64,000 nt of DNA from Pedobacter sp. GTDB taxonomy: Bacteria > Bacteroidota > Bacteroidia > Sphingobacteriales > Sphingobacteriaceae. Under the pieces are notes generated by a model that was given only the letters and a program-made list of their open reading frames with translations, did not search any database and had not been told where the DNA came from. Made by a program: the position numbers and the translations under genes. Position 1 is the first letter of the stretch. Each line of letters starts with the position of its first letter. The stretch lies in the NCBI GenBank assembly GCA_025351765.1, contig JANXVH010000110.1, positions 1 through 64,000 of the forward strand, written 5' to 3'. Shown one piece after another: positions 1 to 64,000 of this stretch.

Positions 1-229
1 TAATCTTTCCGTAAGACTGCAAGAGCACAAAGAAAGTACGAGAAGTACTGCTTTTACCAATAGGTATAAGTGCTATTATCTAGTGTATTTTGAACATCAT
101 CAATATATTGACCAAGCGATTGATCGCGAAAAAGAAATAAAGGGTTGGTCTCGTGCTAAAAAGAATGCATTGATTGCTGAAGAAAATGGTTTATGGGAAT
201 TCCTGAATGAAGAGTATATAGAGGTTTAG
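1..229 (+). CDS. GIY-YIG nuclease family protein, C-terminal part (5' end outside window)
   Basis: The open frame begins at base 2 and runs 75 codons to TAG at 227-229; the 5' end lies outside the window. The residues start NLSVRLQEHK, which continues the usual 'N-L-x-x-R-x-x-x-H' stretch after the GIY-YIG signature, and include a glutamate in the DREKEIKGW segment where this family carries its metal-binding Glu. This matches the short single-domain YhbQ/UPF0213-like group of about 80-100 residues. The GIY-YIG motif itself is not in view, so the call rests on the C-terminal half. The stop codon coincides with the first bases of a half copy of the 50-bp repeat, so the natural C-terminus may have been altered. 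Confidence 0.72.
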   Translation, partial: NLSVRLQEHKESTRSTAFTNRYKCYYLVYFEHHQYIDQAIDREKEIKGWSRAKKNALIAEENGLWEFLNEEYIEV

Positions 230-465
230 ATTCTTCGCTGCGCTCTGAATGACAAGGAACACTCTGAATGACAAGGGAATGCTCTGAGTGATAAATGGTT
301 CTTACTTTGTCATTCCGAGTTTCGAGGAATCTAGATTCTTCGCTGCGCTCTGAATGACAAGGAAATGTTCTGAATGACAAGGAACACCTTGAATGACAAG
401 GAAATGTTCTGAATGACAAGGAACACCCTGAACGACAAGGAAACACTCTGAATGGCAAAAGAGCG
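227..465. repeat. repeat cluster 1: palindromic repeat plus short satellite units
   Basis: This stretch is made of a right-half copy of the 50-bp palindrome (227-253), a full copy (309-358), and about eight short units built on CTCTGAATGACAA separated by a few variable bases such as GGAACA or GGAAATG. Later units drift (CTTGAATGACAA, CTGAACGACAA, CTGAATGGCAA), as expected of decaying satellite copies. Open frames across it translate to CHSERSEES-like strings, a well-known artefact of this repeat. It separates the convergent GIY-YIG gene and the beta-helix gene and could act as a structured transcription barrier; that role is inferred. Confidence 0.85.
309..358. repeat. 50-bp imperfect palindrome, copy 1
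   Basis: This is a full copy of the element, identical over 50 bp to those at 3533-3582 and 3675-3724. The outer arms GTCATTCCGAG and CTCTGAATGAC are inverted repeats with one mismatch. The middle, GAGGAATCTAGATTCTTC, is a second near-perfect palindrome centred on CTAG. It can therefore fold as a hairpin or cruciform, like REP/BIME-type elements. Confidence 0.88.
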
Positions 466-492
466 AATATATAGGTAGCCTTTTAAATTACG

Positions 493-2583
493 CTATCGTT
501 TAAAAAGCGTTTCAAATTGTATTTCGACTTCATTATTTAAAATTGCTTTTTTAGTCCAGCTTTTATTGCCGTATACCCCTGCCTCATTAACATTAAATGG
601 TTTAAAATTTATGTTTTGCATTGCAGTTTTATTTGTTGGTTGATTGTTAATTAATTGGGGATCTGCAATAACCGATTGCGCATCTTTACCGCTCTTTTGC
701 CATTGCTCAAATGTTAAATTGCCGATGGTAATTTTCTTGCTTTGTGTATTCCAATATAGGTTGTAATCTGATTTGAAATTGGCGGTGGCCCAGTTAATGC
801 CGCTCAATTCACCCAAGCCATAAACGATGATGTTATTTGTAAATGTAAAACCAATATGGGGCTCTACTCTTGTAGCTTCTAGTTGTGCGAGCTGCTGGTT
901 ATAAAATATATTGTTTCTAATCATATTATCCTGCCCATAATGTTGATGAAAACCAGCGCTTTTGCAGTTGTAAACAAGGTTATTCTCTAGCAAAATTCCT
1001 GTTGATCCTTCATCGGTGTATAGTCCCCAGCCACCATATCCCTTGGAAAAAATATCATGAAGTACATTGTTTCTTAATACGGTACCCTCTGATTTCCCTA
1101 GGGTGTAAATGCCGCCCATATCACTTAAAATACCCCAGCCGAGGTGATGGATGTGGTTGTAGGAAATGTTGTTGTTCTTTGCTAAACTTTCGCCATAACC
1201 CCATGTCCAGCCAACTGATATGCCTGTATAAATGAAATCTGAAATGTCATTATGGGTAACGGTATTATTGCCCGATTGGAATATAATCAGCGCTGCGGCA
1301 GAAGGGAAGATTTTTGAACCACTCTGCATAATGCAGTTGTTGATTCTGTTGTGATGAGTGTGCATGGCCTCATTTTGTGCCATATTTTGCTCTCCGATTT
1401 TGACTGCATTGGCGCCAAGATCTTTAAATAAGCATTGTTCTGCAGAGATATATGTACACCCCCTTCTAATCCAAAGTGCAGACTGACCGGTTTTGCTAAC
1501 GCTGCAATTGCTGAAATTGATGTTGTCCGAAAAGTCTAACACAATTGCTGCCTGCGTATTGGCGGCTGCTTGTACAGGCTCAATGCCGGTTTTTGGCATA
1601 GTATACTTCGTCATCTCAAAGCTCAATCCCTTGAAATTCAGAAAACTTACTTTGCTGCTTTCCGATCCTTTAAAAATTAAAAACTGTTCAATTAAAGGTG
1701 TCGTTGCTATCGTAGTTTTTGGTTGTTCTCCCGATTTCGGCTTATAAATAATATTCCCATCCTGATCATAACACCATTGTCCGCCCTTTTTCAATGCTGC
1801 CTTTATATTTTCAATGGCAAGGGTGCTGAGTTTATTTAGCGGGTTCCAAGGTTTCATCTTATTTCCACTGATGTAAAATGAAGAGTCGGCCGGACTGTAG
1901 TTTAGAATTTTTTTCCTGCTGAAATCCCAATTGTGATAAAAAGTTACGATCGCTTGCTGCAAATCTGCGGGCGAGAGCGTATTAAAATAGTTGACCTGTT
2001 CTTTATTTAATTTGATTTTAATGATGGCCGAATCTGCCCCTGCTTTATCCGTGTTGACGACTTTTTCGCTTACTGCTGAAGGTAAGAAATAGCCGCTATC
2101 GGGATAAACGGATTTTGGAGCACGATACCCATTGATAAAGAGTTGCTCTGGAAGTTTGCTCATAGAGAGTTGCCCTGGAAGTGTGTTCTTTGTGACTATG
2201 GATTGAAGCACTAAAATCCAGTTGCCGTCTGATTTAACCTGGAATTCTGGTAGTTTTATCCCGCCACTAAATATAGCCGAATTGGCTTTTTCTGCCTGAT
2301 AAGTTATGGGATGTTCCTGTGTGCCAGAGTCTTCTGCCGTGAAATTTATTGCCTCAGTTACCGGATATACACCACTTTTGATGATTACATTTATGTGTTC
2401 CCTCAGTTTGCCAGCTTTTTTAATTTTCCTGATCATATTCCGCGCAGCGATAAGCGTAGCCAATGGCTGTTGTATTGTGCCAGGATTTCTATCATCGCCT
2501 TTTGGCGAAACATAAATGTTTAAGGCCAATAGTTGCTGGCAAAATAAAAGTCCGGCAAGAAGAAATATTGCTTTGAGTTTCAT
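493..2583 (-). CDS. secreted right-handed parallel beta-helix protein
   Basis: The 696-residue product starts with a Sec signal peptide (hydrophobic core about residues 5-20) followed at once by the INIYVSP-type entry strand with PKGDDRNPGT, typical of extracellular beta-helix carbohydrate-active proteins. The central part (about 340-600) is rich in short N-rich coil turns such as NNxI and NNNxVYNC, as in Pfam beta_helix/NosD-like solenoids. It is probably a polysaccharide lyase or glycoside hydrolase (GH141-like or related), but no catalytic residue can be assigned by eye. It has no T9SS C-terminal domain that I can recognise. It is a lone gene, divergent from rfbC and with the repeat cluster at its 3' end. 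The beta-helix fold is fairly sure, the substrate unknown. Confidence 0.75.
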   Translation of the reverse strand: MKLKAIFLLAGLLFCQQLLALNIYVSPKGDDRNPGTIQQPLATLIAARNMIRKIKKAGKLREHINVIIKSGVYPVTEAINFTAEDSGTQEHPITYQAEKANSAIFSGGIKLPEFQVKSDGNWILVLQSIVTKNTLPGQLSMSKLPEQLFINGYRAPKSVYPDSGYFLPSAVSEKVVNTDKAGADSAIIKIKLNKEQVNYFNTLSPADLQQAIVTFYHNWDFSRKKILNYSPADSSFYISGNKMKPWNPLNKLSTLAIENIKAALKKGGQWCYDQDGNIIYKPKSGEQPKTTIATTPLIEQFLIFKGSESSKVSFLNFKGLSFEMTKYTMPKTGIEPVQAAANTQAAIVLDFSDNINFSNCSVSKTGQSALWIRRGCTYISAEQCLFKDLGANAVKIGEQNMAQNEAMHTHHNRINNCIMQSGSKIFPSAAALIIFQSGNNTVTHNDISDFIYTGISVGWTWGYGESLAKNNNISYNHIHHLGWGILSDMGGIYTLGKSEGTVLRNNVLHDIFSKGYGGWGLYTDEGSTGILLENNLVYNCKSAGFHQHYGQDNMIRNNIFYNQQLAQLEATRVEPHIGFTFTNNIIVYGLGELSGINWATANFKSDYNLYWNTQSKKITIGNLTFEQWQKSGKDAQSVIADPQLINNQPTNKTAMQNINFKPFNVNEAGVYGNKSWTKKAILNNEVEIQFETLFKR

Positions 2584-2820
2584 GGCTGAAGTTAAGGCTT
2601 TTGATTTGATATTTATTTTAGCCAGAGGTTGTATTTATTGTTTTATTCTACTTTGGTTTGCTACAAATAAAGCACATAATGAAGAAAGAACAAACAAGAT
2701 GTATTATTGGCAGTAAGGTAAATGATGTATGACTAACCACATTTTGGAAAGGCGATAAGCAAAAAAGTCGTTCTTATATTAAGCGTATCCTTAGCATTGA
2801 AGAATTCCCGACTATAAATC

Positions 2821-2850
2821 TTGTTGATCTTTTTTAATTTTTTACATTTG
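2821..2850 (+). promoter_or_regulatory. Bacteroidota-type promoter for rfbC
   Basis: TTG at 2821-2823 lies 19 nt before TACATTTG at 2843-2850, which matches the -33/-7 pattern (TTG ... TAnnTTTG) of Bacteroidota primary sigma factor. The -7 box ends only 6 nt before the rfbC ATG, so the predicted transcript would start on or right at the start codon (leaderless or nearly so). Confidence 0.5.
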
Positions 2851-2856
2851 ATGTAG

Positions 2857-3402
2857 ATGAAAGTAACTGAAACCAAACTTAAGGGATGTTTTATTATAGA
2901 ACCAACCGTTTTTAAAGACAGTAGGGGGTATTTTTTTGAGAGTTTTAATCAACCTAAATTTGGGGAGCTGACTGGAATGCCCGGAAATTTTGTGCAGGAT
3001 AACCAAAGTGCATCAACTTACGGGGTGATCCGCGGATTGCATTTCCAGAAAGGGGAATTTGCGCAGGCGAAACTGGTAAGGGTAATTGAAGGTGCCGTGC
3101 TTGACGTTGCGGTGGATATCCGTGATGGATCTGCCACTTATGGTGAGTGGGTTTCTATTGAGCTCACTGGGGAAAATAATTTACAGTTTTATGTGCCAAG
3201 GGGTTTTGCGCATGGTTTTTCTGTATTAAGTGAAACTGCTGTTTTTGCTTACAAATGTGACAATACTTACAACAAGGCTTCGGAAGGTGGTATTAGTTTT
3301 AACGACCCGGTTTTGAATATTGACTGGGGTATTCCTCACAAGGATCAGAATATATCTGATAAAGATTTGGTGCTGCCTTTGTTTAATAGTACGTCCTTTT
3401 GA
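2857..3402 (+). CDS. rfbC: dTDP-4-dehydrorhamnose 3,5-epimerase
   Basis: RfbC (RmlC) epimerises C3 and C5 of dTDP-4-dehydro-6-deoxyglucose, the third step of dTDP-L-rhamnose synthesis in the cytoplasm. At 181 residues it has the family's normal length. The RGLHFQ motif supplies the catalytic His62, and the FAYKC segment supplies the conserved Tyr132; GFAHGF marks the cupin barrel. It lies 476 bp ahead of rfbD, with a repeat cluster between them, and rfbA follows rfbD. The start is fixed by MKVTETKLKG, a standard N-terminus. No rfbB (dTDP-glucose 4,6-dehydratase) is in the window, so the pathway must be completed elsewhere. Confidence 0.96.
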   Translation: MKVTETKLKGCFIIEPTVFKDSRGYFFESFNQPKFGELTGMPGNFVQDNQSASTYGVIRGLHFQKGEFAQAKLVRVIEGAVLDVAVDIRDGSATYGEWVSIELTGENNLQFYVPRGFAHGFSVLSETAVFAYKCDNTYNKASEGGISFNDPVLNIDWGIPHKDQNISDKDLVLPLFNSTSF

Positions 3403-3532
3403 TGACAAAATGGATTCAGAGTTTCGAGGAATCTAGATTCTTCGCTGCGCTCTGAATGACAAGAGTTGCTCTGAATGACAAAGTGCGCTCTGAATAACAA
3501 GAACGGTGTGAATGACAAAGCGCGTTCTATTT

Positions 3533-3582
3533 GTCATTCCGAGTTTCGAGGAATCTAGATTCTTCGCTGCGCTCTGAATGAC
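3533..3582. repeat. 50-bp imperfect palindrome, copy 2
   Basis: It is identical to the copy at 309-358: outer arms GTCATTCCGAG / CTCTGAATGAC and inner palindrome centred on CTAG. Confidence 0.88.
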
Positions 3583-3674
3583 AAAGGAACGCTCTGAATG
3601 ACAAGAATTGCTCTGAATGACAAAGTGTGCTCTGAATGACAAGAACGGTGTGAATAACAAAAGCTGTTCCATTT

Positions 3675-3724
3675 GTCATTCCGAGTTTCGAGGAATCTAG
3701 ATTCTTCGCTGCGCTCTGAATGAC
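3675..3724. repeat. 50-bp imperfect palindrome, copy 3
   Basis: It is identical to the copies at 309-358 and 3533-3582 and is followed directly by the best-preserved 19-bp satellite tandem. Confidence 0.88.
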
Positions 3725-3878
3725 AAGAATTGCTCTGAATGACAAGAATTGCTCTGAATGACAAGAATTGCTCTGAATGACCAGAGTTACTCTGAATGAC
3801 AAGAATTACGCTGAATGATAGGGAGTAAAAACAAATATGCTTGAGAAAAAATATATTCGAGATGATAAAAAATAGGAT

Positions 3879-4733
3879 ATGAAAACACTGGTATTGGGTG
3901 CATCGGGACAGTTAGGGCAATGCCTGAAAGCTGTTGCCGAAAAAAGAAATATTGATTTCCTTGATTTTCCAGATGAGCATGAAGGGAATATCCTGGATGA
4001 AGAAAAGCTGAAAGCGCTTTTTGAAAAAAGAAGGCCTGATTATGTTATCAATTGCGCAGCTTATACCGCAGTGGATAAAGCGGAAGATGAGGTCGATTTA
4101 GCCAGGTTGGTTAATAAGCAAGGAGCGCTAAACGTCGCGTTGCTTTGTAATGAATACAGCGCAAAATTAATTCATATCTCCACCGACTTTATTTTTGAAG
4201 GAAATGTTGTTGAGTTGCTTAAAGAGGATGACCTAGCCGAGCCCATTAGTATATATGGCTTAACCAAGCTGGAAGGTGAAATAGATATTATCGATAATCT
4301 TTCTGAACATTATATTTTGCGCACCAGTTGGTTGTATTCCGAGTTTGCTAACAACTTTGTGAAAACAATGCTGAAGCTTGGAGCAGATAGAGATGAGTTG
4401 AGCATTATTGCCGACCAAATTGGCACACCAACTTATGCAATCGATTTGGCTGGAGCCATTTTAGCAATTATCCAATCTGGTAAAACTGATTACGGTGTTT
4501 ATCACTACAGCAATGAGGGTGCAATATCATGGTTTGATTTTGCCAAAGCAATATTCGATATTAGCGGCACAAAGGTTAAGGTGAATCCAATTCCTACTTC
4601 GGCTTATCCGACAAAAGCCCGCAGACCGAAGTTTTCTGTGATGGATAAAGCCAAGATCAAAATCACTTTTGGGGTTGAAGTGCCTTATTGGAGAGATAGT
4701 TTAGTGAAATGTATTAACGAACTAAAGAAATAA
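3879..4733 (+). CDS. rfbD: dTDP-4-dehydrorhamnose reductase
   Basis: RfbD (RmlD) reduces dTDP-4-dehydrorhamnose to dTDP-L-rhamnose with NAD(P)H. The 284-residue protein is a short-chain dehydrogenase: the Rossmann glycine motif GASGQLG sits at residues 7-13, a conserved STDF segment at 101-104, and the catalytic YGLTK (Tyr126, Lys130) follows. The C-terminal half has the substrate part with the [12 protein letters not shown] segment typical of RmlD. rfbA begins 1 nt after its stop, so the two are surely co-transcribed. Upstream is the repeat cluster, so a separate promoter may lie at about 3825-3878. Confidence 0.96.
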
Positions 4734-4734
4734 C

Positions 4735-5595
4735 ATGAAAGGTATAATATTAGCTGGCGGTAGTGGAACAAGGTTGCATCCCCTAACGTTGGTAATGAGC
4801 AAACAAATGATGCCGGTTTATGATAAGCCGATGATCTATTATCCGCTATCAACATTGATGTTGGCAGGTATTAATGAAATTTTAATCATTTCTACACCGC
4901 ATGATTTGCCAAATTTTGAGAAATTACTTGGGGATGGAAGTAAAATTGGCTGTAAATTTTCATACGCAGTACAACAAGAACCCAACGGACTGGCACAAGC
5001 TTTTGTAATTGGTGCTGATTTTATTGGTAGCGATAAGGTTGCGCTGGTATTGGGTGATAATATCTTTTATGGAGAGGGGATGTCCAAATTGTTGCAGGAA
5101 AGCGCTGATCCTGATGGAGGTGTTGTATTCGCCTACCAGGTTTCTGATCCTGAACGTTATGGGGTAGTGGAATTTGATGCCAATAAAAAAGCCATTTCAA
5201 TTGAAGAGAAACCACTGGAGCCTAAATCTAATTACGCAGTTCCGGGATTGTATTTTTACGACAATAGTGTGGTTGAGGTCGCCAGGAATATCAAGGCTTC
5301 GCCCCGCGGTGAATACGAAATCACAGACGTAAACAAGGTTTACCTGGAACAGGGCAAGTTAAAAGTTGGTGTGTTGAGTCGCGGTACGGCATGGCTGGAT
5401 ACCGGTACTTTCAACTCTTTAATGCAGGCTGGGCAGTTTGTTCAGGTAATAGAGGAAAGACAAGGTTTAAAGATTGGCGCTATTGAAGAGGTTGCATACC
5501 GAATGGGATTTATTAATGCGGAACAGCTGCGCGTGGTAGCTACACCATTGGTTAAAAGTGGCTACGGACAATATTTATTAAAGCTGATCAAATAA
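4735..5595 (+). CDS. rfbA: glucose-1-phosphate thymidylyltransferase
   Basis: RfbA (RmlA) makes dTDP-glucose from glucose-1-phosphate and dTTP, the first step of dTDP-rhamnose synthesis. The 286-residue protein opens with the nucleotide-binding loop [16 protein letters not shown] and [15 protein letters not shown], and has the GDNIFYG and [20 protein letters not shown] blocks of the short RmlA class. It follows rfbD by 1 nt. Its last codons form the left arm of a terminator-like hairpin and the stop codon lies in the loop. Confidence 0.97.
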
Positions 5596-5608
5596 TTGAT
5601 CAGCTTTA
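5579..5608. terminator. hairpin spanning the rfbA stop codon
   Basis: A perfect 13-bp stem (5579-5591 with 5596-5608) encloses a 4-nt loop ATAA that contains most of the rfbA stop. The stem is AT-rich apart from AGCTGATC and has no long T tract, so it is a weak, possibly bidirectional terminator between rfbA and the converging small gene at 5614-5709. Confidence 0.55.
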
Positions 5609-5613
5609 ATTGA

Positions 5614-5709
5614 TTAATCTTCCTGTATAGTTGCTGCTTTTGCCTGGAAATAAAGCCATACCCAAAAAGCTGCATAAAGGATTGCGATTGATAAGATAAC
5701 GATTTTCAT
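5614..5709 (-). CDS. possible small single-pass membrane protein (31 aa)
   Basis: A 31-codon frame begins with ATG at 5709 and ends with TAA at 5614. The product starts MKIVILSIAILYAAFWVWLY and ends FQAKAATIQED: a short hydrophobic helix of about 20 residues, aromatic residues at its far end, then a short polar, acidic tail. That is the profile of a real small membrane protein rather than a random frame. No clear Shine-Dalgarno sequence is seen, which is usual in Bacteroidota. It converges on rfbA across the hairpin. Function unknown. Confidence 0.5.
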   Translation of the reverse strand: MKIVILSIAILYAAFWVWLYFQAKAATIQED

Positions 5710-5846
5710 GGTGGTTTAGGTTTGTTGTTTGATTAAGGTTTATTTATATGCTAAACTAGTATTATTTTTTAGTTAAGAGCATGTTAACTAAAGAAAATTT
5801 AGTTTTGTTTTTAAAGCCTGTATTACAGATCAATAGAAATAAATAC

Positions 5847-5854
5847 TATATTTG
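5847..5854 (+). promoter_or_regulatory. -7 promoter box for the first WcaJ-like gene
   Basis: TATATTTG matches TAnnTTTG and lies 10 nt before the ATG at 5865. No TTG is found at the usual spacing upstream, so only the -7 element is claimed. The same box TATATTTG stands before the paralogue at 14878. Confidence 0.4.
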
Positions 5855-5864
5855 ATGTAATTAT

Positions 5865-7256
5865 ATGCAAACGCGCTACCTATACATTTTAAAGTACGTC
5901 TTACCGATTACCGACTTAATGATGCTAAACCTGGTTTACTGGGGTTCTTATCACATTACGGGCTATTTTGGAAAGTGGGTTTCTTATCCACTATTCCAAC
6001 AATATGCAGTGATTTGTAATTTATTATGGTTGTTTAACGCCCTCTTCTTTGGTTTATATTCTGAATTTAGCGCAAGGAAGCTGGAACGAATCTACAGGGG
6101 AACCTGGAGAAGTATTCTTTCTCACTTTATATTGTTTTCCCTGTACTTGCTTTATGAACGGGACGCGGAATTTTCCCGTACTTTTATCTTGGTGTTTTAC
6201 CTCATGCTCACCTTCGCCTTTGCCTTAAATCGGTTTATTGGAACTGTTTTCCAATTTGTGGTGATCAACAAGTTAGATGCGACCAATAAAGTTGCAGTTA
6301 TGGGCATGAACCCAACCGGAAAGCGCCTGGCAGAGTATTTTAAAAGGCAACGTAACATCAGTTTCTATGGTTTTATTGGTAATAATGACAACGGCTATAA
6401 TTACCAGACCGGATTGCTCTCTGAAGTGGCGGTTGCCGAAATGGAGGCCGCAGCAAATGACGGTGTTACTGAAATGTACGTTTCTGTGCCACCTGAGCGT
6501 ATGGGTAAAATCCATGTTCTGGTACGCGAGGCTGATAAATATTGCTTGAGGATAAAGCTGGTTCCGGATATCGCAGGCTCATTAAAGGTGCCTTATGTGA
6601 TTGATTATATTGGTAAAGAATTTCCGGTGATTAAACTGCGACATGAACCGCTGGAAGATATTGGTAACCGCTTTAAAAAACGTGCTTTCGATGTAGTCTT
6701 CAGCTTGTTGGTGATTATTTTCATATTGAGCTGGCTGTTGCCCATCATTGCTGTCATCATTAAATTACAGAGTAAAGGCCCCGTTTTATTTAAACAGATG
6801 CGCAGTGGTAGGAATGATGAACCTTTTTGGTGCTATAAATTCAGAAGCATGCACGTGAATGCAGCGAGCGACAACGCGCAAGCCACTAAAGGTGACAGTC
6901 GTATTTTTCCTTTTGGTAAGTTTTTACGCAAAAGCAGCCTGGATGAGTTGCCGCAATTCTTTAACGTACTGTTTGGTGATATGAGCGTTGTTGGTCCGCG
7001 GCCCCACATGTTGAGTCATACGGAAGAATACAAAGCCATTATTAACCAATTTATGGTGAGACATTATACCAAACCTGGTATTACTGGCTGGGCTCAGGTG
7101 AACGGTTTTAGAGGCGAGACTAAAGAGAATATTGCTATGGAAAATCGCGTTCGCCACGACATTTGGTACCTAGAAAATTGGACAGGAAACTTAGATGTGA
7201 AAATCATTTTCATGACTGTGATAAACATTGTAAGGGGTGAATCTAACGCCTACTAA
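5865..7256 (+). CDS. WcaJ-like undecaprenyl-phosphate sugar-1-phosphate transferase (paralogue 1)
   Basis: This 463-residue inner-membrane protein belongs to the polyprenyl-phosphate hexose-1-phosphate transferases that start exopolysaccharide repeat units. It has four N-terminal membrane helices (within about 10-125), a nucleotide-binding-like middle domain (KVAVMGMNPTGKR), one more hydrophobic helix (about 275-300), and the catalytic bacterial sugar-transferase domain with RSGRNDEPFWCYKFRSM, SSLDELPQFFNVL and MSVVGPRPHM. ITGWAQVNGFRGET is the conserved C-terminal block. It is closely related to the gene at 14878 and more distantly to 16410. It follows the rhamnose genes; the sugar moved is not readable (glucose or galactose phosphate are common). 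Confidence 0.9.
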   Translation: MQTRYLYILKYVLPITDLMMLNLVYWGSYHITGYFGKWVSYPLFQQYAVICNLLWLFNALFFGLYSEFSARKLERIYRGTWRSILSHFILFSLYLLYERDAEFSRTFILVFYLMLTFAFALNRFIGTVFQFVVINKLDATNKVAVMGMNPTGKRLAEYFKRQRNISFYGFIGNNDNGYNYQTGLLSEVAVAEMEAAANDGVTEMYVSVPPERMGKIHVLVREADKYCLRIKLVPDIAGSLKVPYVIDYIGKEFPVIKLRHEPLEDIGNRFKKRAFDVVFSLLVIIFILSWLLPIIAVIIKLQSKGPVLFKQMRSGRNDEPFWCYKFRSMHVNAASDNAQATKGDSRIFPFGKFLRKSSLDELPQFFNVLFGDMSVVGPRPHMLSHTEEYKAIINQFMVRHYTKPGITGWAQVNGFRGETKENIAMENRVRHDIWYLENWTGNLDVKIIFMTVINIVRGESNAY

Positions 7257-7307
7257 GGATGTTCTGTCAAAGGGGTTGATCCTGCCTTCTACATTACCGG
7301 GAACTGG

Positions 7308-7526
7308 CTATCGCCTGAGGAATAAAACTACTAGTCCGATAAGCATCAGTTCCAATACATCAGCACCTTTTGCCATTATGGCGGGTGGAGCGGTAGAAGC
7401 AAAAATAACTGTACCCAGTAGTAAGATTATTTCTGCAGTGGATAATATTTTGGGTTCTTGTACTGCTTCCGGTCGTACTAATAAAGCAGTTGAGGATTTT
7501 AGACTGATAGGCTTGTTTGTTAGCAC
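7308..7526 (-). CDS. doubtful small membrane ORF in the gap before GH92
   Basis: The 396-bp gap between the WcaJ-like gene and the GH92 gene holds one frame that looks protein-like. It would begin at a GTG (7526) and encode 72 residues with two hydrophobic stretches (IILLLGTVIFASTAPPAIMA and VLELMLIGLVVLFL) and a basic RR end. A plus-strand frame of similar length over the same bases reads like an antisense shadow. There is no ATG, no known family and no visible promoter. It could be a real small membrane protein, a gene remnant or chance. Confidence 0.25.
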   Translation of the reverse strand: MLTNKPISLKSSTALLVRPEAVQEPKILSTAEIILLLGTVIFASTAPPAIMAKGADVLELMLIGLVVLFLRR

Positions 7527-7595
7527 GGAAATAATAAAAGAAATAATTTAAATCTGCAAATTCATCGCATTTTGAAATACATTATTGCTATGTTT

Positions 7596-7616
7596 ATAGT
7601 GTATTAATTACACTAT
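7596..7616. promoter_or_regulatory. palindromic operator candidate before GH92
   Basis: ATAGTGTA and TACACTAT form perfect 8-bp inverted arms around a 5-nt spacer, 36 nt before the GH92 start codon. A second, looser dyad (TTGGTACA ... TGTAACCAA, 7624-7647) follows. Such spacing is common for dimeric transcription factors; which regulator is unknown. Confidence 0.45.
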
Positions 7617-7652
7617 CGTGTTTTGGTACAACTGAACGTGTAACCAAATGTA

Positions 7653-9965
7653 ATGACCTATTCTAAATTTTTAATCGGATTTATGGCTGTTGCGGCACTT
7701 GCTGCTTTTACTAAGCCCAATATGAAAACTCCTGCAGATTATGTGAACCCCATGATAGGTGCAAGTACAAGTGAAAAAGCTGCGGGCTCTTTGCATGGTT
7801 TGGGGAAGACTTTTCCGGGCGCTACTACACCATACGGAATGGTACAGGTTAGTCCGAATACGATAACAGGTGGCGATAATGGTTCTGGCTATAGCAGTGA
7901 GCATCCTACTATAGAGGGTTTTGCCTTTACCCAGATGAGTGGTATTGGCTGGTATGGGGACCTTGGGAATTTCTTAGTAACACCAACTACAGGTAAGCTA
8001 TTTACAGCATCAGGCAATCAGGATCATCCTGAACTAGGCTACCGGTCTGGTTACGATAAAACTAGCGAAAAGGCGAGTGCCGGTTATTATTCCGTAGTGC
8101 TAACAGATGACCACATTAAGGCTGAAGCTACAGCGGCACGGAGAAGCGGTATGCTGAGGTTTACTTTTCCTCAAAATAAGCAATCCAGAATTCAGATTGA
8201 CCTGGCCAGGCGCGTTGGGGGTACATCTTCCATCCAATCGGTAAAGGTAGTTGGCAGCAATGCCATTGAGGGGTATATGAAATGTACGCCCGAGGGCGGT
8301 GGTTGGGGTAATGGAGATGGAAATGCAGATTACACCGTTTATTTTTATGCAGAATTTAGCAAGCCACTTAAAAAGTATGGCGTATGGTTGGCTGATATAC
8401 CTGCCAACTGGAGCAGGAAGCGTGAAGACGTGACCAGTGAAAAATATCAATTGCTGATCGCAAATGCGAAGGTGACCGAAATGGTGAAAGAACAGGAAGG
8501 AAAACATCTTGGCTTTTATACGGAGTTTGAAACGACCAAAGACGAAGAGGTTTTGGTAAAATCAGGCATCTCATTCGTAAGCATCGCAGGTGCGAAAAAT
8601 AATTTAGAAACAGATATTAAGGATTGGGATTTTGATAAAGTGCGGACTGAGGCAAAAGCACTGTGGAATGCATCGCTTTCGAAAATAAAAATAACCGGAG
8701 GCTCAGAAGAGGAACGAACCGTATTTTATACCGCAATGTACCACACCCAGATAGATCCGCGTATTTTTCAGGATGCGGATGGCAATTATATTGGAGGTGA
8801 TGGAAAAGCACATCAATCTAAAGGGTTTACAAAGCGCACTATCTTTAGTGGGTGGGATGTATTTAGAAGTCAAATGCCATTGCAAACCGTAATTAACCCT
8901 ACACTGGTGAACGATATGGTTAATTCGCTAATCACCCTGGCTGGTGAAAAGAACAAGGATTACCTGGAGCGCTGGGAATTTTTAAATGCCTATAGCGGCT
9001 GTATGATTGGTAATCCTGCTGTTTCTGTAATGGCCGACGCGTATGCAAAAGGGATCAGGAATTTTGATGTGAATAAAGGTTATCAGCTAGCCGCTAACAG
9101 TGTAGAGAAATTTGGGAATGGAGAAAAAGGCAATGCCGGAGGTATTTCTACTACCCTTGAATATGCCTATTTTGAATGGTGTGTTTCTGAGTTGGCAAAA
9201 GGCTTGGGTAAAACTGCCGATCAGCAAAAATATTTAGCACGCTCTAAGTCTTATCAAAATATATGGGATCCGCAAAACGGTTGGTTTAGACCCAAGAATG
9301 CAGATGGAAGCTGGGAAGCCTGGCCTAAGGACGGCAGGATGACCCAAGGTTATGGCTGTGTAGAATCTAATCCTTACCAGCAAGGCTGGTTTGTACCGCA
9401 GGATGTAGCCGGTATGGTCAATTTAATGGGTGGTAGAAAAAAAACACTTGCCGACCTGACTAATTTTTTTGACAAAGTGCCGGATGATATGATGTGGAAC
9501 AATTATTACAATCAGGCCAATGAGCCGGTACACCACATCCCTTTTCTGTTTAATAAATTAGGGACTCCTTGGCTAACCCAAAAATGGACTCGTGCGATAT
9601 GCGCCAAAGCGTATCATAATTCTGTAATAGGATTGGTGGGGAACGAGGATGTAGGGCAGATGAGCGCCTGGTATGTACTTGCGGCAAGTGGTTTCCATCC
9701 AATTACTCCAGGGAGTACGAGGTATGAACTGACTAGTCCGGTGTTTAGCCGGATTGATTTGGAACTTGACCAAAGCTATTACAAAGGCAGGCAGTTTAGC
9801 ATTATTGCGGCTAATAATAGCCCTAAAAATATTTACATCCAGGCGGCCAAATTAAATGGAAAGCCCTACACACATTCCTATATAGACCACAAAGACATTG
9901 TTGCGGGTGGAAAACTGGAACTAGTGATGGGAAGTACACCTAATAAAACCTGGGGAATTAATTAA
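7653..9965 (+). CDS. GH92 family alpha-mannosidase, secreted
   Basis: GH92 enzymes are calcium-dependent exo-alpha-mannosidases (mostly alpha-1,2, also 1,3/1,4/1,6) that trim N-glycans and fungal mannan. The 770-residue protein has a signal peptide (about residues 1-20), then YVNPMIGAS and FPGATTPYGMVQVSPNT, the family's opening block. The C-terminal catalytic part shows NQANEPVHHIPFLFN and, near 660-680, the hallmark GNEDVGQMSAWYV with Glu665. The length is normal. GH130 follows after 1 nt, so they form an operon with the next two genes. No SusC/SusD pair accompanies it. The palindrome at 7596-7616 may control it. Confidence 0.95.
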   Translation: MTYSKFLIGFMAVAALAAFTKPNMKTPADYVNPMIGASTSEKAAGSLHGLGKTFPGATTPYGMVQVSPNTITGGDNGSGYSSEHPTIEGFAFTQMSGIGWYGDLGNFLVTPTTGKLFTASGNQDHPELGYRSGYDKTSEKASAGYYSVVLTDDHIKAEATAARRSGMLRFTFPQNKQSRIQIDLARRVGGTSSIQSVKVVGSNAIEGYMKCTPEGGGWGNGDGNADYTVYFYAEFSKPLKKYGVWLADIPANWSRKREDVTSEKYQLLIANAKVTEMVKEQEGKHLGFYTEFETTKDEEVLVKSGISFVSIAGAKNNLETDIKDWDFDKVRTEAKALWNASLSKIKITGGSEEERTVFYTAMYHTQIDPRIFQDADGNYIGGDGKAHQSKGFTKRTIFSGWDVFRSQMPLQTVINPTLVNDMVNSLITLAGEKNKDYLERWEFLNAYSGCMIGNPAVSVMADAYAKGIRNFDVNKGYQLAANSVEKFGNGEKGNAGGISTTLEYAYFEWCVSELAKGLGKTADQQKYLARSKSYQNIWDPQNGWFRPKNADGSWEAWPKDGRMTQGYGCVESNPYQQGWFVPQDVAGMVNLMGGRKKTLADLTNFFDKVPDDMMWNNYYNQANEPVHHIPFLFNKLGTPWLTQKWTRAICAKAYHNSVIGLVGNEDVGQMSAWYVLAASGFHPITPGSTRYELTSPVFSRIDLELDQSYYKGRQFSIIAANNSPKNIYIQAAKLNGKPYTHSYIDHKDIVAGGKLELVMGSTPNKTWGIN

Positions 9966-9966
9966 G

Positions 9967-11091
9967 ATGATTATGAAAAGACTATTTACATTATTTGCCA
10001 TTTTTCTTTTTGTGCAGGTACAGGCACAAACACCTATTGCCAAATTGCCTGTATGGGCATTGGGACCCTTTATTCGTCCGCTGGGCGTAAATCCAGTTAT
10101 TGCGCCTAAAGCTGATACGAAATTCTATGATCCGATGCAGGAAAAAGATCTGGACTGGGAGAATAATGACACTTTTAATCCGGCGGCAACGGTTAGGAAC
10201 GGAAAGATTTACGTGCTGTATAGGGCTGAGGACAAATCGGGTGTAGGTATTGGTAGTCGTACGTCTAGAATTGGCCTGGCTGAAAGTACAGATGGTATTG
10301 TAATGTTGCGCAAACCTGCACCTGTTCTTTTTCCAGGTAAGGATGATCAGAAGGAGTTTGAATGGACGGGTGGTTGTGAAGACCCCAGAGTTGCGGTAAC
10401 TGAAGATGGTACCTACCTGATTTTATACACACAATGGAACAAAAAAATTCCCAGATTGGGCTCAGCAACTTCAAAGGATTTGCTAATCTGGAAAAAACAT
10501 GGCCCGATATTTCAGGATGCTTATAACGGGAAATTCCATGATATTGCCTCAAAATCCGCCTCGGTTTTAACCACACTGAAAAATGGTAGGCTGGTAATCA
10601 CAAAGTTTAAGGGGAAATATTGGATGTACTGGGGCGAGAACCACGTATATGCAGCTACATCTGACAACTTGGTAGATTGGAAGCCAGTTACGGAAAGTAA
10701 CGGAGAACTAAAAATATTAGCCTCGCCTAGAAAAGGTTTTTTTGATAGTCACCTTACAGAGTGTGGGCCGCCAGCAATACTCACTGACAAAGGCATCGTA
10801 CTGATGTACAATGGTAAAAATATTTCGGGGCCAGACAGCGACCCGAATTATACAGCGAATTCTTATTGCGCTGGACAAATGCTTTTTAGTAAGAATGACC
10901 CTGGGAAGTACATTACCAGGCTTGACAAACCTTTTATGGTGCCGACAGCCTCGTTTGAGAAAAGCGGACAATACCCTGCCGGTACTGTTTTTATTGAGGG
11001 ACTGGTTTATTTTAAAAAGAGGTATATGCTTTATTACGGTTGCGCCGATTCTAGAGTGGCCCTAGCGATTTTTAATCCTAAAAGAAAATGA
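9967..11091 (+). CDS. GH130 family beta-mannoside-acting protein, exported
   Basis: GH130 comprises beta-mannoside phosphorylases and beta-1,2-mannosidases. The 374-residue protein has a signal peptide ending near VQAQT, so it acts outside the cytoplasm; exported members are more often mannosidases, whereas phosphorylases are usually cytoplasmic (inference). Family blocks seen are DTFNPAATVRNGKIYVLYRAED, with the following SRIGLAESTDG, and TGGCEDPRV. The five-bladed propeller continues to SRVALAIFNP at the end. The start may be Met1 or Met3 (MIMKRLF). It sits 1 nt after GH92, so the pair probably handles mannose-containing glycans. Confidence 0.9.
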   Translation: MIMKRLFTLFAIFLFVQVQAQTPIAKLPVWALGPFIRPLGVNPVIAPKADTKFYDPMQEKDLDWENNDTFNPAATVRNGKIYVLYRAEDKSGVGIGSRTSRIGLAESTDGIVMLRKPAPVLFPGKDDQKEFEWTGGCEDPRVAVTEDGTYLILYTQWNKKIPRLGSATSKDLLIWKKHGPIFQDAYNGKFHDIASKSASVLTTLKNGRLVITKFKGKYWMYWGENHVYAATSDNLVDWKPVTESNGELKILASPRKGFFDSHLTECGPPAILTDKGIVLMYNGKNISGPDSDPNYTANSYCAGQMLFSKNDPGKYITRLDKPFMVPTASFEKSGQYPAGTVFIEGLVYFKKRYMLYYGCADSRVALAIFNPKRK

Positions 11092-11161
11092 GACGGCTAA
11101 AACGCGTATATTCAGTTTGCCAAATTGAAATTGAGAAATAATTAAAATTTAACACAACAAT

Positions 11162-12046
11162 ATGAAACCTTTTAACATGAGAACGATTACCAAAATTAGT
11201 ATGATGCTACTAGTTATGCTGGGCTTTGCCGCCTGTAAGAGCATGAATTCTGGCACAAAAAAACCTTCAATAACACATCCTGAGGCCAAACTTGGCTGGA
11301 AGCTTGGCTCACAAGCTTATACTTTTCGCATATTTACGTTTTTTGATGCGGTAAGAAAAATTGACAGCTGTGACCTTAGGTATGTAGAGGCTTTTCCAAC
11401 ACAAGAAATAGGCGGTGGCATTGCCGGTAAAATGGGTCCGGAAATGAATGACGTAACCAGGAAAGCAGTGTTGGATAAGTTGAAAGCTGCGAATGTAAAA
11501 TTGATCGCTTTTGGTGTTACCGGAGCAGGATCTGAAGCAGAATGGGTAAAATTATTTGATTTTGCCAAAGCAATGGGTATTGAGACCATTACTTCTGAGC
11601 CTGAGGAGAAATTTATACCTTTCATTTCTACGCTTTGCGATAAGTATCAAATTAACTTAGCGATACACAATCATCCAAATCCGTCACATTATTGGAGCCC
11701 GGAGATTGTATTAAAAGCGATTAAGGGACAAAGCAAACGTATTGGCGCCTGTGCAGATATCGGTCACTGGGTGCGTTCAGGTTTAGATCCGGTAGCTTGT
11801 TTGAAATTATTGGAAGGTCACGTATTACATTCGCACATGAAAGATCTTCATGAAAAGGGACCAGGTGGTCACGATGTGCACTGGGGAGAAGGCGTTTCTA
11901 ACATTCCAGCTGTAATTGCTGAATTGAAAAGACAAAATTTTAAAGGTGGAATTTCTGCAGAATATGAATACAACTGGGAAAGTAATAGCAAGGATGTGGC
12001 TGCAAGTGCTGTGAATTTTCGTAACATAATAACTAAACAAAATTAA
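11162..12046 (+). CDS. lipoprotein sugar phosphate isomerase/epimerase-like protein
   Basis: The 294-residue protein has a lipoprotein signal with lipobox GFAAC, then an AP-endonuclease/xylose-isomerase-type TIM barrel. Seen are QAYTFR near the start, the IHNHPNPSHYW and CADIGHWVRSG strands bearing likely metal ligands, HSHMKDLHE and the closing SAEYEYNWESN. This is the fold of hydroxypyruvate isomerase and inosose dehydratase relatives. A membrane-anchored periplasmic member is common in Bacteroidota sugar-utilisation loci; the substrate is unknown. It shares one base with the next gene (TAATG), so the two are translationally coupled. Confidence 0.82.
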   Translation: MKPFNMRTITKISMMLLVMLGFAACKSMNSGTKKPSITHPEAKLGWKLGSQAYTFRIFTFFDAVRKIDSCDLRYVEAFPTQEIGGGIAGKMGPEMNDVTRKAVLDKLKAANVKLIAFGVTGAGSEAEWVKLFDFAKAMGIETITSEPEEKFIPFISTLCDKYQINLAIHNHPNPSHYWSPEIVLKAIKGQSKRIGACADIGHWVRSGLDPVACLKLLEGHVLHSHMKDLHEKGPGGHDVHWGEGVSNIPAVIAELKRQNFKGGISAEYEYNWESNSKDVAASAVNFRNIITKQN

Positions 12047-14730
12047 TGACTATGAAAAGGTGGAGTTCTTTGAAACAGCTAATTGTACCTGTATTATTGC
12101 TGGTTTCAGGAAATGGAGTGTTGGGGCAGTCGGCCGCAAAGCCTGATGACAACCGTTTTACTAAAGTAGTTTTGCAGCAAAAGCTGGAAGAGCCTATACA
12201 ATTCCAGATATTGGACGGTGGTAAAGTATTGTACGCAGAACGTAAAGGAAAAATGAAGTTATATGACCCAGCTACGAACAAGCTGGAAGTTATTGCTGAG
12301 TTTTCTGTAAGCAGAGAATATGTGAGCAAGAGCGGAGAACACTCTGAAGGTGAGGATGGCTTACAAGGTATGATCCTTGATCCGGACTATGCGAGCAACC
12401 ATTGGATTTATGTGTATTATTCCCCGAAAGACGTTGCTGTAAACCGGTTGTCGAGATTTACCTGGACAGGCGGGAAGCTAAATATGGCTACTGAAAAGAA
12501 AGTAATGGATGTGGTGGTACAACGTGAAGAATGCTGCCATGTGGGTGGAGGTATATTGTTTGATAAGAATAAAAACCTGTTGCTAAGTACTGGCGATAAT
12601 ACCTTCTCACGTTCGTCGGACGGGTTTACGCCAATAGATGAGCGCCCGGGAGAATATCCTCGTGATGCGCAGAAATCTTCAGGAAATACCAATGATTTGA
12701 GGGGTAAAATATTGAGAATACATCCTGAACCAGATGGAAGCTATACCATACCGGAGGGAAATTTATTCCCAAAAGGTACCGCGAAGACTAGGCCTGAAAT
12801 TTATACAATGGGCAATAGAAACCCATGGAGGCTAACTATTGATTCAAAGACAGGTTGGCTATTTTGGGGTGAGGTTGGGCCTGATGGATCGAACTCTTCA
12901 GACCTGAGGGGTCCGCGTTCTTATGATGAATTTAATATTGCAAAAAAGGCGGGCAATTATGGCTGGCCATATTTTAATGGTAAAGAGGCCTATCGGGATT
13001 ATAATTTTGCAACCAAAGAATCTGGAGAATGGTGGGATCCGTTAAAGCCGGTAAATAATTCGCCTAACAATACAGGTTTAAATGTGTTGCCGCCAGTAGT
13101 ATATCCATTTATATGGTATCCTTATGCAGTTAGTGAAGAGTTTCCTGAGCTGGGAAGCGGTGGTAGAAGCGCTGTAGGTGGGCCTGTTTTTCATCAGGGT
13201 GACTTTAAAAATGCAAAAGGCCTTTTTCCTGTATATTACGAAGGGAAATGGCTGATCACAGACTGGGTGCGTGGATGGATTATGTCGGTAACTTTTGATG
13301 CTGATGGCAAATATGTGGGTATGGAAAGATTTTTACCAAACCTTCAGTTGCATGGCGCGATAGATATGAAATTTGGTCAGGATGGCAGTTTGTATGTTTT
13401 GGAATATGGGAATGGCTATTTTAAAGATTTGCCTGAAGCGGAGTTAATTAAAATTGAATATAACGGAGGTAACCGTAAACCAGCAGTGCAGGTAGCAGCA
13501 AATAAAATTGCAGGAGCCTTACCGCTGAACGTTCAATTATCGTCTGCCGGTACAAATGACTCTGATGGCGACTTATTAAAATACGATTGGAAGATTACTA
13601 AAGCAGGAATAGTTAAGCAAAGCAGTACTAAGGAAAATCCGTTGATCACGCTAAGCTCGGCAGGTGTATATAAGGCAACTTTAACTGTTACCGATCCTTC
13701 AGGAGCGAAGAATAGTAAATCTGTTGAAATAGTTGCTGGAAATGCAGTGCCAGAAGTTAAGTTTAACTTTACAAAAGGGAATTCCAGCTTTTATTTTCCG
13801 GGAAGTACGGTTAATTATTCGGTAAGTGTGAATGATAAAGAAGATGGAAGTTTGGCTAGCAAAAGAATTTTGCCATCAGCCGTTTCAGTTTCTATCAATT
13901 ATTTATCAGAAGGTTATGATATGACTGTTGTTGCACAGAAGCAACATAATTTTGATACCTCCGCGCAATATGAAGTGGCGAAAGGCTTGATCAAAAAGAG
14001 TGACTGTAATGCATGCCATATGCTAAATGCGAAATCCCTGGGTCCAGCATTTACACAGGTTGCTTTAAAATACAAGGGCAGCAACACAGCGCAAGCCACA
14101 TTAGTTAAGAAGGTTACCAATGGAGGATCCGGTGTTTGGGGAGATGCAATGATGCCTGCACATAGCGGAATGGCACCCTCCGAATTGAATACTATTGTAA
14201 AGTACATACTAAGCCTAAGTAATACAACACAAGTTAAGAAAAGCCTTCCTATCGTTGGTGCTTATATGACAAATGTAGAAGACGGTGCGCCAAATAAGGG
14301 AAGCTTTATATTTAGAGCGGCTTACCAGGATAAAGGTTCTAAATTAACACCTGCTCAGTTTGGAGAAAATGTTGTTGTGTTGCGCAACCCAACAGTGCTG
14401 GTAAACAATACAGATAAGAACAGCGAAATTGAATTTAACGAAAATCGATCTGTTGCGCGTTCAAAAAGCAGTGGTGCTTATTTAGCATTGAGCAATGTTG
14501 ATCTTACCGGGATAACCAGAATAAGCTTTATGTCAGCTGAAAAAACTACCTCAGGAATTATAGAAGTTAGAACGGGCTCTATAAATGGCCCTATAATTGG
14601 GAAAGCCAATTTAGCTGATGGTAAAAATGGAGTTGCAGAATTGATGAGTTCGACCGGTAAAACGGATGTTTATATTGTATTTAAATCTGCTTCGATGCTA
14701 TTGAAGGAATTTACAATGATCAATAAATAA
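12046..14730 (+). CDS. PQQ-dependent sugar dehydrogenase with PKD and cytochrome c domains
   Basis: The 894-residue exported protein is a multidomain oxidoreductase. Residues about 30-480 are a soluble aldose dehydrogenase-type beta-propeller (HSEGEDGLQGMILDPDY, ECCHVGGGILFD, GDNTFSR, TMGNRNPWRL). A PKD-like beta-sandwich follows (about 485-570). Then comes a class I cytochrome c domain with haem motif CNACH (Cys654, Cys657, His658) and a probable axial methionine in DAMMPAHSG. The last 150 residues look like a carbohydrate-binding beta-sandwich. The layout suggests periplasmic oxidation of a sugar with electrons passed straight to a fused cytochrome. It ends the GH92-GH130-isomerase operon. 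Domain calls are by motif; the sugar is unknown. Confidence 0.88.
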   Translation: MTMKRWSSLKQLIVPVLLLVSGNGVLGQSAAKPDDNRFTKVVLQQKLEEPIQFQILDGGKVLYAERKGKMKLYDPATNKLEVIAEFSVSREYVSKSGEHSEGEDGLQGMILDPDYASNHWIYVYYSPKDVAVNRLSRFTWTGGKLNMATEKKVMDVVVQREECCHVGGGILFDKNKNLLLSTGDNTFSRSSDGFTPIDERPGEYPRDAQKSSGNTNDLRGKILRIHPEPDGSYTIPEGNLFPKGTAKTRPEIYTMGNRNPWRLTIDSKTGWLFWGEVGPDGSNSSDLRGPRSYDEFNIAKKAGNYGWPYFNGKEAYRDYNFATKESGEWWDPLKPVNNSPNNTGLNVLPPVVYPFIWYPYAVSEEFPELGSGGRSAVGGPVFHQGDFKNAKGLFPVYYEGKWLITDWVRGWIMSVTFDADGKYVGMERFLPNLQLHGAIDMKFGQDGSLYVLEYGNGYFKDLPEAELIKIEYNGGNRKPAVQVAANKIAGALPLNVQLSSAGTNDSDGDLLKYDWKITKAGIVKQSSTKENPLITLSSAGVYKATLTVTDPSGAKNSKSVEIVAGNAVPEVKFNFTKGNSSFYFPGSTVNYSVSVNDKEDGSLASKRILPSAVSVSINYLSEGYDMTVVAQKQHNFDTSAQYEVAKGLIKKSDCNACHMLNAKSLGPAFTQVALKYKGSNTAQATLVKKVTNGGSGVWGDAMMPAHSGMAPSELNTIVKYILSLSNTTQVKKSLPIVGAYMTNVEDGAPNKGSFIFRAAYQDKGSKLTPAQFGENVVVLRNPTVLVNNTDKNSEIEFNENRSVARSKSSGAYLALSNVDLTGITRISFMSAEKTTSGIIEVRTGSINGPIIGKANLADGKNGVAELMSSTGKTDVYIVFKSASMLLKEFTMINK

Positions 14731-14844
14731 TATTCATATGGTATTTATAACCTGATGATTTAACTTTATCTTAATAAAGTGCGTTTAATGCATTTTTTAA
14801 TGTTATGGTATCGATTATTTCGTTCATTTTGAGCGGTAAAAAGT

Positions 14845-14852
14845 TATATTTG
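14845..14852 (+). promoter_or_regulatory. -7 promoter box for the second WcaJ-like gene
   Basis: TATATTTG lies 25 nt before the ATG at 14878. A TTTG at 14828-14831 is too close (13 nt) to be a normal -33 element, so only the -7 box is proposed. Confidence 0.35.
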
Positions 14853-14877
14853 GCGAAAGTCCAATTAATTTTTAGCT

Positions 14878-16269
14878 ATGCAGACCCGATACCTTTACCT
14901 GCTCAGATATATACTGCCGGTTACAGACGTGTTGATGCTTAATTTGGTGTATTTTCTTTCCTATTTTGTCACGAATTCCCTTGGAAGGTTTGTTTCGTAC
15001 GAGTTATTGCAACATTATGTAGTGGTATGCAACCTAATATGGTTATTTAATGCATTGCTTTTTGGTTTGTATACGGAATATGGCGCACGCCGGGTAGAAA
15101 GAATTTACCGAGGAACCTGGAGGTGTGTTTTAGTACACTTTGTGCTGTTTTCCCTTTATTTACTGTTTTTGAGAGACAATGAATTTTCAAGAACATTCTT
15201 GTTGGTCTTCTATGGAATGCTTGCTATTGCTTTTGTCATTAACAGGTTTTTAGGCACTGTAATCCAGCTCCTGTTGGTCAAGAAGTTTCATGTAACTAAA
15301 AAAATTGCGGTAATGGGTAACAACCCTACAGGTAAGCGGATAGCAGCTTATTTAGAAAAGCAAAGGAATGTTAATTTTTATGGTTTCATAGTAGATCATC
15401 CAGGTGTTTATTCTGCAGAAAATAAAGTAGCAGCAGATATAGCAGTTGCTGAGATGGAATTAGCTGCGGCAGATGGCGTAGAGGATCTGTATGTTTCTAT
15501 CGCTCCGGAAAAAATGGCTGCGATACATGATTTGGTTCATGAAGCAGATAAATATTTATTGAGGTTAAAGTTTATACCAGATATTGCAGGCACACTAGCG
15601 GCTCCATATACCATTAATTATATGGGTGGGGAGTTTCCTATTATTACACTTAGAAATGAGCCGCTAGAGATAATGGGAAACCGATTTAAGAAACGTGCTT
15701 TTGATGTAGTTTTTAGCTTATTGGTAATTGTTTTTCTCTTAAGCTGGTTGTTTCCGCTGATAGCAATATTGATCAAGTTACAAAGCAAAGGGCCTGTATT
15801 GTTTAAGCAGTTGCGCAGCGGGCGTAATGATGAAGCTTTCTGGTGTTATAAATTTAGAAGTATGAAGGTTAACTTATCTAGTGATTTGAAACAGGCTTCA
15901 AAGGAGGATGATCGGATTACACCAATAGGTAGGTTTTTGCGAAAAACAAGTATTGATGAATTGCCTCAGTTTTTTAATGTTCTTTATGGCAGTATGAGTG
16001 TGGTTGGCCCGAGACCCCACATGTTAAGCCATACTGAAGAATATAAGGCCATTATCAGCCAATTTATGGTAAGACATTTTATGAAACCCGGAATAACAGG
16101 TTGGGCACAGGTGAATGGTTTTAGAGGTGAAACAAAGGAGGATGGCGCAATGGAGAAACGAGTGGAACACGACATTTACTATTTAGAGAACTGGACAGGT
16201 ATGTTGGATGTTAAGATTGTTTTTATGACCGTGATCAATATGATTCGTGGAGAAGATAATGCTTATTAA
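14878..16269 (+). CDS. WcaJ-like undecaprenyl-phosphate sugar-1-phosphate transferase (paralogue 2)
   Basis: This 463-residue protein is the near twin of the gene at 5865: same length, same opening (MQTRYLYLLRYILPVTD), same four N-terminal helices, and matching catalytic blocks (RSGRNDEAFWCYKFRSM, SIDELPQFFNVLYG, MSVVGPRPHM, GWAQVNGFRGETKE). It should load a sugar-1-phosphate onto undecaprenyl phosphate at the inner membrane. Differences are spread over the whole length, so this is an old duplication. A strong terminator follows its stop, so it appears to be a single transcription unit separate from the third copy. Confidence 0.9.
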   Translation: MQTRYLYLLRYILPVTDVLMLNLVYFLSYFVTNSLGRFVSYELLQHYVVVCNLIWLFNALLFGLYTEYGARRVERIYRGTWRCVLVHFVLFSLYLLFLRDNEFSRTFLLVFYGMLAIAFVINRFLGTVIQLLLVKKFHVTKKIAVMGNNPTGKRIAAYLEKQRNVNFYGFIVDHPGVYSAENKVAADIAVAEMELAAADGVEDLYVSIAPEKMAAIHDLVHEADKYLLRLKFIPDIAGTLAAPYTINYMGGEFPIITLRNEPLEIMGNRFKKRAFDVVFSLLVIVFLLSWLFPLIAILIKLQSKGPVLFKQLRSGRNDEAFWCYKFRSMKVNLSSDLKQASKEDDRITPIGRFLRKTSIDELPQFFNVLYGSMSVVGPRPHMLSHTEEYKAIISQFMVRHFMKPGITGWAQVNGFRGETKEDGAMEKRVEHDIYYLENWTGMLDVKIVFMTVINMIRGEDNAY

Positions 16270-16270
16270 G

Positions 16271-16300
16271 TAATAAATACCCACCAGTGGGTATTTATTA
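16271..16300 (+). terminator. intrinsic terminator after second WcaJ-like gene
   Basis: A perfect 14-bp stem (16271-16284 and 16287-16300) contains TACCCAC/GTGGGTA; the arm itself ends in TATTTATTA, giving a U-rich 3' side. It is symmetrical and may work in both directions. Confidence 0.7.
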
Positions 16301-16337
16301 TTGAATGCTTTTTGCCATTTTTGCTGTGAAATTAGTT

Positions 16338-16345
16338 TATCTTTG
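16338..16345 (+). promoter_or_regulatory. -7 promoter box for the third WcaJ-like gene
   Basis: TATCTTTG fits TAnnTTTG and lies 64 nt before the ATG at 16410. TTTG motifs upstream have non-standard spacing (14 or 23 nt), so the -33 element is uncertain. Confidence 0.4.
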
Positions 16346-16409
16346 AATGCTAGGGATATATTAACTATCAACAGGATAGAAGGAAGCACACAATAAGTTA
16401 AGCGGTTCA

Positions 16410-17804
16410 ATGACAGAAAAGTACGGTTCTTATTACCGAATGATCAGTATTCTTGTGGATCTAGCGCTCGTGAATCTAGCTGGTTATTTTGCTTACCTGA
16501 TTACATTTTGGCCGGAGGATATGGTAGATATGCATCATGTCAGTTTAGTACATATACTACTAATCAATTTTATCTGGTTCAATGTGACTCAGATTACCAG
16601 ATTGTATCACGATATTTTTACTAAAGACGCTGTCCCAACAATAAGACAAGCGGTAAGCTCTTTATTCTTTTTTGTCGTATTGATCTGCTGTCTGGTGTAT
16701 CTTATTCCGGATTTCACAATGACAGGCAAAATTATTTTATATATGAATCTTATTTTTTTACCACTGTTTTTGGGTGGTAAGATATGTTTTTTGTTGCTGA
16801 GAAGATCTCATAGGACAAGGTTAATGGAATATACTAGGATTGTAATTGTCGGAGCCGGCCCTGTAGGTGTTGAGCTAAGCCAAATTATGGAAAGCAAAAT
16901 ATCCATGGGTTATAGGGTAGTAGGCTTTTTTGATGACAAACCTGGGCTGCAAGCAGGGCATGTTAGGATTTTGGGCAAGGTTAGCGATTGTATTTCTTAT
17001 GTTAAGGAATACAACGTTAAAGAAATTTACTGCGCCTTACCCGATCGGGCAATTGAAAAGATAAATAAGTTAATGCGTGAAGCTGATAGAGAGATGATTC
17101 GCTTTAAATTGGTTCCCGATGTAAAAGACTATTTTAAGAAACATGTAAATGTACGGATGCTAGGGCATTTTCCAGTGATTAGTCCCCGGGCGGAGCCTTT
17201 GGAGAATATACACAATAAGGTACTGAAACGCGGCTTTGATGTTATTTTCTCATTAATAGTATTTGTGTTTATTATGAGTTGGCTGGTTCCGTTATTGGCA
17301 TTGCTGATCAAACTGGAATCCGACGGGCCAGTTTTTTTTAAACAATGGCGTTCAGGAAAAGACAATAAGCCATTTTGGTGTTGGAAATTCAGAAGTATGC
17401 GGATAAATTCTGATTCAGACCAGAAACAGGCAGTAAAGAATGACGATAGAATAACTAAGATAGGCGCATTTATGAGAAGTACTAGCTTAGATGAATTGCC
17501 ACAATTTTTCAACGTTTTAATGGGCGAAATGTCAGTTGTTGGACCGAGACCACACATGATTCAGCACACTGCCGAATATTCAGGCCTGATCGATCAATTT
17601 ATGGTTAGGCATTTTGTACTACCCGGAATAACAGGATGGGCACAGGTAAGTGGATTCAGAGGAGAAACAAATGAAGAGGGCTCCATGGAAGCGAGAGTGG
17701 AGGCCGATATCTGGTATATGGAAAATTGGTCGATGCTATTAGATTGTAAGATCGCATTTTTAACTCTATGGCAAGTTTTGTTTAGCCATAAGAACGCATA
17801 TTAA
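16410..17804 (+). CDS. WcaJ-like undecaprenyl-phosphate sugar-1-phosphate transferase (paralogue 3)
   Basis: The 464-residue protein has the same architecture as the two genes before it: N-terminal membrane helices, Rossmann-like middle domain (RIVIVGAGPVGVELSQIM), and C-terminal sugar-transferase domain (RSGKDNKPFWCWKFRSM, SLDELPQFFNVLMGEMSVVGPRPHM, GWAQVSGFRGETNE). It is more diverged, with a different N-terminus (MTEKYGSYYRMISILVD) and a clearer GxGxxG loop. The 187 bp after it are AT-rich with no gene. Three such initiating transferases in 12 kb without a Wzx/Wzy cluster is unusual; they may serve different polysaccharides. Confidence 0.9.
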   Translation: MTEKYGSYYRMISILVDLALVNLAGYFAYLITFWPEDMVDMHHVSLVHILLINFIWFNVTQITRLYHDIFTKDAVPTIRQAVSSLFFFVVLICCLVYLIPDFTMTGKIILYMNLIFLPLFLGGKICFLLLRRSHRTRLMEYTRIVIVGAGPVGVELSQIMESKISMGYRVVGFFDDKPGLQAGHVRILGKVSDCISYVKEYNVKEIYCALPDRAIEKINKLMREADREMIRFKLVPDVKDYFKKHVNVRMLGHFPVISPRAEPLENIHNKVLKRGFDVIFSLIVFVFIMSWLVPLLALLIKLESDGPVFFKQWRSGKDNKPFWCWKFRSMRINSDSDQKQAVKNDDRITKIGAFMRSTSLDELPQFFNVLMGEMSVVGPRPHMIQHTAEYSGLIDQFMVRHFVLPGITGWAQVSGFRGETNEEGSMEARVEADIWYMENWSMLLDCKIAFLTLWQVLFSHKNAY

Positions 17805-17991
17805 TCCAAAGTGTTTTTTAAAAAAAAGCACAAGTATTTTGAGATTTAACAATGATAATAACATGAAAATGATTAACTTAGCAAAAAAAATTAACTGTTT
17901 TGCTCGCTTATATAATGAAAAAAATTCTTTTTAAGAATAAATAAAAAAAAATTATTAAACAATTACTATTATACTCTCTAAATCATTAATT

Positions 17992-18693
17992 ATGAAAAGA
18001 ACAATTACTATTTTGAGTTTGGGTGCACTTTTGACTGTCTATTCACAGGCAAAATCCCAAAGTAAATCCGCTCTTGAAGCTGTAAAGCGAAGTGAAGTAA
18101 CAATTAGCGCAACAATTGCCACACAAGGTGTCGGTTTAGATTTAAAATATGCACCAACACCTGTTTTTGCTGCCCGTGTTGGCGCAAGTATTCTTCCTAT
18201 TAGCGGACAAGGTGTTTATAGAGTTAGGTCTGAGCCTACTGATGTAGATTTTGACGCAGATTTTGCGAATGCACATCTAATGCTTGATTTCCATCCTTTC
18301 CTTTCAGAAGAAGGTTTATCCAGTAAGGTGGTAGTTACTGCTGGAGTGGGTTATTTCTGGAAAGCAAAAGGTGATGTTGTAGTTAGCTACCGCGGTACTT
18401 ATAAGTATGGTGATATTCTGATTCCAAGTGCTGATCTTGGGCAACTTTATGGTGGTGTGAAATGGGATAAGGTTGCACCGTATCTTGGTTTCGGTTTCGA
18501 GAATGTATTTCCTAAAAAGGCTTTCAATATAGGTTTTGCAATTGGTGCTTACTACATGGGAGAACCTAAAGCAACTCTAACGGGAACTAACTATTTGTCG
18601 TTAAATACGAGTAATCAGGCGCAACTACAGAAAAACATGTCCTATTATCGCTTTTTACCTGTATTGCAAATCAATTTGAACTTCGGTCTTTAA
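17992..18693 (+). CDS. predicted outer-membrane beta-barrel protein, unknown function
   Basis: The 233-residue product has a signal peptide (cleavage near SQAKSQ), then alternating hydrophobic and glycine-rich strands such as TIATQGVGLDLKYAP, PYLGFGFENVFP and NIGFAIGAYYMG, ending in the strand LPVLQINLNFGL. This is the look of a small 8-10-stranded outer-membrane barrel. It is not a family I can name. A lipoprotein gene starts 28 nt downstream, so the two probably form an operon. It follows an AT-rich leader (17805-17991) with several A and T runs. Confidence 0.65.
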   Translation: MKRTITILSLGALLTVYSQAKSQSKSALEAVKRSEVTISATIATQGVGLDLKYAPTPVFAARVGASILPISGQGVYRVRSEPTDVDFDADFANAHLMLDFHPFLSEEGLSSKVVVTAGVGYFWKAKGDVVVSYRGTYKYGDILIPSADLGQLYGGVKWDKVAPYLGFGFENVFPKKAFNIGFAIGAYYMGEPKATLTGTNYLSLNTSNQAQLQKNMSYYRFLPVLQINLNFGL

Positions 18694-18721
18694 TTTATAA
18701 TCTCTACTTAATAATTATTAT

Positions 18722-20350
18722 ATGAAAAATTTTACTAAACTATTCAGCTTTATGATGTTGGTGGGACTGCTGTTTAATAGTTGCAGGAATCCAGCCTACG
18801 AAATTAATGTGTTATTTGATGCTGATGTTATCAAATACAAAGCTACCGTGATTGTTAAGGGTGCTAACGGTGAAACATTACCTAATTTGAATGTTGCAGT
18901 TACGGGTACTGATGCTGCAAGCATTTATGATTTTTCTGGTACTAAAGCAATTCCGGCTCCAGGAGGTATTATAGCAGTGGGTGTTGAACCTAAGGCAATT
19001 CCTACAGCGTCAAAGAAAATAAATTTTAATTTAAGCATTACTGCTCCAGGATATGAGCCAAAGCTTATTCCTGTAGAGATGTCTGTTAACCAGTTTAGTC
19101 AGATTATTAATGTGATTTTACTTAAAACTATTATACCAACTGCTGCGAGTACGGTAGTGGTAAAGGAGATTCCTTTATCTCCAACTGGAGCAACAACTGC
19201 AAGTACTTCTTTTTCAACACCTGTTTTAGGAGCTGTTCAAGAACAAACTACGATCAGTATCCCAGCTGGTGTACAGTTTAAAGATGCATCAGGTGCAACA
19301 TTAGTAGGCGGAACATTAACAGCTCAGGCTATCAATTATAATGCTGATGATCCAGCAGCAATCAATCTTTTCCCAGGTGGAAAACTAAGTGCACCTAATG
19401 TAGTTGATGCCAGTGGAAATACAAGCTCCGCTTTCTTCCTTCCTGCGGGCTTTACAGATATTAGAATGTTTGTTGGAGGTTCGGAAGTTAAGAATTTCAG
19501 TACACCTATTAGTATAGCAATGGAACTGAACCCTGACTTTGTGCCACAATCGACTGGTGTGAAGCTTAAAGGAGGTGATCAATTGTCTGTTTATAGCTAT
19601 CAAACTTCAACCGGGCAGTTTAAATATGAAACTGTTGGAACTGTGGTAAACGCAGCGGGTAAACTGTCTATCAGTTTTCAAACCAATCACTTAACTGTGT
19701 TTATTATTGGCGAGGTGATTAAAACACCCAATTGCGTTAATCCAATTGCTACTATAGCAGCTCCATGGTTACTAAATGCTGCGAAAAAGATTGTAACTTT
19801 AGAAACAGTTGATAATGACGGATCAATATTGAGTAGTTATCCAATTGAAATTGGAGCCGGCTCTTCAATAACGCTTCCGGGCTTGCCTCCAATCGCGGTT
19901 AATTATGTGATTCATGACTTTGTTGCCCCCTTCGCTGTGTTAGGCGGCGGTAAAATCGACAATCCTTGTGCTGGTACAGGATTAACCATTACCGTTAATG
20001 ATCCTGGTACTCCTTTAGACTTTGTATCCTTGTTGCTAAATGTAAACTGTCCAGGTAAGGGAACAATTATAGTTCCAAACTTTGATTTGTTCTACAAGCC
20101 AGTTGGTGCTCCAGATAGTCAATATATTTTATTGGGTACTGCAGTTAAAGGTGCGTTTAAAACAACTAACCTAAAAATTGGATCGTCTTATGACTTCAAA
20201 GCAAACTGGGGCACTCAGGTTAAAGTAGTTAGTAATAGGCCGATTACTGCTGCTGATATGAGTACGGTTGTTGGTGACAATGATTTCTTAGGCTCTAAGA
20301 GCCCTGCTTACAACAAAATGTTGTTGATTGAGGCTTGTAAAGGTCAATAA
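18722..20350 (+). CDS. large lipoprotein of unknown function
   Basis: The 542-residue protein has a lipobox (LLFNSC) and is then built of beta-rich, threonine/alanine-rich segments. Residues about 35-140 resemble a carboxypeptidase-regulatory or CNA-B-like sandwich (KATVIVKGANGETLPNLNV). Around 155-340 an 'IPAGVQFKDASGATLVGG' segment resembles the conserved start seen in Bacteroidota surface lipoproteins. No catalytic motif is apparent. It is transcribed after the outer-membrane barrel gene and closed by a strong terminator, so the pair is likely a surface complex of unknown job. Confidence 0.6.
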   Translation: MKNFTKLFSFMMLVGLLFNSCRNPAYEINVLFDADVIKYKATVIVKGANGETLPNLNVAVTGTDAASIYDFSGTKAIPAPGGIIAVGVEPKAIPTASKKINFNLSITAPGYEPKLIPVEMSVNQFSQIINVILLKTIIPTAASTVVVKEIPLSPTGATTASTSFSTPVLGAVQEQTTISIPAGVQFKDASGATLVGGTLTAQAINYNADDPAAINLFPGGKLSAPNVVDASGNTSSAFFLPAGFTDIRMFVGGSEVKNFSTPISIAMELNPDFVPQSTGVKLKGGDQLSVYSYQTSTGQFKYETVGTVVNAAGKLSISFQTNHLTVFIIGEVIKTPNCVNPIATIAAPWLLNAAKKIVTLETVDNDGSILSSYPIEIGAGSSITLPGLPPIAVNYVIHDFVAPFAVLGGGKIDNPCAGTGLTITVNDPGTPLDFVSLLLNVNCPGKGTIIVPNFDLFYKPVGAPDSQYILLGTAVKGAFKTTNLKIGSSYDFKANWGTQVKVVSNRPITAADMSTVVGDNDFLGSKSPAYNKMLLIEACKGQ

Positions 20351-20369
20351 TTAATAAATATGACATAAG

Positions 20370-20399
20370 AAGTCCCGGCCTTATGCCGGGACTTTTTTT
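20370..20399 (+). terminator. intrinsic terminator after the lipoprotein gene
   Basis: AAGTCCCGGC and GCCGGGACTT form a perfect 10-bp GC-rich stem with a CTTAT loop, followed by a T tract at 20393-20399. This is a textbook rho-independent terminator; GH26 starts 21 nt later, so it must have its own promoter or depend on read-through. Confidence 0.9.
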
Positions 20400-20420
20400 G
20401 TACATTGGGTTTTTGATAAC

Positions 20421-21404
20421 ATGAAAGGTCTTTTCTTAAATATTTTTCTTGCCGGCTTAATGCTTACGGCCTTGCCGAGTTTTAGTCGGCAGAATCCATC
20501 AGTTTTAAAATATCTTAAAAGGATCTCCGGGAAGCAAACGGTATTTGGGATCCACAACCGTGAGCCAAATAAGCGGCCTGCGGCATGGACTAACGAGGTT
20601 TTTAAAATCACCGGAAAATATCCCGGATTATGGAGTGGTGATTTTCTTTTTCAGGCGGATAACATTGCCAACAGGCAAGTCATGATTGATGAAGCTGCCA
20701 AACAATGGCAAAAAGGTGCTTTAATTAATATCATGTGGCATTCCTGTAATCCTGCTTTGGAACAGCCTTGCGGCTGGGATAAAAATGGTGTATTAAGTAA
20801 ACTGACAGATGAGCAATGGAAGCTATTGCTTACGGATGGAAGTGTTATTAATACGAGATGGAAGGTGTTAATGGATGAAATTGCAGGTTATTTGCAACAA
20901 TTGAAGGATAAGAAAATGGAGGTGTTGTTTCGGCCGCTTCATGAAATGAATCAAGGGAGTTTCTGGTGGGGTGGTAGACCAGGAGCGAATGGTACCAGAA
21001 AGTTATACCAGCTTACGCATGATTACCTGACAAAGACAAAGGGATTAAACAACCTGATATGGGTTTGGGATATTCAGGATTTTGGATCACTGGCCAGTGA
21101 TGTACTCAGTTATAACCCGGGAGATGCATATTGGGATGTTGTTGCTCTTGATATTTATGACGACAAGACAGGCTTTAGTAAAGAGAAATACAACATTATG
21201 GTTAAGACGGGTTTAGGGAAACCGATCGCTATTGGAGAATGCCAGACGTTACCGACTTTAAGTATATTAAAAGAACAGCCTAAGTGGACATTTTTCATGG
21301 GTTGGTCGGAACTTACTTTTAAATTCAATAAAAATGAGGATATTAATACCTTAATGAAATCGAATAAAGTACTGAGTTTAAACGAGATGAAGGGATGGCA
21401 TTGA
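20421..21404 (+). CDS. GH26 family beta-mannanase, secreted
   Basis: GH26 enzymes are mostly endo-beta-1,4-mannanases that cut mannan or galactomannan backbones with retention. The 327-residue protein has a signal peptide (about 1-23), then the GIHNREPNKRP and LWSGDF strands. The acid/base Glu165 sits in RPLHEMNQGSFWWGG and the nucleophile Glu263 in KPIAIGECQTLP, both at normal spacing for clan GH-A. There is no carbohydrate-binding module. It lies 21 nt after a terminator. With GH92 and GH130 in the same window, a mannose-polymer diet is suggested. Confidence 0.9.
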   Translation: MKGLFLNIFLAGLMLTALPSFSRQNPSVLKYLKRISGKQTVFGIHNREPNKRPAAWTNEVFKITGKYPGLWSGDFLFQADNIANRQVMIDEAAKQWQKGALINIMWHSCNPALEQPCGWDKNGVLSKLTDEQWKLLLTDGSVINTRWKVLMDEIAGYLQQLKDKKMEVLFRPLHEMNQGSFWWGGRPGANGTRKLYQLTHDYLTKTKGLNNLIWVWDIQDFGSLASDVLSYNPGDAYWDVVALDIYDDKTGFSKEKYNIMVKTGLGKPIAIGECQTLPTLSILKEQPKWTFFMGWSELTFKFNKNEDINTLMKSNKVLSLNEMKGWH

Positions 21405-21537
21405 GATTAAAAGATTTCATGCATGACACCTGAACCGCCGCAGTATTACAAGAGGGTAAAGCGTTTTATTGTCCCTCATGATTACTTTTATTCCAATAAA
21501 CCCCATATCTTTAGTCATAAAATAAAAAACTCGTAAA

Positions 21538-22449
21538 ATGTCTGAAATGAAGCCCTCTTTAGTAATCTTAGCTGCCGGAATGGCAAGCCGTTATGGCGGA
21601 AATAAACAAACAGAATCTTTTGGTCCATCAGGAGAAACCATTATGGAGTATTCCATTTATGACGCTATCAAGGTAGGCTTCGGAAAGGTTATCTTCATCA
21701 TCAGGGAAGAATTTGCTGAATCCTTTAAAGCAGCCATCGAGCCAAAGTTAACAGGAAAGATTGAGTTGGACTACGTATATCAGAGCCTTGATAAATTTAT
21801 TGGAGGCCGAAGCTTACCAGCAGAAAGAGCAAAACCATTTGGCACACAACACGCATTATTGTGTACTAAAGACGCACTTGACGCGCCTTTTGCTGTAATT
21901 AATGCAGACGATTTTTATGGCTTTGAGGCATTCCAGCTAGCTTATGAATTCCTGAGCACAGCAGCAGCAGATGGGAAATATGCGAGTTTGGGCTATGAAT
22001 TAAAAAATACATTGAGTGATAACGGATCAGTAACCCGTGGCGAGATTAGCGTAGATGCTTCTGGTAATGTAACTGGCATCATTGAAAGAAAAGAAATCTT
22101 TAAACAAGACGGTAAGGCCATCACAAAAGAAGGGAATAGGGAAAAGGAATTGCCTTTAGATACTAAAGTAAGCATGAACTTTTTCTGCTTTACACCTGCC
22201 TTTGTTAACTGGAGCGAAGGAGAATATTATAAATTCCTTGATGCTAATTTAAACAAAGACCTTAAAGCAGAGTTCCTGATTCCAGAAGTAGCAGATACTT
22301 TAATCAATTCTGGTAATGGAGTAGTTAAAATGATTCCTACCAAGGCAAAATGGTTTGGTGTTACTTTTAAAGAAGATGCCCCTGTAGTAAAGGCACAATT
22401 GCAAAAGTTAACAGAAGAAGGAGTATATCCATCTAATTTGTGGGCATAG
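21538..22449 (+). CDS. sugar-phosphate nucleotidyltransferase family protein
   Basis: The 303-residue cytoplasmic protein has the nucleotidyltransferase fold: LVILAAGMASRYGGNKQTESFGPSG at the start is the nucleotide-binding loop, and FAVINADDFYGFEAF contains the Asp-Asp metal site. The long insert with EKELPLDTKVSMNFFCFTP is typical of a Bacteroidota-wide group near glucose-1-phosphate uridylyltransferases. The sugar and nucleotide cannot be read from the sequence. It stands alone between GH26 and the converging dxs, with a hairpin at its 3' end. Confidence 0.78.
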   Translation: MSEMKPSLVILAAGMASRYGGNKQTESFGPSGETIMEYSIYDAIKVGFGKVIFIIREEFAESFKAAIEPKLTGKIELDYVYQSLDKFIGGRSLPAERAKPFGTQHALLCTKDALDAPFAVINADDFYGFEAFQLAYEFLSTAAADGKYASLGYELKNTLSDNGSVTRGEISVDASGNVTGIIERKEIFKQDGKAITKEGNREKELPLDTKVSMNFFCFTPAFVNWSEGEYYKFLDANLNKDLKAEFLIPEVADTLINSGNGVVKMIPTKAKWFGVTFKEDAPVVKAQLQKLTEEGVYPSNLWA

Positions 22450-22464
22450 CCTAAATATTTTCAA

Positions 22465-22490
22465 TCCATGCGGATTTTTATCTGCATGGA
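22465..22490. terminator. hairpin between converging nucleotidyltransferase gene and dxs
   Basis: TCCATGCGGA and TCTGCATGGA pair over 10 bp with one G-T wobble around a TTTTTA loop; the 3' flank CTACTTTTGTC is moderately U-rich. It probably ends transcripts from the plus strand. Confidence 0.55.
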
Positions 22491-22500
22491 CTACTTTTGT

Positions 22501-24429
22501 CTAAGAAGCCATTGTTTTTGTTGTTCTGCTTACGGCAGATTTTCGTACTGCATTGATGATGGCATTAGTGTCGTATTTGCACAATGCCCAAAGCTCTGCC
22601 TGTTCACCATGTTCTATAAACTCATCTGGAATTCCCAATCTCGTTACCTGAAGGCTATAATTGTTGTTGGCCATAAATTCAAGTACTGCACTTCCCATTC
22701 CACCTTGTAAACAGCCATCTTCTACCGTAATAATGGTTTTATAGCGTTTGCATACATCGTGTAATAATACTTCATCTATTGGCTTTACAAAGCGTAAATC
22801 GTAATGAGCAGGGTGGATGCCTTCGCTATTTAATTCTTTACAAGCTTCTACAGCAAAATTACCAACGTTACCAATGGTAAGAATAGCTAAGTCTTCGCCA
22901 TCACATATCTTACGGCCCTTGCCAACTTCTACTGCTTTAAAAGGGCGTTTCCAATCGGTCATCATACCACTACCTCTCGGGTATCGTATAACAAATGGCC
23001 CCATGTTTTCCTGCTGTGCAGTATACATTAAGTTACGCAGCTCCTCCTCGTTCATAGGAGCAGAAACGGTCATGTGTGGAATGCAACGCATAAAGGCAAG
23101 ATCATAAGCTCCATGGTGTGTAGAACCATCGGCACCCGCAAGTCCGGCACGGTCTAAGCAAAAAACCACATTTAAGTTCTGTATAGCAACATCATGAATC
23201 ACCTGATCATACGCCCGTTGCATAAAGCTGGAGTAGATGTTACAGAAAGGAACAAGTCCCTGTGTAGCCAAACCTGCAGAAAATGTTACAGCATGTTGCT
23301 CAGCAATACCCACGTCAAAAGCGCGATCTGGCATCGCTTTCATCATGATGTTCATGGAAGAACCAGAAGGCATGGCAGGGGTAATTCCTACAATCTTTTT
23401 ATTCTCTTTGGCAAGCTCAACGAGTGTATGGCCAAATACATCCTGATATTTAGGAGGCTGTGGTTTATCATTAACAGACTTTTTAATCTCCCCGGTAATC
23501 TTATCAAACAGACCCGGCGCATGCCATTTGGTCTGATCTTTTTCTGCCAGGGCGAAACCCTTACCTTTAACAGTTACGCAATGTAAAAGCTTTGGTCCTG
23601 GAATGTCTTTAAGCTCTTTAATGATCTGTGCCAGCCGCACTACATCGTGCCCGTCAACCGGGCCAAAGTACCTGAAGTTAAGCGCTTCAAACAAATTACT
23701 TTGTTTAAGTAGGGTGCCCTTTATGCTTTTCTCAATTTTCTTAACAAACTTATGCGCATTAGGTCCAAGCTCAGAAAGCTTAATCAATACACTTGAAATA
23801 TCATCCCTAAAACGGTTGTAAGATTTTGAGATGGTGATGCTGGTTAAATACTCCTTTAATGCCCCTACGTTAGGGTCAATGGACATGCAATTGTCGTTCA
23901 ATATCACCAACAGGTTAGAGTCTTCAATACCTGCGTGGTTTAAGCCCTCAAAAGCAAGGCCTGCTGTCATTGCTCCATCACCAATCACTGCCACATGCTG
24001 GCGACCTGTTTCGCCTTTATAATGAGAAGCTACAGCCATACCCAATGCCGCCGAAATAGAAGTAGAAGAGTGGCCTACGCCGAAAGTATCGTACTCACTT
24101 TCGCTGATCTTTGGAAAGCCACTAATGCCATTAAGGATTCTATTGGTATGAAATCTGGACTTACGGCCGGTTAAAATCTTGTGACCGTAAGCCTGATGAC
24201 CTACATCCCAGACCAGCTTATCGTAAGGTGTGTTTAATACATAATGCAAGGCAACGGTAAGCTCTACTACGCCTAAACTGGCACCGAAATGGCCTCCGTT
24301 TACACTTACCACATCAATAATATACTGGCGAAGTTCCTGGCATATTTGTTCCAGATCCTGTTCAGCATACTGCTTCAAATCAGCAGGGTAATTGATGTTG
24401 GGTAAAAATGGACCGTTGGTGTCTTCCAT
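22501..24429 (-). CDS. dxs: 1-deoxy-D-xylulose-5-phosphate synthase
   Basis: DXS condenses pyruvate with glyceraldehyde-3-phosphate, using thiamine diphosphate, in the first step of the MEP isoprenoid pathway. The 642-residue protein has the full transketolase layout: VWDVGHQAYGHKILTGR and GVGHSSTSISAALGMA near the N-terminus, the TPP motif GDGAMTAGLAFEGLNHAG with the distal NDN, then the pyrimidine domain (DVGIAEQHAVTFSAGLA, DRAGLAGADGSTHHG) and the C-terminal domain ending in GIPDEFIEHGEQAEL. It is a single gene, divergent from glyA across a 93-bp promoter region. Confidence 0.97.
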   Translation of the reverse strand: MEDTNGPFLPNINYPADLKQYAEQDLEQICQELRQYIIDVVSVNGGHFGASLGVVELTVALHYVLNTPYDKLVWDVGHQAYGHKILTGRKSRFHTNRILNGISGFPKISESEYDTFGVGHSSTSISAALGMAVASHYKGETGRQHVAVIGDGAMTAGLAFEGLNHAGIEDSNLLVILNDNCMSIDPNVGALKEYLTSITISKSYNRFRDDISSVLIKLSELGPNAHKFVKKIEKSIKGTLLKQSNLFEALNFRYFGPVDGHDVVRLAQIIKELKDIPGPKLLHCVTVKGKGFALAEKDQTKWHAPGLFDKITGEIKKSVNDKPQPPKYQDVFGHTLVELAKENKKIVGITPAMPSGSSMNIMMKAMPDRAFDVGIAEQHAVTFSAGLATQGLVPFCNIYSSFMQRAYDQVIHDVAIQNLNVVFCLDRAGLAGADGSTHHGAYDLAFMRCIPHMTVSAPMNEEELRNLMYTAQQENMGPFVIRYPRGSGMMTDWKRPFKAVEVGKGRKICDGEDLAILTIGNVGNFAVEACKELNSEGIHPAHYDLRFVKPIDEVLLHDVCKRYKTIITVEDGCLQGGMGSAVLEFMANNNYSLQVTRLGIPDEFIEHGEQAELWALCKYDTNAIINAVRKSAVSRTTKTMAS

Positions 24430-24522
24430 GCAGCATTTATCGAATAGAACTACAAAGTAAGCTATTTAGTTATCAAATTAAGAAGGAAAATCATTAATTT
24501 TACAAAAATATACTTTGAATAA

Positions 24523-25794
24523 ATGACTAGAGATACTACAATTTTTGAATTGATTGACAGAGAATTGGACCGCCAAGAAAACGGGCTTGAACTGATTGCT
24601 TCAGAAAATTTTGTAAGCAAGCAGGTAATGGAAGCAGCCGGCTCTTGTTTAACCAATAAATATGCCGAAGGCCTTCCTGGTAAAAGGTATTATGGAGGTT
24701 GCCAGGTGGTTGATGAAATAGAAACACTTGCTATTGAGCGTGCTAAGAAGCTTTTTGGTGCGGCATGGGTAAATGTACAGCCGCATTCAGGTGCGCAGGC
24801 AAACGCAGCAGTGATGCTAGCCGTTATACAACCAGGAGATAAAATTCTTGGGTTTGATCTTTCTCATGGAGGTCACCTAACTCATGGCTCTCCTGTTAAT
24901 TTTTCGGGTAAATTGTATCACCCTTTATTTTATGGTGTAAAGAAAGAAGACGGATTAATTGACTATGCCAAGCTGGAAGAAATTGCGCTTGCAGAAAAAC
25001 CGAAACTAATTATCTGTGGCGCATCAGCTTATTCCAGAGAATGGGATTATGCCTTCATTAGGAGAGTAGCAGATCAAATTGGTGCATTGGTAATGGCTGA
25101 TATTTCTCACCCGGCGGGTATGATAGCCAGAGGTTTGCTTGCAAATCCACTTCCGCATTGCCATATCGTAACTACTACTACTCATAAAACATTACGCGGC
25201 CCCCGTGGCGGTATGATCATGATGGGTAAGGATTTTGAAAACCCATTTGGATTGAAAACTCCTAAGGGAGAAATCAGGATGATGTCATCTGTATTGGACA
25301 TGGCAGTATTTCCTGGTACACAAGGCGGACCATTAGAGCACATCATTGCTGCAAAAGCCATCGCCTTTGGAGAAGCTTTAAGCGATGAGTATTTAGCATA
25401 TATTACACAGGTTAAGGCCAATGCGCAGGCAATGGCTAAAGCTTTTATGGCAAAAGGATACGGTATCATATCAGGAGGTACAGATAACCACTTGATGTTA
25501 ATAGATCTTAGAAATAAGAACATCACCGGTAAGGTTGCTGAACAAGCTTTGGAAAAAGCAGACATTACAGTTAATAAGAACATGGTTCCTTTTGATGATA
25601 AATCTCCATTTGTTACTTCAGGAATTCGTGTTGGTACAGCAGCAATTACAACAAGGGGATTCAAGGAGGCTGATATGCAACAAATCGTTGATCTAATAGA
25701 TCAGGTGATTACAAATCCTGAAGATGAGCAAAGTTTGAAGCAAGTTAAAGAGCGCGTAATTGCATTAGTTAGCAGATTCCCCTTATACAAATAA
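24523..25794 (+). CDS. glyA: serine hydroxymethyltransferase
   Basis: GlyA interconverts serine and glycine with tetrahydrofolate and PLP, feeding one-carbon metabolism. The 423-residue protein shows [19 protein letters not shown], the [16 protein letters not shown] block, the [11 protein letters not shown] strand and the PLP lysine Lys222 in [14 protein letters not shown]. The length is normal. It is divergent from dxs, and a histidine kinase follows after 23 nt. A gcvT gene, also of glycine metabolism, lies at the far end of the window and is not linked. Confidence 0.97.
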
Positions 25795-25817
25795 AACAAG
25801 CTTTTAAAAAGTAATTA

Positions 25818-28583
25818 ATGTCCTCCACAAGTAGCAAAAATTCCTCAGCCAGTGAAGATGACCGCGTTCAAGCGTTGCGGCAGTATGGTATATTGGATAC
25901 TCCTCAAGAGGAAGCATTTGATAACATTACCAGACTTGCTACCCTAATTTGCAATGTGCCTATCGCGCTGATCTCACTGGTCGATAAAGACCGCCTTTTT
26001 GTAAAATCCGTTGTTGGAGTAAAAACTACTTATGAATCCAGAGATGTGTCGTTTAGTTACCACACCATTTTAGGAGATGACCTATTAGAAGTAAAGGATA
26101 CCTTGCTTGATGGGCGTTTCGTTAATCACCTAAGAGTTGTAAATGTACCGCATGTGCGCTATTATGCTGGTGCGCCACTTATCGATCAGGATGGTTTTAA
26201 GCTGGGCGTGATTGGTGTTTTTGATACCAAACCAAATGCTTTGTCTGACGATCAAAAAGAAGGCTTAAGAATTCTTGCCAGGGAAATTATTACCCACCTT
26301 TCTTTAAAAAGGCAAAGTGTAGATTTGGAGGCCAAAACCAATCATTTTGAGGAGATCCTAAGCCTATCTACCGTTTCTCCTGAAATTCATTGCATACTGG
26401 ATAGCTCAGGTAAGATCATCTTTATCAATGACGCCGTAACCACTATACTTGAATATACAGCACAGGAGGCCACAGGTTTAAGTATGTGGAGCTTTTGTTA
26501 TGAGGAAGATCAGGTTCGTCTACGCCAAACCATAGAGCATGGACTTAGGGACAAAGTAAAGGGCTTTAACATTGATTTCAGGATAGTTAGTAAAACCGGA
26601 ATAATACGCTGGTTAAGCTGGAACATGGTGGTAAAAAGTCAACGCTGGTATACCTATGGAAGAGATATTACTGAAAGCAAACGGGTTGAAAACGAACTCA
26701 TGAAGCTGTCTTTCGTTGCCAGTAAGGTAAATAATGGTGTGGTAATTAATGATGCCAATAACCACGTAACTTGGGTAAATGCAGCCTTTGAAAAGATAAC
26801 TGGCTTTACAATGGAGGACCTGAAAGGGAAGCGACTAGGCGATCTTATTATTGGGCCTAAAAGTGATCTGGAATTATTGGCTAAAGCCAGAGAACAGATT
26901 GAGCACAACCAATCGTTCACGGTAGACCTTCTGGCTTACCGGAAAGACAAGCAGCCCATCTGGTTATCTATTTATAACACTGTAGTGTTAACTGATGAGG
27001 GCGAGGTAGATATAGAAGTAGAGATCATCATCGACATCACTGAAAAGAAGAATGCAGAAGAAGAGGTTCAGCTGTTGTCTATGGTGGCCAGTCAGACCAA
27101 TACCGGGGTAAACATTTCAGATAATAACGGGAACACCACTTGGATAAACAATGGCCTGGAAAAATTAACGGGCTATACACTTTCAGAACTTCAAGGAGAG
27201 AAATTGGGTAATGTCATTGCCAATACCGATAGTCAGCGAGAACTGATTTCAGCGTCCAGAAGTAAAGCCAGGAATAATGAGCCTTATGTTATCGAAGTGG
27301 AGGCAATTACAAAGCAAGGGAAACGTTTATGGCTTAATGTTGCAAATACACCTGTTGTTAATGAAAAAGGACAGGTAGTAAGGCAAATTGACCTGATTAC
27401 GGATATTACTCAACGCAAACAGGTAGAAGCGGAACTGGTAAAATCTAAAGAAAAGGCACTGCAATTAAGCGAAGCAAAGGAAATGTTCCTTTCTGTAATG
27501 AGTCACGAGATTAGAACGCCTTTAAATGCAGTGATAGGTATGACCCACCTATTATTAGAAAACGATCCTAAAGTTTCGCAGGTGGAAGATCTCAACATCC
27601 TTAAGTTCTCTGCAGAAAACCTGCTCAATATTATTAATGACATTCTTGATTTCACCAAGATTGATACTGGTCATCTCCAACTGGAATCACTTCCGATGGA
27701 TATTAAAGCGCTTGCTACAGATATTATAAGTTCTTTACGGGGAAGTGCTGAGAAGAGAGGAAATGCCTTAAATCTTGTTACTAAAGATCTTCCTAAACGT
27801 GTATTAGGAGATACGACCAGACTTTACCAGGTAATCATGAATCTGCTGGGTAATGCCATCAAATTTACAGCGCAGGGTACGGTTACGCTCAGCATTAGCT
27901 TAGCGGGGCAGGATGATAAAAATGCTGAGGTCTTTTTTCAGGTTAGCGATAGCGGAATTGGGATACCAGAAGATAAGCTATCCTATATATTCGAAACCTT
28001 TACACAGGCAAAGACTGACATTTCGAGGAAGTATGGAGGGACTGGATTAGGGCTGGCCATTACTAAAAAACTCCTTAAACTGTATAATTCTGATATTCTG
28101 GTAGCAAGTAACGAGGGTATAGGCACTACTTTTTCTTTTACCATATTTTTTGAAAAGGCATTCGGGGTAATAGAGGATTCCAATCCAGACAATCAATTTG
28201 CCAGCTTTGCCGGAAAATCAATACTGGTGGTAGACGATAATGAGATCAATATCTTAATTGCCAAACGGATTATAAGTAAATGGGGGTTTGTGGTTGATTT
28301 CGCTAATAGCGGGCAAGAAGCCATTCAAATGGTGATGAAGAAAGCGTACGACCTCATCTTTATGGACATTAAAATGCCCGGTATAGACGGATACGAAACC
28401 ACATCTATCATCAGGGAATTACCAGGTAATTATTACAAGCAAGTTCCAATAATTGCATTAACGGCATCTACCTTAAGTACTGAATACATTAAATTTAAGG
28501 AATCAGGAATGAATGGACATCTTTTAAAGCCATTTAAGCCAGAGGAGATCAAGCGCATAATCAATCAATATTTCTCTAAATAA
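25818..28583 (+). CDS. hybrid sensor histidine kinase/response regulator (GAF-PAS3-HisKA-HATPase-REC)
   Basis: The 921-residue protein lacks a signal peptide or membrane helix, so it is a cytoplasmic sensor. Order: GAF domain (about 15-165, opening DDRVQALRQYGILDTPQEEAFD), a PAS domain (about 185-295), two more PAS/PAC repeats that resemble each other (about 300-415 and 420-540, each ending in a DIT motif), then HisKA with His563 in SHEIRTPLNAVIG. The ATPase follows with GNAIKF, DSGIGIPEDKL and GGTGLGLAIT, and last comes a receiver with Asp850 in FMDIKMPG and the VVDDNEIN acidic pocket. All phosphotransfer residues are intact. There is no cognate regulator next door. The signal is unknown. 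Confidence 0.94.
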   Translation: MSSTSSKNSSASEDDRVQALRQYGILDTPQEEAFDNITRLATLICNVPIALISLVDKDRLFVKSVVGVKTTYESRDVSFSYHTILGDDLLEVKDTLLDGRFVNHLRVVNVPHVRYYAGAPLIDQDGFKLGVIGVFDTKPNALSDDQKEGLRILAREIITHLSLKRQSVDLEAKTNHFEEILSLSTVSPEIHCILDSSGKIIFINDAVTTILEYTAQEATGLSMWSFCYEEDQVRLRQTIEHGLRDKVKGFNIDFRIVSKTGIIRWLSWNMVVKSQRWYTYGRDITESKRVENELMKLSFVASKVNNGVVINDANNHVTWVNAAFEKITGFTMEDLKGKRLGDLIIGPKSDLELLAKAREQIEHNQSFTVDLLAYRKDKQPIWLSIYNTVVLTDEGEVDIEVEIIIDITEKKNAEEEVQLLSMVASQTNTGVNISDNNGNTTWINNGLEKLTGYTLSELQGEKLGNVIANTDSQRELISASRSKARNNEPYVIEVEAITKQGKRLWLNVANTPVVNEKGQVVRQIDLITDITQRKQVEAELVKSKEKALQLSEAKEMFLSVMSHEIRTPLNAVIGMTHLLLENDPKVSQVEDLNILKFSAENLLNIINDILDFTKIDTGHLQLESLPMDIKALATDIISSLRGSAEKRGNALNLVTKDLPKRVLGDTTRLYQVIMNLLGNAIKFTAQGTVTLSISLAGQDDKNAEVFFQVSDSGIGIPEDKLSYIFETFTQAKTDISRKYGGTGLGLAITKKLLKLYNSDILVASNEGIGTTFSFTIFFEKAFGVIEDSNPDNQFASFAGKSILVVDDNEINILIAKRIISKWGFVVDFANSGQEAIQMVMKKAYDLIFMDIKMPGIDGYETTSIIRELPGNYYKQVPIIALTASTLSTEYIKFKESGMNGHLLKPFKPEEIKRIINQYFSK

Positions 28584-28636
28584 AAAAGAGCCGATAACCA
28601 CTTTCGTGAACTATCGACTCCTAAATTAACGCTCTC
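28580..28636 (-). ncRNA. candidate small RNA, copy A (pair with 34024-34083)
   Basis: On the minus strand a 16-nt box GAGAGCGTTAATTTAG (28636-28621) is followed directly by a hairpin (28620-28588; arms GAGTCGATA / TATCGGCTC around a GAAA-capped inner part) and a six-T run (28587-28582). The same 16-nt box, an analogous hairpin sharing GTTATCGGC, and a T-rich end occur at 34024-34083 on the other strand. A promoter-like pair lies just upstream. The predicted RNA is about 55 nt. Its tail overlaps the last codon of the histidine kinase, and it sits downstream of the beta-helix lipoprotein gene on the same strand, so a 3'UTR-derived RNA or simple terminator is an alternative. Confidence 0.6.
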
Positions 28637-28641
28637 AAGAA

Positions 28642-28673
28642 CAAAGGAACGGATTATTTTTATATTTCCAAAA
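28642..28673 (-). promoter_or_regulatory. promoter candidate for small RNA copy A
   Basis: Reading the minus strand, TTTTG (28673-28669) is followed by a 19-nt spacer and TTCCTTTG (28649-28642), one base off TAnnTTTG. The box GAGAGCG begins 6 nt after it, where a transcript should start. Confidence 0.45.
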
Positions 28674-28683
28674 TAAATTTTAA

Positions 28684-30063
28684 TTATTGGTGTTCAAAGC
28701 AACCCAGTTTAGACGGGAATACCCGGGTTACACCGTTCATATCCTTGTATAAGAAGTCATTATAATACGTATCTGCCGTTAAAGAAATTCCTTTATTTAT
28801 TGCCGGACTAACAGTTTGCAGTCTAAAATTGTTGTTTACGGCATCTACAAACTTAGGATCTGTGTTTAGAAAATTATTGGCTCCATAAGTTTGTAAGGTA
28901 GTTTTGATCAAGTTGGCTTTAAAACTAGCGTTAATGGCAAAACTGCTTTTCTTTTCAACCGAAAGCTCTTCAGTCAGCACGCCCCAAATGATGTTGTTAG
29001 AAACTTCCAGACTCAGATCGCCAGATCGCCCATTACCAAAATCAGAAAAGTAAAGCGCAGGTGTCCTTCTAGAAAACTCCAGATTATATCCAGCAAAGGT
29101 ATTTTGCTTCAGGTTGTAACTACCACCACCTACACCATATACTAAATACTGCCCACAGTTATAGAACAAGTTGTTAAGGACAACTATGTTAGCCTGGTAG
29201 CCTGCCAAGCCCGCTACTGTCATGTTTTTTACCGTGCTGTTGCAGAGCAATAATTTTGGTGCCCCGTTAAAAGTTAAAGAATCTACCGTAAGCCCAATTG
29301 TGGCATTCTTAATCAAAGCATAATTTATCCTGGACGCTGTGCTGCCTGGATAAAATCTAATGCCCTGCCATTGGCCAGCTTCATTGTCGTAAAAAGACTC
29401 CGTACGGTCGCCCGCAAACAGAACTGGATTGTTTACGTTACCTGCTGCGTTAAGTGTACCGCGAATATTCATTGCAGCATTTCCATGAAACAGAATTCTA
29501 GTGCCAGGTGCCATAGTCAACGTTACATTTTCTCCTACTGTTACAGAACGGTTAATGATGTAGGGGAGACTGGCGCTCCATGTAGTGTTGGCAGAAATGG
29601 TTTCGCCATTTATAAATACAGCATTTTGTCCGTAGGCCACCAGTGCGATAGACTGCTTATTTCCATTTGTATTAAAAAGTACAGAATCCTCTACAATAAA
29701 AGGCTGATTAAAATTATTCGGATTAATAGTTGCCTTTATGAAAATGCTGATGGAATCCTTTCCAGATATCCTTACGTTGTCCTTTTTGTTAACGGAAACC
29801 CCGTTAATAATCAAGCTAAAAAAAGAACTGTTCCCGCGCCCCAGACTAATATTACTGATGCTAACAGCCTTGGAGTCTGTATTGTAAACTTTGATACGCC
29901 TGTTTACAGAGCCCACCGCTGTAAATACAGTATCAAATAGCACGGTATCAGTAGAGAAAGATAATTTAACACGTTGATCTGTTGTTACCCCATCGTTCTT
30001 CCTGCAGGCCGCAAACGCTAACATGCTGACGAAACAAACACACAGAAATATACGCATAAACAA
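28684..30063 (-). CDS. beta-helix lipoprotein of unknown function
   Basis: The 459-residue protein has a lipoprotein signal peptide with lipobox AFAAC (Cys19) and is then beta-rich. Residues about 30-140 resemble an Ig-like or abnormal-spindle-like sandwich (VNRRIKVYNTDSKAVSISNISLG), and about 150-420 a right-handed parallel beta-helix with short N-rich turns (NNIIWG, NNLFYNCG). The end KDMNGVTRVFPSKLGCFEHQ is the 'D-x-x-G-x-x-R-x-x-G-x-x-E' finish common in Bacteroidota beta-helix lipoproteins. It may be a surface adhesin or glycan-binding protein. It heads a minus-strand group that also includes comF after 11 nt. Confidence 0.68.
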   Translation of the reverse strand: MFMRIFLCVCFVSMLAFAACRKNDGVTTDQRVKLSFSTDTVLFDTVFTAVGSVNRRIKVYNTDSKAVSISNISLGRGNSSFFSLIINGVSVNKKDNVRISGKDSISIFIKATINPNNFNQPFIVEDSVLFNTNGNKQSIALVAYGQNAVFINGETISANTTWSASLPYIINRSVTVGENVTLTMAPGTRILFHGNAAMNIRGTLNAAGNVNNPVLFAGDRTESFYDNEAGQWQGIRFYPGSTASRINYALIKNATIGLTVDSLTFNGAPKLLLCNSTVKNMTVAGLAGYQANIVVLNNLFYNCGQYLVYGVGGGSYNLKQNTFAGYNLEFSRRTPALYFSDFGNGRSGDLSLEVSNNIIWGVLTEELSVEKKSSFAINASFKANLIKTTLQTYGANNFLNTDPKFVDAVNNNFRLQTVSPAINKGISLTADTYYNDFLYKDMNGVTRVFPSKLGCFEHQ

Positions 30064-30074
30064 ACTTAGCCTAC

Positions 30075-30779
30075 TTAGTCGGCAAAAGCAACAGCGGCTA
30101 TACTTAATTTTGCTATGTTACCCTTGCAAATCTCTAGGGCACAAGCCTCTATTGTAGCCCCGGTTGTAATAACATCATCTACCAGTAAAATATGCTTCCC
30201 TTTCAATTCTGCTGGTTTTGCCAACAAAAATACCATTTTCATATTTTCATGCCTGGCGTACCTGCTCCTGTTCGTTTGCGTACTCGTTTCTGTTACCTTA
30301 AGCAGGGCAGTTCTATTAACCGGCACATTCAGCACCGCCGCTATCCCTTTGGCAATACACTCACTTTGATTATAACCTCGTTTCTGCTCCTTTCGAGGAT
30401 GCATGGGCACTGGAACGATCAAATCTATTTCACCGAAAAAAGGAGATACCAACAACTTCTCAGCCACCATGGTACCCAGCTTTTCGCCAAGCAACCTTTG
30501 GTTTTTATATTTTAGGTGATGAATTAAATTTTGTACCCTTGCGCCCTTTTTAAAATTAAGCAATGCCATTGCTGCATTAAAATTTACCCGACCCCATAGC
30601 TGCTTAGCAACCCTATTTTTTAAGTCTAAATGATGGTCGGTGTACGAAATGTGGTACAAACAGTCTGTACAAATCAGCGACTCGCCCGCATACAAATGCT
30701 TAAAGCAACCATAACAAAGATTGGGGTAGAGCAGACCCAGCAGGTCTTCCAGAATTCTTTTCATGGCAATCATGCCCAA
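30075..30779 (-). CDS. ComF family phosphoribosyltransferase-like protein
   Basis: The 234-residue protein has the ComF layout: an N-terminal zinc-binding pair of CxxC motifs (CYGC, CTDC), then a type I phosphoribosyltransferase domain with the PRPP loop HILLVDDVITTGAT. ComF proteins support DNA uptake in competent bacteria; in many species the role is not established. A second possible start is the MKRIL methionine five residues in. It is encoded on the same strand as rlmN and the beta-helix lipoprotein, whose start lies 11 nt downstream of its stop. Family membership is firm, the cellular role is inferred. Confidence 0.87.
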   Translation of the reverse strand: MGMIAMKRILEDLLGLLYPNLCYGCFKHLYAGESLICTDCLYHISYTDHHLDLKNRVAKQLWGRVNFNAAMALLNFKKGARVQNLIHHLKYKNQRLLGEKLGTMVAEKLLVSPFFGEIDLIVPVPMHPRKEQKRGYNQSECIAKGIAAVLNVPVNRTALLKVTETSTQTNRSRYARHENMKMVFLLAKPAELKGKHILLVDDVITTGATIEACALEICKGNIAKLSIAAVAFAD

Positions 30780-30846
30780 ACCTGATCTATTTAAAAGATA
30801 AAGCGGTATTGTTTTCAGGAATTTATTTTAGAATTTATTTTGGCGC

Positions 30847-31911
30847 CTAACTTTCGTGAACTTCCTGCCCTTCTTTAACAGCCAGCTGTCCGCATGCCGC
30901 ATCAATATCCTTACCTCTGCTGCGTCTGATATTGGTGTTTACACCCTGACTTTTCAGGTAATTGGAAAATGCATCTATTTTATCCCCGTCTGCATTAATG
31001 AAATCAGCAAACTGAATTGGATTATATTCAATTAAATTTACTTTACAAGGGATGTGTTTACAGAACCTGGCCAACTCGATGGCATCCTGTAGCTCATCAT
31101 TAAAGTTATTGAATACAATGTATTCGTATGTAACTGGATTTTTAGTTTTAGAAAAATAATATTTAAGCGCCTCTTCCAATGCTTTTAAAGAATTCGCCTC
31201 GTTAATGGGCATAATCTCATTGCGTTTCTTATCATTAGCGGCATGCAACGAAAGCGCAAGGTTAAACTTGGCACCATCATCACCCAGCTTTTTAATCATC
31301 TTGGCTATCCCGGCAGTAGAAACTGTGATGCGCTTGTAAGACATATTTAAACCATCAGGAGCGGTAATGCGGTCTATAGATTTTAAAACATTAGCATAGT
31401 TTAACAAAGGCTCGCCCATACCCATATAAACGATATTGGTAAGCGGTACCTTATAATTCAGCTTAGCCTGCTGATCAATTAACACCACCTGGTCGTATAT
31501 TTCATCGGCATTCAGGTTACGTTTGCGGTCCATGTAACCGGTTGCACAAAACTTACAAGTTAAACTGCAGCCAACTTGAGAACTTACACAAGCCGTCATC
31601 CTGTCGTCCATTGGTATCAACACCCCCTCCACAATGTTTCCATCATACAGTCTGAATGCATTTTTTATGGTATGGTCGTTACTGAATTGAGAATTGCTAA
31701 CCGCTACTACATTAATGGTATAATGGTCGTCCAGTTTGGCTCTTAATTCTTTAGAAAGATTACTCATTTCCTCAAAAGAACGGGCAGATTTTTCCCAGAG
31801 CCATTGATAAACTTGCTTGGCCCTATAGGAAGGCTCCTTCATGGCAACGAAGTGTTCCTGTAGCTGCAACAAATCCAGCGCGCGAATATCTATTTTCTTA
31901 GTAGCAGGCAT
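30847..31911 (-). CDS. rlmN: 23S rRNA/tRNA adenine C2-methyltransferase RlmN
   Basis: RlmN is a radical-SAM enzyme that methylates C2 of A2503 in 23S rRNA and A37 of some tRNAs. The 354-residue protein has the CxxxCxxC cluster motif at Cys115, Cys119 and Cys122 (CSLTCKFCATGYM), the GMGEPLLNY block, and the methyl-carrying cysteine Cys340 in the C-terminal GKDIDAACGQLA. All catalytic residues are present and the length is normal. A Cfr-type resistance enzyme is less likely given the housekeeping context. Confidence 0.95.
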   Translation of the reverse strand: MPATKKIDIRALDLLQLQEHFVAMKEPSYRAKQVYQWLWEKSARSFEEMSNLSKELRAKLDDHYTINVVAVSNSQFSNDHTIKNAFRLYDGNIVEGVLIPMDDRMTACVSSQVGCSLTCKFCATGYMDRKRNLNADEIYDQVVLIDQQAKLNYKVPLTNIVYMGMGEPLLNYANVLKSIDRITAPDGLNMSYKRITVSTAGIAKMIKKLGDDGAKFNLALSLHAANDKKRNEIMPINEANSLKALEEALKYYFSKTKNPVTYEYIVFNNFNDELQDAIELARFCKHIPCKVNLIEYNPIQFADFINADGDKIDAFSNYLKSQGVNTNIRRSRGKDIDAACGQLAVKEGQEVHES

Positions 31912-31936
31912 TTAGGCGCAAAGATACCAAAAAAAA

Positions 31937-33028
31937 TTACCTTTTCGGACTTCTGGTTTTAGCTCCCGGGGTGCCTGATCTGCCATTTCCAGGTTTAACA
32001 GGTCGTTTACTTGGTCCACCGCTTTTATTCCAATCGCCAGTTCCAGTACTTGCCGATCTGGATCCGGCTGCCGCTGCTCCCCTTGCAGCACTAGCAGGTT
32101 TAGCGCCTGCCTTGCCTTTACCGCCAGCTGGTCTATCTGCCCTGCTAACAGAAGAAGAACGACTTGCACCTGGCGAACCTTTTGCAGATTTATAACCTGG
32201 GGTTCTGCTAGAAGCACGCTTAGGCGTAATGTTCTCCATCAGGTTTTCCTCAAAAACAGTCTTAGGCTTTTTATTAACACGTTTTGGCACAGCCGATGCC
32301 CCTTCAAGAGAACTCGATTTAGCCACCATATTGTAGATGTCGGTTTGTTCCTGCGGAGTTAGCTCTCTCCACTCGCCAACAGGAATGCCTTTTACACTAA
32401 CATTCATAATGCGTACCCGTTCCAGCTTGGTTACATCAAAGCCAAAATGCTCGCACATCCTTCTAATTTGTCTGTTAAGGCCTTGGATCAAAGTAATTTT
32501 GAAAGTAAAATTACTTTCCTTAACCACCTTACATTTCTTGGTCATAACGCCCAATACCGGAACACCTTTAGCCATTCCGGTCATAAAAGCTTCCGTAAGC
32601 GGCTTGTTTACGGTAACTACATACTCCTTTTCGTGGTTGTTACCAGCACGGAGGATCTTGTTTACCAAATCGCCATTATTCGTTAGAAAAATAAGACCCT
32701 GAGAATCTTTATCCAACCTGCCGATAGGAAATACCCGTTCACTATGGTTAACATGATCAACAATATTGCTTTTAACACCAGCTTCGGTGGTACTTGTTAT
32801 TCCAACTGGTTTATTATAAGCAATAAGAACTGTATTTTCTGCAGCCTGAGGCTCGATAGTCTGACCATTTACCAAAACAATATCGCCAAAGATCACTTTG
32901 TCGCCCACTTTAGCTTTTTTACCGTTAATGTATACATTACCCTGCTCAATATATCTGTCTGCCGCCCTTCTGGAGCACAAACCGCTTTCACTAATGTATT
33001 TATTTAATCGGATATCAGACTCAGCCAT
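31937..33028 (-). CDS. RsuA/RluB/RluF-type pseudouridine synthase with basic C-terminal tail
   Basis: The 363-residue protein has an N-terminal S4 RNA-binding domain ([21 protein letters not shown]) and a catalytic domain with the family's [19 protein letters not shown], where the active-site Asp lies. [17 protein letters not shown] is the conserved RluB/F block. It converts uridine to pseudouridine in rRNA (the RluB/RluF side of the family by motif). From about residue 245 it has a 115-residue tail rich in Lys, Arg, Ser, Ala, Gly and Pro with no fold, which may add RNA affinity. rlmN lies 25 nt downstream. Confidence 0.9.
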
Positions 33029-33110
33029 AGTTGGGGTATAAATTGAAATATTTTACAAAGAAATCAATTTATACCCACATATACTACCAAAATCTTTAAA
33101 GGCCTGATTA

Positions 33111-33608
33111 TTAGAGTGCAGTTTCGTCGGCGCTTGGGCCATAGCTGCCAGGAATCGGGATGTCCAGCAATCTTAAATAGACCCCAAGTTGCGCCCGGTG
33201 GTGAATGAGTTGGCTGATACTCATTCTAATGATATCGGTTTTTGCCCTAGTGCTGTAAATCTGGTCGCCATTCCTCATGGTCCAGGGCTCGTCCAATACA
33301 ATTTCGTTTTTATCTACCAATTGTTCTCGGGCTTCAATTAAGTTTTTCTCAAAAACTGCGATGATATCCGCTGTATTATCAATAGCTGGAGCAACGTGCG
33401 TATTATCGCCAAAGTCAAGCTCATCGGTGGTAAGTGTTATGCTTACCCAGCCCGGTAATTCGGCAACGTGGGTGGCGAGCCTTTTAAGCGTCATGCTTTT
33501 TTGGTGGGGCAGCCAGTCGAATTTCTCTGCAGGCACTATTGATAACATTTTGCGTGTAGTTAACGCTTCTTCTTCCAGTTCCCTTAAAAAGGTTTTGATT
33601 CTGTTCAT
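33111..33608 (-). CDS. DinB family protein
   Basis: This is a four-helix DinB/YfiT-type protein of about 165 residues. The ATG at 33608 (MNRIKTFLREL) is preferred over an upstream start at 33650, because it gives the normal N-terminal helix, and a near-consensus TTTCTTTG box lies just above it on the minus strand. Possible metal-binding histidines are in ATHVAELPGW and LIHHRAQLGVYLR; the end IPGSYGPSADE is typical of the family. Members are often metal-dependent transferases or thiol-related enzymes of unknown substrate. No thiol pathway gene is adjacent. Confidence 0.85.
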   Translation of the reverse strand: MNRIKTFLRELEEEALTTRKMLSIVPAEKFDWLPHQKSMTLKRLATHVAELPGWVSITLTTDELDFGDNTHVAPAIDNTADIIAVFEKNLIEAREQLVDKNEIVLDEPWTMRNGDQIYSTRAKTDIIRMSISQLIHHRAQLGVYLRLLDIPIPGSYGPSADETAL

Positions 33609-33768
33609 ATCATATTTATTTTGAACAAAGAAAAGAGCGGCGACTGACAACCCTATGGCAGTGTGTAATTTGTGCTAAGAATTAAATTCGCAGGAACAAT
33701 CCGTAGTATTGTAAACACTTATTATTAAAGCAAGACTCCTACCCGGTTATTATATGGATGGCATAGAA

Positions 33769-33868
33769 ATAGGACTTTGATAGGAGTTACATAGGACTTA
33801 CATAGGACTCGAGAAGGAGGTAAAGCCCTATTCAACCCTTATGTAACCCCTGTATAGCCCTTATGTGT
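33769..33868. repeat. two opposed arms of 11-bp tandem repeats
   Basis: The left arm has four exact-period 11-bp units starting at 33769, 33780, 33791 and 33802 (ATAGGACTTTG, ATAGGAGTTAC, ATAGGACTTAC, ATAGGACTCGA). The right arm has units in inverse orientation starting at 33826, 33836, 33847 and 33858 (CCCTATTCAA, CCCTTATGTAA, CCCCTGTATAG, CCCTTATGTGT). The arms are imperfect reverse complements (core TTACATAGG against CCTTATGTAA) around a 13-nt centre. Eleven bases is about one helical turn, so each unit faces the same side of the DNA. Confidence 0.75.
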
Positions 33869-34011
33869 GTAACAGCCATATAAAACGACGGTAAAGCGCA
33901 GTTGCAACAACTATTTAGATTTATAGAAGCCCTATCAAGCGTGCAATTGTTGGGATTTATTTAAATAAAAAAGTTTTTTTTAAAAAATTATGCTATTTCT
34001 TTTGGAGTATG

Positions 34012-34019
34012 TATCTTTG
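34012..34019 (+). promoter_or_regulatory. -7 promoter box for small RNA copy B
   Basis: TATCTTTG fits TAnnTTTG and ends 4 nt before GAGAGCG of the small-RNA candidate. At the -33 position only a weak TATG-like sequence is seen. Confidence 0.5.
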
Positions 34020-34023
34020 TCGT

Positions 34024-34083
34024 GAGAGCGTTAATTTAGTGCCGGTAATTTGCTGCAAAGCAGTTATCGGCATTTCTTTATTT
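34024..34083 (+). ncRNA. candidate small RNA, copy B (pair with 28580-28636)
   Basis: The 16-nt box GAGAGCGTTAATTTAG (34024-34039) is followed by a hairpin (34040-34072; TGCCGGTAA paired with TTATCGGCA, inner CTGC-AAA-GCAG) and a T-rich tail (34073-34083). A TATCTTTG promoter box sits 4 nt upstream. Box, hairpin position, GTTATCGGC arm and T-rich end all match the minus-strand copy at 28.6 kb, while the rest differs, as expected of a family of short regulatory RNAs of about 60 nt. No reading frame of note lies inside. I cannot tie it to a named Rfam family by eye. Confidence 0.68.
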
Positions 34084-34256
34084 AGGGGTATTCCTCGTCC
34101 CATATTGTTTCCCCTCTATTTTCAATTAATTTCTTTTTTTAATAACACCCGTATACCAATTTATTCCCACTATTAAGAGTTTTTTAAAACTATTCCAGAG
34201 GTGGTCTGCCAAGCGAATAAAGGCGTGCGTGTTTAAATCATTGGTAAAACATGCGA

Positions 34257-36740
34257 CTATCGGGCTCTAATACGCCTGTAAATGGCCAACGCACCTGCAA
34301 TTACCAGAATAAGGGATGCTATTAATGAGATCTTATCACCCAGCAGGTAAGATTTAGGTTCAAATCTGAACTCCAGGCTATGCGTTCCATTAGGGAGTCT
34401 CATCGCCCGAAGAATATAGTTGGCTCTAAAGTACGGGGTCTTTTTTCCATCCAGATAAGCATTCCAGCCTTTATCATACCAGATTTCTGCGAAGACTGCT
34501 ATAGCTGCTTGATTATTATGGTAGTTATAAACTAGCCTATCTGGATGATAACTTTCCATCTCAATCTTTGCCAGAGTATCTGGTGCTATCATTGTATTAT
34601 ATGCTAAATTAATGAAGCTTTGGTCTACTATTGCAACATTTTTAGGGTCAAAAGAGGTAATGGCATCCATTTCTTGATCGGCCCCTTTCACATACTTAAC
34701 CTTATTTACAAACCATGCATTACCCAGCGCAGTATTTCGATGTACTACTTTTGGTATTGGAGATGAGCTGTCTGGCACAATAAAGTACTTGGTGTTGAGC
34801 ATGTCCAGTATCGGCTCGTTTAGTTTGCCATTAAATTGATTGCTCATCAATTCATCATATCGTTGCAAACGGGCAGAGTGCCTCCCGCCAACTGACTTAT
34901 GGAAATAGGAAGGTGCCGCATCAAAAAATGGGCTTTGCTTTGTTAAGTCCAGTACCCGATAATCTAATGCAGGGTCTGCCATGATTTGCTGATCTGCAGC
35001 AGTGGGCAGGAAGCTTTCATCGAGTTGTGATTTGTCGTAAAAGTTATCGTTGTTAAGGTATCGACGATCTACGCCCCACATGTCAATCAAGGTAGCCAGA
35101 CCAATTATAATAATTGCAGTTTCAGCTTTTAATTTAGATTTAAGCAGGAACCATAAACTTCCAAATCCAATCAGTACAAATAGGAGGGAACGCAAAGCAT
35201 CTGTGCGGGCTAAAGTTATTCTATCGGCTACTAAGCCATCGCCAATGGCTTGTGCTAGCATTGCATTGCCGCCAAATGCTTTAGTTAGACCGGTAATTAT
35301 CTGTTCGTGTTCAGGTATTTTAAAACTTAGTAGGAGCGTTGGTAAAAGCAAAAAGATCAACAACACGCCAGCTGTGATATAAAACGACAATAGTAATTTT
35401 TTTATTAGGTCTGTACGTTTGTCTTTTTGCTCAACCAATTCCTTAAGTGCAAGGAAAGCAAGAAGTGGTATTAAGAAAGCCGGAATAGCCAAGGCGAAAT
35501 CTACCGATCTGAACTTGTTATACATTGGGAAATAGTCAAAGAACAAATCTGACACAAGTGGAAAGTTCTTGCCGAAAGAAAGGAATATAAAAAGAAATGT
35601 GGTACTGGCAATCCACCATTTGAATCGGTTGTTAACAATGAATAAACCCAGTAAAAAAAGAAACATAACAATGGCACCAAAATACCAGGAACCTACTGTA
35701 CTGGGTTTGGCACCCCAGTATGGGCGATATATACCCTCCCGCGTAAGGGATTCCATTATTTTTGGGATCTGATCTTGAGGTATGCCGTTAGTGATTAGGT
35801 TATTCACTACTGCTGATGCCCCTTCAGGAAACCTGTCTGATGAGGAACCCCCATAACTATTTGGAATAAGGAATGTAGAAATCTCGCCCACGCCTTGGCT
35901 ATATTGATAAGCATAGGACCTGTCTAGTCCGCTATTGGATTTCGTACTTTTTCTGCTGAGGTTTGATTTGCCCCGGATGGTTTCCTGTCCATATTGCCAG
36001 GTGGACCATAGCGACCCAGCATTGATGGCGACAGCCAGTAGCAACGATAGAGAGAGGTACATTAATGCGGTAAAGAAAGTCTTGGTCTGTTTAGATGTAA
36101 CCGCATGGTATGATTCTATCAATACAAAGATGAGGAGGATGATGAAGAGGTAATATGTCATCTGTATATGATTGGTCCTGATTTCTAGTGCTAAAAAAAA
36201 AGCGGTAAGCAGGCTTCCGCTGAACAAGTATTTGCCTCCTCTAAGCGTGAGCAGCATCGAAGCTAATATTGGTGCAAAGAAAGCCATGGCCATGGCGTGA
36301 TTACTGTGACCCGCAAGTATATAGATGAAATTATAAGAACTGAAAGCAAATGCAATTGCACCTGCAGCAGCCAACCAAGGCTTCATATTTAAAACAGAAA
36401 GTAAAAAATAGGAACCCAATAAGAAACAAAATATAATGTCTATTGGATCTGGAAAGATAGTCTTCAAAAATGAGATGACGTAAGTGGTGATGTTGCCTGG
36501 ATACTTTGCCCAGATTTGAAAAGAGGGCATGCCGCCATACATGGAGTTAGTCCACAGCGGAGCTTTTCCTGTTGCCGCTTTCACATCCATGATCTCTTTT
36601 GACATGGCTTTAGCTTCAATGACATCACTTTGGTAAAGCATTTTTCCTTCAATTGCTGGAATAAAATAGGCAAAGCATAAAGCAAAGAAAATTGCAATGA
36701 TCAGGAGATGTTTGCTATTAGACTGAAACCACTTCTTCAT
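34257..36740 (-). CDS. YfhO family membrane protein
   Basis: The 827-residue integral membrane protein has roughly a dozen transmembrane helices in its first 560 residues, an extracytoplasmic segment (about 590-790) and a last helix at about 795-815. Motifs such as YHPDRLVYNYHNNQAAIAVF and WYDKGWNAYLDGKKTP, near the end, are hallmarks of YfhO proteins. Gram-positive relatives act in lipoteichoic acid glycosylation; in Bacteroidota the role is unknown, probably polyprenyl-linked sugar transfer at the outer leaflet. It is divergent from the DUF4271 gene, with 40 bp between start codons. Confidence 0.87.
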   Translation of the reverse strand: MKKWFQSNSKHLLIIAIFFALCFAYFIPAIEGKMLYQSDVIEAKAMSKEIMDVKAATGKAPLWTNSMYGGMPSFQIWAKYPGNITTYVISFLKTIFPDPIDIIFCFLLGSYFLLSVLNMKPWLAAAGAIAFAFSSYNFIYILAGHSNHAMAMAFFAPILASMLLTLRGGKYLFSGSLLTAFFLALEIRTNHIQMTYYLFIILLIFVLIESYHAVTSKQTKTFFTALMYLSLSLLLAVAINAGSLWSTWQYGQETIRGKSNLSRKSTKSNSGLDRSYAYQYSQGVGEISTFLIPNSYGGSSSDRFPEGASAVVNNLITNGIPQDQIPKIMESLTREGIYRPYWGAKPSTVGSWYFGAIVMFLFLLGLFIVNNRFKWWIASTTFLFIFLSFGKNFPLVSDLFFDYFPMYNKFRSVDFALAIPAFLIPLLAFLALKELVEQKDKRTDLIKKLLLSFYITAGVLLIFLLLPTLLLSFKIPEHEQIITGLTKAFGGNAMLAQAIGDGLVADRITLARTDALRSLLFVLIGFGSLWFLLKSKLKAETAIIIIGLATLIDMWGVDRRYLNNDNFYDKSQLDESFLPTAADQQIMADPALDYRVLDLTKQSPFFDAAPSYFHKSVGGRHSARLQRYDELMSNQFNGKLNEPILDMLNTKYFIVPDSSSPIPKVVHRNTALGNAWFVNKVKYVKGADQEMDAITSFDPKNVAIVDQSFINLAYNTMIAPDTLAKIEMESYHPDRLVYNYHNNQAAIAVFAEIWYDKGWNAYLDGKKTPYFRANYILRAMRLPNGTHSLEFRFEPKSYLLGDKISLIASLILVIAGALAIYRRIRAR

Positions 36741-36767
36741 AGCGTAAAACTAATAAAAGTTTTTAGC

Positions 36768-36775
36768 TAGTTTTG
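36768..36775 (+). promoter_or_regulatory. -7 promoter box for the DUF4271 gene
   Basis: TAGTTTTG fits TAnnTTTG and ends 5 nt before the ATG at 36781, predicting a leaderless or near-leaderless transcript. No clear -33 element is visible. Confidence 0.35.
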
Positions 36776-36780
36776 CAGCA

Positions 36781-37761
36781 ATGAACTTCAGGACTGCCTT
36801 TTATTTGACCGGCTTTTTTCTATTGTTAAAATTTGGGAGTGCTTATGCGCAAACTGTTGCTCTGGTGCCGGATACAGGAAAAATTAGGATTACCTACAGG
36901 CAGAAGCAAATCAGAGATTCTATCTACAACGCAAAACGGGATTTTGTGACGGACTCCATCATGAAACACACTTGGCTATTCCCTGATTCTCTGCTGAACA
37001 AGCACATGATAATGGATAGTATCATTAATGCGAATGTGCATGGGCGTTCAAATCTGATTAACCGATACAAAGATTTTATTAGCGTTGCAAAAAGCAAATA
37101 TCGATTTGGTAAGCCAATGGTTAAAGGGCAAATCTGGGTATTGCTGGTTGTAGCGGGTTTGATGATTTTATTTGGTGTGCTGAAGATATCATTTGAGCGA
37201 CAATTGCAAACTATTGTACAATCGTTTTTCAGTAACAGGGTACTTAATAATTTGAATAAGGAGGATAACTTATTCACTTCCTGGCCCTTTTTACTCTTAT
37301 TTATACAATTTGGCTTTACACTAGGCATGTTCTTCTATTTAGTATCACAATATTATCACATTGCTTTTACTGGAACAGGCATACAATTTTACCTAACCAT
37401 ATCTGTGTTAATCATTGTACTTTATATTTTTAAGATTGGAATATTGCGCGTGATGGGACATCTTTTTAACATTCAAAAGGCCGTTAAAGAGTACGTTACC
37501 ATATTATATTTAAGTTACTTTAACCTTTCTTTAATGTTTATCCCGCTTGTTATTGCTTTCTCTTTGTCGCCCTTAAAGTACGCTCCATTTTTTATTGTAC
37601 TGTCTTACGTAGTTTTGGGTACTATATTTGCATTCCAATTGGTGAGAGCCGGGGTAAATATTTTGTCAAATAACAGATTTTCAAAAGTCTATTTGTTTTT
37701 GTACTTTTGTGCGCTCGAAATTTGCCCCGTATTAATTTTGATAAAGGCAATAGGTTTATAA
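36781..37761 (+). CDS. DUF4271 domain membrane protein
   Basis: The 326-residue protein has an N-terminal signal peptide (to about residue 24), a charged segment with RDSI/TDSI repeats (30-110), and about seven membrane helices from residue 118 on. The layout matches DUF4271, a Bacteroidota family of unknown function. It is found immediately upstream of hemD (uroporphyrinogen-III synthase) in many Bacteroidota, and here the gap is 15 bp, so both are co-transcribed. A role linked to haem metabolism can only be inferred from that neighbourhood. Confidence 0.8.
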   Translation: MNFRTAFYLTGFFLLLKFGSAYAQTVALVPDTGKIRITYRQKQIRDSIYNAKRDFVTDSIMKHTWLFPDSLLNKHMIMDSIINANVHGRSNLINRYKDFISVAKSKYRFGKPMVKGQIWVLLVVAGLMILFGVLKISFERQLQTIVQSFFSNRVLNNLNKEDNLFTSWPFLLLFIQFGFTLGMFFYLVSQYYHIAFTGTGIQFYLTISVLIIVLYIFKIGILRVMGHLFNIQKAVKEYVTILYLSYFNLSLMFIPLVIAFSLSPLKYAPFFIVLSYVVLGTIFAFQLVRAGVNILSNNRFSKVYLFLYFCALEICPVLILIKAIGL

Positions 37762-37776
37762 CGCTGTAATTGTAAA

Positions 37777-38547
37777 ATGCAAGAAATGCTAGAAGATAGG
37801 ACGCGTAAGGTAAAGAGTATCTTGGTGACATTACCAAAGCCGGAAACAGAGAAATCTCCATATTTTGATTTGGCAAAGAAGTACAATCTCAAAATCGATT
37901 TTAGATCGTTCATCCATGTGGAAGGGGTTCCAAGCAGAGATTTCAGGAAGGGGAAAGTCAATTTAAGTGATTTCACTGCCGTTGTTTTTACTAGTAGAAA
38001 TGCTGTGGATCATTTTTTTAGGATATGTGAGGAAATGAGGTACGATGTACCAGCAGATCTTAAATATTTTTGTATTTCGGAATCTACTGCCCTTTATTTG
38101 CAGAAATATATTCAATACCGTAAAAGAAAGATCTTTTTTGGTAAACAGACAGCTGCGGATCTTGCAGAGATTTTAAAGAAGCATGCAGGGGAAAAATTTT
38201 TATATCCTTGTTCTGATGTAGCCACTGAAGATACTATGAATTTTTTGCAAAAGAATGGTTATGATTTTACACCCGCAGTTTTGTTCAAAACGGTTGTATC
38301 AGATCTTTCTGATCTTGCAGAGGTATTTTATGACGTGATTGCGTTTTTTAGTCCGTCAAGTATCCAGTCTCTTTTCACTAATTTTGCTGATTTTAAGCAA
38401 AATAATACCAGGATTGCAGCTTTTGGTTTAAATACGCATAAAGCAGTAAAAGATGCTAATTTGATTGTTGATATTGCGGCACCATCGCCTGAATCACCAT
38501 CTATGATCATGGCACTGGAGAATTACATCAAGAAATCAAATAAGTAA
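37777..38547 (+). CDS. hemD: uroporphyrinogen-III synthase
   Basis: HemD closes hydroxymethylbilane into uroporphyrinogen III with inversion of ring D, in the cytoplasm. The 256-residue protein shows the two-lobed HemD pattern: ILVTLPKPE at the start, FTAVVFTSRNAVDHFF in the first lobe, then FLYPCSDVATEDTMNFL, and DVIAFFSPSSIQSLF in the second lobe, with AAFGLNTHKAVKDANL near the end. HemD is poorly conserved, but the FTSxNAV and FFSPSS motifs are clear. It follows the DUF4271 gene and ends 114 bp before gldK. Confidence 0.9.
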   Translation: MQEMLEDRTRKVKSILVTLPKPETEKSPYFDLAKKYNLKIDFRSFIHVEGVPSRDFRKGKVNLSDFTAVVFTSRNAVDHFFRICEEMRYDVPADLKYFCISESTALYLQKYIQYRKRKIFFGKQTAADLAEILKKHAGEKFLYPCSDVATEDTMNFLQKNGYDFTPAVLFKTVVSDLSDLAEVFYDVIAFFSPSSIQSLFTNFADFKQNNTRIAAFGLNTHKAVKDANLIVDIAAPSPESPSMIMALENYIKKSNK

Positions 38548-38661
38548 CTGGAGATAAGAACATTGGGGTTCATTTTATTCAAATCCATTATTTTGTTCCT
38601 AATAATTGCTATTATCAATCATTTTTGATAAAATTGTTGCTAAATTGCCTGACAGAATACT

Positions 38662-40029
38662 ATGAGAAACTTTTGCCTATTTGGTTTTTTAATAATTGCT
38701 ATGCTTTTTGCCAGCTGTAAAGGTGGCGGACAAGGTGAACTTGTTGGGGTATACAATAGAAGATTCCGGAACAATAGAATTCCGCTCGGTATGGTTTACA
38801 TTCCACCGGGGAGAACGCTAATTGGGATTTCTGATGAAGATATTAACAGCAATCAAACCGCACCTAGCTCAATGACGTCTTTTAGTGCGTTTTTTATGGA
38901 CCAAACGGAGATATCTAATGCGGAATATAGGCAATTTGTGAACTGGGTAAGGGACTCTATAGCGGTAACTACTTTAGGACCCGCAATTGCGTCAGCTTAT
39001 TTTAAGCAACCAAACGCAGGTGGAGCCTCAGTTTCTGCGACCGGCACGCAAAGAAATATTGATTGGAAAAAAGTTGGTGACGGAAGTCAGCTGTGGAGTA
39101 ATAAAAATTCAGGGTTTGGTTCGAAGTTGGCCGATATGTATTACAGTGGTGCTGATGCAATACCTGGAAGGAATGAGATTGATGTACGAAGATTGCGTTA
39201 TGCCTACAGCTATGTAAACTCTGATCTTGCTGCTGAAGGCAGAAAAGACCCATCAAAAAAAAGACAGGATTTTATTGTTACTTATACTGATCTTCCTGAT
39301 CCTAACAATCCTAACCATCACCCCTCTATTGCGGTATATCCAGATACTTTGGTGTGGAAAATAGATTATTCCTATTCTCAGAATGACCCCATGGTTAAGA
39401 CTTATTTTAACCATCCATCATACGATGACTATCCAGTTGTTGGCGTTAGTTGGGAGCAAGCTTCAGCTTTCTGCGTTTGGCGGACAAGGTTCTACGAGTC
39501 TGTAGCCGTTGCCAGGAAGCAGCCATTAAATTCCCGTCCTGAATACTCATTGCCAAGTGATGCGCAATTTGAATATGCTGCAAGAGGTGGAAATGTGAAA
39601 ACTAAATATCCCTGGGGTGGCCCGTATGTGCGCAATACTAAAGGATGTATGCAAGCTAATTTTAAAGTTGGCCGTGGTAATTACTCTGACGATGGCGGTT
39701 TATATACCGTTAATGTGAAATCTTATTTTCCAAATGATTACGGCTTGTACAACATGGCAGGTAATGTAGCAGAATGGACTATTACAGCTTATAACCAGTC
39801 GGCCGCACCAATGCTGCTAGACTTTAATCCTAATTTTACGTATGTTGCAAAAACGACTGACAGCAAATACATGAAACGTAAGGTAGTAAGAGGTGGCTCA
39901 TGGAAAGACATAGGTTTCTTCCTTCAAAATGCAGTTGGCACGTATGAGTACCAAGATCAGGCCCGGTCTTATATAGGTTTCAGGTGTGTATCTTCATACC
40001 CAGGAACGGATATTACTTATAAAAACTAA
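38662..40029 (+). CDS. gldK: type IX secretion/gliding lipoprotein GldK
   Basis: GldK (PorK) is an outer-membrane-associated lipoprotein that forms with GldN the periplasmic ring of the type IX secretion system. The 455-residue protein has a lipobox (LFASC), then a formylglycine-generating-enzyme (SUMF1)-like domain: PLGMVYIPPGRTLIGI, FFMDQTEISNAEYRQFV, VVGVSWEQASAFCVWR, LPSDAQFEYAARGG, YNMAGNVAEWT and VVRGGSWKD. It is the first of four consecutive genes (gldK-L-M-N) with short gaps. SUMF-like enzyme activity is not expected in this family. Confidence 0.95.
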   Translation: MRNFCLFGFLIIAMLFASCKGGGQGELVGVYNRRFRNNRIPLGMVYIPPGRTLIGISDEDINSNQTAPSSMTSFSAFFMDQTEISNAEYRQFVNWVRDSIAVTTLGPAIASAYFKQPNAGGASVSATGTQRNIDWKKVGDGSQLWSNKNSGFGSKLADMYYSGADAIPGRNEIDVRRLRYAYSYVNSDLAAEGRKDPSKKRQDFIVTYTDLPDPNNPNHHPSIAVYPDTLVWKIDYSYSQNDPMVKTYFNHPSYDDYPVVGVSWEQASAFCVWRTRFYESVAVARKQPLNSRPEYSLPSDAQFEYAARGGNVKTKYPWGGPYVRNTKGCMQANFKVGRGNYSDDGGLYTVNVKSYFPNDYGLYNMAGNVAEWTITAYNQSAAPMLLDFNPNFTYVAKTTDSKYMKRKVVRGGSWKDIGFFLQNAVGTYEYQDQARSYIGFRCVSSYPGTDITYKN

Positions 40030-40077
40030 AGAAAATCATATAATCATCTATCCTAAATTTTATTATTTTATTCTGGT

Positions 40078-40887
40078 ATGGCAGCAAAAAGAAAGTTTGA
40101 TTGGTTACACGTAGCAATATCCTGGGGTGCCGCTATTGTTATTTTGGGAGCCTTATTTAAAATATTGCACATTGGCGGGGCATTGGGTAATTACGCCATT
40201 GGTACCGGATTGGGTGTTGAGGCTTTCTTATTCTTTCTTACGGGCTTTAGACAGCCTGAACAAGAATTGCCATGGGAAAGAGTATATCCAGAACTTAGTG
40301 CTGATTTTACGGGTGAATTACCTAAGTCTAGTGTAAGACCGGTGGTTGCTGAATCTGGATTTTCTTCTACAGCGGCATTGGATAAAATGTTGACAGATGC
40401 GAAGATCGGTCCGGAGTTAATAGAAAGTCTTGGAGCTGGCTTACGTACTTTTGGAGATAAGGTTGCTAGCATTTCTGCTGTGGCCGATGCTTCTGCAGCC
40501 ACTTCTGAATTTGCTGGTAAGGTCAAAGGCGCATCTGCAAGTTTTGATAATTTAAACATTGCTTTTTCAAAAGCAACAGCACAGCTTGCTGAAATGGGTG
40601 AAAGCAGCGTTGGCGCCACAGCTTACCATGATCAGGTAAATGCCCTTGCCAAGAATCTATCTGCTTTAAATGCAGTTTATGAACTAGAGCTTCAAGACTC
40701 AAGCGCCCATTTGAAATCAATGAATAAATTCTACCAGAATTTGTCACTTACGATGAACAACTTCAATGAATCTATGGAAGATTCGAAGCAGTTTAAAGAG
40801 GAAGTTGGCAAACTAGCGAAGAACCTGGGTTCATTGAATGCCATTTACGGCAATATGCTTTCGGCTATGAATCAGCCACGTGTGTAA
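40078..40887 (+). CDS. gldL: type IX secretion motor component GldL
   Basis: GldL (PorL) is the inner-membrane stator of the proton-driven T9SS/gliding motor; with GldM it forms a 5:2 complex. The 269-residue protein has two N-terminal membrane helices (about 10-30 and 36-57) that carry charged residues Lys28, His31 and Glu48, suited to proton conduction, and a long cytoplasmic helical tail with coiled-coil features (about 90-265). The length and order match the family. gldM follows 40 bp later. Confidence 0.95.
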   Translation: MAAKRKFDWLHVAISWGAAIVILGALFKILHIGGALGNYAIGTGLGVEAFLFFLTGFRQPEQELPWERVYPELSADFTGELPKSSVRPVVAESGFSSTAALDKMLTDAKIGPELIESLGAGLRTFGDKVASISAVADASAATSEFAGKVKGASASFDNLNIAFSKATAQLAEMGESSVGATAYHDQVNALAKNLSALNAVYELELQDSSAHLKSMNKFYQNLSLTMNNFNESMEDSKQFKEEVGKLAKNLGSLNAIYGNMLSAMNQPRV

Positions 40888-40927
40888 TTAGGTAATCAAT
40901 TATAACTAATAAAGGAGACCTGTTTAA

Positions 40928-42466
40928 ATGGCCGGAGGAAAAGAGACAACGAGGCAGAAGATGATCAATATCATGTATTTGGTATTGCTTGCTATGCTTG
41001 CCTTAAATGTATCGGATACAATATTAAATGCCTTTAAAAATATTAACGATAGTTTGGTGAGTTCCAAAACTAATGTTAACACCAGTATAGAACAGCTATT
41101 TACATCTTTTCAGAACACTAAGTTGAAAGATGAGCCTGCAAGGGCACAGCCGATCTGGGAAAAGGCTAGTAAAGCTAAAGCTTATGCGGATGACCTGAAC
41201 AATTATGTTCAGAAGCTTAAAGATCAGTTTACCACTGCCGGCGACGGGATAGATGAGGAGACTGGTGATTTAAAGCGTCGTGATAACATGGATATCGCGC
41301 AGGGCATCATGATTAACCACAAGGAAGGTGAGAAGCTTAAAGCAAAGATTAACGAAACAAGGAAGAGTTTGATTGACTTGCTTGATGATAAGGATCGCCC
41401 GAGTGTAACCTTTACACTTGAAGCTAAGGATTCTAAGAAAAGTGTTAATGGAAGCAAAAAATGGGAAGATGTTAACTTTGGTGAAGGCACGCCTTTAACT
41501 GCAGCTAATACTATTTTGAGCAAAATCCAGTCTGACGTTAAGAATGCTGAAGCGGAAATCGTTAAAAAGCTTTTTGGTAACATGGATAAATCTCTTGTTA
41601 ATCTTGACCAGTTTGCTGCGGTTGCTGTTGCACCAAGTTCTTATGTTATTCAAGGACAACCTTATACTGCACAGGTATTTTTAACTGCAAGTGATTCCAG
41701 ATCTGTTCCACAAATATCTGTTGGCGGAAGCAACCTATCTGTTAAAGAAGGTAAGGGAACCTATACAGGTGGCACCGGGAGTGTGGGTGTATATACTTGG
41801 AGAGGCTCTGTTAAAGTAGTGCAGACAGACGGGCAGGTTAAAGAATATCTTACTCCGGTACAGACCTATCAAGTGGCTAAGCCATCTGCTACAGTTTCAC
41901 CTGATAAGATGAATGTGATCTATGCCGGTATACCGAATCCTTTCTCGGTATCTGCAGCGGGATTTCCACTGGAAAGTATTAGTGCTACTATGGATGGGGG
42001 CTCTATTTCTGGTGGTAACGGAAAATATATGGTTAATGTTGGAGGTAGTCAGGTTGGAAAAACTTTGAGCATCAACGTGCATTCCACTGCAGGTGGAAAA
42101 TCAATGAATTTGGGCTCGCAACAATTCCGTGTTAAAGCTTTACCTACTCCTAAGCCTTACATCAAAGGTAAATCTGGCGGTAATGTGCCACTGGAATTGA
42201 TTGAAAGCGCCGGAATAATAGATACGCAACTGGAAGATTTTGTATTCGATGTAAAGTTTAAAGTGATCCGTTTTGCGGTTACTTTTATCAACCCAAGATC
42301 TGACGCAGTAACCCTTCAAAATAGTGGTGCAGGTTTCAGTTCGCAAATTAAAGGTGCTCTAAACTCATTGAAGCCAAATGCGACGGTTATATTTAAGGAT
42401 ATTGTTTGTGAAGGACCCGATGGCAGACAAAAAGTTTTGGATGGAATTACATTTATAGCAAAATAG
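40928..42466 (+). CDS. gldM: type IX secretion motor component GldM
   Basis: GldM (PorM) is the rotor/shaft of the T9SS motor: one inner-membrane helix in the GldL ring and a long periplasmic part reaching the GldK/N ring. The 512-residue protein has the helix at about residues 12-35 (INIMYLVLLAMLALNVSD), then an alpha-helical domain (to about 220) and three beta domains, with AVAPSSYVIQGQPYTAQVFL and FVFDVKFKVIRFAVTF as recognisable strands. An AAAGGAG motif lies about 11 nt before the start, unusual for this phylum. It is followed after 3 nt by gldN. Confidence 0.95.
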   Translation: MAGGKETTRQKMINIMYLVLLAMLALNVSDTILNAFKNINDSLVSSKTNVNTSIEQLFTSFQNTKLKDEPARAQPIWEKASKAKAYADDLNNYVQKLKDQFTTAGDGIDEETGDLKRRDNMDIAQGIMINHKEGEKLKAKINETRKSLIDLLDDKDRPSVTFTLEAKDSKKSVNGSKKWEDVNFGEGTPLTAANTILSKIQSDVKNAEAEIVKKLFGNMDKSLVNLDQFAAVAVAPSSYVIQGQPYTAQVFLTASDSRSVPQISVGGSNLSVKEGKGTYTGGTGSVGVYTWRGSVKVVQTDGQVKEYLTPVQTYQVAKPSATVSPDKMNVIYAGIPNPFSVSAAGFPLESISATMDGGSISGGNGKYMVNVGGSQVGKTLSINVHSTAGGKSMNLGSQQFRVKALPTPKPYIKGKSGGNVPLELIESAGIIDTQLEDFVFDVKFKVIRFAVTFINPRSDAVTLQNSGAGFSSQIKGALNSLKPNATVIFKDIVCEGPDGRQKVLDGITFIAK

Positions 42467-42469
42467 ATT

Positions 42470-43351
42470 ATGAAAAATGTTCTAGGTATTGTCGTATTTC
42501 TATTACTGGGACTTGGTGCATTTGCCCAAAAGCCGGTTACCCCTATTCGTGCAGGTTCTGATAAAAAGATTAAGATCAAAACTCCTCCGAAGGATGGATT
42601 TACGGTAAGGACAGATATTGACAGCAATGTAATGGTGCCTTTTGCAGAGGTTAGGGATGAGGATGTGTTTTATGCAAAAAGGATCTGGAGAGAAATTGAT
42701 CTCCGTGATACCATCAACTCAGTATTGCGTGCTGAAAGTGCAAAATTAATCGATGTATTGTTGGAGGCGATTGCAAATGAAGAACTTACGGTTTATTCCA
42801 ATAAAGATACAACAGCCGGTAAAATTCTAGAGGATAATGATTCCTTTAAAATTGCGCTTACCGCACAACAGGCGCTTGCAAGTGCAAGGGGACTTTCTGA
42901 AGGGATAGCTGATTCTACAACAGGAAAGATTGCTGATCCGACACTAAGGAAATTACGTTCTGAAGAATTCATGAAATACAGGATAAAAGAAGACTGGATC
43001 CTTGATACTAAAAGATCAATCTTTGAGCCGCGTATAGTAGGCATTGCACCAATGAAAATGGTTGAAGGCAATTGGCAGCCGGTTTTCTGGATATATTATA
43101 CAGATGCACGGGAATTACTGAGTAAGAAAAGGATGGTCAACCCAGGTAATGACGCTTCTACGATGACTTTTGATGATTTCTTTGTGAGGCGGTTATTTAA
43201 CAGTTATATCGTTAAGCAAACCAATCCAGGTAATAAGAATATTGTGGAGATACTTGGTCTGGTAGACCCAAAAGATCCTCGTAAGCTTATTGAGTCTGAT
43301 AACATAAAGAAATCACTTTCTGATTTTGAACAAAGCCTTTGGGAATATTAG
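42470..43351 (+). CDS. gldN: type IX secretion ring protein GldN
   Basis: GldN (PorN) is a periplasmic protein that binds GldK in the T9SS ring and contacts the GldM shaft. The 293-residue protein has a signal peptide (about 1-18, LGAFAQK), and then the family's blocks VRDEDVFYAKRIWREIDLRD, IKEDWILDTKRSIFEPRIVG and WIYYTDAREL. The end PRKLIESDNIKKSLSDFEQS is typical. It closes the gldKLMN operon; uvrC converges on it from the other strand. Confidence 0.94.
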   Translation: MKNVLGIVVFLLLGLGAFAQKPVTPIRAGSDKKIKIKTPPKDGFTVRTDIDSNVMVPFAEVRDEDVFYAKRIWREIDLRDTINSVLRAESAKLIDVLLEAIANEELTVYSNKDTTAGKILEDNDSFKIALTAQQALASARGLSEGIADSTTGKIADPTLRKLRSEEFMKYRIKEDWILDTKRSIFEPRIVGIAPMKMVEGNWQPVFWIYYTDARELLSKKRMVNPGNDASTMTFDDFFVRRLFNSYIVKQTNPGNKNIVEILGLVDPKDPRKLIESDNIKKSLSDFEQSLWEY

Positions 43352-43410
43352 GATTGTTTTCATCTATACAATAAAGGAGAATTTTTGCTAATCAAATGTT
43401 AAAGATATTT

Positions 43411-45234
43411 CTACTGTTTTAGAGAGGACTCGGCAACTTGTGTGGCGAAATAAGTAAGCAGGGTTTTCAGCTGCGACTTGTTTAAGCAAGGAGCCAATTC
43501 TGCTTCTGTCGCTTCTCTTATTTTTTTGACTGATTTGAAATGCCTTAAAAGCTTATCTGCTGTTGTTTTGCCTATCCCAGGTATTTCTTCCAGTTCAGTC
43601 TTCAATGTGCCTTGGTCTCTTTTTTTGCGGTGGAAGGTAATCCCGAACCTATGTGCTTCATCCCTAAGCTGCTGTATTACCTTTAAGGTCTCTGATTTTT
43701 TGTCAAGATATAACGGATAGGAATCGCCTGGATAATACAATTCTTCTAATCGCTTCGCTATGCCAATAACCGTTACTCTTTTTTCTATACCTAGTTTTTT
43801 AAGACTTGTCATGGCTGATGATAGTTGCCCTTTACCACCATCTATGATGATCAACTGAGGCAATGTGTCTTCTTCTTCCAGCATTCGCTTATATCGTCTG
43901 TAAACTGCTTCCTCCATCGTGGCAAAATCGTTTGGTCCTTCTACTGTTTTAACATTGAAATGCCGGTAATCTTTTTTTGAAGGCCTGGCATCCTTAAATA
44001 CCACTATTGCGGATACGGGATATTTTCCCTGGAAGTTGGAGTTGTCAAAACATTCGATATGCTTAGGAAGCTGTGTTAAACGAAGATCCTTCTGCATTTG
44101 GGTAAGTATACGATCAGTACGCAGGTCTGGATTGAGTTGCTCATATTGGTTTAGTTTTTCTTTTTTAAAGAAGAGTACGTTTTTCTGACTTAGCTCCAGC
44201 AATTTTTTCTTTTCACCAAGTTTAGGCACTGTAAACTTAAGTGTAGTATCTTCCAATATGATTTCAAATTGTACAATGATTTCTCTTGATGTACTATGAA
44301 ACTTGGTTCGGAATTCAGCGATAGCAATGGTTAATAGTTCTTCGTCACTTTCGTCCAACCGCTTCTTGATCTCTATGGTTTGAGTTTGGATAATGCTTCC
44401 ATTCATTACCTTTAGGTAATTAACGAATGCATAACGCTCATCGGAAGCAATGCTAACCACATCTATATTGGTGATGGCGCTGTTAACAACTGTGGACTTA
44501 CTCTGATACTTTTCAAGAACAAGAAGTTTTCTTTGATATTTATGCGCGTATTCGAAATTAAGCTCTTCAACTGCAGTTTTGATGACTTGCTTTACATCCC
44601 TTATTACATTGCCAATTTTACCGTTAAGAATTTCTTTTATTTCCTCGATATTGTTGTCATAATCTTCCTCCGATTGGTAATCCTGACAAGGCCCTTTACA
44701 ATTGCCAATCTGATATTCTAGGCAAACTTTAAATTTACCATCGTCGATATTTTTCTTGTTTAAGGGGAGGTTACAAGTCCTAAGCGTATAAGTTTCTTTG
44801 ATGAGATCCAGAATAGTATGCATCATACCAACAGAGGCATAAGGCCCAAAGTAGATTGAACCATCCTTTACCATATTCCTTGTCCAGAATACCCTTGGGA
44901 AATGTTCTTTTTTGATAATAATCCAGGGGTATGTCTTGTCGTCCTTCAACATAATGTTGTAACGGGGCTGATGCTTTTTTATCAGGCTGTTTTCCAACAA
45001 CCACGCATCAATTTCGGTATCAACAATGGTAAATGTGATTTTTCGGATACGTGAGACCAACACCTTGGTTTTTCCGTTCATTTGATTGTCCTTATTGAAA
45101 TAGGAGCCAACCCTGTTTCGGAGGTCTTTTGCTTTGCCTATATAGATTAAAAGGTCGTCGCTATCCCAATACTGGTATACACCAGGTTTATGGGGAATAT
45201 CGGCCAATGCCTTTTTATAGTCGAAAGCACTCAT
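43411..45234 (-). CDS. uvrC: excinuclease ABC subunit C
   Basis: UvrC makes the two incisions in nucleotide excision repair. The 607-residue protein has the N-terminal GIY-YIG domain (PHKPGVYQYWDSDDLLIYIG), a short Cys-containing segment, a UvrB-interacting (UVR) part, and the C-terminal RNase H-like endonuclease domain with ECFDNSNFQG and LIIIDGGKGQL. A tandem helix-hairpin-helix DNA-binding pair (EIPGIGKTTADKLLRHFKS) lies near the end. It is the last gene of the porW-PBP1A-uvrC group on the minus strand, 21 bp after the PBP gene's stop. Confidence 0.96.
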   Translation of the reverse strand: MSAFDYKKALADIPHKPGVYQYWDSDDLLIYIGKAKDLRNRVGSYFNKDNQMNGKTKVLVSRIRKITFTIVDTEIDAWLLENSLIKKHQPRYNIMLKDDKTYPWIIIKKEHFPRVFWTRNMVKDGSIYFGPYASVGMMHTILDLIKETYTLRTCNLPLNKKNIDDGKFKVCLEYQIGNCKGPCQDYQSEEDYDNNIEEIKEILNGKIGNVIRDVKQVIKTAVEELNFEYAHKYQRKLLVLEKYQSKSTVVNSAITNIDVVSIASDERYAFVNYLKVMNGSIIQTQTIEIKKRLDESDEELLTIAIAEFRTKFHSTSREIIVQFEIILEDTTLKFTVPKLGEKKKLLELSQKNVLFFKKEKLNQYEQLNPDLRTDRILTQMQKDLRLTQLPKHIECFDNSNFQGKYPVSAIVVFKDARPSKKDYRHFNVKTVEGPNDFATMEEAVYRRYKRMLEEEDTLPQLIIIDGGKGQLSSAMTSLKKLGIEKRVTVIGIAKRLEELYYPGDSYPLYLDKKSETLKVIQQLRDEAHRFGITFHRKKRDQGTLKTELEEIPGIGKTTADKLLRHFKSVKKIREATEAELAPCLNKSQLKTLLTYFATQVAESSLKQ

Positions 45235-45255
45235 AACGGCAAATTGTGGTTATTA

Positions 45256-47478
45256 TTAAAAGCCCAGCTTCTCGTCCAGATCAGTCTTTTGTTCTTGCTG
45301 CTGGTATTGATTACAATCAAAAGTAATGGAAACTCCATTCTTTGGAGGTTCGAAGTCGGCCTTTGAAATCTTAAGTTGTGGATTGGCGTATACCCTTTTC
45401 ATGAACCCTGCAAAAATAGGCAGGGCAGTTGTCGCACCATCACCTTGAGCAGTACTAGTAAAGTGGAATGCACGGTCTTCACATCCCGTCCAAACGCCTG
45501 CAACTAATTGCGGACTAATTCCCATAAACCAACCATCAGAATTATTTTGTGTAGTACCTGTCTTACCCCCTATGGGTGCTTTTACCCCATATTTTCCGGC
45601 GAGTCTCCAGCCAGTACCGCTGGTAACTACACCGCGCAACATTCGGGTCATGACATAAGCGACTTCCTCATTCATGGCTGGAACAGGAATTGGTTTTTCC
45701 GTATGCAACACTACACCATTCCTATCCTCTATCCTTAAAATATAGGTAGGTTTGATCCATACTCCCCTGTTGGCAAATACGCTATACGCACCAACCATAT
45801 CATAGACAGAAGCATCAAAAGAACCAAGAGCAATAGAGGGATAAGCGGGAACATCAGTAGTGATGCCCATCTTTTTTGCAAGTGTAGCAACTGCAGTAGC
45901 GCCAACCTGTTTCATCAAATAGGCTGCAATATAGTTCTGTGAAAGAGCCAAGCCTTTTTGTAAAGTTAGATAACCAGGTACTGTGCCAGAAGAACGTGGT
46001 GTCCAGGGCTCACTGCCCGGAACTTCAATTGTTACTGGCTCGTTCAAAACAGTGAAACAAGGTGAATATCCATTTTCTATGGCAACAGAATAAGTAAATG
46101 GCTTTGCAGTAGAACCCACCTGACGGGTTCCCATTTTAACCTGATCGTATTTAAAATGCTCATAATTTATACCACCAACCCATGCTTTTACAAAACCAGT
46201 CTGTGGATCCATGGCCATCATCGAATTGCGCAATAACATCTTATAATACTTTACGGAATCTATTGGTTTCATTAAAGTATCAATATTTCCCTTCCAGGTA
46301 AAGATGGATAATTTAGTAGGCGTATTAAAATCAGCTTTGATTTCCTCCTCAGATTTTCCTTCCAATTGCAAAGCTTTATATCTGTCTGACCGTTTAACAC
46401 CCTGTTCGATTTGTATTTCCTTGCCTTTAAAAGGGTTGCGGCCCTTCCAGCTGTTAATAAATGACATCTGCAGAGTGCGCATGTATTCCTTCTGGGCTTC
46501 TTCCGCATACAGTTGCATGTCGTAATTAATAGTGGTGATGACCCTTAACCCATCGCGGTCCAGATCATATGGTGTACCATCAGGTTTTGTAATAGAGCGC
46601 TCTTCAAAGATTTTGCGAATATCATTTTTAAGTACGGCTCTAAAATAAGGAGCAATTCCATCGTTAACTGTTGCTGCGCTAAATACTAGGCCTAGCGGCT
46701 TCTCCTGCTCGGTTTGAAGTTCCTGCGCTGTCATTAATTCTGCCTTAACCATTAAACCCATGATGGTGTTTCTGCGGGCAAGCGCACGGTCTGGGTTACG
46801 GGTAGGAGAATACCGAGTAATGCCTTTAAGGATTCCGATTAGGGTAGCAGATTGTGCTACCGTTAATTTACTTGGAGTAGTATTAAAATATACCCTTGCT
46901 GCAGATTTAATACCATAGGCCTGGTTACCAAAATCAACGGTGTTGAGGTACATTACAATGATCTCCTCTTTAGTGTAATTCCTTTCCAGTTTAACTGCGA
47001 TTACCCATTCTTTAAATTTTTGAAGTACCCTTTTGAAGAAGTTCTTTTGCCGGGCTTCATCAGAAAAAAGGTTAAATGCCAGTTGTTGGGTAATGGTACT
47101 GCCGCCCTGTTTTTTTCCAACCAGGTTATAAAAGAAGATGGTAAAAGTTCTTTTGAAATCAATGCCTGAATGCTCATTGAAGCGGACATCCTCTGTAGCG
47201 ATCAATGCGTTCAACACATTTTTTGATATCTCAGGATAAGTAACATTGGATCTGTTTTGTACAAAATAGGTACCGAGGATTCGGCCATCATCTGTAACAA
47301 TTTCTGATGCCTGATTACTTTTTGGATGTTCAATGTCTCTGAATGAAGGTAATGGGCCAAACAATTCATAACCGATCATGACGATGAACAATGCGAAAAA
47401 TGCAATGGCACCAATTAATAATTTCCACAACGTAAAATTATATCCGCTAATATCTTGTTGTGAAAGTGACTTATTCAT
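45256..47478 (-). CDS. class A penicillin-binding protein (PBP1A type)
   Basis: This bifunctional enzyme polymerises and cross-links peptidoglycan. The 740-residue protein has one membrane helix near the N-terminus (about 20-40), a GT51 transglycosylase domain with IATEDVRFNEHSGID and KQGGSTITQQLAFNLF, and the transpeptidase domain with the serine motif STAKPFTYS, SQN (LSQNYIAAYLMKQVG) and KTGTT (IGGKTGTTQNNSDGWF). It is translated 1 nt after porW, so the two are coupled. The acidic, Gln-rich end is a variable tail. Confidence 0.94.
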   Translation of the reverse strand: MNKSLSQQDISGYNFTLWKLLIGAIAFFALFIVMIGYELFGPLPSFRDIEHPKSNQASEIVTDDGRILGTYFVQNRSNVTYPEISKNVLNALIATEDVRFNEHSGIDFKRTFTIFFYNLVGKKQGGSTITQQLAFNLFSDEARQKNFFKRVLQKFKEWVIAVKLERNYTKEEIIVMYLNTVDFGNQAYGIKSAARVYFNTTPSKLTVAQSATLIGILKGITRYSPTRNPDRALARRNTIMGLMVKAELMTAQELQTEQEKPLGLVFSAATVNDGIAPYFRAVLKNDIRKIFEERSITKPDGTPYDLDRDGLRVITTINYDMQLYAEEAQKEYMRTLQMSFINSWKGRNPFKGKEIQIEQGVKRSDRYKALQLEGKSEEEIKADFNTPTKLSIFTWKGNIDTLMKPIDSVKYYKMLLRNSMMAMDPQTGFVKAWVGGINYEHFKYDQVKMGTRQVGSTAKPFTYSVAIENGYSPCFTVLNEPVTIEVPGSEPWTPRSSGTVPGYLTLQKGLALSQNYIAAYLMKQVGATAVATLAKKMGITTDVPAYPSIALGSFDASVYDMVGAYSVFANRGVWIKPTYILRIEDRNGVVLHTEKPIPVPAMNEEVAYVMTRMLRGVVTSGTGWRLAGKYGVKAPIGGKTGTTQNNSDGWFMGISPQLVAGVWTGCEDRAFHFTSTAQGDGATTALPIFAGFMKRVYANPQLKISKADFEPPKNGVSITFDCNQYQQQEQKTDLDEKLGF

Positions 47479-47479
47479 G

Positions 47480-50239
47480 CTAATAATTGTTTTTGTAGAA
47501 GTCTAAATATTTGTCTAGTAATGCTTTGCTGCTCAATTTGTCAAAATTCGCTTTACTGATAATAAAGCTGCTGTATATGTTAACGGGAACCTTCATGATT
47601 TGTTTCAGTTGAGGAACAATACCGCCAGCATAAGCTTTAGCCTCGTCAAAATTACTAAAGTTCCCTACATAAATCAGTTGGTCATTGTCAAATTCTTTAA
47701 GCTGGTGGCGTAGATTACTGCCTGTGTAGTTGCCTCTATTGAACTGGCCGATCCCAAAGCGGGAAGAACTAAGAGTTAATGAGGCATCGGCAACATCTAC
47801 TACGAAATAATATATTGAGGAAGGTGCATTGTTAAAAGTTCCATCACTTTTTACGGCGTTAGCATCAGTTAAAGTCGGATTTTGAATTGATTGAGTTGCT
47901 GGGATTACATCCTGCTTAGTTGGATTGTTCTGAGTTATAATAGGTGTGATAGTTTTTGAGATATTTGTGGCAATAGGCTGCGAATAATTAGGATCTGTAA
48001 AGGGCGGCTCGTTAGGATCAAAATCAACCAGTGCAATTTTTCTTTTCCTGAAATCATCCAAGTGCAGATTAATATAACCAAGATGTTCTTTAACCAATGG
48101 TGTAATCAACTGATCGTCGGGATAGGAGACAAGGATTTGATTGAAAGCAATAATTAGGCTGTCGACAGGGTAAGAACGACCAATGGAAATCGCCTTTAAA
48201 TAAGAAAATTGAGCAGCAAGGAATGTATTTGGTGGTTTCTCTGACGTAGTTACACTTTTAATAACATTGCTAAAATCCTTATTTAGGTATTGGTCGAATA
48301 CCATATTATATTGTTTGGTGATTATTACTTCGGCTTCTGACTGTCTCATGGAAAAAGAAGGATCGGTAATAGTTTTAGTGTACGAGGAATTTGGAAAATC
48401 CTTTAATACCTTGTTTTTATACTCATCGGAAACCTTGGGATTATCTGTTCGGTTGATCAGGTAAAGGCTGTAATAGATGGCGTCAAGATGATTATTTGCC
48501 GGGAAGTGATTGAGTAGGGTAAGATATACTTGCTGAGCCTCGATTGGATCATTTAACTCTTGTAGGTAGAAACTGGCAATTTCGTAATAAGAATCAATAA
48601 TCTTTTGATTAGAGGTTTTAACAAGATCTGGTGTTAAAGGGAGCATAGAGCGATATAGCTGCACTAAAGATTGATTATCTACTAAATTATTCTTTAACGA
48701 ATCTCCGGGCAAAGGTACTGTACTGGTACTGCTGGTTACATCCTGCATAGTTGCTTGTGCAGAACTTCTGATACTTTGTCGCCAATTATTCTCCAGTTTA
48801 CGGCCTCCCCATTTTTTTCTAAAATCTGAGAAACCCATACTAATTGCTGCAGCATTACTGAAATAAAAAGATCCTGTAGCCGCCGAAGCCCTATTACTAA
48901 GAGGCTGATAATTATAATCTATTGTTTGCCCGTTGATGAGATTTTGTTTTTCTATTGCAGGGTTTACGAAGTTTTGGAGTCGTAACTGTCGGTCTTGAAT
49001 TGGCAATTTCGCGATAGCTTGCAGGGTCTCTTCCAGTGTAATGGATTGATATCTTTGGGTAAGGTATTCAAGATTTAAGTTTTTTTTAAGGATAAATTCA
49101 TAGCCAGGGTAATTTGTTGGTAGAACAGCAACAGCACTGTCGTAGTACGACTTGGCTTTTAAATAATCTTTGAGGTATCGGAAATTAAGGTTCGCTATGC
49201 GTAGGTAAGAAAGACCCTTTTGATATTGGTTGGAAGTTGCAACACGGATAGAGGTTAAGTAATTGGTTTGCGCATCCTTATAAGAACCTGCAGCACTAAA
49301 ATCTTCTGCGATTTGAAAATAAACCTGGTCATTATAGTCCAGGTTTTTATCGTCTTTTAGAAGGGATAACAATTGAGTCTGTTTATCGATCTGTTCGCCA
49401 TCGGCAGTTTTAAGGCGTACCTGGTTCAGCTTTGCATTGAAATACATTTCGAAGGGAGCATTACTTTTTTCTACCTTTCTGTATTGCGAGAGCGCTTCAG
49501 GAATGTTTTTTTGCTTTTCGTATAACTGGGCGAGGATGTAGACCCACCGGATCTTATCCAGTCGGGAATTACTTGCTTTAATGGCGTCCTTTAAGTAGGA
49601 AATCGCTGCTGCGTCATTGTTATGGTAAATGCTCATTTGGGCCATGGTAGCAAAGGGTTCCGAAAGAATGGAGCCAGCCTTTACACGGGGCAATGCAGCT
49701 TCCAGACTATCTAAAACTATGTTTGCAGTACTGATTCTATTGATTCGCATCAAGCTGCGGGCTTGCCAGTCGAGCGCTTCTATATAACTACTGGCATTAC
49801 TTTTATAGGCTTTTGCTGCGTAATCCAAGTACTCTGCCGCGGTAAAATAGTTACCGTTATAAAAGTTTGCTTTACCGAGAAGGATGTAAGCATCATCAAT
49901 ATAATTACTGAAGTTTTTCTCCAGAATTATAGTTTGAGCTTTCTTAATAATCGCATCCATGCCCTTAATGTTGAGGGAAGTAACAAGTTGATTATTGTCT
50001 ATCGCCGGCGCGATATACACCGGTAAGATCTGATCGTAATTGTCTTTGAAGGTTTCTATAAGCTCCAGTTTATGATTATTTAGCGCTATATTGGCATTAT
50101 AAATGTAATTGTAGCGGGCGGTGAAATTCTGCATCCCCCTGCTGGTTGCCGTGTCTTTTTGTGAACCGCAAGCCAAGATTATGCAAGCGCATAAACTAAA
50201 TACTAATAACTTTAAAATATATAAACCAGAGATTTTCAA
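47480..50239 (-). CDS. T9SS periplasmic lipoprotein PorW/SprE-like, TPR-rich
   Basis: The 919-residue protein has a lipobox (CIILACGSQ, Cys24) and a long series of tetratricopeptide repeats (about 40-380 and 540-720), then a low-complexity part and a C-terminal SPOR-like segment (about 790-910, YYFVVDVADASLTLSSSRFGIGQFN). The opening GMQNFTARYNYIYNANIALN is the signature of PorW/SprE lipoproteins required for type IX secretion and gliding. It probably bridges the outer-membrane translocon and the GldKN ring. It sits close to gldKLMN but on the opposite strand, and heads an operon with a PBP1A and uvrC. Confidence 0.85.
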   Translation of the reverse strand: MKISGLYILKLLVFSLCACIILACGSQKDTATSRGMQNFTARYNYIYNANIALNNHKLELIETFKDNYDQILPVYIAPAIDNNQLVTSLNIKGMDAIIKKAQTIILEKNFSNYIDDAYILLGKANFYNGNYFTAAEYLDYAAKAYKSNASSYIEALDWQARSLMRINRISTANIVLDSLEAALPRVKAGSILSEPFATMAQMSIYHNNDAAAISYLKDAIKASNSRLDKIRWVYILAQLYEKQKNIPEALSQYRKVEKSNAPFEMYFNAKLNQVRLKTADGEQIDKQTQLLSLLKDDKNLDYNDQVYFQIAEDFSAAGSYKDAQTNYLTSIRVATSNQYQKGLSYLRIANLNFRYLKDYLKAKSYYDSAVAVLPTNYPGYEFILKKNLNLEYLTQRYQSITLEETLQAIAKLPIQDRQLRLQNFVNPAIEKQNLINGQTIDYNYQPLSNRASAATGSFYFSNAAAISMGFSDFRKKWGGRKLENNWRQSIRSSAQATMQDVTSSTSTVPLPGDSLKNNLVDNQSLVQLYRSMLPLTPDLVKTSNQKIIDSYYEIASFYLQELNDPIEAQQVYLTLLNHFPANNHLDAIYYSLYLINRTDNPKVSDEYKNKVLKDFPNSSYTKTITDPSFSMRQSEAEVIITKQYNMVFDQYLNKDFSNVIKSVTTSEKPPNTFLAAQFSYLKAISIGRSYPVDSLIIAFNQILVSYPDDQLITPLVKEHLGYINLHLDDFRKRKIALVDFDPNEPPFTDPNYSQPIATNISKTITPIITQNNPTKQDVIPATQSIQNPTLTDANAVKSDGTFNNAPSSIYYFVVDVADASLTLSSSRFGIGQFNRGNYTGSNLRHQLKEFDNDQLIYVGNFSNFDEAKAYAGGIVPQLKQIMKVPVNIYSSFIISKANFDKLSSKALLDKYLDFYKNNY

Positions 50240-50338
50240 AAATGGGGATAGGTTAGTGTTTAAAATTACAAAATATATGCAAAAGTATTTTATTCATTAA
50301 TAAGTTCCTCACTAAATATGAATAATTAACTTAAGGCT

Positions 50339-50554
50339 ATGAACGATAAAAATAAACAGGGGAGTAATTTTGCCAGGTATTCTTCAATAAGCTTCCAGAT
50401 GCTGGGTACAATTGGCCTTTTTGCTTTTGCGGGATATAAGCTGGATGCTTACCGACAATCCAAAACACCAATATTTACCGCATTGCTGAGTTTAGTGGGG
50501 GTAGTCATTTCATTGTATCAGGTGGTGCGGCAACTCAATAAAAAGGAAGATTAG
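50339..50554 (+). CDS. AtpZ/AtpI-type F1Fo ATP synthase accessory membrane protein
   Basis: The 71-residue protein has two membrane helices (about 17-35 and 42-62) separated by a short loop with an Asp (KLDAYRQSKTPIF), the pattern of PF09527 proteins (AtpZ/AtpI). These assist c-ring assembly or carry divalent cations. It is the first gene of the atp locus, 44 nt before the next, and divergent from porW. Annotation rests on context and motif. Confidence 0.78.
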   Translation: MNDKNKQGSNFARYSSISFQMLGTIGLFAFAGYKLDAYRQSKTPIFTALLSLVGVVISLYQVVRQLNKKED

Positions 50555-50598
50555 CCTAAAGATGGCGTCAATTTTCTACTTTTGTAAAAAATATAAAA

Positions 50599-50985
50599 AT
50601 GACACTAGTTCGCTTTGCCATTTATTACTTGATTTTTACCCTGTTGCTAGGGGTTATTGCATTTGCTTTGCAAAGTGTGTATGTGGATGTAAAAATATTG
50701 GCCGATAAGTTCTGGCTGATCTTTGGTTTTTTGGCCGGGCTTACTTTTATTGCCTACGGGGTTGCTGATTTGGGGATAAAAAGGAACCCTGAAACGGGTA
50801 TAATGGCGATTATGGGATCAATTGCAGTAAAGATGCTTTTTTCTATGGCTTTTGTGCTGATTTACAGCATTAAAAGTAAGGATAGAGGTCTTGTTTTTGT
50901 GCTCGATTTTTTTTCTTTATATTTATTGTTCTCCTGCTTTGAAATACACTGTCTGTTGCGTAACTTGCGCCACCAAAATAAATAG
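50599..50985 (+). CDS. AtpI-like membrane protein of the ATP synthase operon
   Basis: The 128-residue protein has four membrane helices (about 5-25, 33-52, 62-85, 92-115) and conserved Arg/Lys turns, as in the Bacteroidota protein encoded between atpZ and atpB. AtpI proteins help assemble the c-ring. Sequence is poorly conserved in this family, so position between the AtpZ-like gene and atpB is the main support. Confidence 0.7.
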   Translation: MTLVRFAIYYLIFTLLLGVIAFALQSVYVDVKILADKFWLIFGFLAGLTFIAYGVADLGIKRNPETGIMAIMGSIAVKMLFSMAFVLIYSIKSKDRGLVFVLDFFSLYLLFSCFEIHCLLRNLRHQNK

Positions 50986-51002
50986 TAAAAATCTGCGACT
51001 AA

Positions 51003-52127
51003 ATGGATTGTAGCCACGTTTTTGAGTTTAGAGTTAATAGGTTAATAGTTGTTTTTGCGCTTTTTTTAGCGTTTTTTTCTGGTTCAGGAGCTTTTGCTCA
51101 GACTGATACTACCCATGTTGTTGATGAAGCTCACGCAGAAGCTCCGGCGAAAAAATTTGACATTGGAAAATTTGCACTTCATCACATTGCTGATTCACAC
51201 AGCTGGCATGTAATTGGTGAAACTTACATCAATTTGCCTGTGATTTTGTATACAAAAAATGGAATGGTGACTTTTAGCTCTGGCGACTTTCATTACGATG
51301 ATGAAGGGAAAAATGTTGTTGAGCGTAAAGGATTAAGATTTGTAAAATTACATGAGAAGATCTATTATGCATCCGCTAATGTGAACGCGCATGGTCAATT
51401 TGTAGATCTGGATGAAAAACATCATGCTGCCAATGCCCGTCCTCTTGATGTATCGCTTACCAAGAATGCATGTACACTATTTTTGTCGATAATCGTTATT
51501 CTTGCTGTATTTCTAAATGTGGCTAACGGCTACAAGAAACGTAAAGGTAAATCCCCCAAAGGATTACAATCTTGGATGGAGCCGATTATATTATTTGTTC
51601 GTGACGATATTGCTAAGCCAAATCTGGGGCACAAGTACGAACGTTTTATGCCCTACTTGCTTACCGTATTTTTCTTTATCTGGTTTAACAATATGCTTGG
51701 ATTGGTTCCATTTTTGCCAGGTGGTGCAAACTTAACTGGTAATATAGCGGTTACTTTGGTGCTTGCAGTTGCAACATTCTGTTTGACTGTTTTCAATGGC
51801 AATAAGTATTACTGGAAGCACATTTTTATGCCCGATGTGCCTTGGTGGATGTATATAGTTATGGTTCCTGTTGAGTTGTTTGGTATCTTTACAAAACCGA
51901 TTGCATTAATGATCCGTTTGTTTGCTAATATTACTGCAGGTCACATTTTGGTGCTATCACTAATATGTCTAGTGTTTGTGTTTGATAGTTTGTATATAGC
52001 TCCTATATCAGTTGCCTTTGCTGTATTTATTGGTGCAATTGAATTATTGGTTGCTTTTATACAGGCGTTTATATTTACTATTTTGTCGGCCTTGTTTATA
52101 GGAATGGCAATTGAAGAGCATCATTAA
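51003..52127 (+). CDS. atpB: F1Fo ATP synthase subunit a
   Basis: Subunit a forms the two proton half-channels beside the c-ring. The 374-residue protein is longer than the usual 250-290 because of an N-terminal signal peptide (cleavage near AFAQ, about residue 32) and an extra periplasmic segment rich in His (about 35-150), common in Bacteroidota. The membrane part carries the essential arginine in ELFGIFTKPIALMIRLFANITAGH and ends in AFIFTILSALFIGMAIEEHH. The c subunit gene follows after 36 bp. The first codons (MDCSHVFEFRVNRL) are a little unusual; an internal start at 51003+ cannot be excluded. Confidence 0.96.
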   Translation: MDCSHVFEFRVNRLIVVFALFLAFFSGSGAFAQTDTTHVVDEAHAEAPAKKFDIGKFALHHIADSHSWHVIGETYINLPVILYTKNGMVTFSSGDFHYDDEGKNVVERKGLRFVKLHEKIYYASANVNAHGQFVDLDEKHHAANARPLDVSLTKNACTLFLSIIVILAVFLNVANGYKKRKGKSPKGLQSWMEPIILFVRDDIAKPNLGHKYERFMPYLLTVFFFIWFNNMLGLVPFLPGGANLTGNIAVTLVLAVATFCLTVFNGNKYYWKHIFMPDVPWWMYIVMVPVELFGIFTKPIALMIRLFANITAGHILVLSLICLVFVFDSLYIAPISVAFAVFIGAIELLVAFIQAFIFTILSALFIGMAIEEHH

Positions 52128-52376
<249 letters not shown>

Positions 52377-52384
52377 AATTAACT

Positions 52385-52414
52385 TGTGCCGGCTTTGTCC
52401 GGCACATTTTTTTT
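52385..52414 (+). terminator. intrinsic terminator between atpE and atpF
   Basis: TGTGCCGG and CCGGCACA form a perfect 8-bp stem with a CTTTGT loop, followed by eight Ts (52407-52414). It lies inside the atp operon, just behind the c-subunit gene, so part of the transcripts should stop there. Read-through would serve atpF-H-A-G. Confidence 0.88.
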
Positions 52415-52445
52415 AAAAGATTAGAAGATTATAAAATATATTTAA

Positions 52446-52940
52446 ATGGAATTATTAGTACCAGAATTTGGCTTGGTTATCCTTCAAACGATAGCGTTTT
52501 TACTGCTGATGTTCTTATTGGCTAAATTTGCATGGAAACCAGTTTTGGCCGCCATCAAAGAGCGAGAGCAATCTATAGATGAAGCTTTGAATAAAGCGGA
52601 GCTTGCAAAACAGGAAATGATTCGTTTAACTGCTCAAAACGAGGGATTAATGAAAGAGGCTCGTGCAGAGCGTGATTTGATTTTGAAGGAAGCTAAAATA
52701 CTAAAGGATAATATATTGCACGAAGCTAAAGCTCAGGCACATAATGAAGGTGTTAAGTTGATTGAGAAGGCAAAAATAGAAATTGAAAATCAAAAGAAAG
52801 CTGCTTTGGCTGAATTGAAAAATCAGGTTTCCAGCTTGTCACTTGACATTGCAGAGCGTGTGTTGAGAAATCAATTACAGGATAAGGTTAAGCAGCAGGA
52901 ATTGGTTGCCAGTCTTTTAAAGGATGTAGAATTAAACTAG
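52446..52940 (+). CDS. atpF: F1Fo ATP synthase subunit b
   Basis: Subunit b is the peripheral stalk. The 164-residue protein has one N-terminal membrane helix (about 8-28, GLVILQTIAFLLLMFLLAKF) followed by WKPVLAAIKEREQSIDEAL and a long charged coiled coil to the end. The length and layout are canonical. It starts 31 nt after the T tract of the terminator and is 18 nt ahead of atpH. Confidence 0.95.
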   Translation: MELLVPEFGLVILQTIAFLLLMFLLAKFAWKPVLAAIKEREQSIDEALNKAELAKQEMIRLTAQNEGLMKEARAERDLILKEAKILKDNILHEAKAQAHNEGVKLIEKAKIEIENQKKAALAELKNQVSSLSLDIAERVLRNQLQDKVKQQELVASLLKDVELN

Positions 52941-52958
52941 TAAGAGCTAGATAAGAAC

Positions 52959-53507
52959 ATGTCGGAAAATAAAGCAGCATCGAGATACGCCAAGTCTATA
53001 ATTGACCTTTCAAAAGAACAAAATACTTTTGAAGAAGTTAAGAATGACATGGTACTACTAGCAAAAATAATTGATCAAAATTCTGAACTAGGGTCCATTC
53101 TTAAGAACCCAATTATTCCTTTAGGTAAAAAGGTAGGAATTCTCAAAGATGTATTTGCAACAAAGGTGCAACCTCTTACAAGTACCTTTATGAATCTTCT
53201 AGTGATGAAGGGACGTTCCTCTATTTTGTATGGTATTTCAAAAGCTTTTATTGAACAGTACAATGTCATTAAAGGTATAGTTATTGCTGAAGTTTCATCA
53301 GCAACTGAGCTCACTGACGAAAATATTAAAGAAATTGAGGCGATTGTTAAGAAAGAAACAAATGCAAACGAGGTATTGATCAAAACTAAAATAAGCGAGA
53401 AGCTAATTGGGGGTTTTGTGTTGAAAGTAGGAGACAAGCAATTTGATGCCAGCATCTTATATGGATTTAATAAACTAAAAAAAGAATTTGCTCAGGGTAT
53501 TGTATAA
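52959..53507 (+). CDS. atpH: F1Fo ATP synthase subunit delta
   Basis: Subunit delta caps the F1 head and binds the b stalk. The 182-residue protein begins ASRYAKSIIDLSKEQ, the usual family entry, and has the C-terminal KISEKLIGGFVLKVGDKQFDASI block. It sits between atpF and atpA in the standard order. Confidence 0.95.
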   Translation: MSENKAASRYAKSIIDLSKEQNTFEEVKNDMVLLAKIIDQNSELGSILKNPIIPLGKKVGILKDVFATKVQPLTSTFMNLLVMKGRSSILYGISKAFIEQYNVIKGIVIAEVSSATELTDENIKEIEAIVKKETNANEVLIKTKISEKLIGGFVLKVGDKQFDASILYGFNKLKKEFAQGIV

Positions 53508-53562
53508 ATACGGCAACAATAAGATAACATTTACTGATTTACAAAAGAAATAATATAAAATT

Positions 53563-55137
53563 ATGGTAGAGGTAAGACCAGACGAAGTATCGGCAATTAT
53601 CAGGCAACAATTGGCGGGATTCAAATCAGAAGCAGAACTTGAAGAAGTTGGTACTGTATTACAGGTGGGTGATGGTATCGCTCGAGTATATGGTTTAACT
53701 AAAGTTCAATCTGGTGAGTTAGTTGAGTTTGAAGCCGGCCTACAGGGTATCGTTTTGAACCTTGAGGAAGATAATGTTGGTGTGGTGCTTTTAGGGCCTT
53801 CTGACACGATCAAAGAAGGCGATACAATTAAACGTACTAAGAAAATTGCCTCTATCAAAGTTGGTGAAGGTATGCTTGGCCGTGTTGTTAATACACTTGG
53901 TGAGGCTATTGATGGTAAGGGGCCAATATTAGGCCAGCTGTATGAAATGCCGATTGAGCGTAAAGCTCCGGGTGTAATTTACCGTCAGCCTGTTACTGAG
54001 CCATTACAAACTGGCATCAAAGCTATCGATGGAATGATTCCAATTGGCCGCGGACAACGTGAGCTTGTGATTGGCGATCGTCAAATTGGTAAGACTGCGG
54101 TTTGTATAGATACAATTATCAATCAAAAAGAATTTTACGAAGCGGGTAATCCTGTATTTTGTATATATGTGGCTTGTGGCCAGAAAGCAAGTACTGTAGC
54201 AAACATTGTTCGTACTTTAGAAGAGAACGGTGCAATGCCTTATACAGTAGTTGTTGCAGCATCTGCAGCTGAGCCTGCTCCACTACAGTTTTACGCGCCA
54301 TTTTCTGGGGCAGCTATAGGTGAGTTTTTCCGTGATACGGGAAGGCCTGCATTGATCGTTTATGATGATCTTTCTAAACAAGCAGTTGCTTACCGTGAGG
54401 TTTCATTATTATTACGTCGCCCACCGGGTCGTGAAGCTTATCCCGGTGACGTATTTTATCTCCACAGTCGTTTATTAGAACGTGCAGCTAAAATTAACTC
54501 CAACGATGAAATTGCTCAGGCAATGAACGATCTACCTGAATCATTAAAGGGAATTGTTAAAGGGGGAGGTTCATTAACTGCATTGCCAATTATTGAAACT
54601 CAAGCAGGGGACGTTTCTGCATATATCCCGACTAACGTGATTTCGATCACTGACGGTCAGATCTTCCTGGAAAGCAATCTATTCAACGCTGGTATTCGTC
54701 CGGCTATCAACGTAGGTATTTCTGTATCACGTGTGGGTGGTAATGCGCAAATCAAATCAATGAAAAAGGTTGCTGGTACATTGAAGCTTGATCAGGCCCA
54801 ATATAGAGAGCTAGAAGCTTTCTCTAAATTTGGTTCTGACCTTGATGCGGCTACAAAATCTGTATTAGATAAAGGATCACGTAACGTGGAAATCCTTAAG
54901 CAAGGACAGTTCTCACCAATGACAGTGGAGAAACAAGTTGCAATCATTTATATCGGCACTAAAAATTTAATGCGTTCTGTTCCTGTAAATAAAGTAAGGG
55001 AATTTGAGATAGAATATTTACAACAACTGGAAGTTCGTCATCCTGATACATTGAAAGCTTTAAAAGCAGGTAAGTTCGATGATACCATCACAGGTGTATT
55101 GGAAACTGTTGCAAAAGAGCTTTCAGGTAAATATTAA
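53563..55137 (+). CDS. atpA: F1Fo ATP synthase subunit alpha
   Basis: Subunit alpha is the non-catalytic nucleotide-binding F1 subunit. The 524-residue protein has the beta-barrel domain ([29 protein letters not shown]), the P-loop [15 protein letters not shown], the Walker B region [22 protein letters not shown], and [14 protein letters not shown] with the arginine finger segment. It is a normal-length protein. atpG follows 13 nt later. Confidence 0.97.
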
Positions 55138-55150
55138 TTAAACACAAGTA

Positions 55151-56032
55151 ATGGCAAATTTAAAAGAAGTAAGAATTCGTATAGCCTCTGTACAATCAAC
55201 GCAGCAGATTACCAAAGCCATGAAAATGGTGTCGGCTGCCAAGTTGAAACGTGCTACAAACGCTATTGTACAATTGCGCCCATATGCTACAAAGCTTAAG
55301 GAGATCCTTGGAAATCTTTCTGCTAGTTTAGAAGGTTCTTCATCTCCATATATTCAGAAGCGTGTACCTAATAAAGTACTGATCATTGTGGTTTCATCAA
55401 ACCGCGGACTGGCAGGTGCATTCAACATGAACGTAATTAAAGCAGCGAATAATTTAATTGCCGAAAAATACAGCGAGCAGTATGCAAATGGTCATGTAAG
55501 CATTGTGGCAATTGGTAAAAAATCTCAGGACTTTTACGAAAAGCGCAATTACAAAGTTATTGGAAACAACAACGAAGTATATACAGCATTGACTTTTGAG
55601 AACGTAACCAAGATCACGGATGCAATTATGGCAGGTTTTGAGAAAGGTGAGTTTGATAAAGTGGAGTTGGTGTACAACAAGTTTAAGAACGCAGCAGTAC
55701 AAATTCTTACCACAGAGCAACTGTTACCATTGCCTAAAAATGATGAGCAAGAAAAGGTAAAAGCATCTCATATAGATTTTATTCTTGAGCCTTCTAAGGA
55801 AAGCATCGTTGAGCAGTTGATCCCGAAATCGATTAAAATTCAGCTTTATAAAGCAGTTTTGGATTCTCATGCTTCAGAACATGGTGCGCGTATGACCTCT
55901 ATGGATAAAGCTACAGAGAATGCAGGTGATTTGTTGAAAGCTTTAAAATTATCTTACAACCAGGCGCGGCAGGCTGCAATTACAACAGAATTAACGGAGA
56001 TTGTAAGTGGTGCCGCAGCTCTTAATGGTTAA
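55151..56032 (+). CDS. atpG: F1Fo ATP synthase subunit gamma
   Basis: Subunit gamma is the central shaft. The 293-residue protein starts ANLKEVRIRIASVQSTQQITKAMKMVSAAKLKRA, the family's N-terminal helix (first 20 residues are conserved), and ends with the matching C-terminal helix (MTSMDKATENAGDLLKALKL, then YNQARQAAITTELTEIVSGAAAL). It is the last atp gene here. Neither atpD nor atpC follows, although they usually encode the catalytic beta and the epsilon subunit. Confidence 0.97.
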   Translation: MANLKEVRIRIASVQSTQQITKAMKMVSAAKLKRATNAIVQLRPYATKLKEILGNLSASLEGSSSPYIQKRVPNKVLIIVVSSNRGLAGAFNMNVIKAANNLIAEKYSEQYANGHVSIVAIGKKSQDFYEKRNYKVIGNNNEVYTALTFENVTKITDAIMAGFEKGEFDKVELVYNKFKNAAVQILTTEQLLPLPKNDEQEKVKASHIDFILEPSKESIVEQLIPKSIKIQLYKAVLDSHASEHGARMTSMDKATENAGDLLKALKLSYNQARQAAITTELTEIVSGAAALNG

Positions 56033-56106
56033 TTATGATTACAAATTAAAGTTCCTTATACAGGAATAGAATTATTATATTATTTTTGAATGTAAATAAT
56101 TAAGAC

Positions 56107-56325
56107 ATGGAAAATACATCAAATAAAAGTACAGAAGAAAGTATGAAAAGAGCCAATGAGACGTCAATTTATACGTTGATTGTTGTTGGTGTTCTTATTA
56201 GTATTGTGGGTGTTTATCTTCGCTTTGCCTTTGATTCTATGGCATTGTCTGTCGTTTCCTGGGTAATTCTTTTTGTTGGTGCATTTGTCGCTTGCAAAGG
56301 TGTATTCAAAATACTGGCAGCTTAA
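56107..56325 (+). CDS. small two-helix membrane protein of unknown function
   Basis: The 72-residue product has a charged N-terminus (about 1-20) and two hydrophobic helices (about 23-42 and 48-68). It lies 75 nt downstream of atpG on the same strand and is followed by a strong hairpin. It is of no family I can name, but it reads as a genuine protein. It might be read with the atp operon. Confidence 0.6.
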   Translation: MENTSNKSTEESMKRANETSIYTLIVVGVLISIVGVYLRFAFDSMALSVVSWVILFVGAFVACKGVFKILAA

Positions 56326-56346
56326 TTCTAATTTAAACTGCGGTTT

Positions 56347-56387
56347 AAAATCCCCGTTAGATCAGATCTGACGGGGATTTTATTTTT
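56347..56387 (+). terminator. intrinsic terminator at the end of the atp region
   Basis: AAAATCCCCGT and ACGGGGATTTT form an 11-bp stem, and the inner AGATCAGATCT extends it, so the whole element is a near-perfect palindrome; a T-rich stretch (56378-56387) follows. It likely ends transcripts of atpG and the small membrane gene. Confidence 0.85.
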
Positions 56388-56456
56388 TATTTCGTTACTT
56401 CAGGTTACCTATTGGTATAATTCGTATTAATAGTAAATTCTTCAAAAATTAATATT

Positions 56457-57314
56457 ATGAAAAAATATTTAATTTATTGCTTAATAGTGGTAGCTATTTC
56501 TGCTTGTAATAGTGAAAATAAATCATTGGAAGAAAACTCTGATTCTACTTCTTCAAATTTAAGTAAAATTGATACATTGCTTTCAGCGAAAATTGTTAAG
56601 ACTGCGGACATGAGTTTCAGGGTTAAGAATGTGCAACAAGCGAAGCAGCAGTTAACCATGATGCTAAATAATATTGGTGGGAGCATGACTGAATTTACAA
56701 TAGAAAGTAAGATTGAAAAATTTGAGAGGGTGAAGCAATCTACTGATTCTCTACTTGAGTTGACGTCCTACCATACGGAAGGGTTTATGGTTGCCAAGGT
56801 TCCATCTAATAAGCTTGATGATTTTACGAATAAGACGGCAGTGCTTGCGATATTTGTCGATAGGCAATCGCTTAAACTCGAAGACAAAAGCTTTGTTTTT
56901 ATGTCTAATCAGCTAAAAAATCAGAATAGTGTTGAAGCAATAGCGCAGTTGAATAAACGTGCCAATAAAAGGAGTAATAATGTAGCAACTTCAATGTTGA
57001 TTAAAGACGATTATGTCGATAAAAAAATAGAAAACCTATTAATTGATGACAAAGTTAAGTATAGCGAAATCACTTTGAATTTTTATCAGGATAATGCTGT
57101 TCGGCGTTTAACTGTTATTAACGATAACTTGGAAGATTACAGGCCTGGCTTCTTTAAACGTTCTTCACTCGCTATTTCAAATGGATGGAAAATATTTACA
57201 GAGTTGTTCCTTGTAGTTTTAAATCTTTGGGCAGTCATCGTTCTACTGATTGTTGCCTACATAGGATTTTGCTATTTCAAAAGAAGAAGGCAGATTGTAA
57301 AGGTTATTGCTTAA
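56457..57314 (+). CDS. DUF4349-type lipoprotein
   Basis: The 285-residue protein has a lipobox (VVAISAC, Cys17), a variable linker, and a domain with KTADMSFRVKNVQQAKQQL that opens DUF4349. The domain carries the coiled-coil segment SNQLKNQNSVEAIAQLNKRANK and ends at about residue 220; a C-terminal membrane helix (about 245-270) and basic tail follow. The family is predicted as an extracytoplasmic membrane-anchored protein of unknown function. Its 3' end overlaps the converging ruvC by 11 nt. Confidence 0.82.
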   Translation: MKKYLIYCLIVVAISACNSENKSLEENSDSTSSNLSKIDTLLSAKIVKTADMSFRVKNVQQAKQQLTMMLNNIGGSMTEFTIESKIEKFERVKQSTDSLLELTSYHTEGFMVAKVPSNKLDDFTNKTAVLAIFVDRQSLKLEDKSFVFMSNQLKNQNSVEAIAQLNKRANKRSNNVATSMLIKDDYVDKKIENLLIDDKVKYSEITLNFYQDNAVRRLTVINDNLEDYRPGFFKRSSLAISNGWKIFTELFLVVLNLWAVIVLLIVAYIGFCYFKRRRQIVKVIA

Positions 57315-57870
57315 GACGCTTCTTGTTGTCTTTAGCAAAAGCCTCCCATCCAGAATATGACTTACCTTTTCCAGAAGTGCTTACTCGTTGAAAGGAGTGG
57401 CAAACTGCGACAGCAAGACCATCTGTGGCATCAAGAAATTCGGGAGTTTCTTTAAAGTTGAGGAGTCGCTGTAGCATAGCAGCGACTTGCTCTTTGCTGG
57501 TGTTGCCATTTCCGGTAATAGATTGTTTAATTTTTCGCGGAGCGTATTCTGTAATGGGAATATTTCTAGATAATGCAGCGGCCATTGCAATACCCTGCGC
57601 CCGACCAAGTTTGAGCATCACTTGAATATTTTTACCATAAAATGGAGCTTCTAACGCAAGTACGTCAGGCTTGTATTCTTCTAAGAGTGTCACTGTTTTT
57701 TCAAAGATGCGTTGTAATTTTAAAAAGTGATCGTCAAGATGGTCCATCCTTACAATTCCCATCGTGATCAGCTCAATCTTGCTACCCTTCTCTAATATGA
57801 CCCCGTATCCCATGATGGACGTACCGGGATCAATACCCATAATTACCCTTTCTTTTTTTTCGGCCAACAT
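57304..57870 (-). CDS. ruvC: crossover junction endodeoxyribonuclease RuvC
   Basis: RuvC resolves Holliday junctions during recombinational repair. The 188-residue protein has the catalytic set of the RNase H-like fold: GIDPGTSIMGYGVI (first Asp), VLALEAPFYGKN (Glu), and the C-terminal FLDATDGLAVAVCH with the last Asp pair. The length is normal. The start is chosen at MLAEKKERV; an internal MGIDPG start is possible. It overlaps the DUF4349 gene at the 3' end and is divergent from the next gene (42 bp). Confidence 0.95.
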   Translation of the reverse strand: MLAEKKERVIMGIDPGTSIMGYGVILEKGSKIELITMGIVRMDHLDDHFLKLQRIFEKTVTLLEEYKPDVLALEAPFYGKNIQVMLKLGRAQGIAMAAALSRNIPITEYAPRKIKQSITGNGNTSKEQVAAMLQRLLNFKETPEFLDATDGLAVAVCHSFQRVSTSGKGKSYSGWEAFAKDNKKRLKQ

Positions 57871-57912
57871 AGCACAATATTAAGCATATTTGCAGACAGT
57901 AAAAGGAAGAAA

Positions 57913-58890
57913 GTGACAACCAGATACAAAAAGATCATTTCAATTGTAATTAAAGCAGGGGTGGTTTTATTTGCGTTCTGGTTTATTTATGACAAGCTCA
58001 GTTCAAATCAAAATCTAAGATCTTTTGAGAAAATTTTGAGTAAGATTCCTCTTGTGGAGGTTTTGCTGGTGATGGGCTTTGTTTTCTTTCTCATGTTTTT
58101 AAACTGGGGTCTGGAAGCATTGAAATGGAAGAAGCTCATCTCAAGAGTAGAGAAAATAACAACCTGGAGGGCTATTGAATCGGTATTTTGCGGCCTTACC
58201 TGGGCTGTGTTTACGCCAAACAGATTGGGAGAATATGGAGGAAGGGTATTCTTCTTGTCGCCTAAGAGAAGAGTGATAGGTGTTGTGGCAATGGCGGTGG
58301 GCAATATCGGTCAGATGGTGCTAACCAACATATTTGGGGCAATAGCATTGTGTTTTTTTATATACAGGTTTTCAAATTTGGATTATCGGCTCTTCTACGC
58401 GCTCTTAATCTTGTCCGTCATGTTTTGCTTGTTTTTTATCACGTTTTATTTTAATATCAAATGGCTAAATGGAATTCTACTTTCCATGAAATTTACAAGG
58501 AAATACAAGAAATTCTATAGCATTCTAGCACGTTATCAAAAGAAGGAGTTGTTCAAGATCTTGTTGTTCTGCTTAGCCCGATATACCGTATTTAGTACCC
58601 AGTATTTTGTGTTGTTCTATTGGCTTATTCCTGAGATCCATTATTTTGATATTTTAATGATGGTAAGTATTTTGTTTTTTGTACAATCAACACTTCCATC
58701 ACTTGACCTCTTTGATATTGGTGTACGAAGTGTTACAGCCTCCTATTTTTTTAGCTCTGTAACTGATCAGGATGTAGCAGTTATTGCATGCACGGCAAGT
58801 ATATGGCTGATTAATATTATAATTCCTGCTATATTAGGCTCTTATTTCGTAATTAAACTAAACTTTTTTGGAAATACTAGGAACGATTAG
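57913..58890 (+). CDS. flippase-like/LPG synthase transmembrane-family protein
   Basis: The 325-residue integral membrane protein has about eight helices and the FTPNRLGEYGGR motif typical of the lysylphosphatidylglycerol synthase TM region/UPF0104 family, which includes putative lipid or lipid-sugar flippases. It begins with GTG, read as Met, followed by TTRYKKIISIVIKAG. The next gene, a glycosyltransferase, starts 23 nt before its stop, so they are translationally coupled. A role moving or making a lipid-linked sugar is inferred from the neighbour. Confidence 0.78.
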   Translation: MTTRYKKIISIVIKAGVVLFAFWFIYDKLSSNQNLRSFEKILSKIPLVEVLLVMGFVFFLMFLNWGLEALKWKKLISRVEKITTWRAIESVFCGLTWAVFTPNRLGEYGGRVFFLSPKRRVIGVVAMAVGNIGQMVLTNIFGAIALCFFIYRFSNLDYRLFYALLILSVMFCLFFITFYFNIKWLNGILLSMKFTRKYKKFYSILARYQKKELFKILLFCLARYTVFSTQYFVLFYWLIPEIHYFDILMMVSILFFVQSTLPSLDLFDIGVRSVTASYFFSSVTDQDVAVIACTASIWLINIIIPAILGSYFVIKLNFFGNTRND

Positions 58891-60007
58891 CTTTTTATCG
58901 TATTTGTTGACATTTTTATATGTTTTGATTGTTAGTACTTTTATCCTGGGCTGGAGCAGACTTAAAGGCTTTATTCCTCCGATATCAACCTCTGGCGATA
59001 CCAAGGTGTCCATTATTGTTGCGGCGCGAAATGAGGAAAGTAACATTAGAAAAACGATAGATGATTTGCTTACCCAAAATTACGAAAGGGGGTTAACGGA
59101 GATCATTATTATTGACGACCACTCTACCGATACAACCGGTGATATTGTAAGGTCCTATTCTGCCAAAGGTGTGCGATTAATTATGCTGAATGAATTAAAA
59201 GCTTTAAATTCCTACAAGAAGAAAGCAATTCAAACTGCAATTGCAGACTGTAAAGGGGACTTAATTATTACCACAGATGCAGACTGCCGGATGGGGCCTA
59301 AGTGGTTGTCGACCATTGTAGCTTATTATGAAGAAAAGGATTATAAGATGATCTCTTCACCAGTAGCATACTTTCAGGAGAATAGTTTTTTTGAACGAGC
59401 ACAGGCTCTTGAGTTTTTATATTTAATTGGGTTAGGAGCGTCAACTATCGGTAATAGAAGACCTTCAACCTGCAATGGGGCGAATTTGGCTTATGAAAAG
59501 AAAGCCTTTTATGAGGTTGGCGGATTTACAGGTATAGATGATCTTGCATCTGGTGATGATGAGTTACTACTGCATAAAATGGCAGCGAAGTATGACAATA
59601 ACATAGGCTTTTTGAAGAATGAAGAGGCTATAGTTTATACCCACGCAAAGCCGAATCTTAGAGAGTTTATTCAGCAACGTAAACGCTGGGCGTCTAAAAG
59701 TACACGGTACAAAAATAAATCAATCATTGTTTTGGGCGTGGTTGTCTGGGTTTTTAATCTAAGCATCATACTCAATTTATTTGCAGGTATATTTTTTTTA
59801 ACGATACTAAAAGTAGCATTCTATCAACTTCTAATAAAAATTATTGCAGAATTATTGTTTTTAACCGGACTTACGAAATTTGCAAAGCGCCAGGAGTTGC
59901 TGATACTTTTGCCTATTTTAAACCTGATGCATATACTTTACATCGTTTACATTGGAATTGCTGGGAATTCAGGAAAATACAATTGGAAAGATAGGATGGT
60001 ACGGTAG
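58868..60007 (+). CDS. family 2 glycosyltransferase, membrane-associated
   Basis: The 379-residue protein starts at TTG, inside the upstream gene's last codons. It has an N-terminal membrane helix (about 5-25), the GT-A core KVSIIVAARNEESNIRKTIDDL, the nucleotide-sugar strand IIIIDDHSTDTTGDIV, the DxD-like motif in TTDADCRMGPKWL, then GDDELLLHKMA and the QxxRW motif in QQRKRWASKSTR. Two to three C-terminal helices anchor it. QxxRW marks processive or polyprenol-linked GT2 enzymes. The acceptor is unknown. It overlaps the next gene by 1 nt. Confidence 0.88.
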   Translation: MEILGTISFLSYLLTFLYVLIVSTFILGWSRLKGFIPPISTSGDTKVSIIVAARNEESNIRKTIDDLLTQNYERGLTEIIIIDDHSTDTTGDIVRSYSAKGVRLIMLNELKALNSYKKKAIQTAIADCKGDLIITTDADCRMGPKWLSTIVAYYEEKDYKMISSPVAYFQENSFFERAQALEFLYLIGLGASTIGNRRPSTCNGANLAYEKKAFYEVGGFTGIDDLASGDDELLLHKMAAKYDNNIGFLKNEEAIVYTHAKPNLREFIQQRKRWASKSTRYKNKSIIVLGVVVWVFNLSIILNLFAGIFFLTILKVAFYQLLIKIIAELLFLTGLTKFAKRQELLILLPILNLMHILYIVYIGIAGNSGKYNWKDRMVR

Positions 60008-61098
60008 TGAAAAATAGCGATAGCCCTTCGAAGCAGGTATGGAAAAGATTTCTAAAGAATAAGCTTGCAGTTGGTGGCCTGGTCTTCATATTGATGCTAA
60101 TTTTAGTTTGCTTGCTAGGCTACCTGATAACACCAGATCAAAGTCCGCAGGCAAATGAGATGCATCTGTCGTTAACTAATAGGAAACCCGGAAGAAGCTT
60201 TAGATTTCTGATTATCAGCAGGAATGATCGGATTAAGAAAGTAAATGTCTTGGAGAAAATGCTTTATGGACAGGAATTGAATTTCAAAAGCATACCTGTT
60301 ACTTCAATAAGGAAGTCAGGTAGTCATATATATGCTCGTGAATACATTGGGGATGACGAAATTGCCGAAGAGAAGGCTTATTCCTTAGTTTCTGGTGCTT
60401 ATGAATACGAGAAAAAATATTGGCTTGGTACCGATATTTATGGGAGAGATTTGCTAAGCAGGTTGCTTATTGGAACACGTGTATCCTTGTCTGTAGGGTT
60501 AATGTCAGTATTGATATCATTGTTTATCGGTGTAAGTTTGGGTGCAATAGCAGGTTACATTGGAGGTAAGACAGACGCTGCAATTAGTTGGCTCATGAAC
60601 GTGATATGGTCGCTCCCTTCCTTACTTCTCGTTATCGCAATTTCCTTTGCACTTGGCAAGGGATTCTGGCAAATATTTATTGCAGTTGGGTTATCTACAT
60701 GGGTAGACGTGGCAAGAGTTGTGAGGGGGCAGGTAATGGCATTAAAAGAAGTAGAATTTGCTGAGGCCTCAAAAGCATTAGGCTTTTCTATAACCAGAAT
60801 TATAAGCAGGCATATTTTACCAAATATAGCAGGGCCGATATTGGTTATGGCATCAGCTAATTTTGCCGCGGCAATTTTATTGGAAACTGGCCTAAGTTTT
60901 TTAGGTTTTGGAGCTCAACCACCTATGCCAAGCTGGGGAACGATGATAAAGGAACATTATGGTTACATCATTATGGATGCTGCTTATCTGGCCATTTTGC
61001 CAGGGTTGGCAATTATGTTAACTGTTTATGCGTTTAATCTTTTAGCGATCGGTTTAAGAGATGCTTTTGATGTAAAATCTCAAAATGTTTCCCTTTAA
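60007..61098 (+). CDS. OppC/DppC-type ABC transporter permease (lone subunit)
   Basis: The 363-residue protein starts at GTG (TAGTG overlap with the upstream gene). It has the OppC_N motif WKRFLKNKLAVGGLVFI and helix 1 (about 20-40), a periplasmic insert (to about 150) that is longer than usual, then five helices with ALGFSITRIISRHILPNIAGPILV as the EAA loop. It should import peptides or another small solute, but no partner permease, solute-binding protein or ATPase is adjacent. The insert begins MHLSLTNRKPGRSF and has no match I know. Confidence 0.86.
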   Translation: MKNSDSPSKQVWKRFLKNKLAVGGLVFILMLILVCLLGYLITPDQSPQANEMHLSLTNRKPGRSFRFLIISRNDRIKKVNVLEKMLYGQELNFKSIPVTSIRKSGSHIYAREYIGDDEIAEEKAYSLVSGAYEYEKKYWLGTDIYGRDLLSRLLIGTRVSLSVGLMSVLISLFIGVSLGAIAGYIGGKTDAAISWLMNVIWSLPSLLLVIAISFALGKGFWQIFIAVGLSTWVDVARVVRGQVMALKEVEFAEASKALGFSITRIISRHILPNIAGPILVMASANFAAAILLETGLSFLGFGAQPPMPSWGTMIKEHYGYIIMDAAYLAILPGLAIMLTVYAFNLLAIGLRDAFDVKSQNVSL

Positions 61099-61126
61099 AA
61101 AGCATTTATATCTTTAATTTTGTAAT

Positions 61127-61723
61127 ATGTTATTGAATTGTTATCATGAAGAACTGCTTGACGCAGGGTGTGATGAAGCGGGAAGAGGCTGCTTAGCTGG
61201 ACCTGTTTTTGCCGCTGCTGTAATTCTTCCTCGCGATTTTATAGCTGGGGAATTGAATGATTCCAAAAAATTAAGCCATAGACAACGCTGTGAATTACGT
61301 TTGATAATAGAAAAAGAAGCAATTTCCTGGGCAGTTGCTGAAGTAGACAATATTGAAATTGATCAGATAAATATATTAAAGGCTTCTTTTCTCGCTATGC
61401 ACCGTGCAGTAGAAAAGCTGATTGTGAGACCCGGGCACCTGAGCATTGATGGTAATAGGTTTAATGCCTATCCACATATTCCCCATACCTGTATTATCAA
61501 AGGAGATGGTAAATACATGAATATCGCGGCAGCATCAATTTTGGCAAAAACTCACAGAGATGAGTTTATGGAACGAATTTCTATAAGCTATCCTCATTAT
61601 CAGTGGCATCAAAATAAGGGCTATCCAACCATAGTTCATAGAACCGCGGTAATTACCCACGGCTTGTCGCCATACCACCGTAAAACTTTTAGCATAACTG
61701 ATCCACAACTGAAGCTATTTTAG
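61127..61723 (+). CDS. rnhB: ribonuclease HII
   Basis: RNase HII removes ribonucleotides from DNA and cuts RNA in RNA-DNA hybrids. The 198-residue protein has the catalytic DE pair in AGCDEAGRGCLAGPVFAAAVILP, the SKKLSHRQR motif, the internal Asp in SIDGNRF, and KTHRDEFMERI with the later active-site residues. Length and order are standard. It begins 28 nt after the permease stop and has its own TAATTTTG box 4 nt before the ATG. Confidence 0.95.
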   Translation: MLLNCYHEELLDAGCDEAGRGCLAGPVFAAAVILPRDFIAGELNDSKKLSHRQRCELRLIIEKEAISWAVAEVDNIEIDQINILKASFLAMHRAVEKLIVRPGHLSIDGNRFNAYPHIPHTCIIKGDGKYMNIAAASILAKTHRDEFMERISISYPHYQWHQNKGYPTIVHRTAVITHGLSPYHRKTFSITDPQLKLF

Positions 61724-61755
61724 AAAATGAAGGATAATTAGTATTTTCACATACT

Positions 61756-62958
61756 TTGAGACTACTTCTATTAACAAGCCAAGTTCCCTTTCCGCCCGAC
61801 AGCGGATATCCGATAGTGGTATATAATACCATTAAGGGGTTGCTGAGTTTGGGTTTAGAGGTTTCCTTATTCAGTCTCAATCCTTACAAAAGTAAAATAG
61901 ATGTGGATGATATCTACGATCCGGTATTTGATAATATTAAGTTTCACTCTTTCAGTCTGGACACTGAGGTGAATGTGTGGGGAGCTCTGATTAATATATT
62001 CTCTAGTCAATCCTACAACGTTTCTCGGTATTACGATGATGAGGCGGAGCGCCTGCTTGAGGATATGTTAAAGGAAAATGAATACGATATTGTTCAGTTT
62101 GAGGGTTTGTTTGTTGTTCCATACCTAGATGTGGTTAAGGCAAATAGCAAAGCTAAAATCATTTATAGGGCACATAATATTGAGTTTGATATATGGGAGC
62201 GTATTGCACTTATAGAAAAGTTTACCCCAAGGAGAAAATATCTGCAGTTTTTAGCCAGGCGGCTCAAGGTATATGAAACAGAACAAATTAACCGATTTCA
62301 TCAAATTTTTGCCATCAGCGAGCAGGATCGGCAAAGTATCCTACGGTTTGGGTGTGAAATAGCTATAGAAGTTTTTCCCGTGGCGCTTGATTTTGAAAAA
62401 TATGTGACAAGTGCTACAGCCAATACTTTTCCAACACTTTTTCACTTGGGTGCTATGGACTGGCGTCCCAATAGAGAAGGATTAGAATGGTTTCTAGATG
62501 AAATCTGGCCGGATATAGAAACATTAAATAGTGAGCTTAGATTTTATATTGCTGGCAAGAATATGCAAAAGGAATTCTTCGACTATGATTCTGAAAACCT
62601 TGTAGTGGAGGGTGAGATATTTGACGCTATAGAATTTATCAACTCAAAAGATATCATGATTGTGCCACTACTTTCAGGAAGTGGCATGCGAGTGAAGATC
62701 GTTGAGGGTATGGCAATGAAAAAATGTATTATCGCGACGAGTATGGCAGCAGAGGGCATCAGGTGTAACCCTGGAAAAGACATATTAATAGCTAATACAG
62801 CAGACGAATTTTACAGATCTATCCTACAATGCATTACAAATCCTGATAAACGGCGGGAAATTGGAGAATCAGCAAGAAGAACAGTGGAAAGAGATCATGA
62901 TATCTCCAGTATATCCAAAAGAATTCTGAATATATACCAAAAGGTGGTTACTGCCTAA
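61756..62958 (+). CDS. GT4-type glycosyltransferase
   Basis: The 400-residue cytoplasmic protein is a GT-B enzyme with a TTG start. The N-terminal lobe opens RLLLLTSQVPFPPDSGYPIVVYNTIKGLLSLG, a layout found in Bacteroidota GT4 proteins, and the C-terminal lobe has LFHLGAMDWRPNREGLEWFL, IMIVPLLSGSGMRVKIVEGMAM with the Glu-x7-Glu-like motif, and IIATSMAAEGI. It probably extends a surface polysaccharide or glycolipid; donor and acceptor are not readable. It stands 32 nt after rnhB and 39 nt before gcvT. Confidence 0.86.
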   Translation: MRLLLLTSQVPFPPDSGYPIVVYNTIKGLLSLGLEVSLFSLNPYKSKIDVDDIYDPVFDNIKFHSFSLDTEVNVWGALINIFSSQSYNVSRYYDDEAERLLEDMLKENEYDIVQFEGLFVVPYLDVVKANSKAKIIYRAHNIEFDIWERIALIEKFTPRRKYLQFLARRLKVYETEQINRFHQIFAISEQDRQSILRFGCEIAIEVFPVALDFEKYVTSATANTFPTLFHLGAMDWRPNREGLEWFLDEIWPDIETLNSELRFYIAGKNMQKEFFDYDSENLVVEGEIFDAIEFINSKDIMIVPLLSGSGMRVKIVEGMAMKKCIIATSMAAEGIRCNPGKDILIANTADEFYRSILQCITNPDKRREIGESARRTVERDHDISSISKRILNIYQKVVTA

Positions 62959-62997
62959 ATTTTAATTAATTTTGCGTCAGTTTTACAAATATATGAG

Positions 62998-64000
62998 ATG
63001 AACAATACCGCATTAACAAATAAACATATTTCATTAGGGGCTAAAATGGTGCCATTTGCTGGGTACAATATGCCAGTACAGTACCAAGGTATAAATTCCG
63101 AGCACATAACGGTTAGAACCGGTGTGGGTGTGTTTGACGTGAGTCACATGGGCGAGTTCATTTTAAAAGGAGATAATGCACTGGATCTGATTCAGCGGGT
63201 AACGAGTAACGACGCATCGAAACTTTATGACGGAAAAGTTCAGTACTCTTGTTTGCCGAATGAAGATGGTGGTATAGTAGATGATTTACTGGTTTATAAA
63301 ATTGATGAAAAAACCTACATGTTGGTGGTAAATGCATCAAATATTGAAAAGGACTGGAACTGGATTCAAAAATACAATGATAAGGGGGTAGAGATGCACA
63401 ATATATCTGATCAGACTTCGCTACTCGCTATACAAGGGCCAAAAGCTGCTGAGGCATTACAAAGCCTTACAGAAGTAGATTTAGCATCAATGGAGTATTA
63501 CACTTTTTTAAAAGGAACATTTGCAGGGGTAGAGAATGTTGTGATTTCTGCAACAGGCTATACAGGCGCAGGAGGTTTTGAGATTTATTTTGAAAATTCA
63601 TACGCAGATAAAATATGGGATGCTATTTTTGAAGCAGGTGCTAGTCTGGGTATTAAACCAATCGGTTTAGGTGCGCGTGATACATTGCGTCTAGAAATGG
63701 GTTTTTGCCTTTATGGAAATGATATAGATGATGCGACTTCCCCAATTGAAGCAGGTCTTGGATGGGTCACTAAATTCACCAAGAAATTTACTAATTCTGA
63801 TGCACTCCTTGCTCAAAAGGAAGCGGGTGTAAAACGTAAATTGATTGGATTTGAGATGATTGATAGAGGTATTCCCCGTCATGATTACGAGATAGTTGAT
63901 GCAGATGGTAGTGTAATTGGAAACGTTACCTCCGGAACACAAGCCCCTTCGTTGCAAAAAGCCATCGGAATGGGTTATGTAAATAAAGGTAAGGATATAG
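62998..64000 (+). CDS. gcvT: aminomethyltransferase (glycine cleavage T protein), 3' end outside window
   Basis: GcvT takes the aminomethyl group from lipoyl-GcvH to tetrahydrofolate, releasing ammonia, in the glycine cleavage system. The frame from ATG at 62998 gives 334 residues before the window ends; the full protein is usually about 360. Seen are [40 protein letters not shown], the [10 protein letters not shown] folate site, the [19 protein letters not shown] strand, [14 protein letters not shown], and [15 protein letters not shown] nearer upstream ATG at 62993 is followed by a stop (ATG-AGA-TGA), so it is not the start. No gcvH or gcvP is visible. Confidence 0.95.

Follow-up and report, generated by a model that had tools for sequence, protein, structure and literature searches.

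A candidate small-RNA family with an invariant 16-nt box in Pedobacter and its copies in phages

We wanted to know whether two short elements lying on opposite strands of a Pedobacter sp. contig are small-RNA genes and whether they belong to a larger family. The window, i.e. the whole stretch of DNA analysed, comprised 64,000 nt. The first-pass annotation had described an identical 16-nt box in both elements, followed by a hairpin and a T-rich run, and this description held. The box GAGAGCGTTAATTTAG is exact at both positions (Table 1), and a hairpin and a T-rich tail lie directly 3' of it in each copy, with folding energies of -17.9 and -20.3 kcal/mol for copies 1 and 2, respectively (z = -3.6 and -3.8). 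A simple consensus terminator scan, limited to uninterrupted stems with loops of 3-8, listed neither hairpin; both stems are interrupted. The TAnnTTTG-like box claimed upstream of each element is exact in copy 2 (TATCTTTG, 4 nt before the box), while in copy 1 its counterpart TTCCTTTG, 5 nt before the box, carries one mismatch. Since both copies have a common TTATCGGC 3' arm and lack the 'AT' after the box, the sequences suggest close paralogues of one subtype (the no-'AT' type, alignment A2).

Table 1. Positions of the two elements and of the genes around copy 1 in the window
Feature	Position	Strand	Remarks
glyA-like gene	24523-25794	+	beyond the kinase gene; name presumed from the sequence
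PAS/GAF hybrid histidine kinase	25818-28583	+	convergent neighbour of copy 1
Copy 1 T-run	28582-28587	-	overlaps the kinase gene's stop
Copy 1 terminator hairpin	28586-28622	-	folding and covariation of relatives
Copy 1 16-nt box, putative RNA 5' end	28621-28636	-	exact match
Copy 1 TTCCTTTG, primary-sigma-like -7 box	28642-28649	-	one mismatch
Gene directly upstream of copy 1	28684-30063	-	conserved locus; no Pfam/NCBIfam match
comF-like phosphoribosyltransferase	30075-30779	-	part of the conserved locus
rlmN	30847-31911	-	part of the conserved locus
Copy 2 TATCTTTG, Bacteroidota -7 box	34012-34019	+	exact TAnnTTTG
Copy 2 16-nt box, putative +1 at 34024	34024-34039	+	exact match
Copy 2 terminator hairpin	34038-34073	+	folding, centroid structure
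Copy 2 T-rich tail	34073-34083	+	sequence

With up to 3 mismatches permitted, copies 1 and 2 were the sole matches to the box in the window. Shuffled windows gave two or more such matches in 16 of 100 shuffles, and therefore the box alone is weak evidence at this scale. The matter was settled by the whole genome, which contains 6 exact copies and one with a single mismatch (control 0). Further, the exact box was detected in all 105 Pedobacter genomes (own genome included), usually in several copies each, and, outside the genus, in 37 of 294 Sphingobacteriaceae genomes (reversed control 0). The additional copies predicted for a small-RNA family were thus found. When 3 mismatches were permitted in 4 Pedobacter genomes, exact copies stood apart and the total was at control level, which points to all-or-none conservation of the box within the genus. 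This search is the independent evidence for conservation, as the sequences of alignments A1 and A2 were found by the box and its identity within them is by selection; evidence for drift outside Pedobacter comes from the search with model R1. On this comparative evidence, the elements are supported as a real candidate small-RNA family.

We then asked whether the hairpin is a regular part of the element. Ten loci were dropped before counting in 178 Pedobacter copies (L008, L009, L084, L094, L101, L113, L115, L135, L171 and L182), on grounds of a non-Pedobacter title or source or of coding position; L171 and L182 had previously been seen to lack a hairpin. A minimum free energy of -12 or lower in the 50 nt after the box, a cut used without a control, was observed in 175/178 copies, and a strict hairpin and T-tail test was passed by 140/178 copies vs 1.3% of 600 intergenic control sites; hairpin and intergenic rates are slightly inflated by the removal of hairpin-less and coding rows. 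Covarying stems had been predicted for further copies, and cells with double changes did exceed shuffles (A2, 22 vs 5.5; A1, 11 vs 2.3); the structures themselves derive from these alignments, so that the pair counts are biased in their favour. On some measures the controls were mixed: A2 had 6 pairs with a double change vs 3.7 in shuffled alignments (37/500 shuffles), and in A1 further pair types did not exceed shuffles, while sliding by +1 gave 5 such pairs.

Promoter patterns, defined after looking at the copies, were present directly upstream of the box in 122/178 copies vs 6.0% of control sites: a CGT -10 box in 99 and TAnnTTTG in 23. A -35-like element with CGT at fixed spacing, an ECF-type arrangement as judged by sequence pattern only, preceded 92/178 copies vs 1.5% of controls, and it was also seen before box copies of other genera. 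Many family members are thus apparently driven by an ECF sigma factor. Both window copies have TTTG-type boxes in place of the ECF-type. Neither pattern was detected in 56/178 copies.

These patterns bear on the possibility that the elements are merely terminators or 3'-UTR motifs of adjacent genes. In the neighbour count, which additionally leaves out L017 and L197, the upstream predicted gene was on the same strand in 99/155 Pedobacter copies, in 44 of these at a distance of 41-60 nt from the box, so that the hairpin may double as its terminator. We nevertheless consider the terminator explanation very unlikely: the upstream gene was on the opposite strand in 50/155 copies, promoter patterns occur at fixed spacing, and an ordinary terminator has no need of an invariant 16-nt box. 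Confinement to terminators of neighbouring genes, named beforehand as a refuting outcome, is contradicted by these opposite-strand genes and by the varied arrangements in phages described below.

The locus of copy 1 offered a view of the possible origin of the family. The order rlmN-comF-RNA-glyA is kept in 11 other genera. Outside Pedobacter, model R1 detected drifted boxes, and GAGAGCG was kept in 9 of the 10 that were read; in three of the genera these matches lie at the rlmN-comF locus. Distant genera retain chiefly the GAGAGCG part. The weak matches of R1 carry no weight, as at E <= 1 the model matched something in 61/61 genomes and many weak matches are plain hairpins.

Several box loci recur with identical neighbours, while flanks and hairpins vary between loci. 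This is difficult to reconcile with a DNA-level element, i.e. a dispersed mobile repeat or an operator overlapping +1, to which we give very little credence. Such an element would fit the many copies, including tandem copies in several genomes, but stems covary within loci, the box lacks dyad symmetry and keeps a fixed order before the hairpin, and two viral copies lie within a hairpin loop.

The exact box was also detected in 45 viral contigs, of which we judged 38 to be real, including three microvirus-like phages of ~5 kb. The carriers represent three or more phage types, from these small phages to tailed ones. The strict test (perfect stem of at least 6) was passed by 20/46 viral copies; the remaining stems, mismatched or longer in reach, were judged by eye without a control. 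In many phage copies the box is internal rather than at the 5' end, as it is in 10/164 host copies. Its settings include the loop of a hairpin (L044, L070), the stretch between two hairpins and the position right after a tRNA (L059). A search of INPHARED phages gave no match spanning the whole box, a weak result, since an isolated 16-mer may not be significant enough to pass the E-value limit.

As phage loci L058, L059, L060 and L065 have tRNA genes close to the box (L069 at 230 bases), the box might act in cis as a leader or in processing, for example of phage tRNA operons. In L040, Rfam models gave a tRNA and a permuted tmRNA adjoining the box, while ARAGORN found neither. We attach hardly any probability to such a cis-acting role, as 22 of the 27 viral loci submitted to ARAGORN gave no tRNA and host copies have no fixed downstream gene.

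Taken together, these very short RNA genes with an invariant 16-letter start and a stop hairpin look like an unlisted family. Comparison supports the family itself, its architecture, conservation, promoter classes and phage copies; transcription, its exact start, the sigma factor, base pairing, the sign of regulation and the benefit to phages are what we infer in the following model. A typical gene would be minimal, consisting of a promoter, a box whose first base is the predicted +1 or lies no more than ~1 nt from it, and an intrinsic terminator; in its RNA product, ~55-65 nt long, the 5' box would be unpaired. The ancestral gene was probably a single copy downstream of rlmN-comF, with an ECF-type promoter of roughly G(T/A)AACCTTT-N16-CGTAwAAGwA. 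In Pedobacter it would have multiplied, mostly to 2-15 exact copies with differing promoters, so that several signals would yield the same RNA. We judge it most likely that the 5' box, with its core GAGAGCG, would act as a seed pairing with mRNAs and reducing their translation, by analogy with FopS and RybB; FopS of Bacteroides is, in the account cited, a precedent for a 5' seed lowering mRNA translation (PMC11697453). The phages' box would feed or bend the host circuit. We give somewhat better than even chances to this reading as a whole, a multicopy Sphingobacteriaceae sRNA family with an mRNA-pairing 5' seed copied by phages. Against the 5'-box architecture stand the copies without a promoter pattern and those with an internal box, and against the seed stands the full 16-nt invariance, which exceeds what an mRNA seed usually needs.

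The searches for targets also speak against the seed, as none was significant in start regions, rRNA or tRNA. Enrichment of complementary k-mers at start codons was at most weak: in the first set TTAACGCT occurred 11 times vs 3.6 expected (5/270 permutations as high), and the second set gave 5 vs 2.1 (41/357), with the best word AATTAACGC at 4 vs 0.9. Duplex ranking of 1788 start regions gave 12 at -15 or lower vs 7.7 +/- 5.1 with 12 shuffled boxes. Duplex energies of 12 SusC-like genes were no lower than the rest, and SusC, SusD and secreted genes showed no pairing preference. The best rRNA duplex (-15.0) was equalled by 32/60 shuffled boxes, and pairing to 28 tRNA/tmRNA genes was matched by 35/40 shuffles. 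The longest near-full box complement in 2.4 Mb of genome G018 was 13 nt (shuffled mean 12.5, up to 14). L017, where a box without a hairpin has a complement before a 20-codon ORF, was considered as a possible target and set aside as a single instance.

That 16 nt are kept whole in Pedobacter and in phages, yet no RNA target is visible, would fit a protein-binding handle or titration site; the host's copies would load the protein or titrate it, and those of phages would serve as decoys. The many contexts of the phage box agree with this. We hold the handle to be rather unlikely, as no candidate protein emerged and distant genera keep mainly GAGAGCG. Hfq was found in none of 8 genomes. RRM_1 was present in 4/4 Pedobacter genomes tested and in G112, which has no exact box, and was not found in G119 and G156, which both have the RNA. 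Hfq was rejected as a partner, and an RRM partner appears unlikely, as the presence of RRM does not follow that of the RNA. Tentatively, the box might be a universal RNA address in these bacteria with one conserved partner, and unrelated phages might have taken up exactly this address independently, in different RNA contexts, to capture, mimic or titrate that partner. If true, this would mean an RNA-level contest between phage and host in a group without Hfq.

The family bears on how Bacteroidota sRNAs work without Hfq. It can be counted across a whole genus and combines a single invariant motif with a conserved, probably ancestral locus and with several predicted signals that converge on one RNA. 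Its box also occurs in phages in which, given their small size, any 60 nt ought to matter, and the search for the missing RNA partner becomes directly testable.

Finally, we compared the elements with known RNAs. The earlier statement that no known family matches them was confirmed by Rfam: neither at gathering nor at permissive thresholds did a family match the elements in the window or in the loci given (scans of 15 and 18 loci). Neither Flavo-1 (RF01705) nor Pedo-repair (RF01715; PMC2864571) reached its gathering score over the element in the same sequences. Flavo-1, proposed as the natural first comparison, proved to be a different family: it likewise has many copies in Bacteroidota and is annotated in Rfam as an sRNA, but its sequence and fold are unlike those of the box family. 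Tens of Flavo-1 matches occur in many Pedobacter genomes (89 in G036, every scored candidate being a match), and none in G018 and other box-bearing genomes. In L035 a Flavo-1 match (1597-1662) occupies a separate stretch just downstream of the element.

RybB and MicA of enterobacteria are ECF-sigma-driven sRNAs with known targets, and RybB pairs with mRNAs through a conserved 5'-terminal seed of ~16 nt and lowers translation in E. coli. The box family resembles them in the ECF-type promoter and terminator, and RybB in the conserved 5'-terminal stretch of ~16 nt. RybB and MicA are Hfq-dependent and single-copy, whereas the box family is multicopy and Hfq was found in none of the 8 genomes searched. 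Sibling sRNAs such as the csRNAs of Streptococcus and LhrC1-5 of Listeria, likened here by description and not by sequence, likewise comprise several near-identical sRNAs per genome, although they belong to other phyla and, as far as their descriptions go, have other regulators.

The closest known kind is FopS of Bacteroides. In the accounts cited, FopS is a multicopy family of paralogous sRNAs that includes GibS, with 14 in one species; the GibS/FopS R1 seed binds SusC mRNAs by base pairing close to their start codons, and the RNAs are bound by the RRM protein RbpB (PMC11697453, PMC7366714). Rfam release 15, which may contain no FopS model, gave no match to one. Judged by sequence and folding, the box family is also multicopy, with a single-stranded 5' stretch and a terminator hairpin. 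It differs from FopS, as far as those accounts describe the latter and in a comparison made without the seed letters, in that its copies have the whole 16-nt box in common. Further, FopS promoters are described as sigma-ABfr, whereas more than half of those of the box family look ECF-type, and the box family, showing no consistent co-occurrence with RRM or preference for SusC, is carried by three or more types of phage.

Both elements of the window carry the exact box, and no further GAGAGCGTTAATTTAG site was found in the window at up to 3 mismatches. A stable hairpin with a T-rich tail lies 3' of both boxes; neither hairpin was listed by a simple terminator scan, which required an unbroken stem. 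Upstream we observed TATCTTTG, 4 nt from the box of copy 2, and TTCCTTTG, 5 nt from that of copy 1. In Flavobacterium, boxes of this kind are placed at -12 to -5, according to an excerpt of the published account (PMC9723704). Therefore the predicted +1 is the first box base in copy 2 and 1 base before the box in copy 1. Two genes converge with their 3' ends on copy 1, whose T-run overlaps the kinase stop codon; copy 2 occupies an intergenic region, antisense to the gene on either side.

Boxes and related features (positions without a prefix refer to the window; L numbers are loci)
Feature	Location	Strand	Remark
Box, copy 1	28621-28636	-	exact GAGAGCGTTAATTTAG
Box, copy 2	34024-34039	+	exact GAGAGCGTTAATTTAG
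Copies with extra upstream hairpin	L033, L037, L085, L095, L109		loop GGGGTGAGAG, a repeat of the box start
Copies with extra upstream hairpin	L159, L168, L174, L192, L194		loop GGGGTGAGAG, a repeat of the box start
Flavo-1 (RF01705) match	L035:1597-1662		listed by Rfam as sRNA

We detected the exact box in 142 of 399 genomes of the family (own genome included), while the reversed control gave 0 in every row. Counted from the printed rows, these were 105/105 Pedobacter genomes, with 2 to 15 copies each, and 37/294 genomes of other genera. Eight of the other genera had mostly a single copy where the box was present; in two large ones the exact box occurred once (g53) and never (g55). The own genome had 6 exact copies and 1 with one mismatch (control 0); the latter adjoins the gene for a 5S rRNA at the end of a contig (L007:1-80). 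Pedobacter titles stood on 72 of 80 public loci, among the matches listed (at least 120 stretches). With one mismatch allowed, a second draw gave 1 to 18 matches in each of 59/59 further Pedobacter genomes (a single match in G038, a 2.3-Mb assembly), and in other families of the class 3 of 39 genomes had a box match, as compared with 4 for the control. With 3 mismatches allowed in 4 Pedobacter genomes, we observed exact copies, then almost none at 1-2 mismatches among the matches listed, and match totals equal to the control level. Therefore conservation of the box in Pedobacter is all or none. In a contig titled Flavobacteriaceae (L135:6552-6567), whose assembly may be mislabelled, the copy was almost the same as in Pedobacter xixiisoli (L143).

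The copies read in other genera were, with few exceptions, of a single hairpin type with a GTAAC/GAAAC-type promoter. The comF gene or a relative of the gene just upstream of copy 1 (28684-type) was found upstream in 26 of 30 printed lines (11 genera), and 20 of the 30 had glyA on the downstream side; the comparison has no line for L355 and some weak matches. Copy 1 sits at this comF/28684-type-glyA locus. Five loci (L012, L104, L116, L130, L275) retain a tandem pair, and it is the second member that copy 1 resembles. The exported-looking 28684-30063 protein had no match in Pfam or NCBIfam; in 14/30 lines a relative directly precedes the RNA gene. A covariance model of the other-genera copies scored the window copies at 29.6 and 24.1 bits (next best in the window, 15.7), and also retrieved homologues with drifted boxes. 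GAGAGCG was kept in 9 of the 10 drifted boxes read, while the AU part drifts; the drifted-box copies of genera g44 and g49, and one of genus g61, were at the same conserved locus.

The 50 nt 3' of the box folded at -12 kcal/mol or below, a cut given without a control, in 175 of 178 distinct Pedobacter copies. A strict test for hairpin and T-tail was passed by 140/178, compared with 1.3% of 600 intergenic control sites. The hairpin stems covary: in the alignment of copies from other genera (A1) we observed 11 double-change stem cells vs 2.3 in shuffles; further pair types were no higher than in shuffles, and A1 slid by one column still gave 5 pairs and 8 cells. The alignment of Pedobacter copies, mostly of the copy-1 locus (A2), gave 22 such cells vs 5.5 shuffled, and 6 double-change pairs vs 3.7, a level reached by 37/500 shuffles. 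The box was unpaired in both consensus folds; its identity inside A1 and A2 results from selection, as sequences were chosen by the box.

TAnnTTTG was present upstream of 23/178 Pedobacter copies and a CGT -10 box, at a constant distance, upstream of 99/178; 92/178 had a -35-like element plus CGT. Either promoter class was found in 122/178 vs 6.0% of controls, with patterns drawn up after inspection of the copies. In Flavobacterium a conserved CGT box was interpreted as ECF-type (excerpt of PMC9723704). An upstream hairpin with TGAGAG in its loop stood instead in 10 of 164 host copies.

The exact box was detected in 45 viral contigs vs 11 for the reversed pattern. Thirty-five of 46 viral box copies were in no open frame of at least 110 codons, while 10/11 control matches lay inside frames of at least 245 codons; a degenerate pattern gave 11 new matches, all inside frames of at least 324 codons. 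By position and hairpin, we judged 38 of the 45 contigs to hold real elements and 7 to be coding chance matches. Three carrier contigs of 4.5-5.6 kb, which we call microvirus-like, have capsid proteins 62-77% identical; PHROGs names the flanking genes of one as major head and replication initiation protein, and the other two have homologous flanks. In these three contigs the space between the two genes is taken up by the element, which has a TATATTTG-type promoter. Tailed phages carry the element among their head genes, in one orientation or the other; elsewhere the box has a hairpin on each side, lies in the loop of a hairpin (a GC-rich hairpin in viral contigs L044 and L070) or is near tRNA genes. 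At one phage locus (L040:7773-8137) Rfam models match a tRNA and a permuted tmRNA side by side with the element, and ARAGORN finds neither there.

In the open-access papers searched, we found no mention of the box or its complement, and no such family among the listed results on Pedobacter with sRNA or RNA motifs; an excerpt of an RNA-motif survey names only Pedo-repair for this genus (PMC2864571). In many Pedobacter genomes the Flavo-1 matches numbered in the tens (89 in genome G036, all candidates scored), but only 25/40 genomes of the genus had any. It looks like a dispersed repeat in Pedobacter rather than one sRNA gene.

Tests over 2.4 Mb of one genome and the flanks of others gave no significant pairing partner of the box; with this scope, a small number of real targets may have escaped. 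Hfq was absent from 8/8 genomes (7 Pedobacter), and the distribution of RRM proteins does not follow the RNA. The nearest precedent is FopS, the multicopy sRNA family of Bacteroides, which in the available part of its description has the same architecture and similar copy number, with even a phage copy; it represses SusC-type mRNAs and is associated with RbpB (PMC11697453). By analogy with FopS, a 5' seed would be the most likely mechanism of the box RNA, its main rival being that the box serves as a protein handle.
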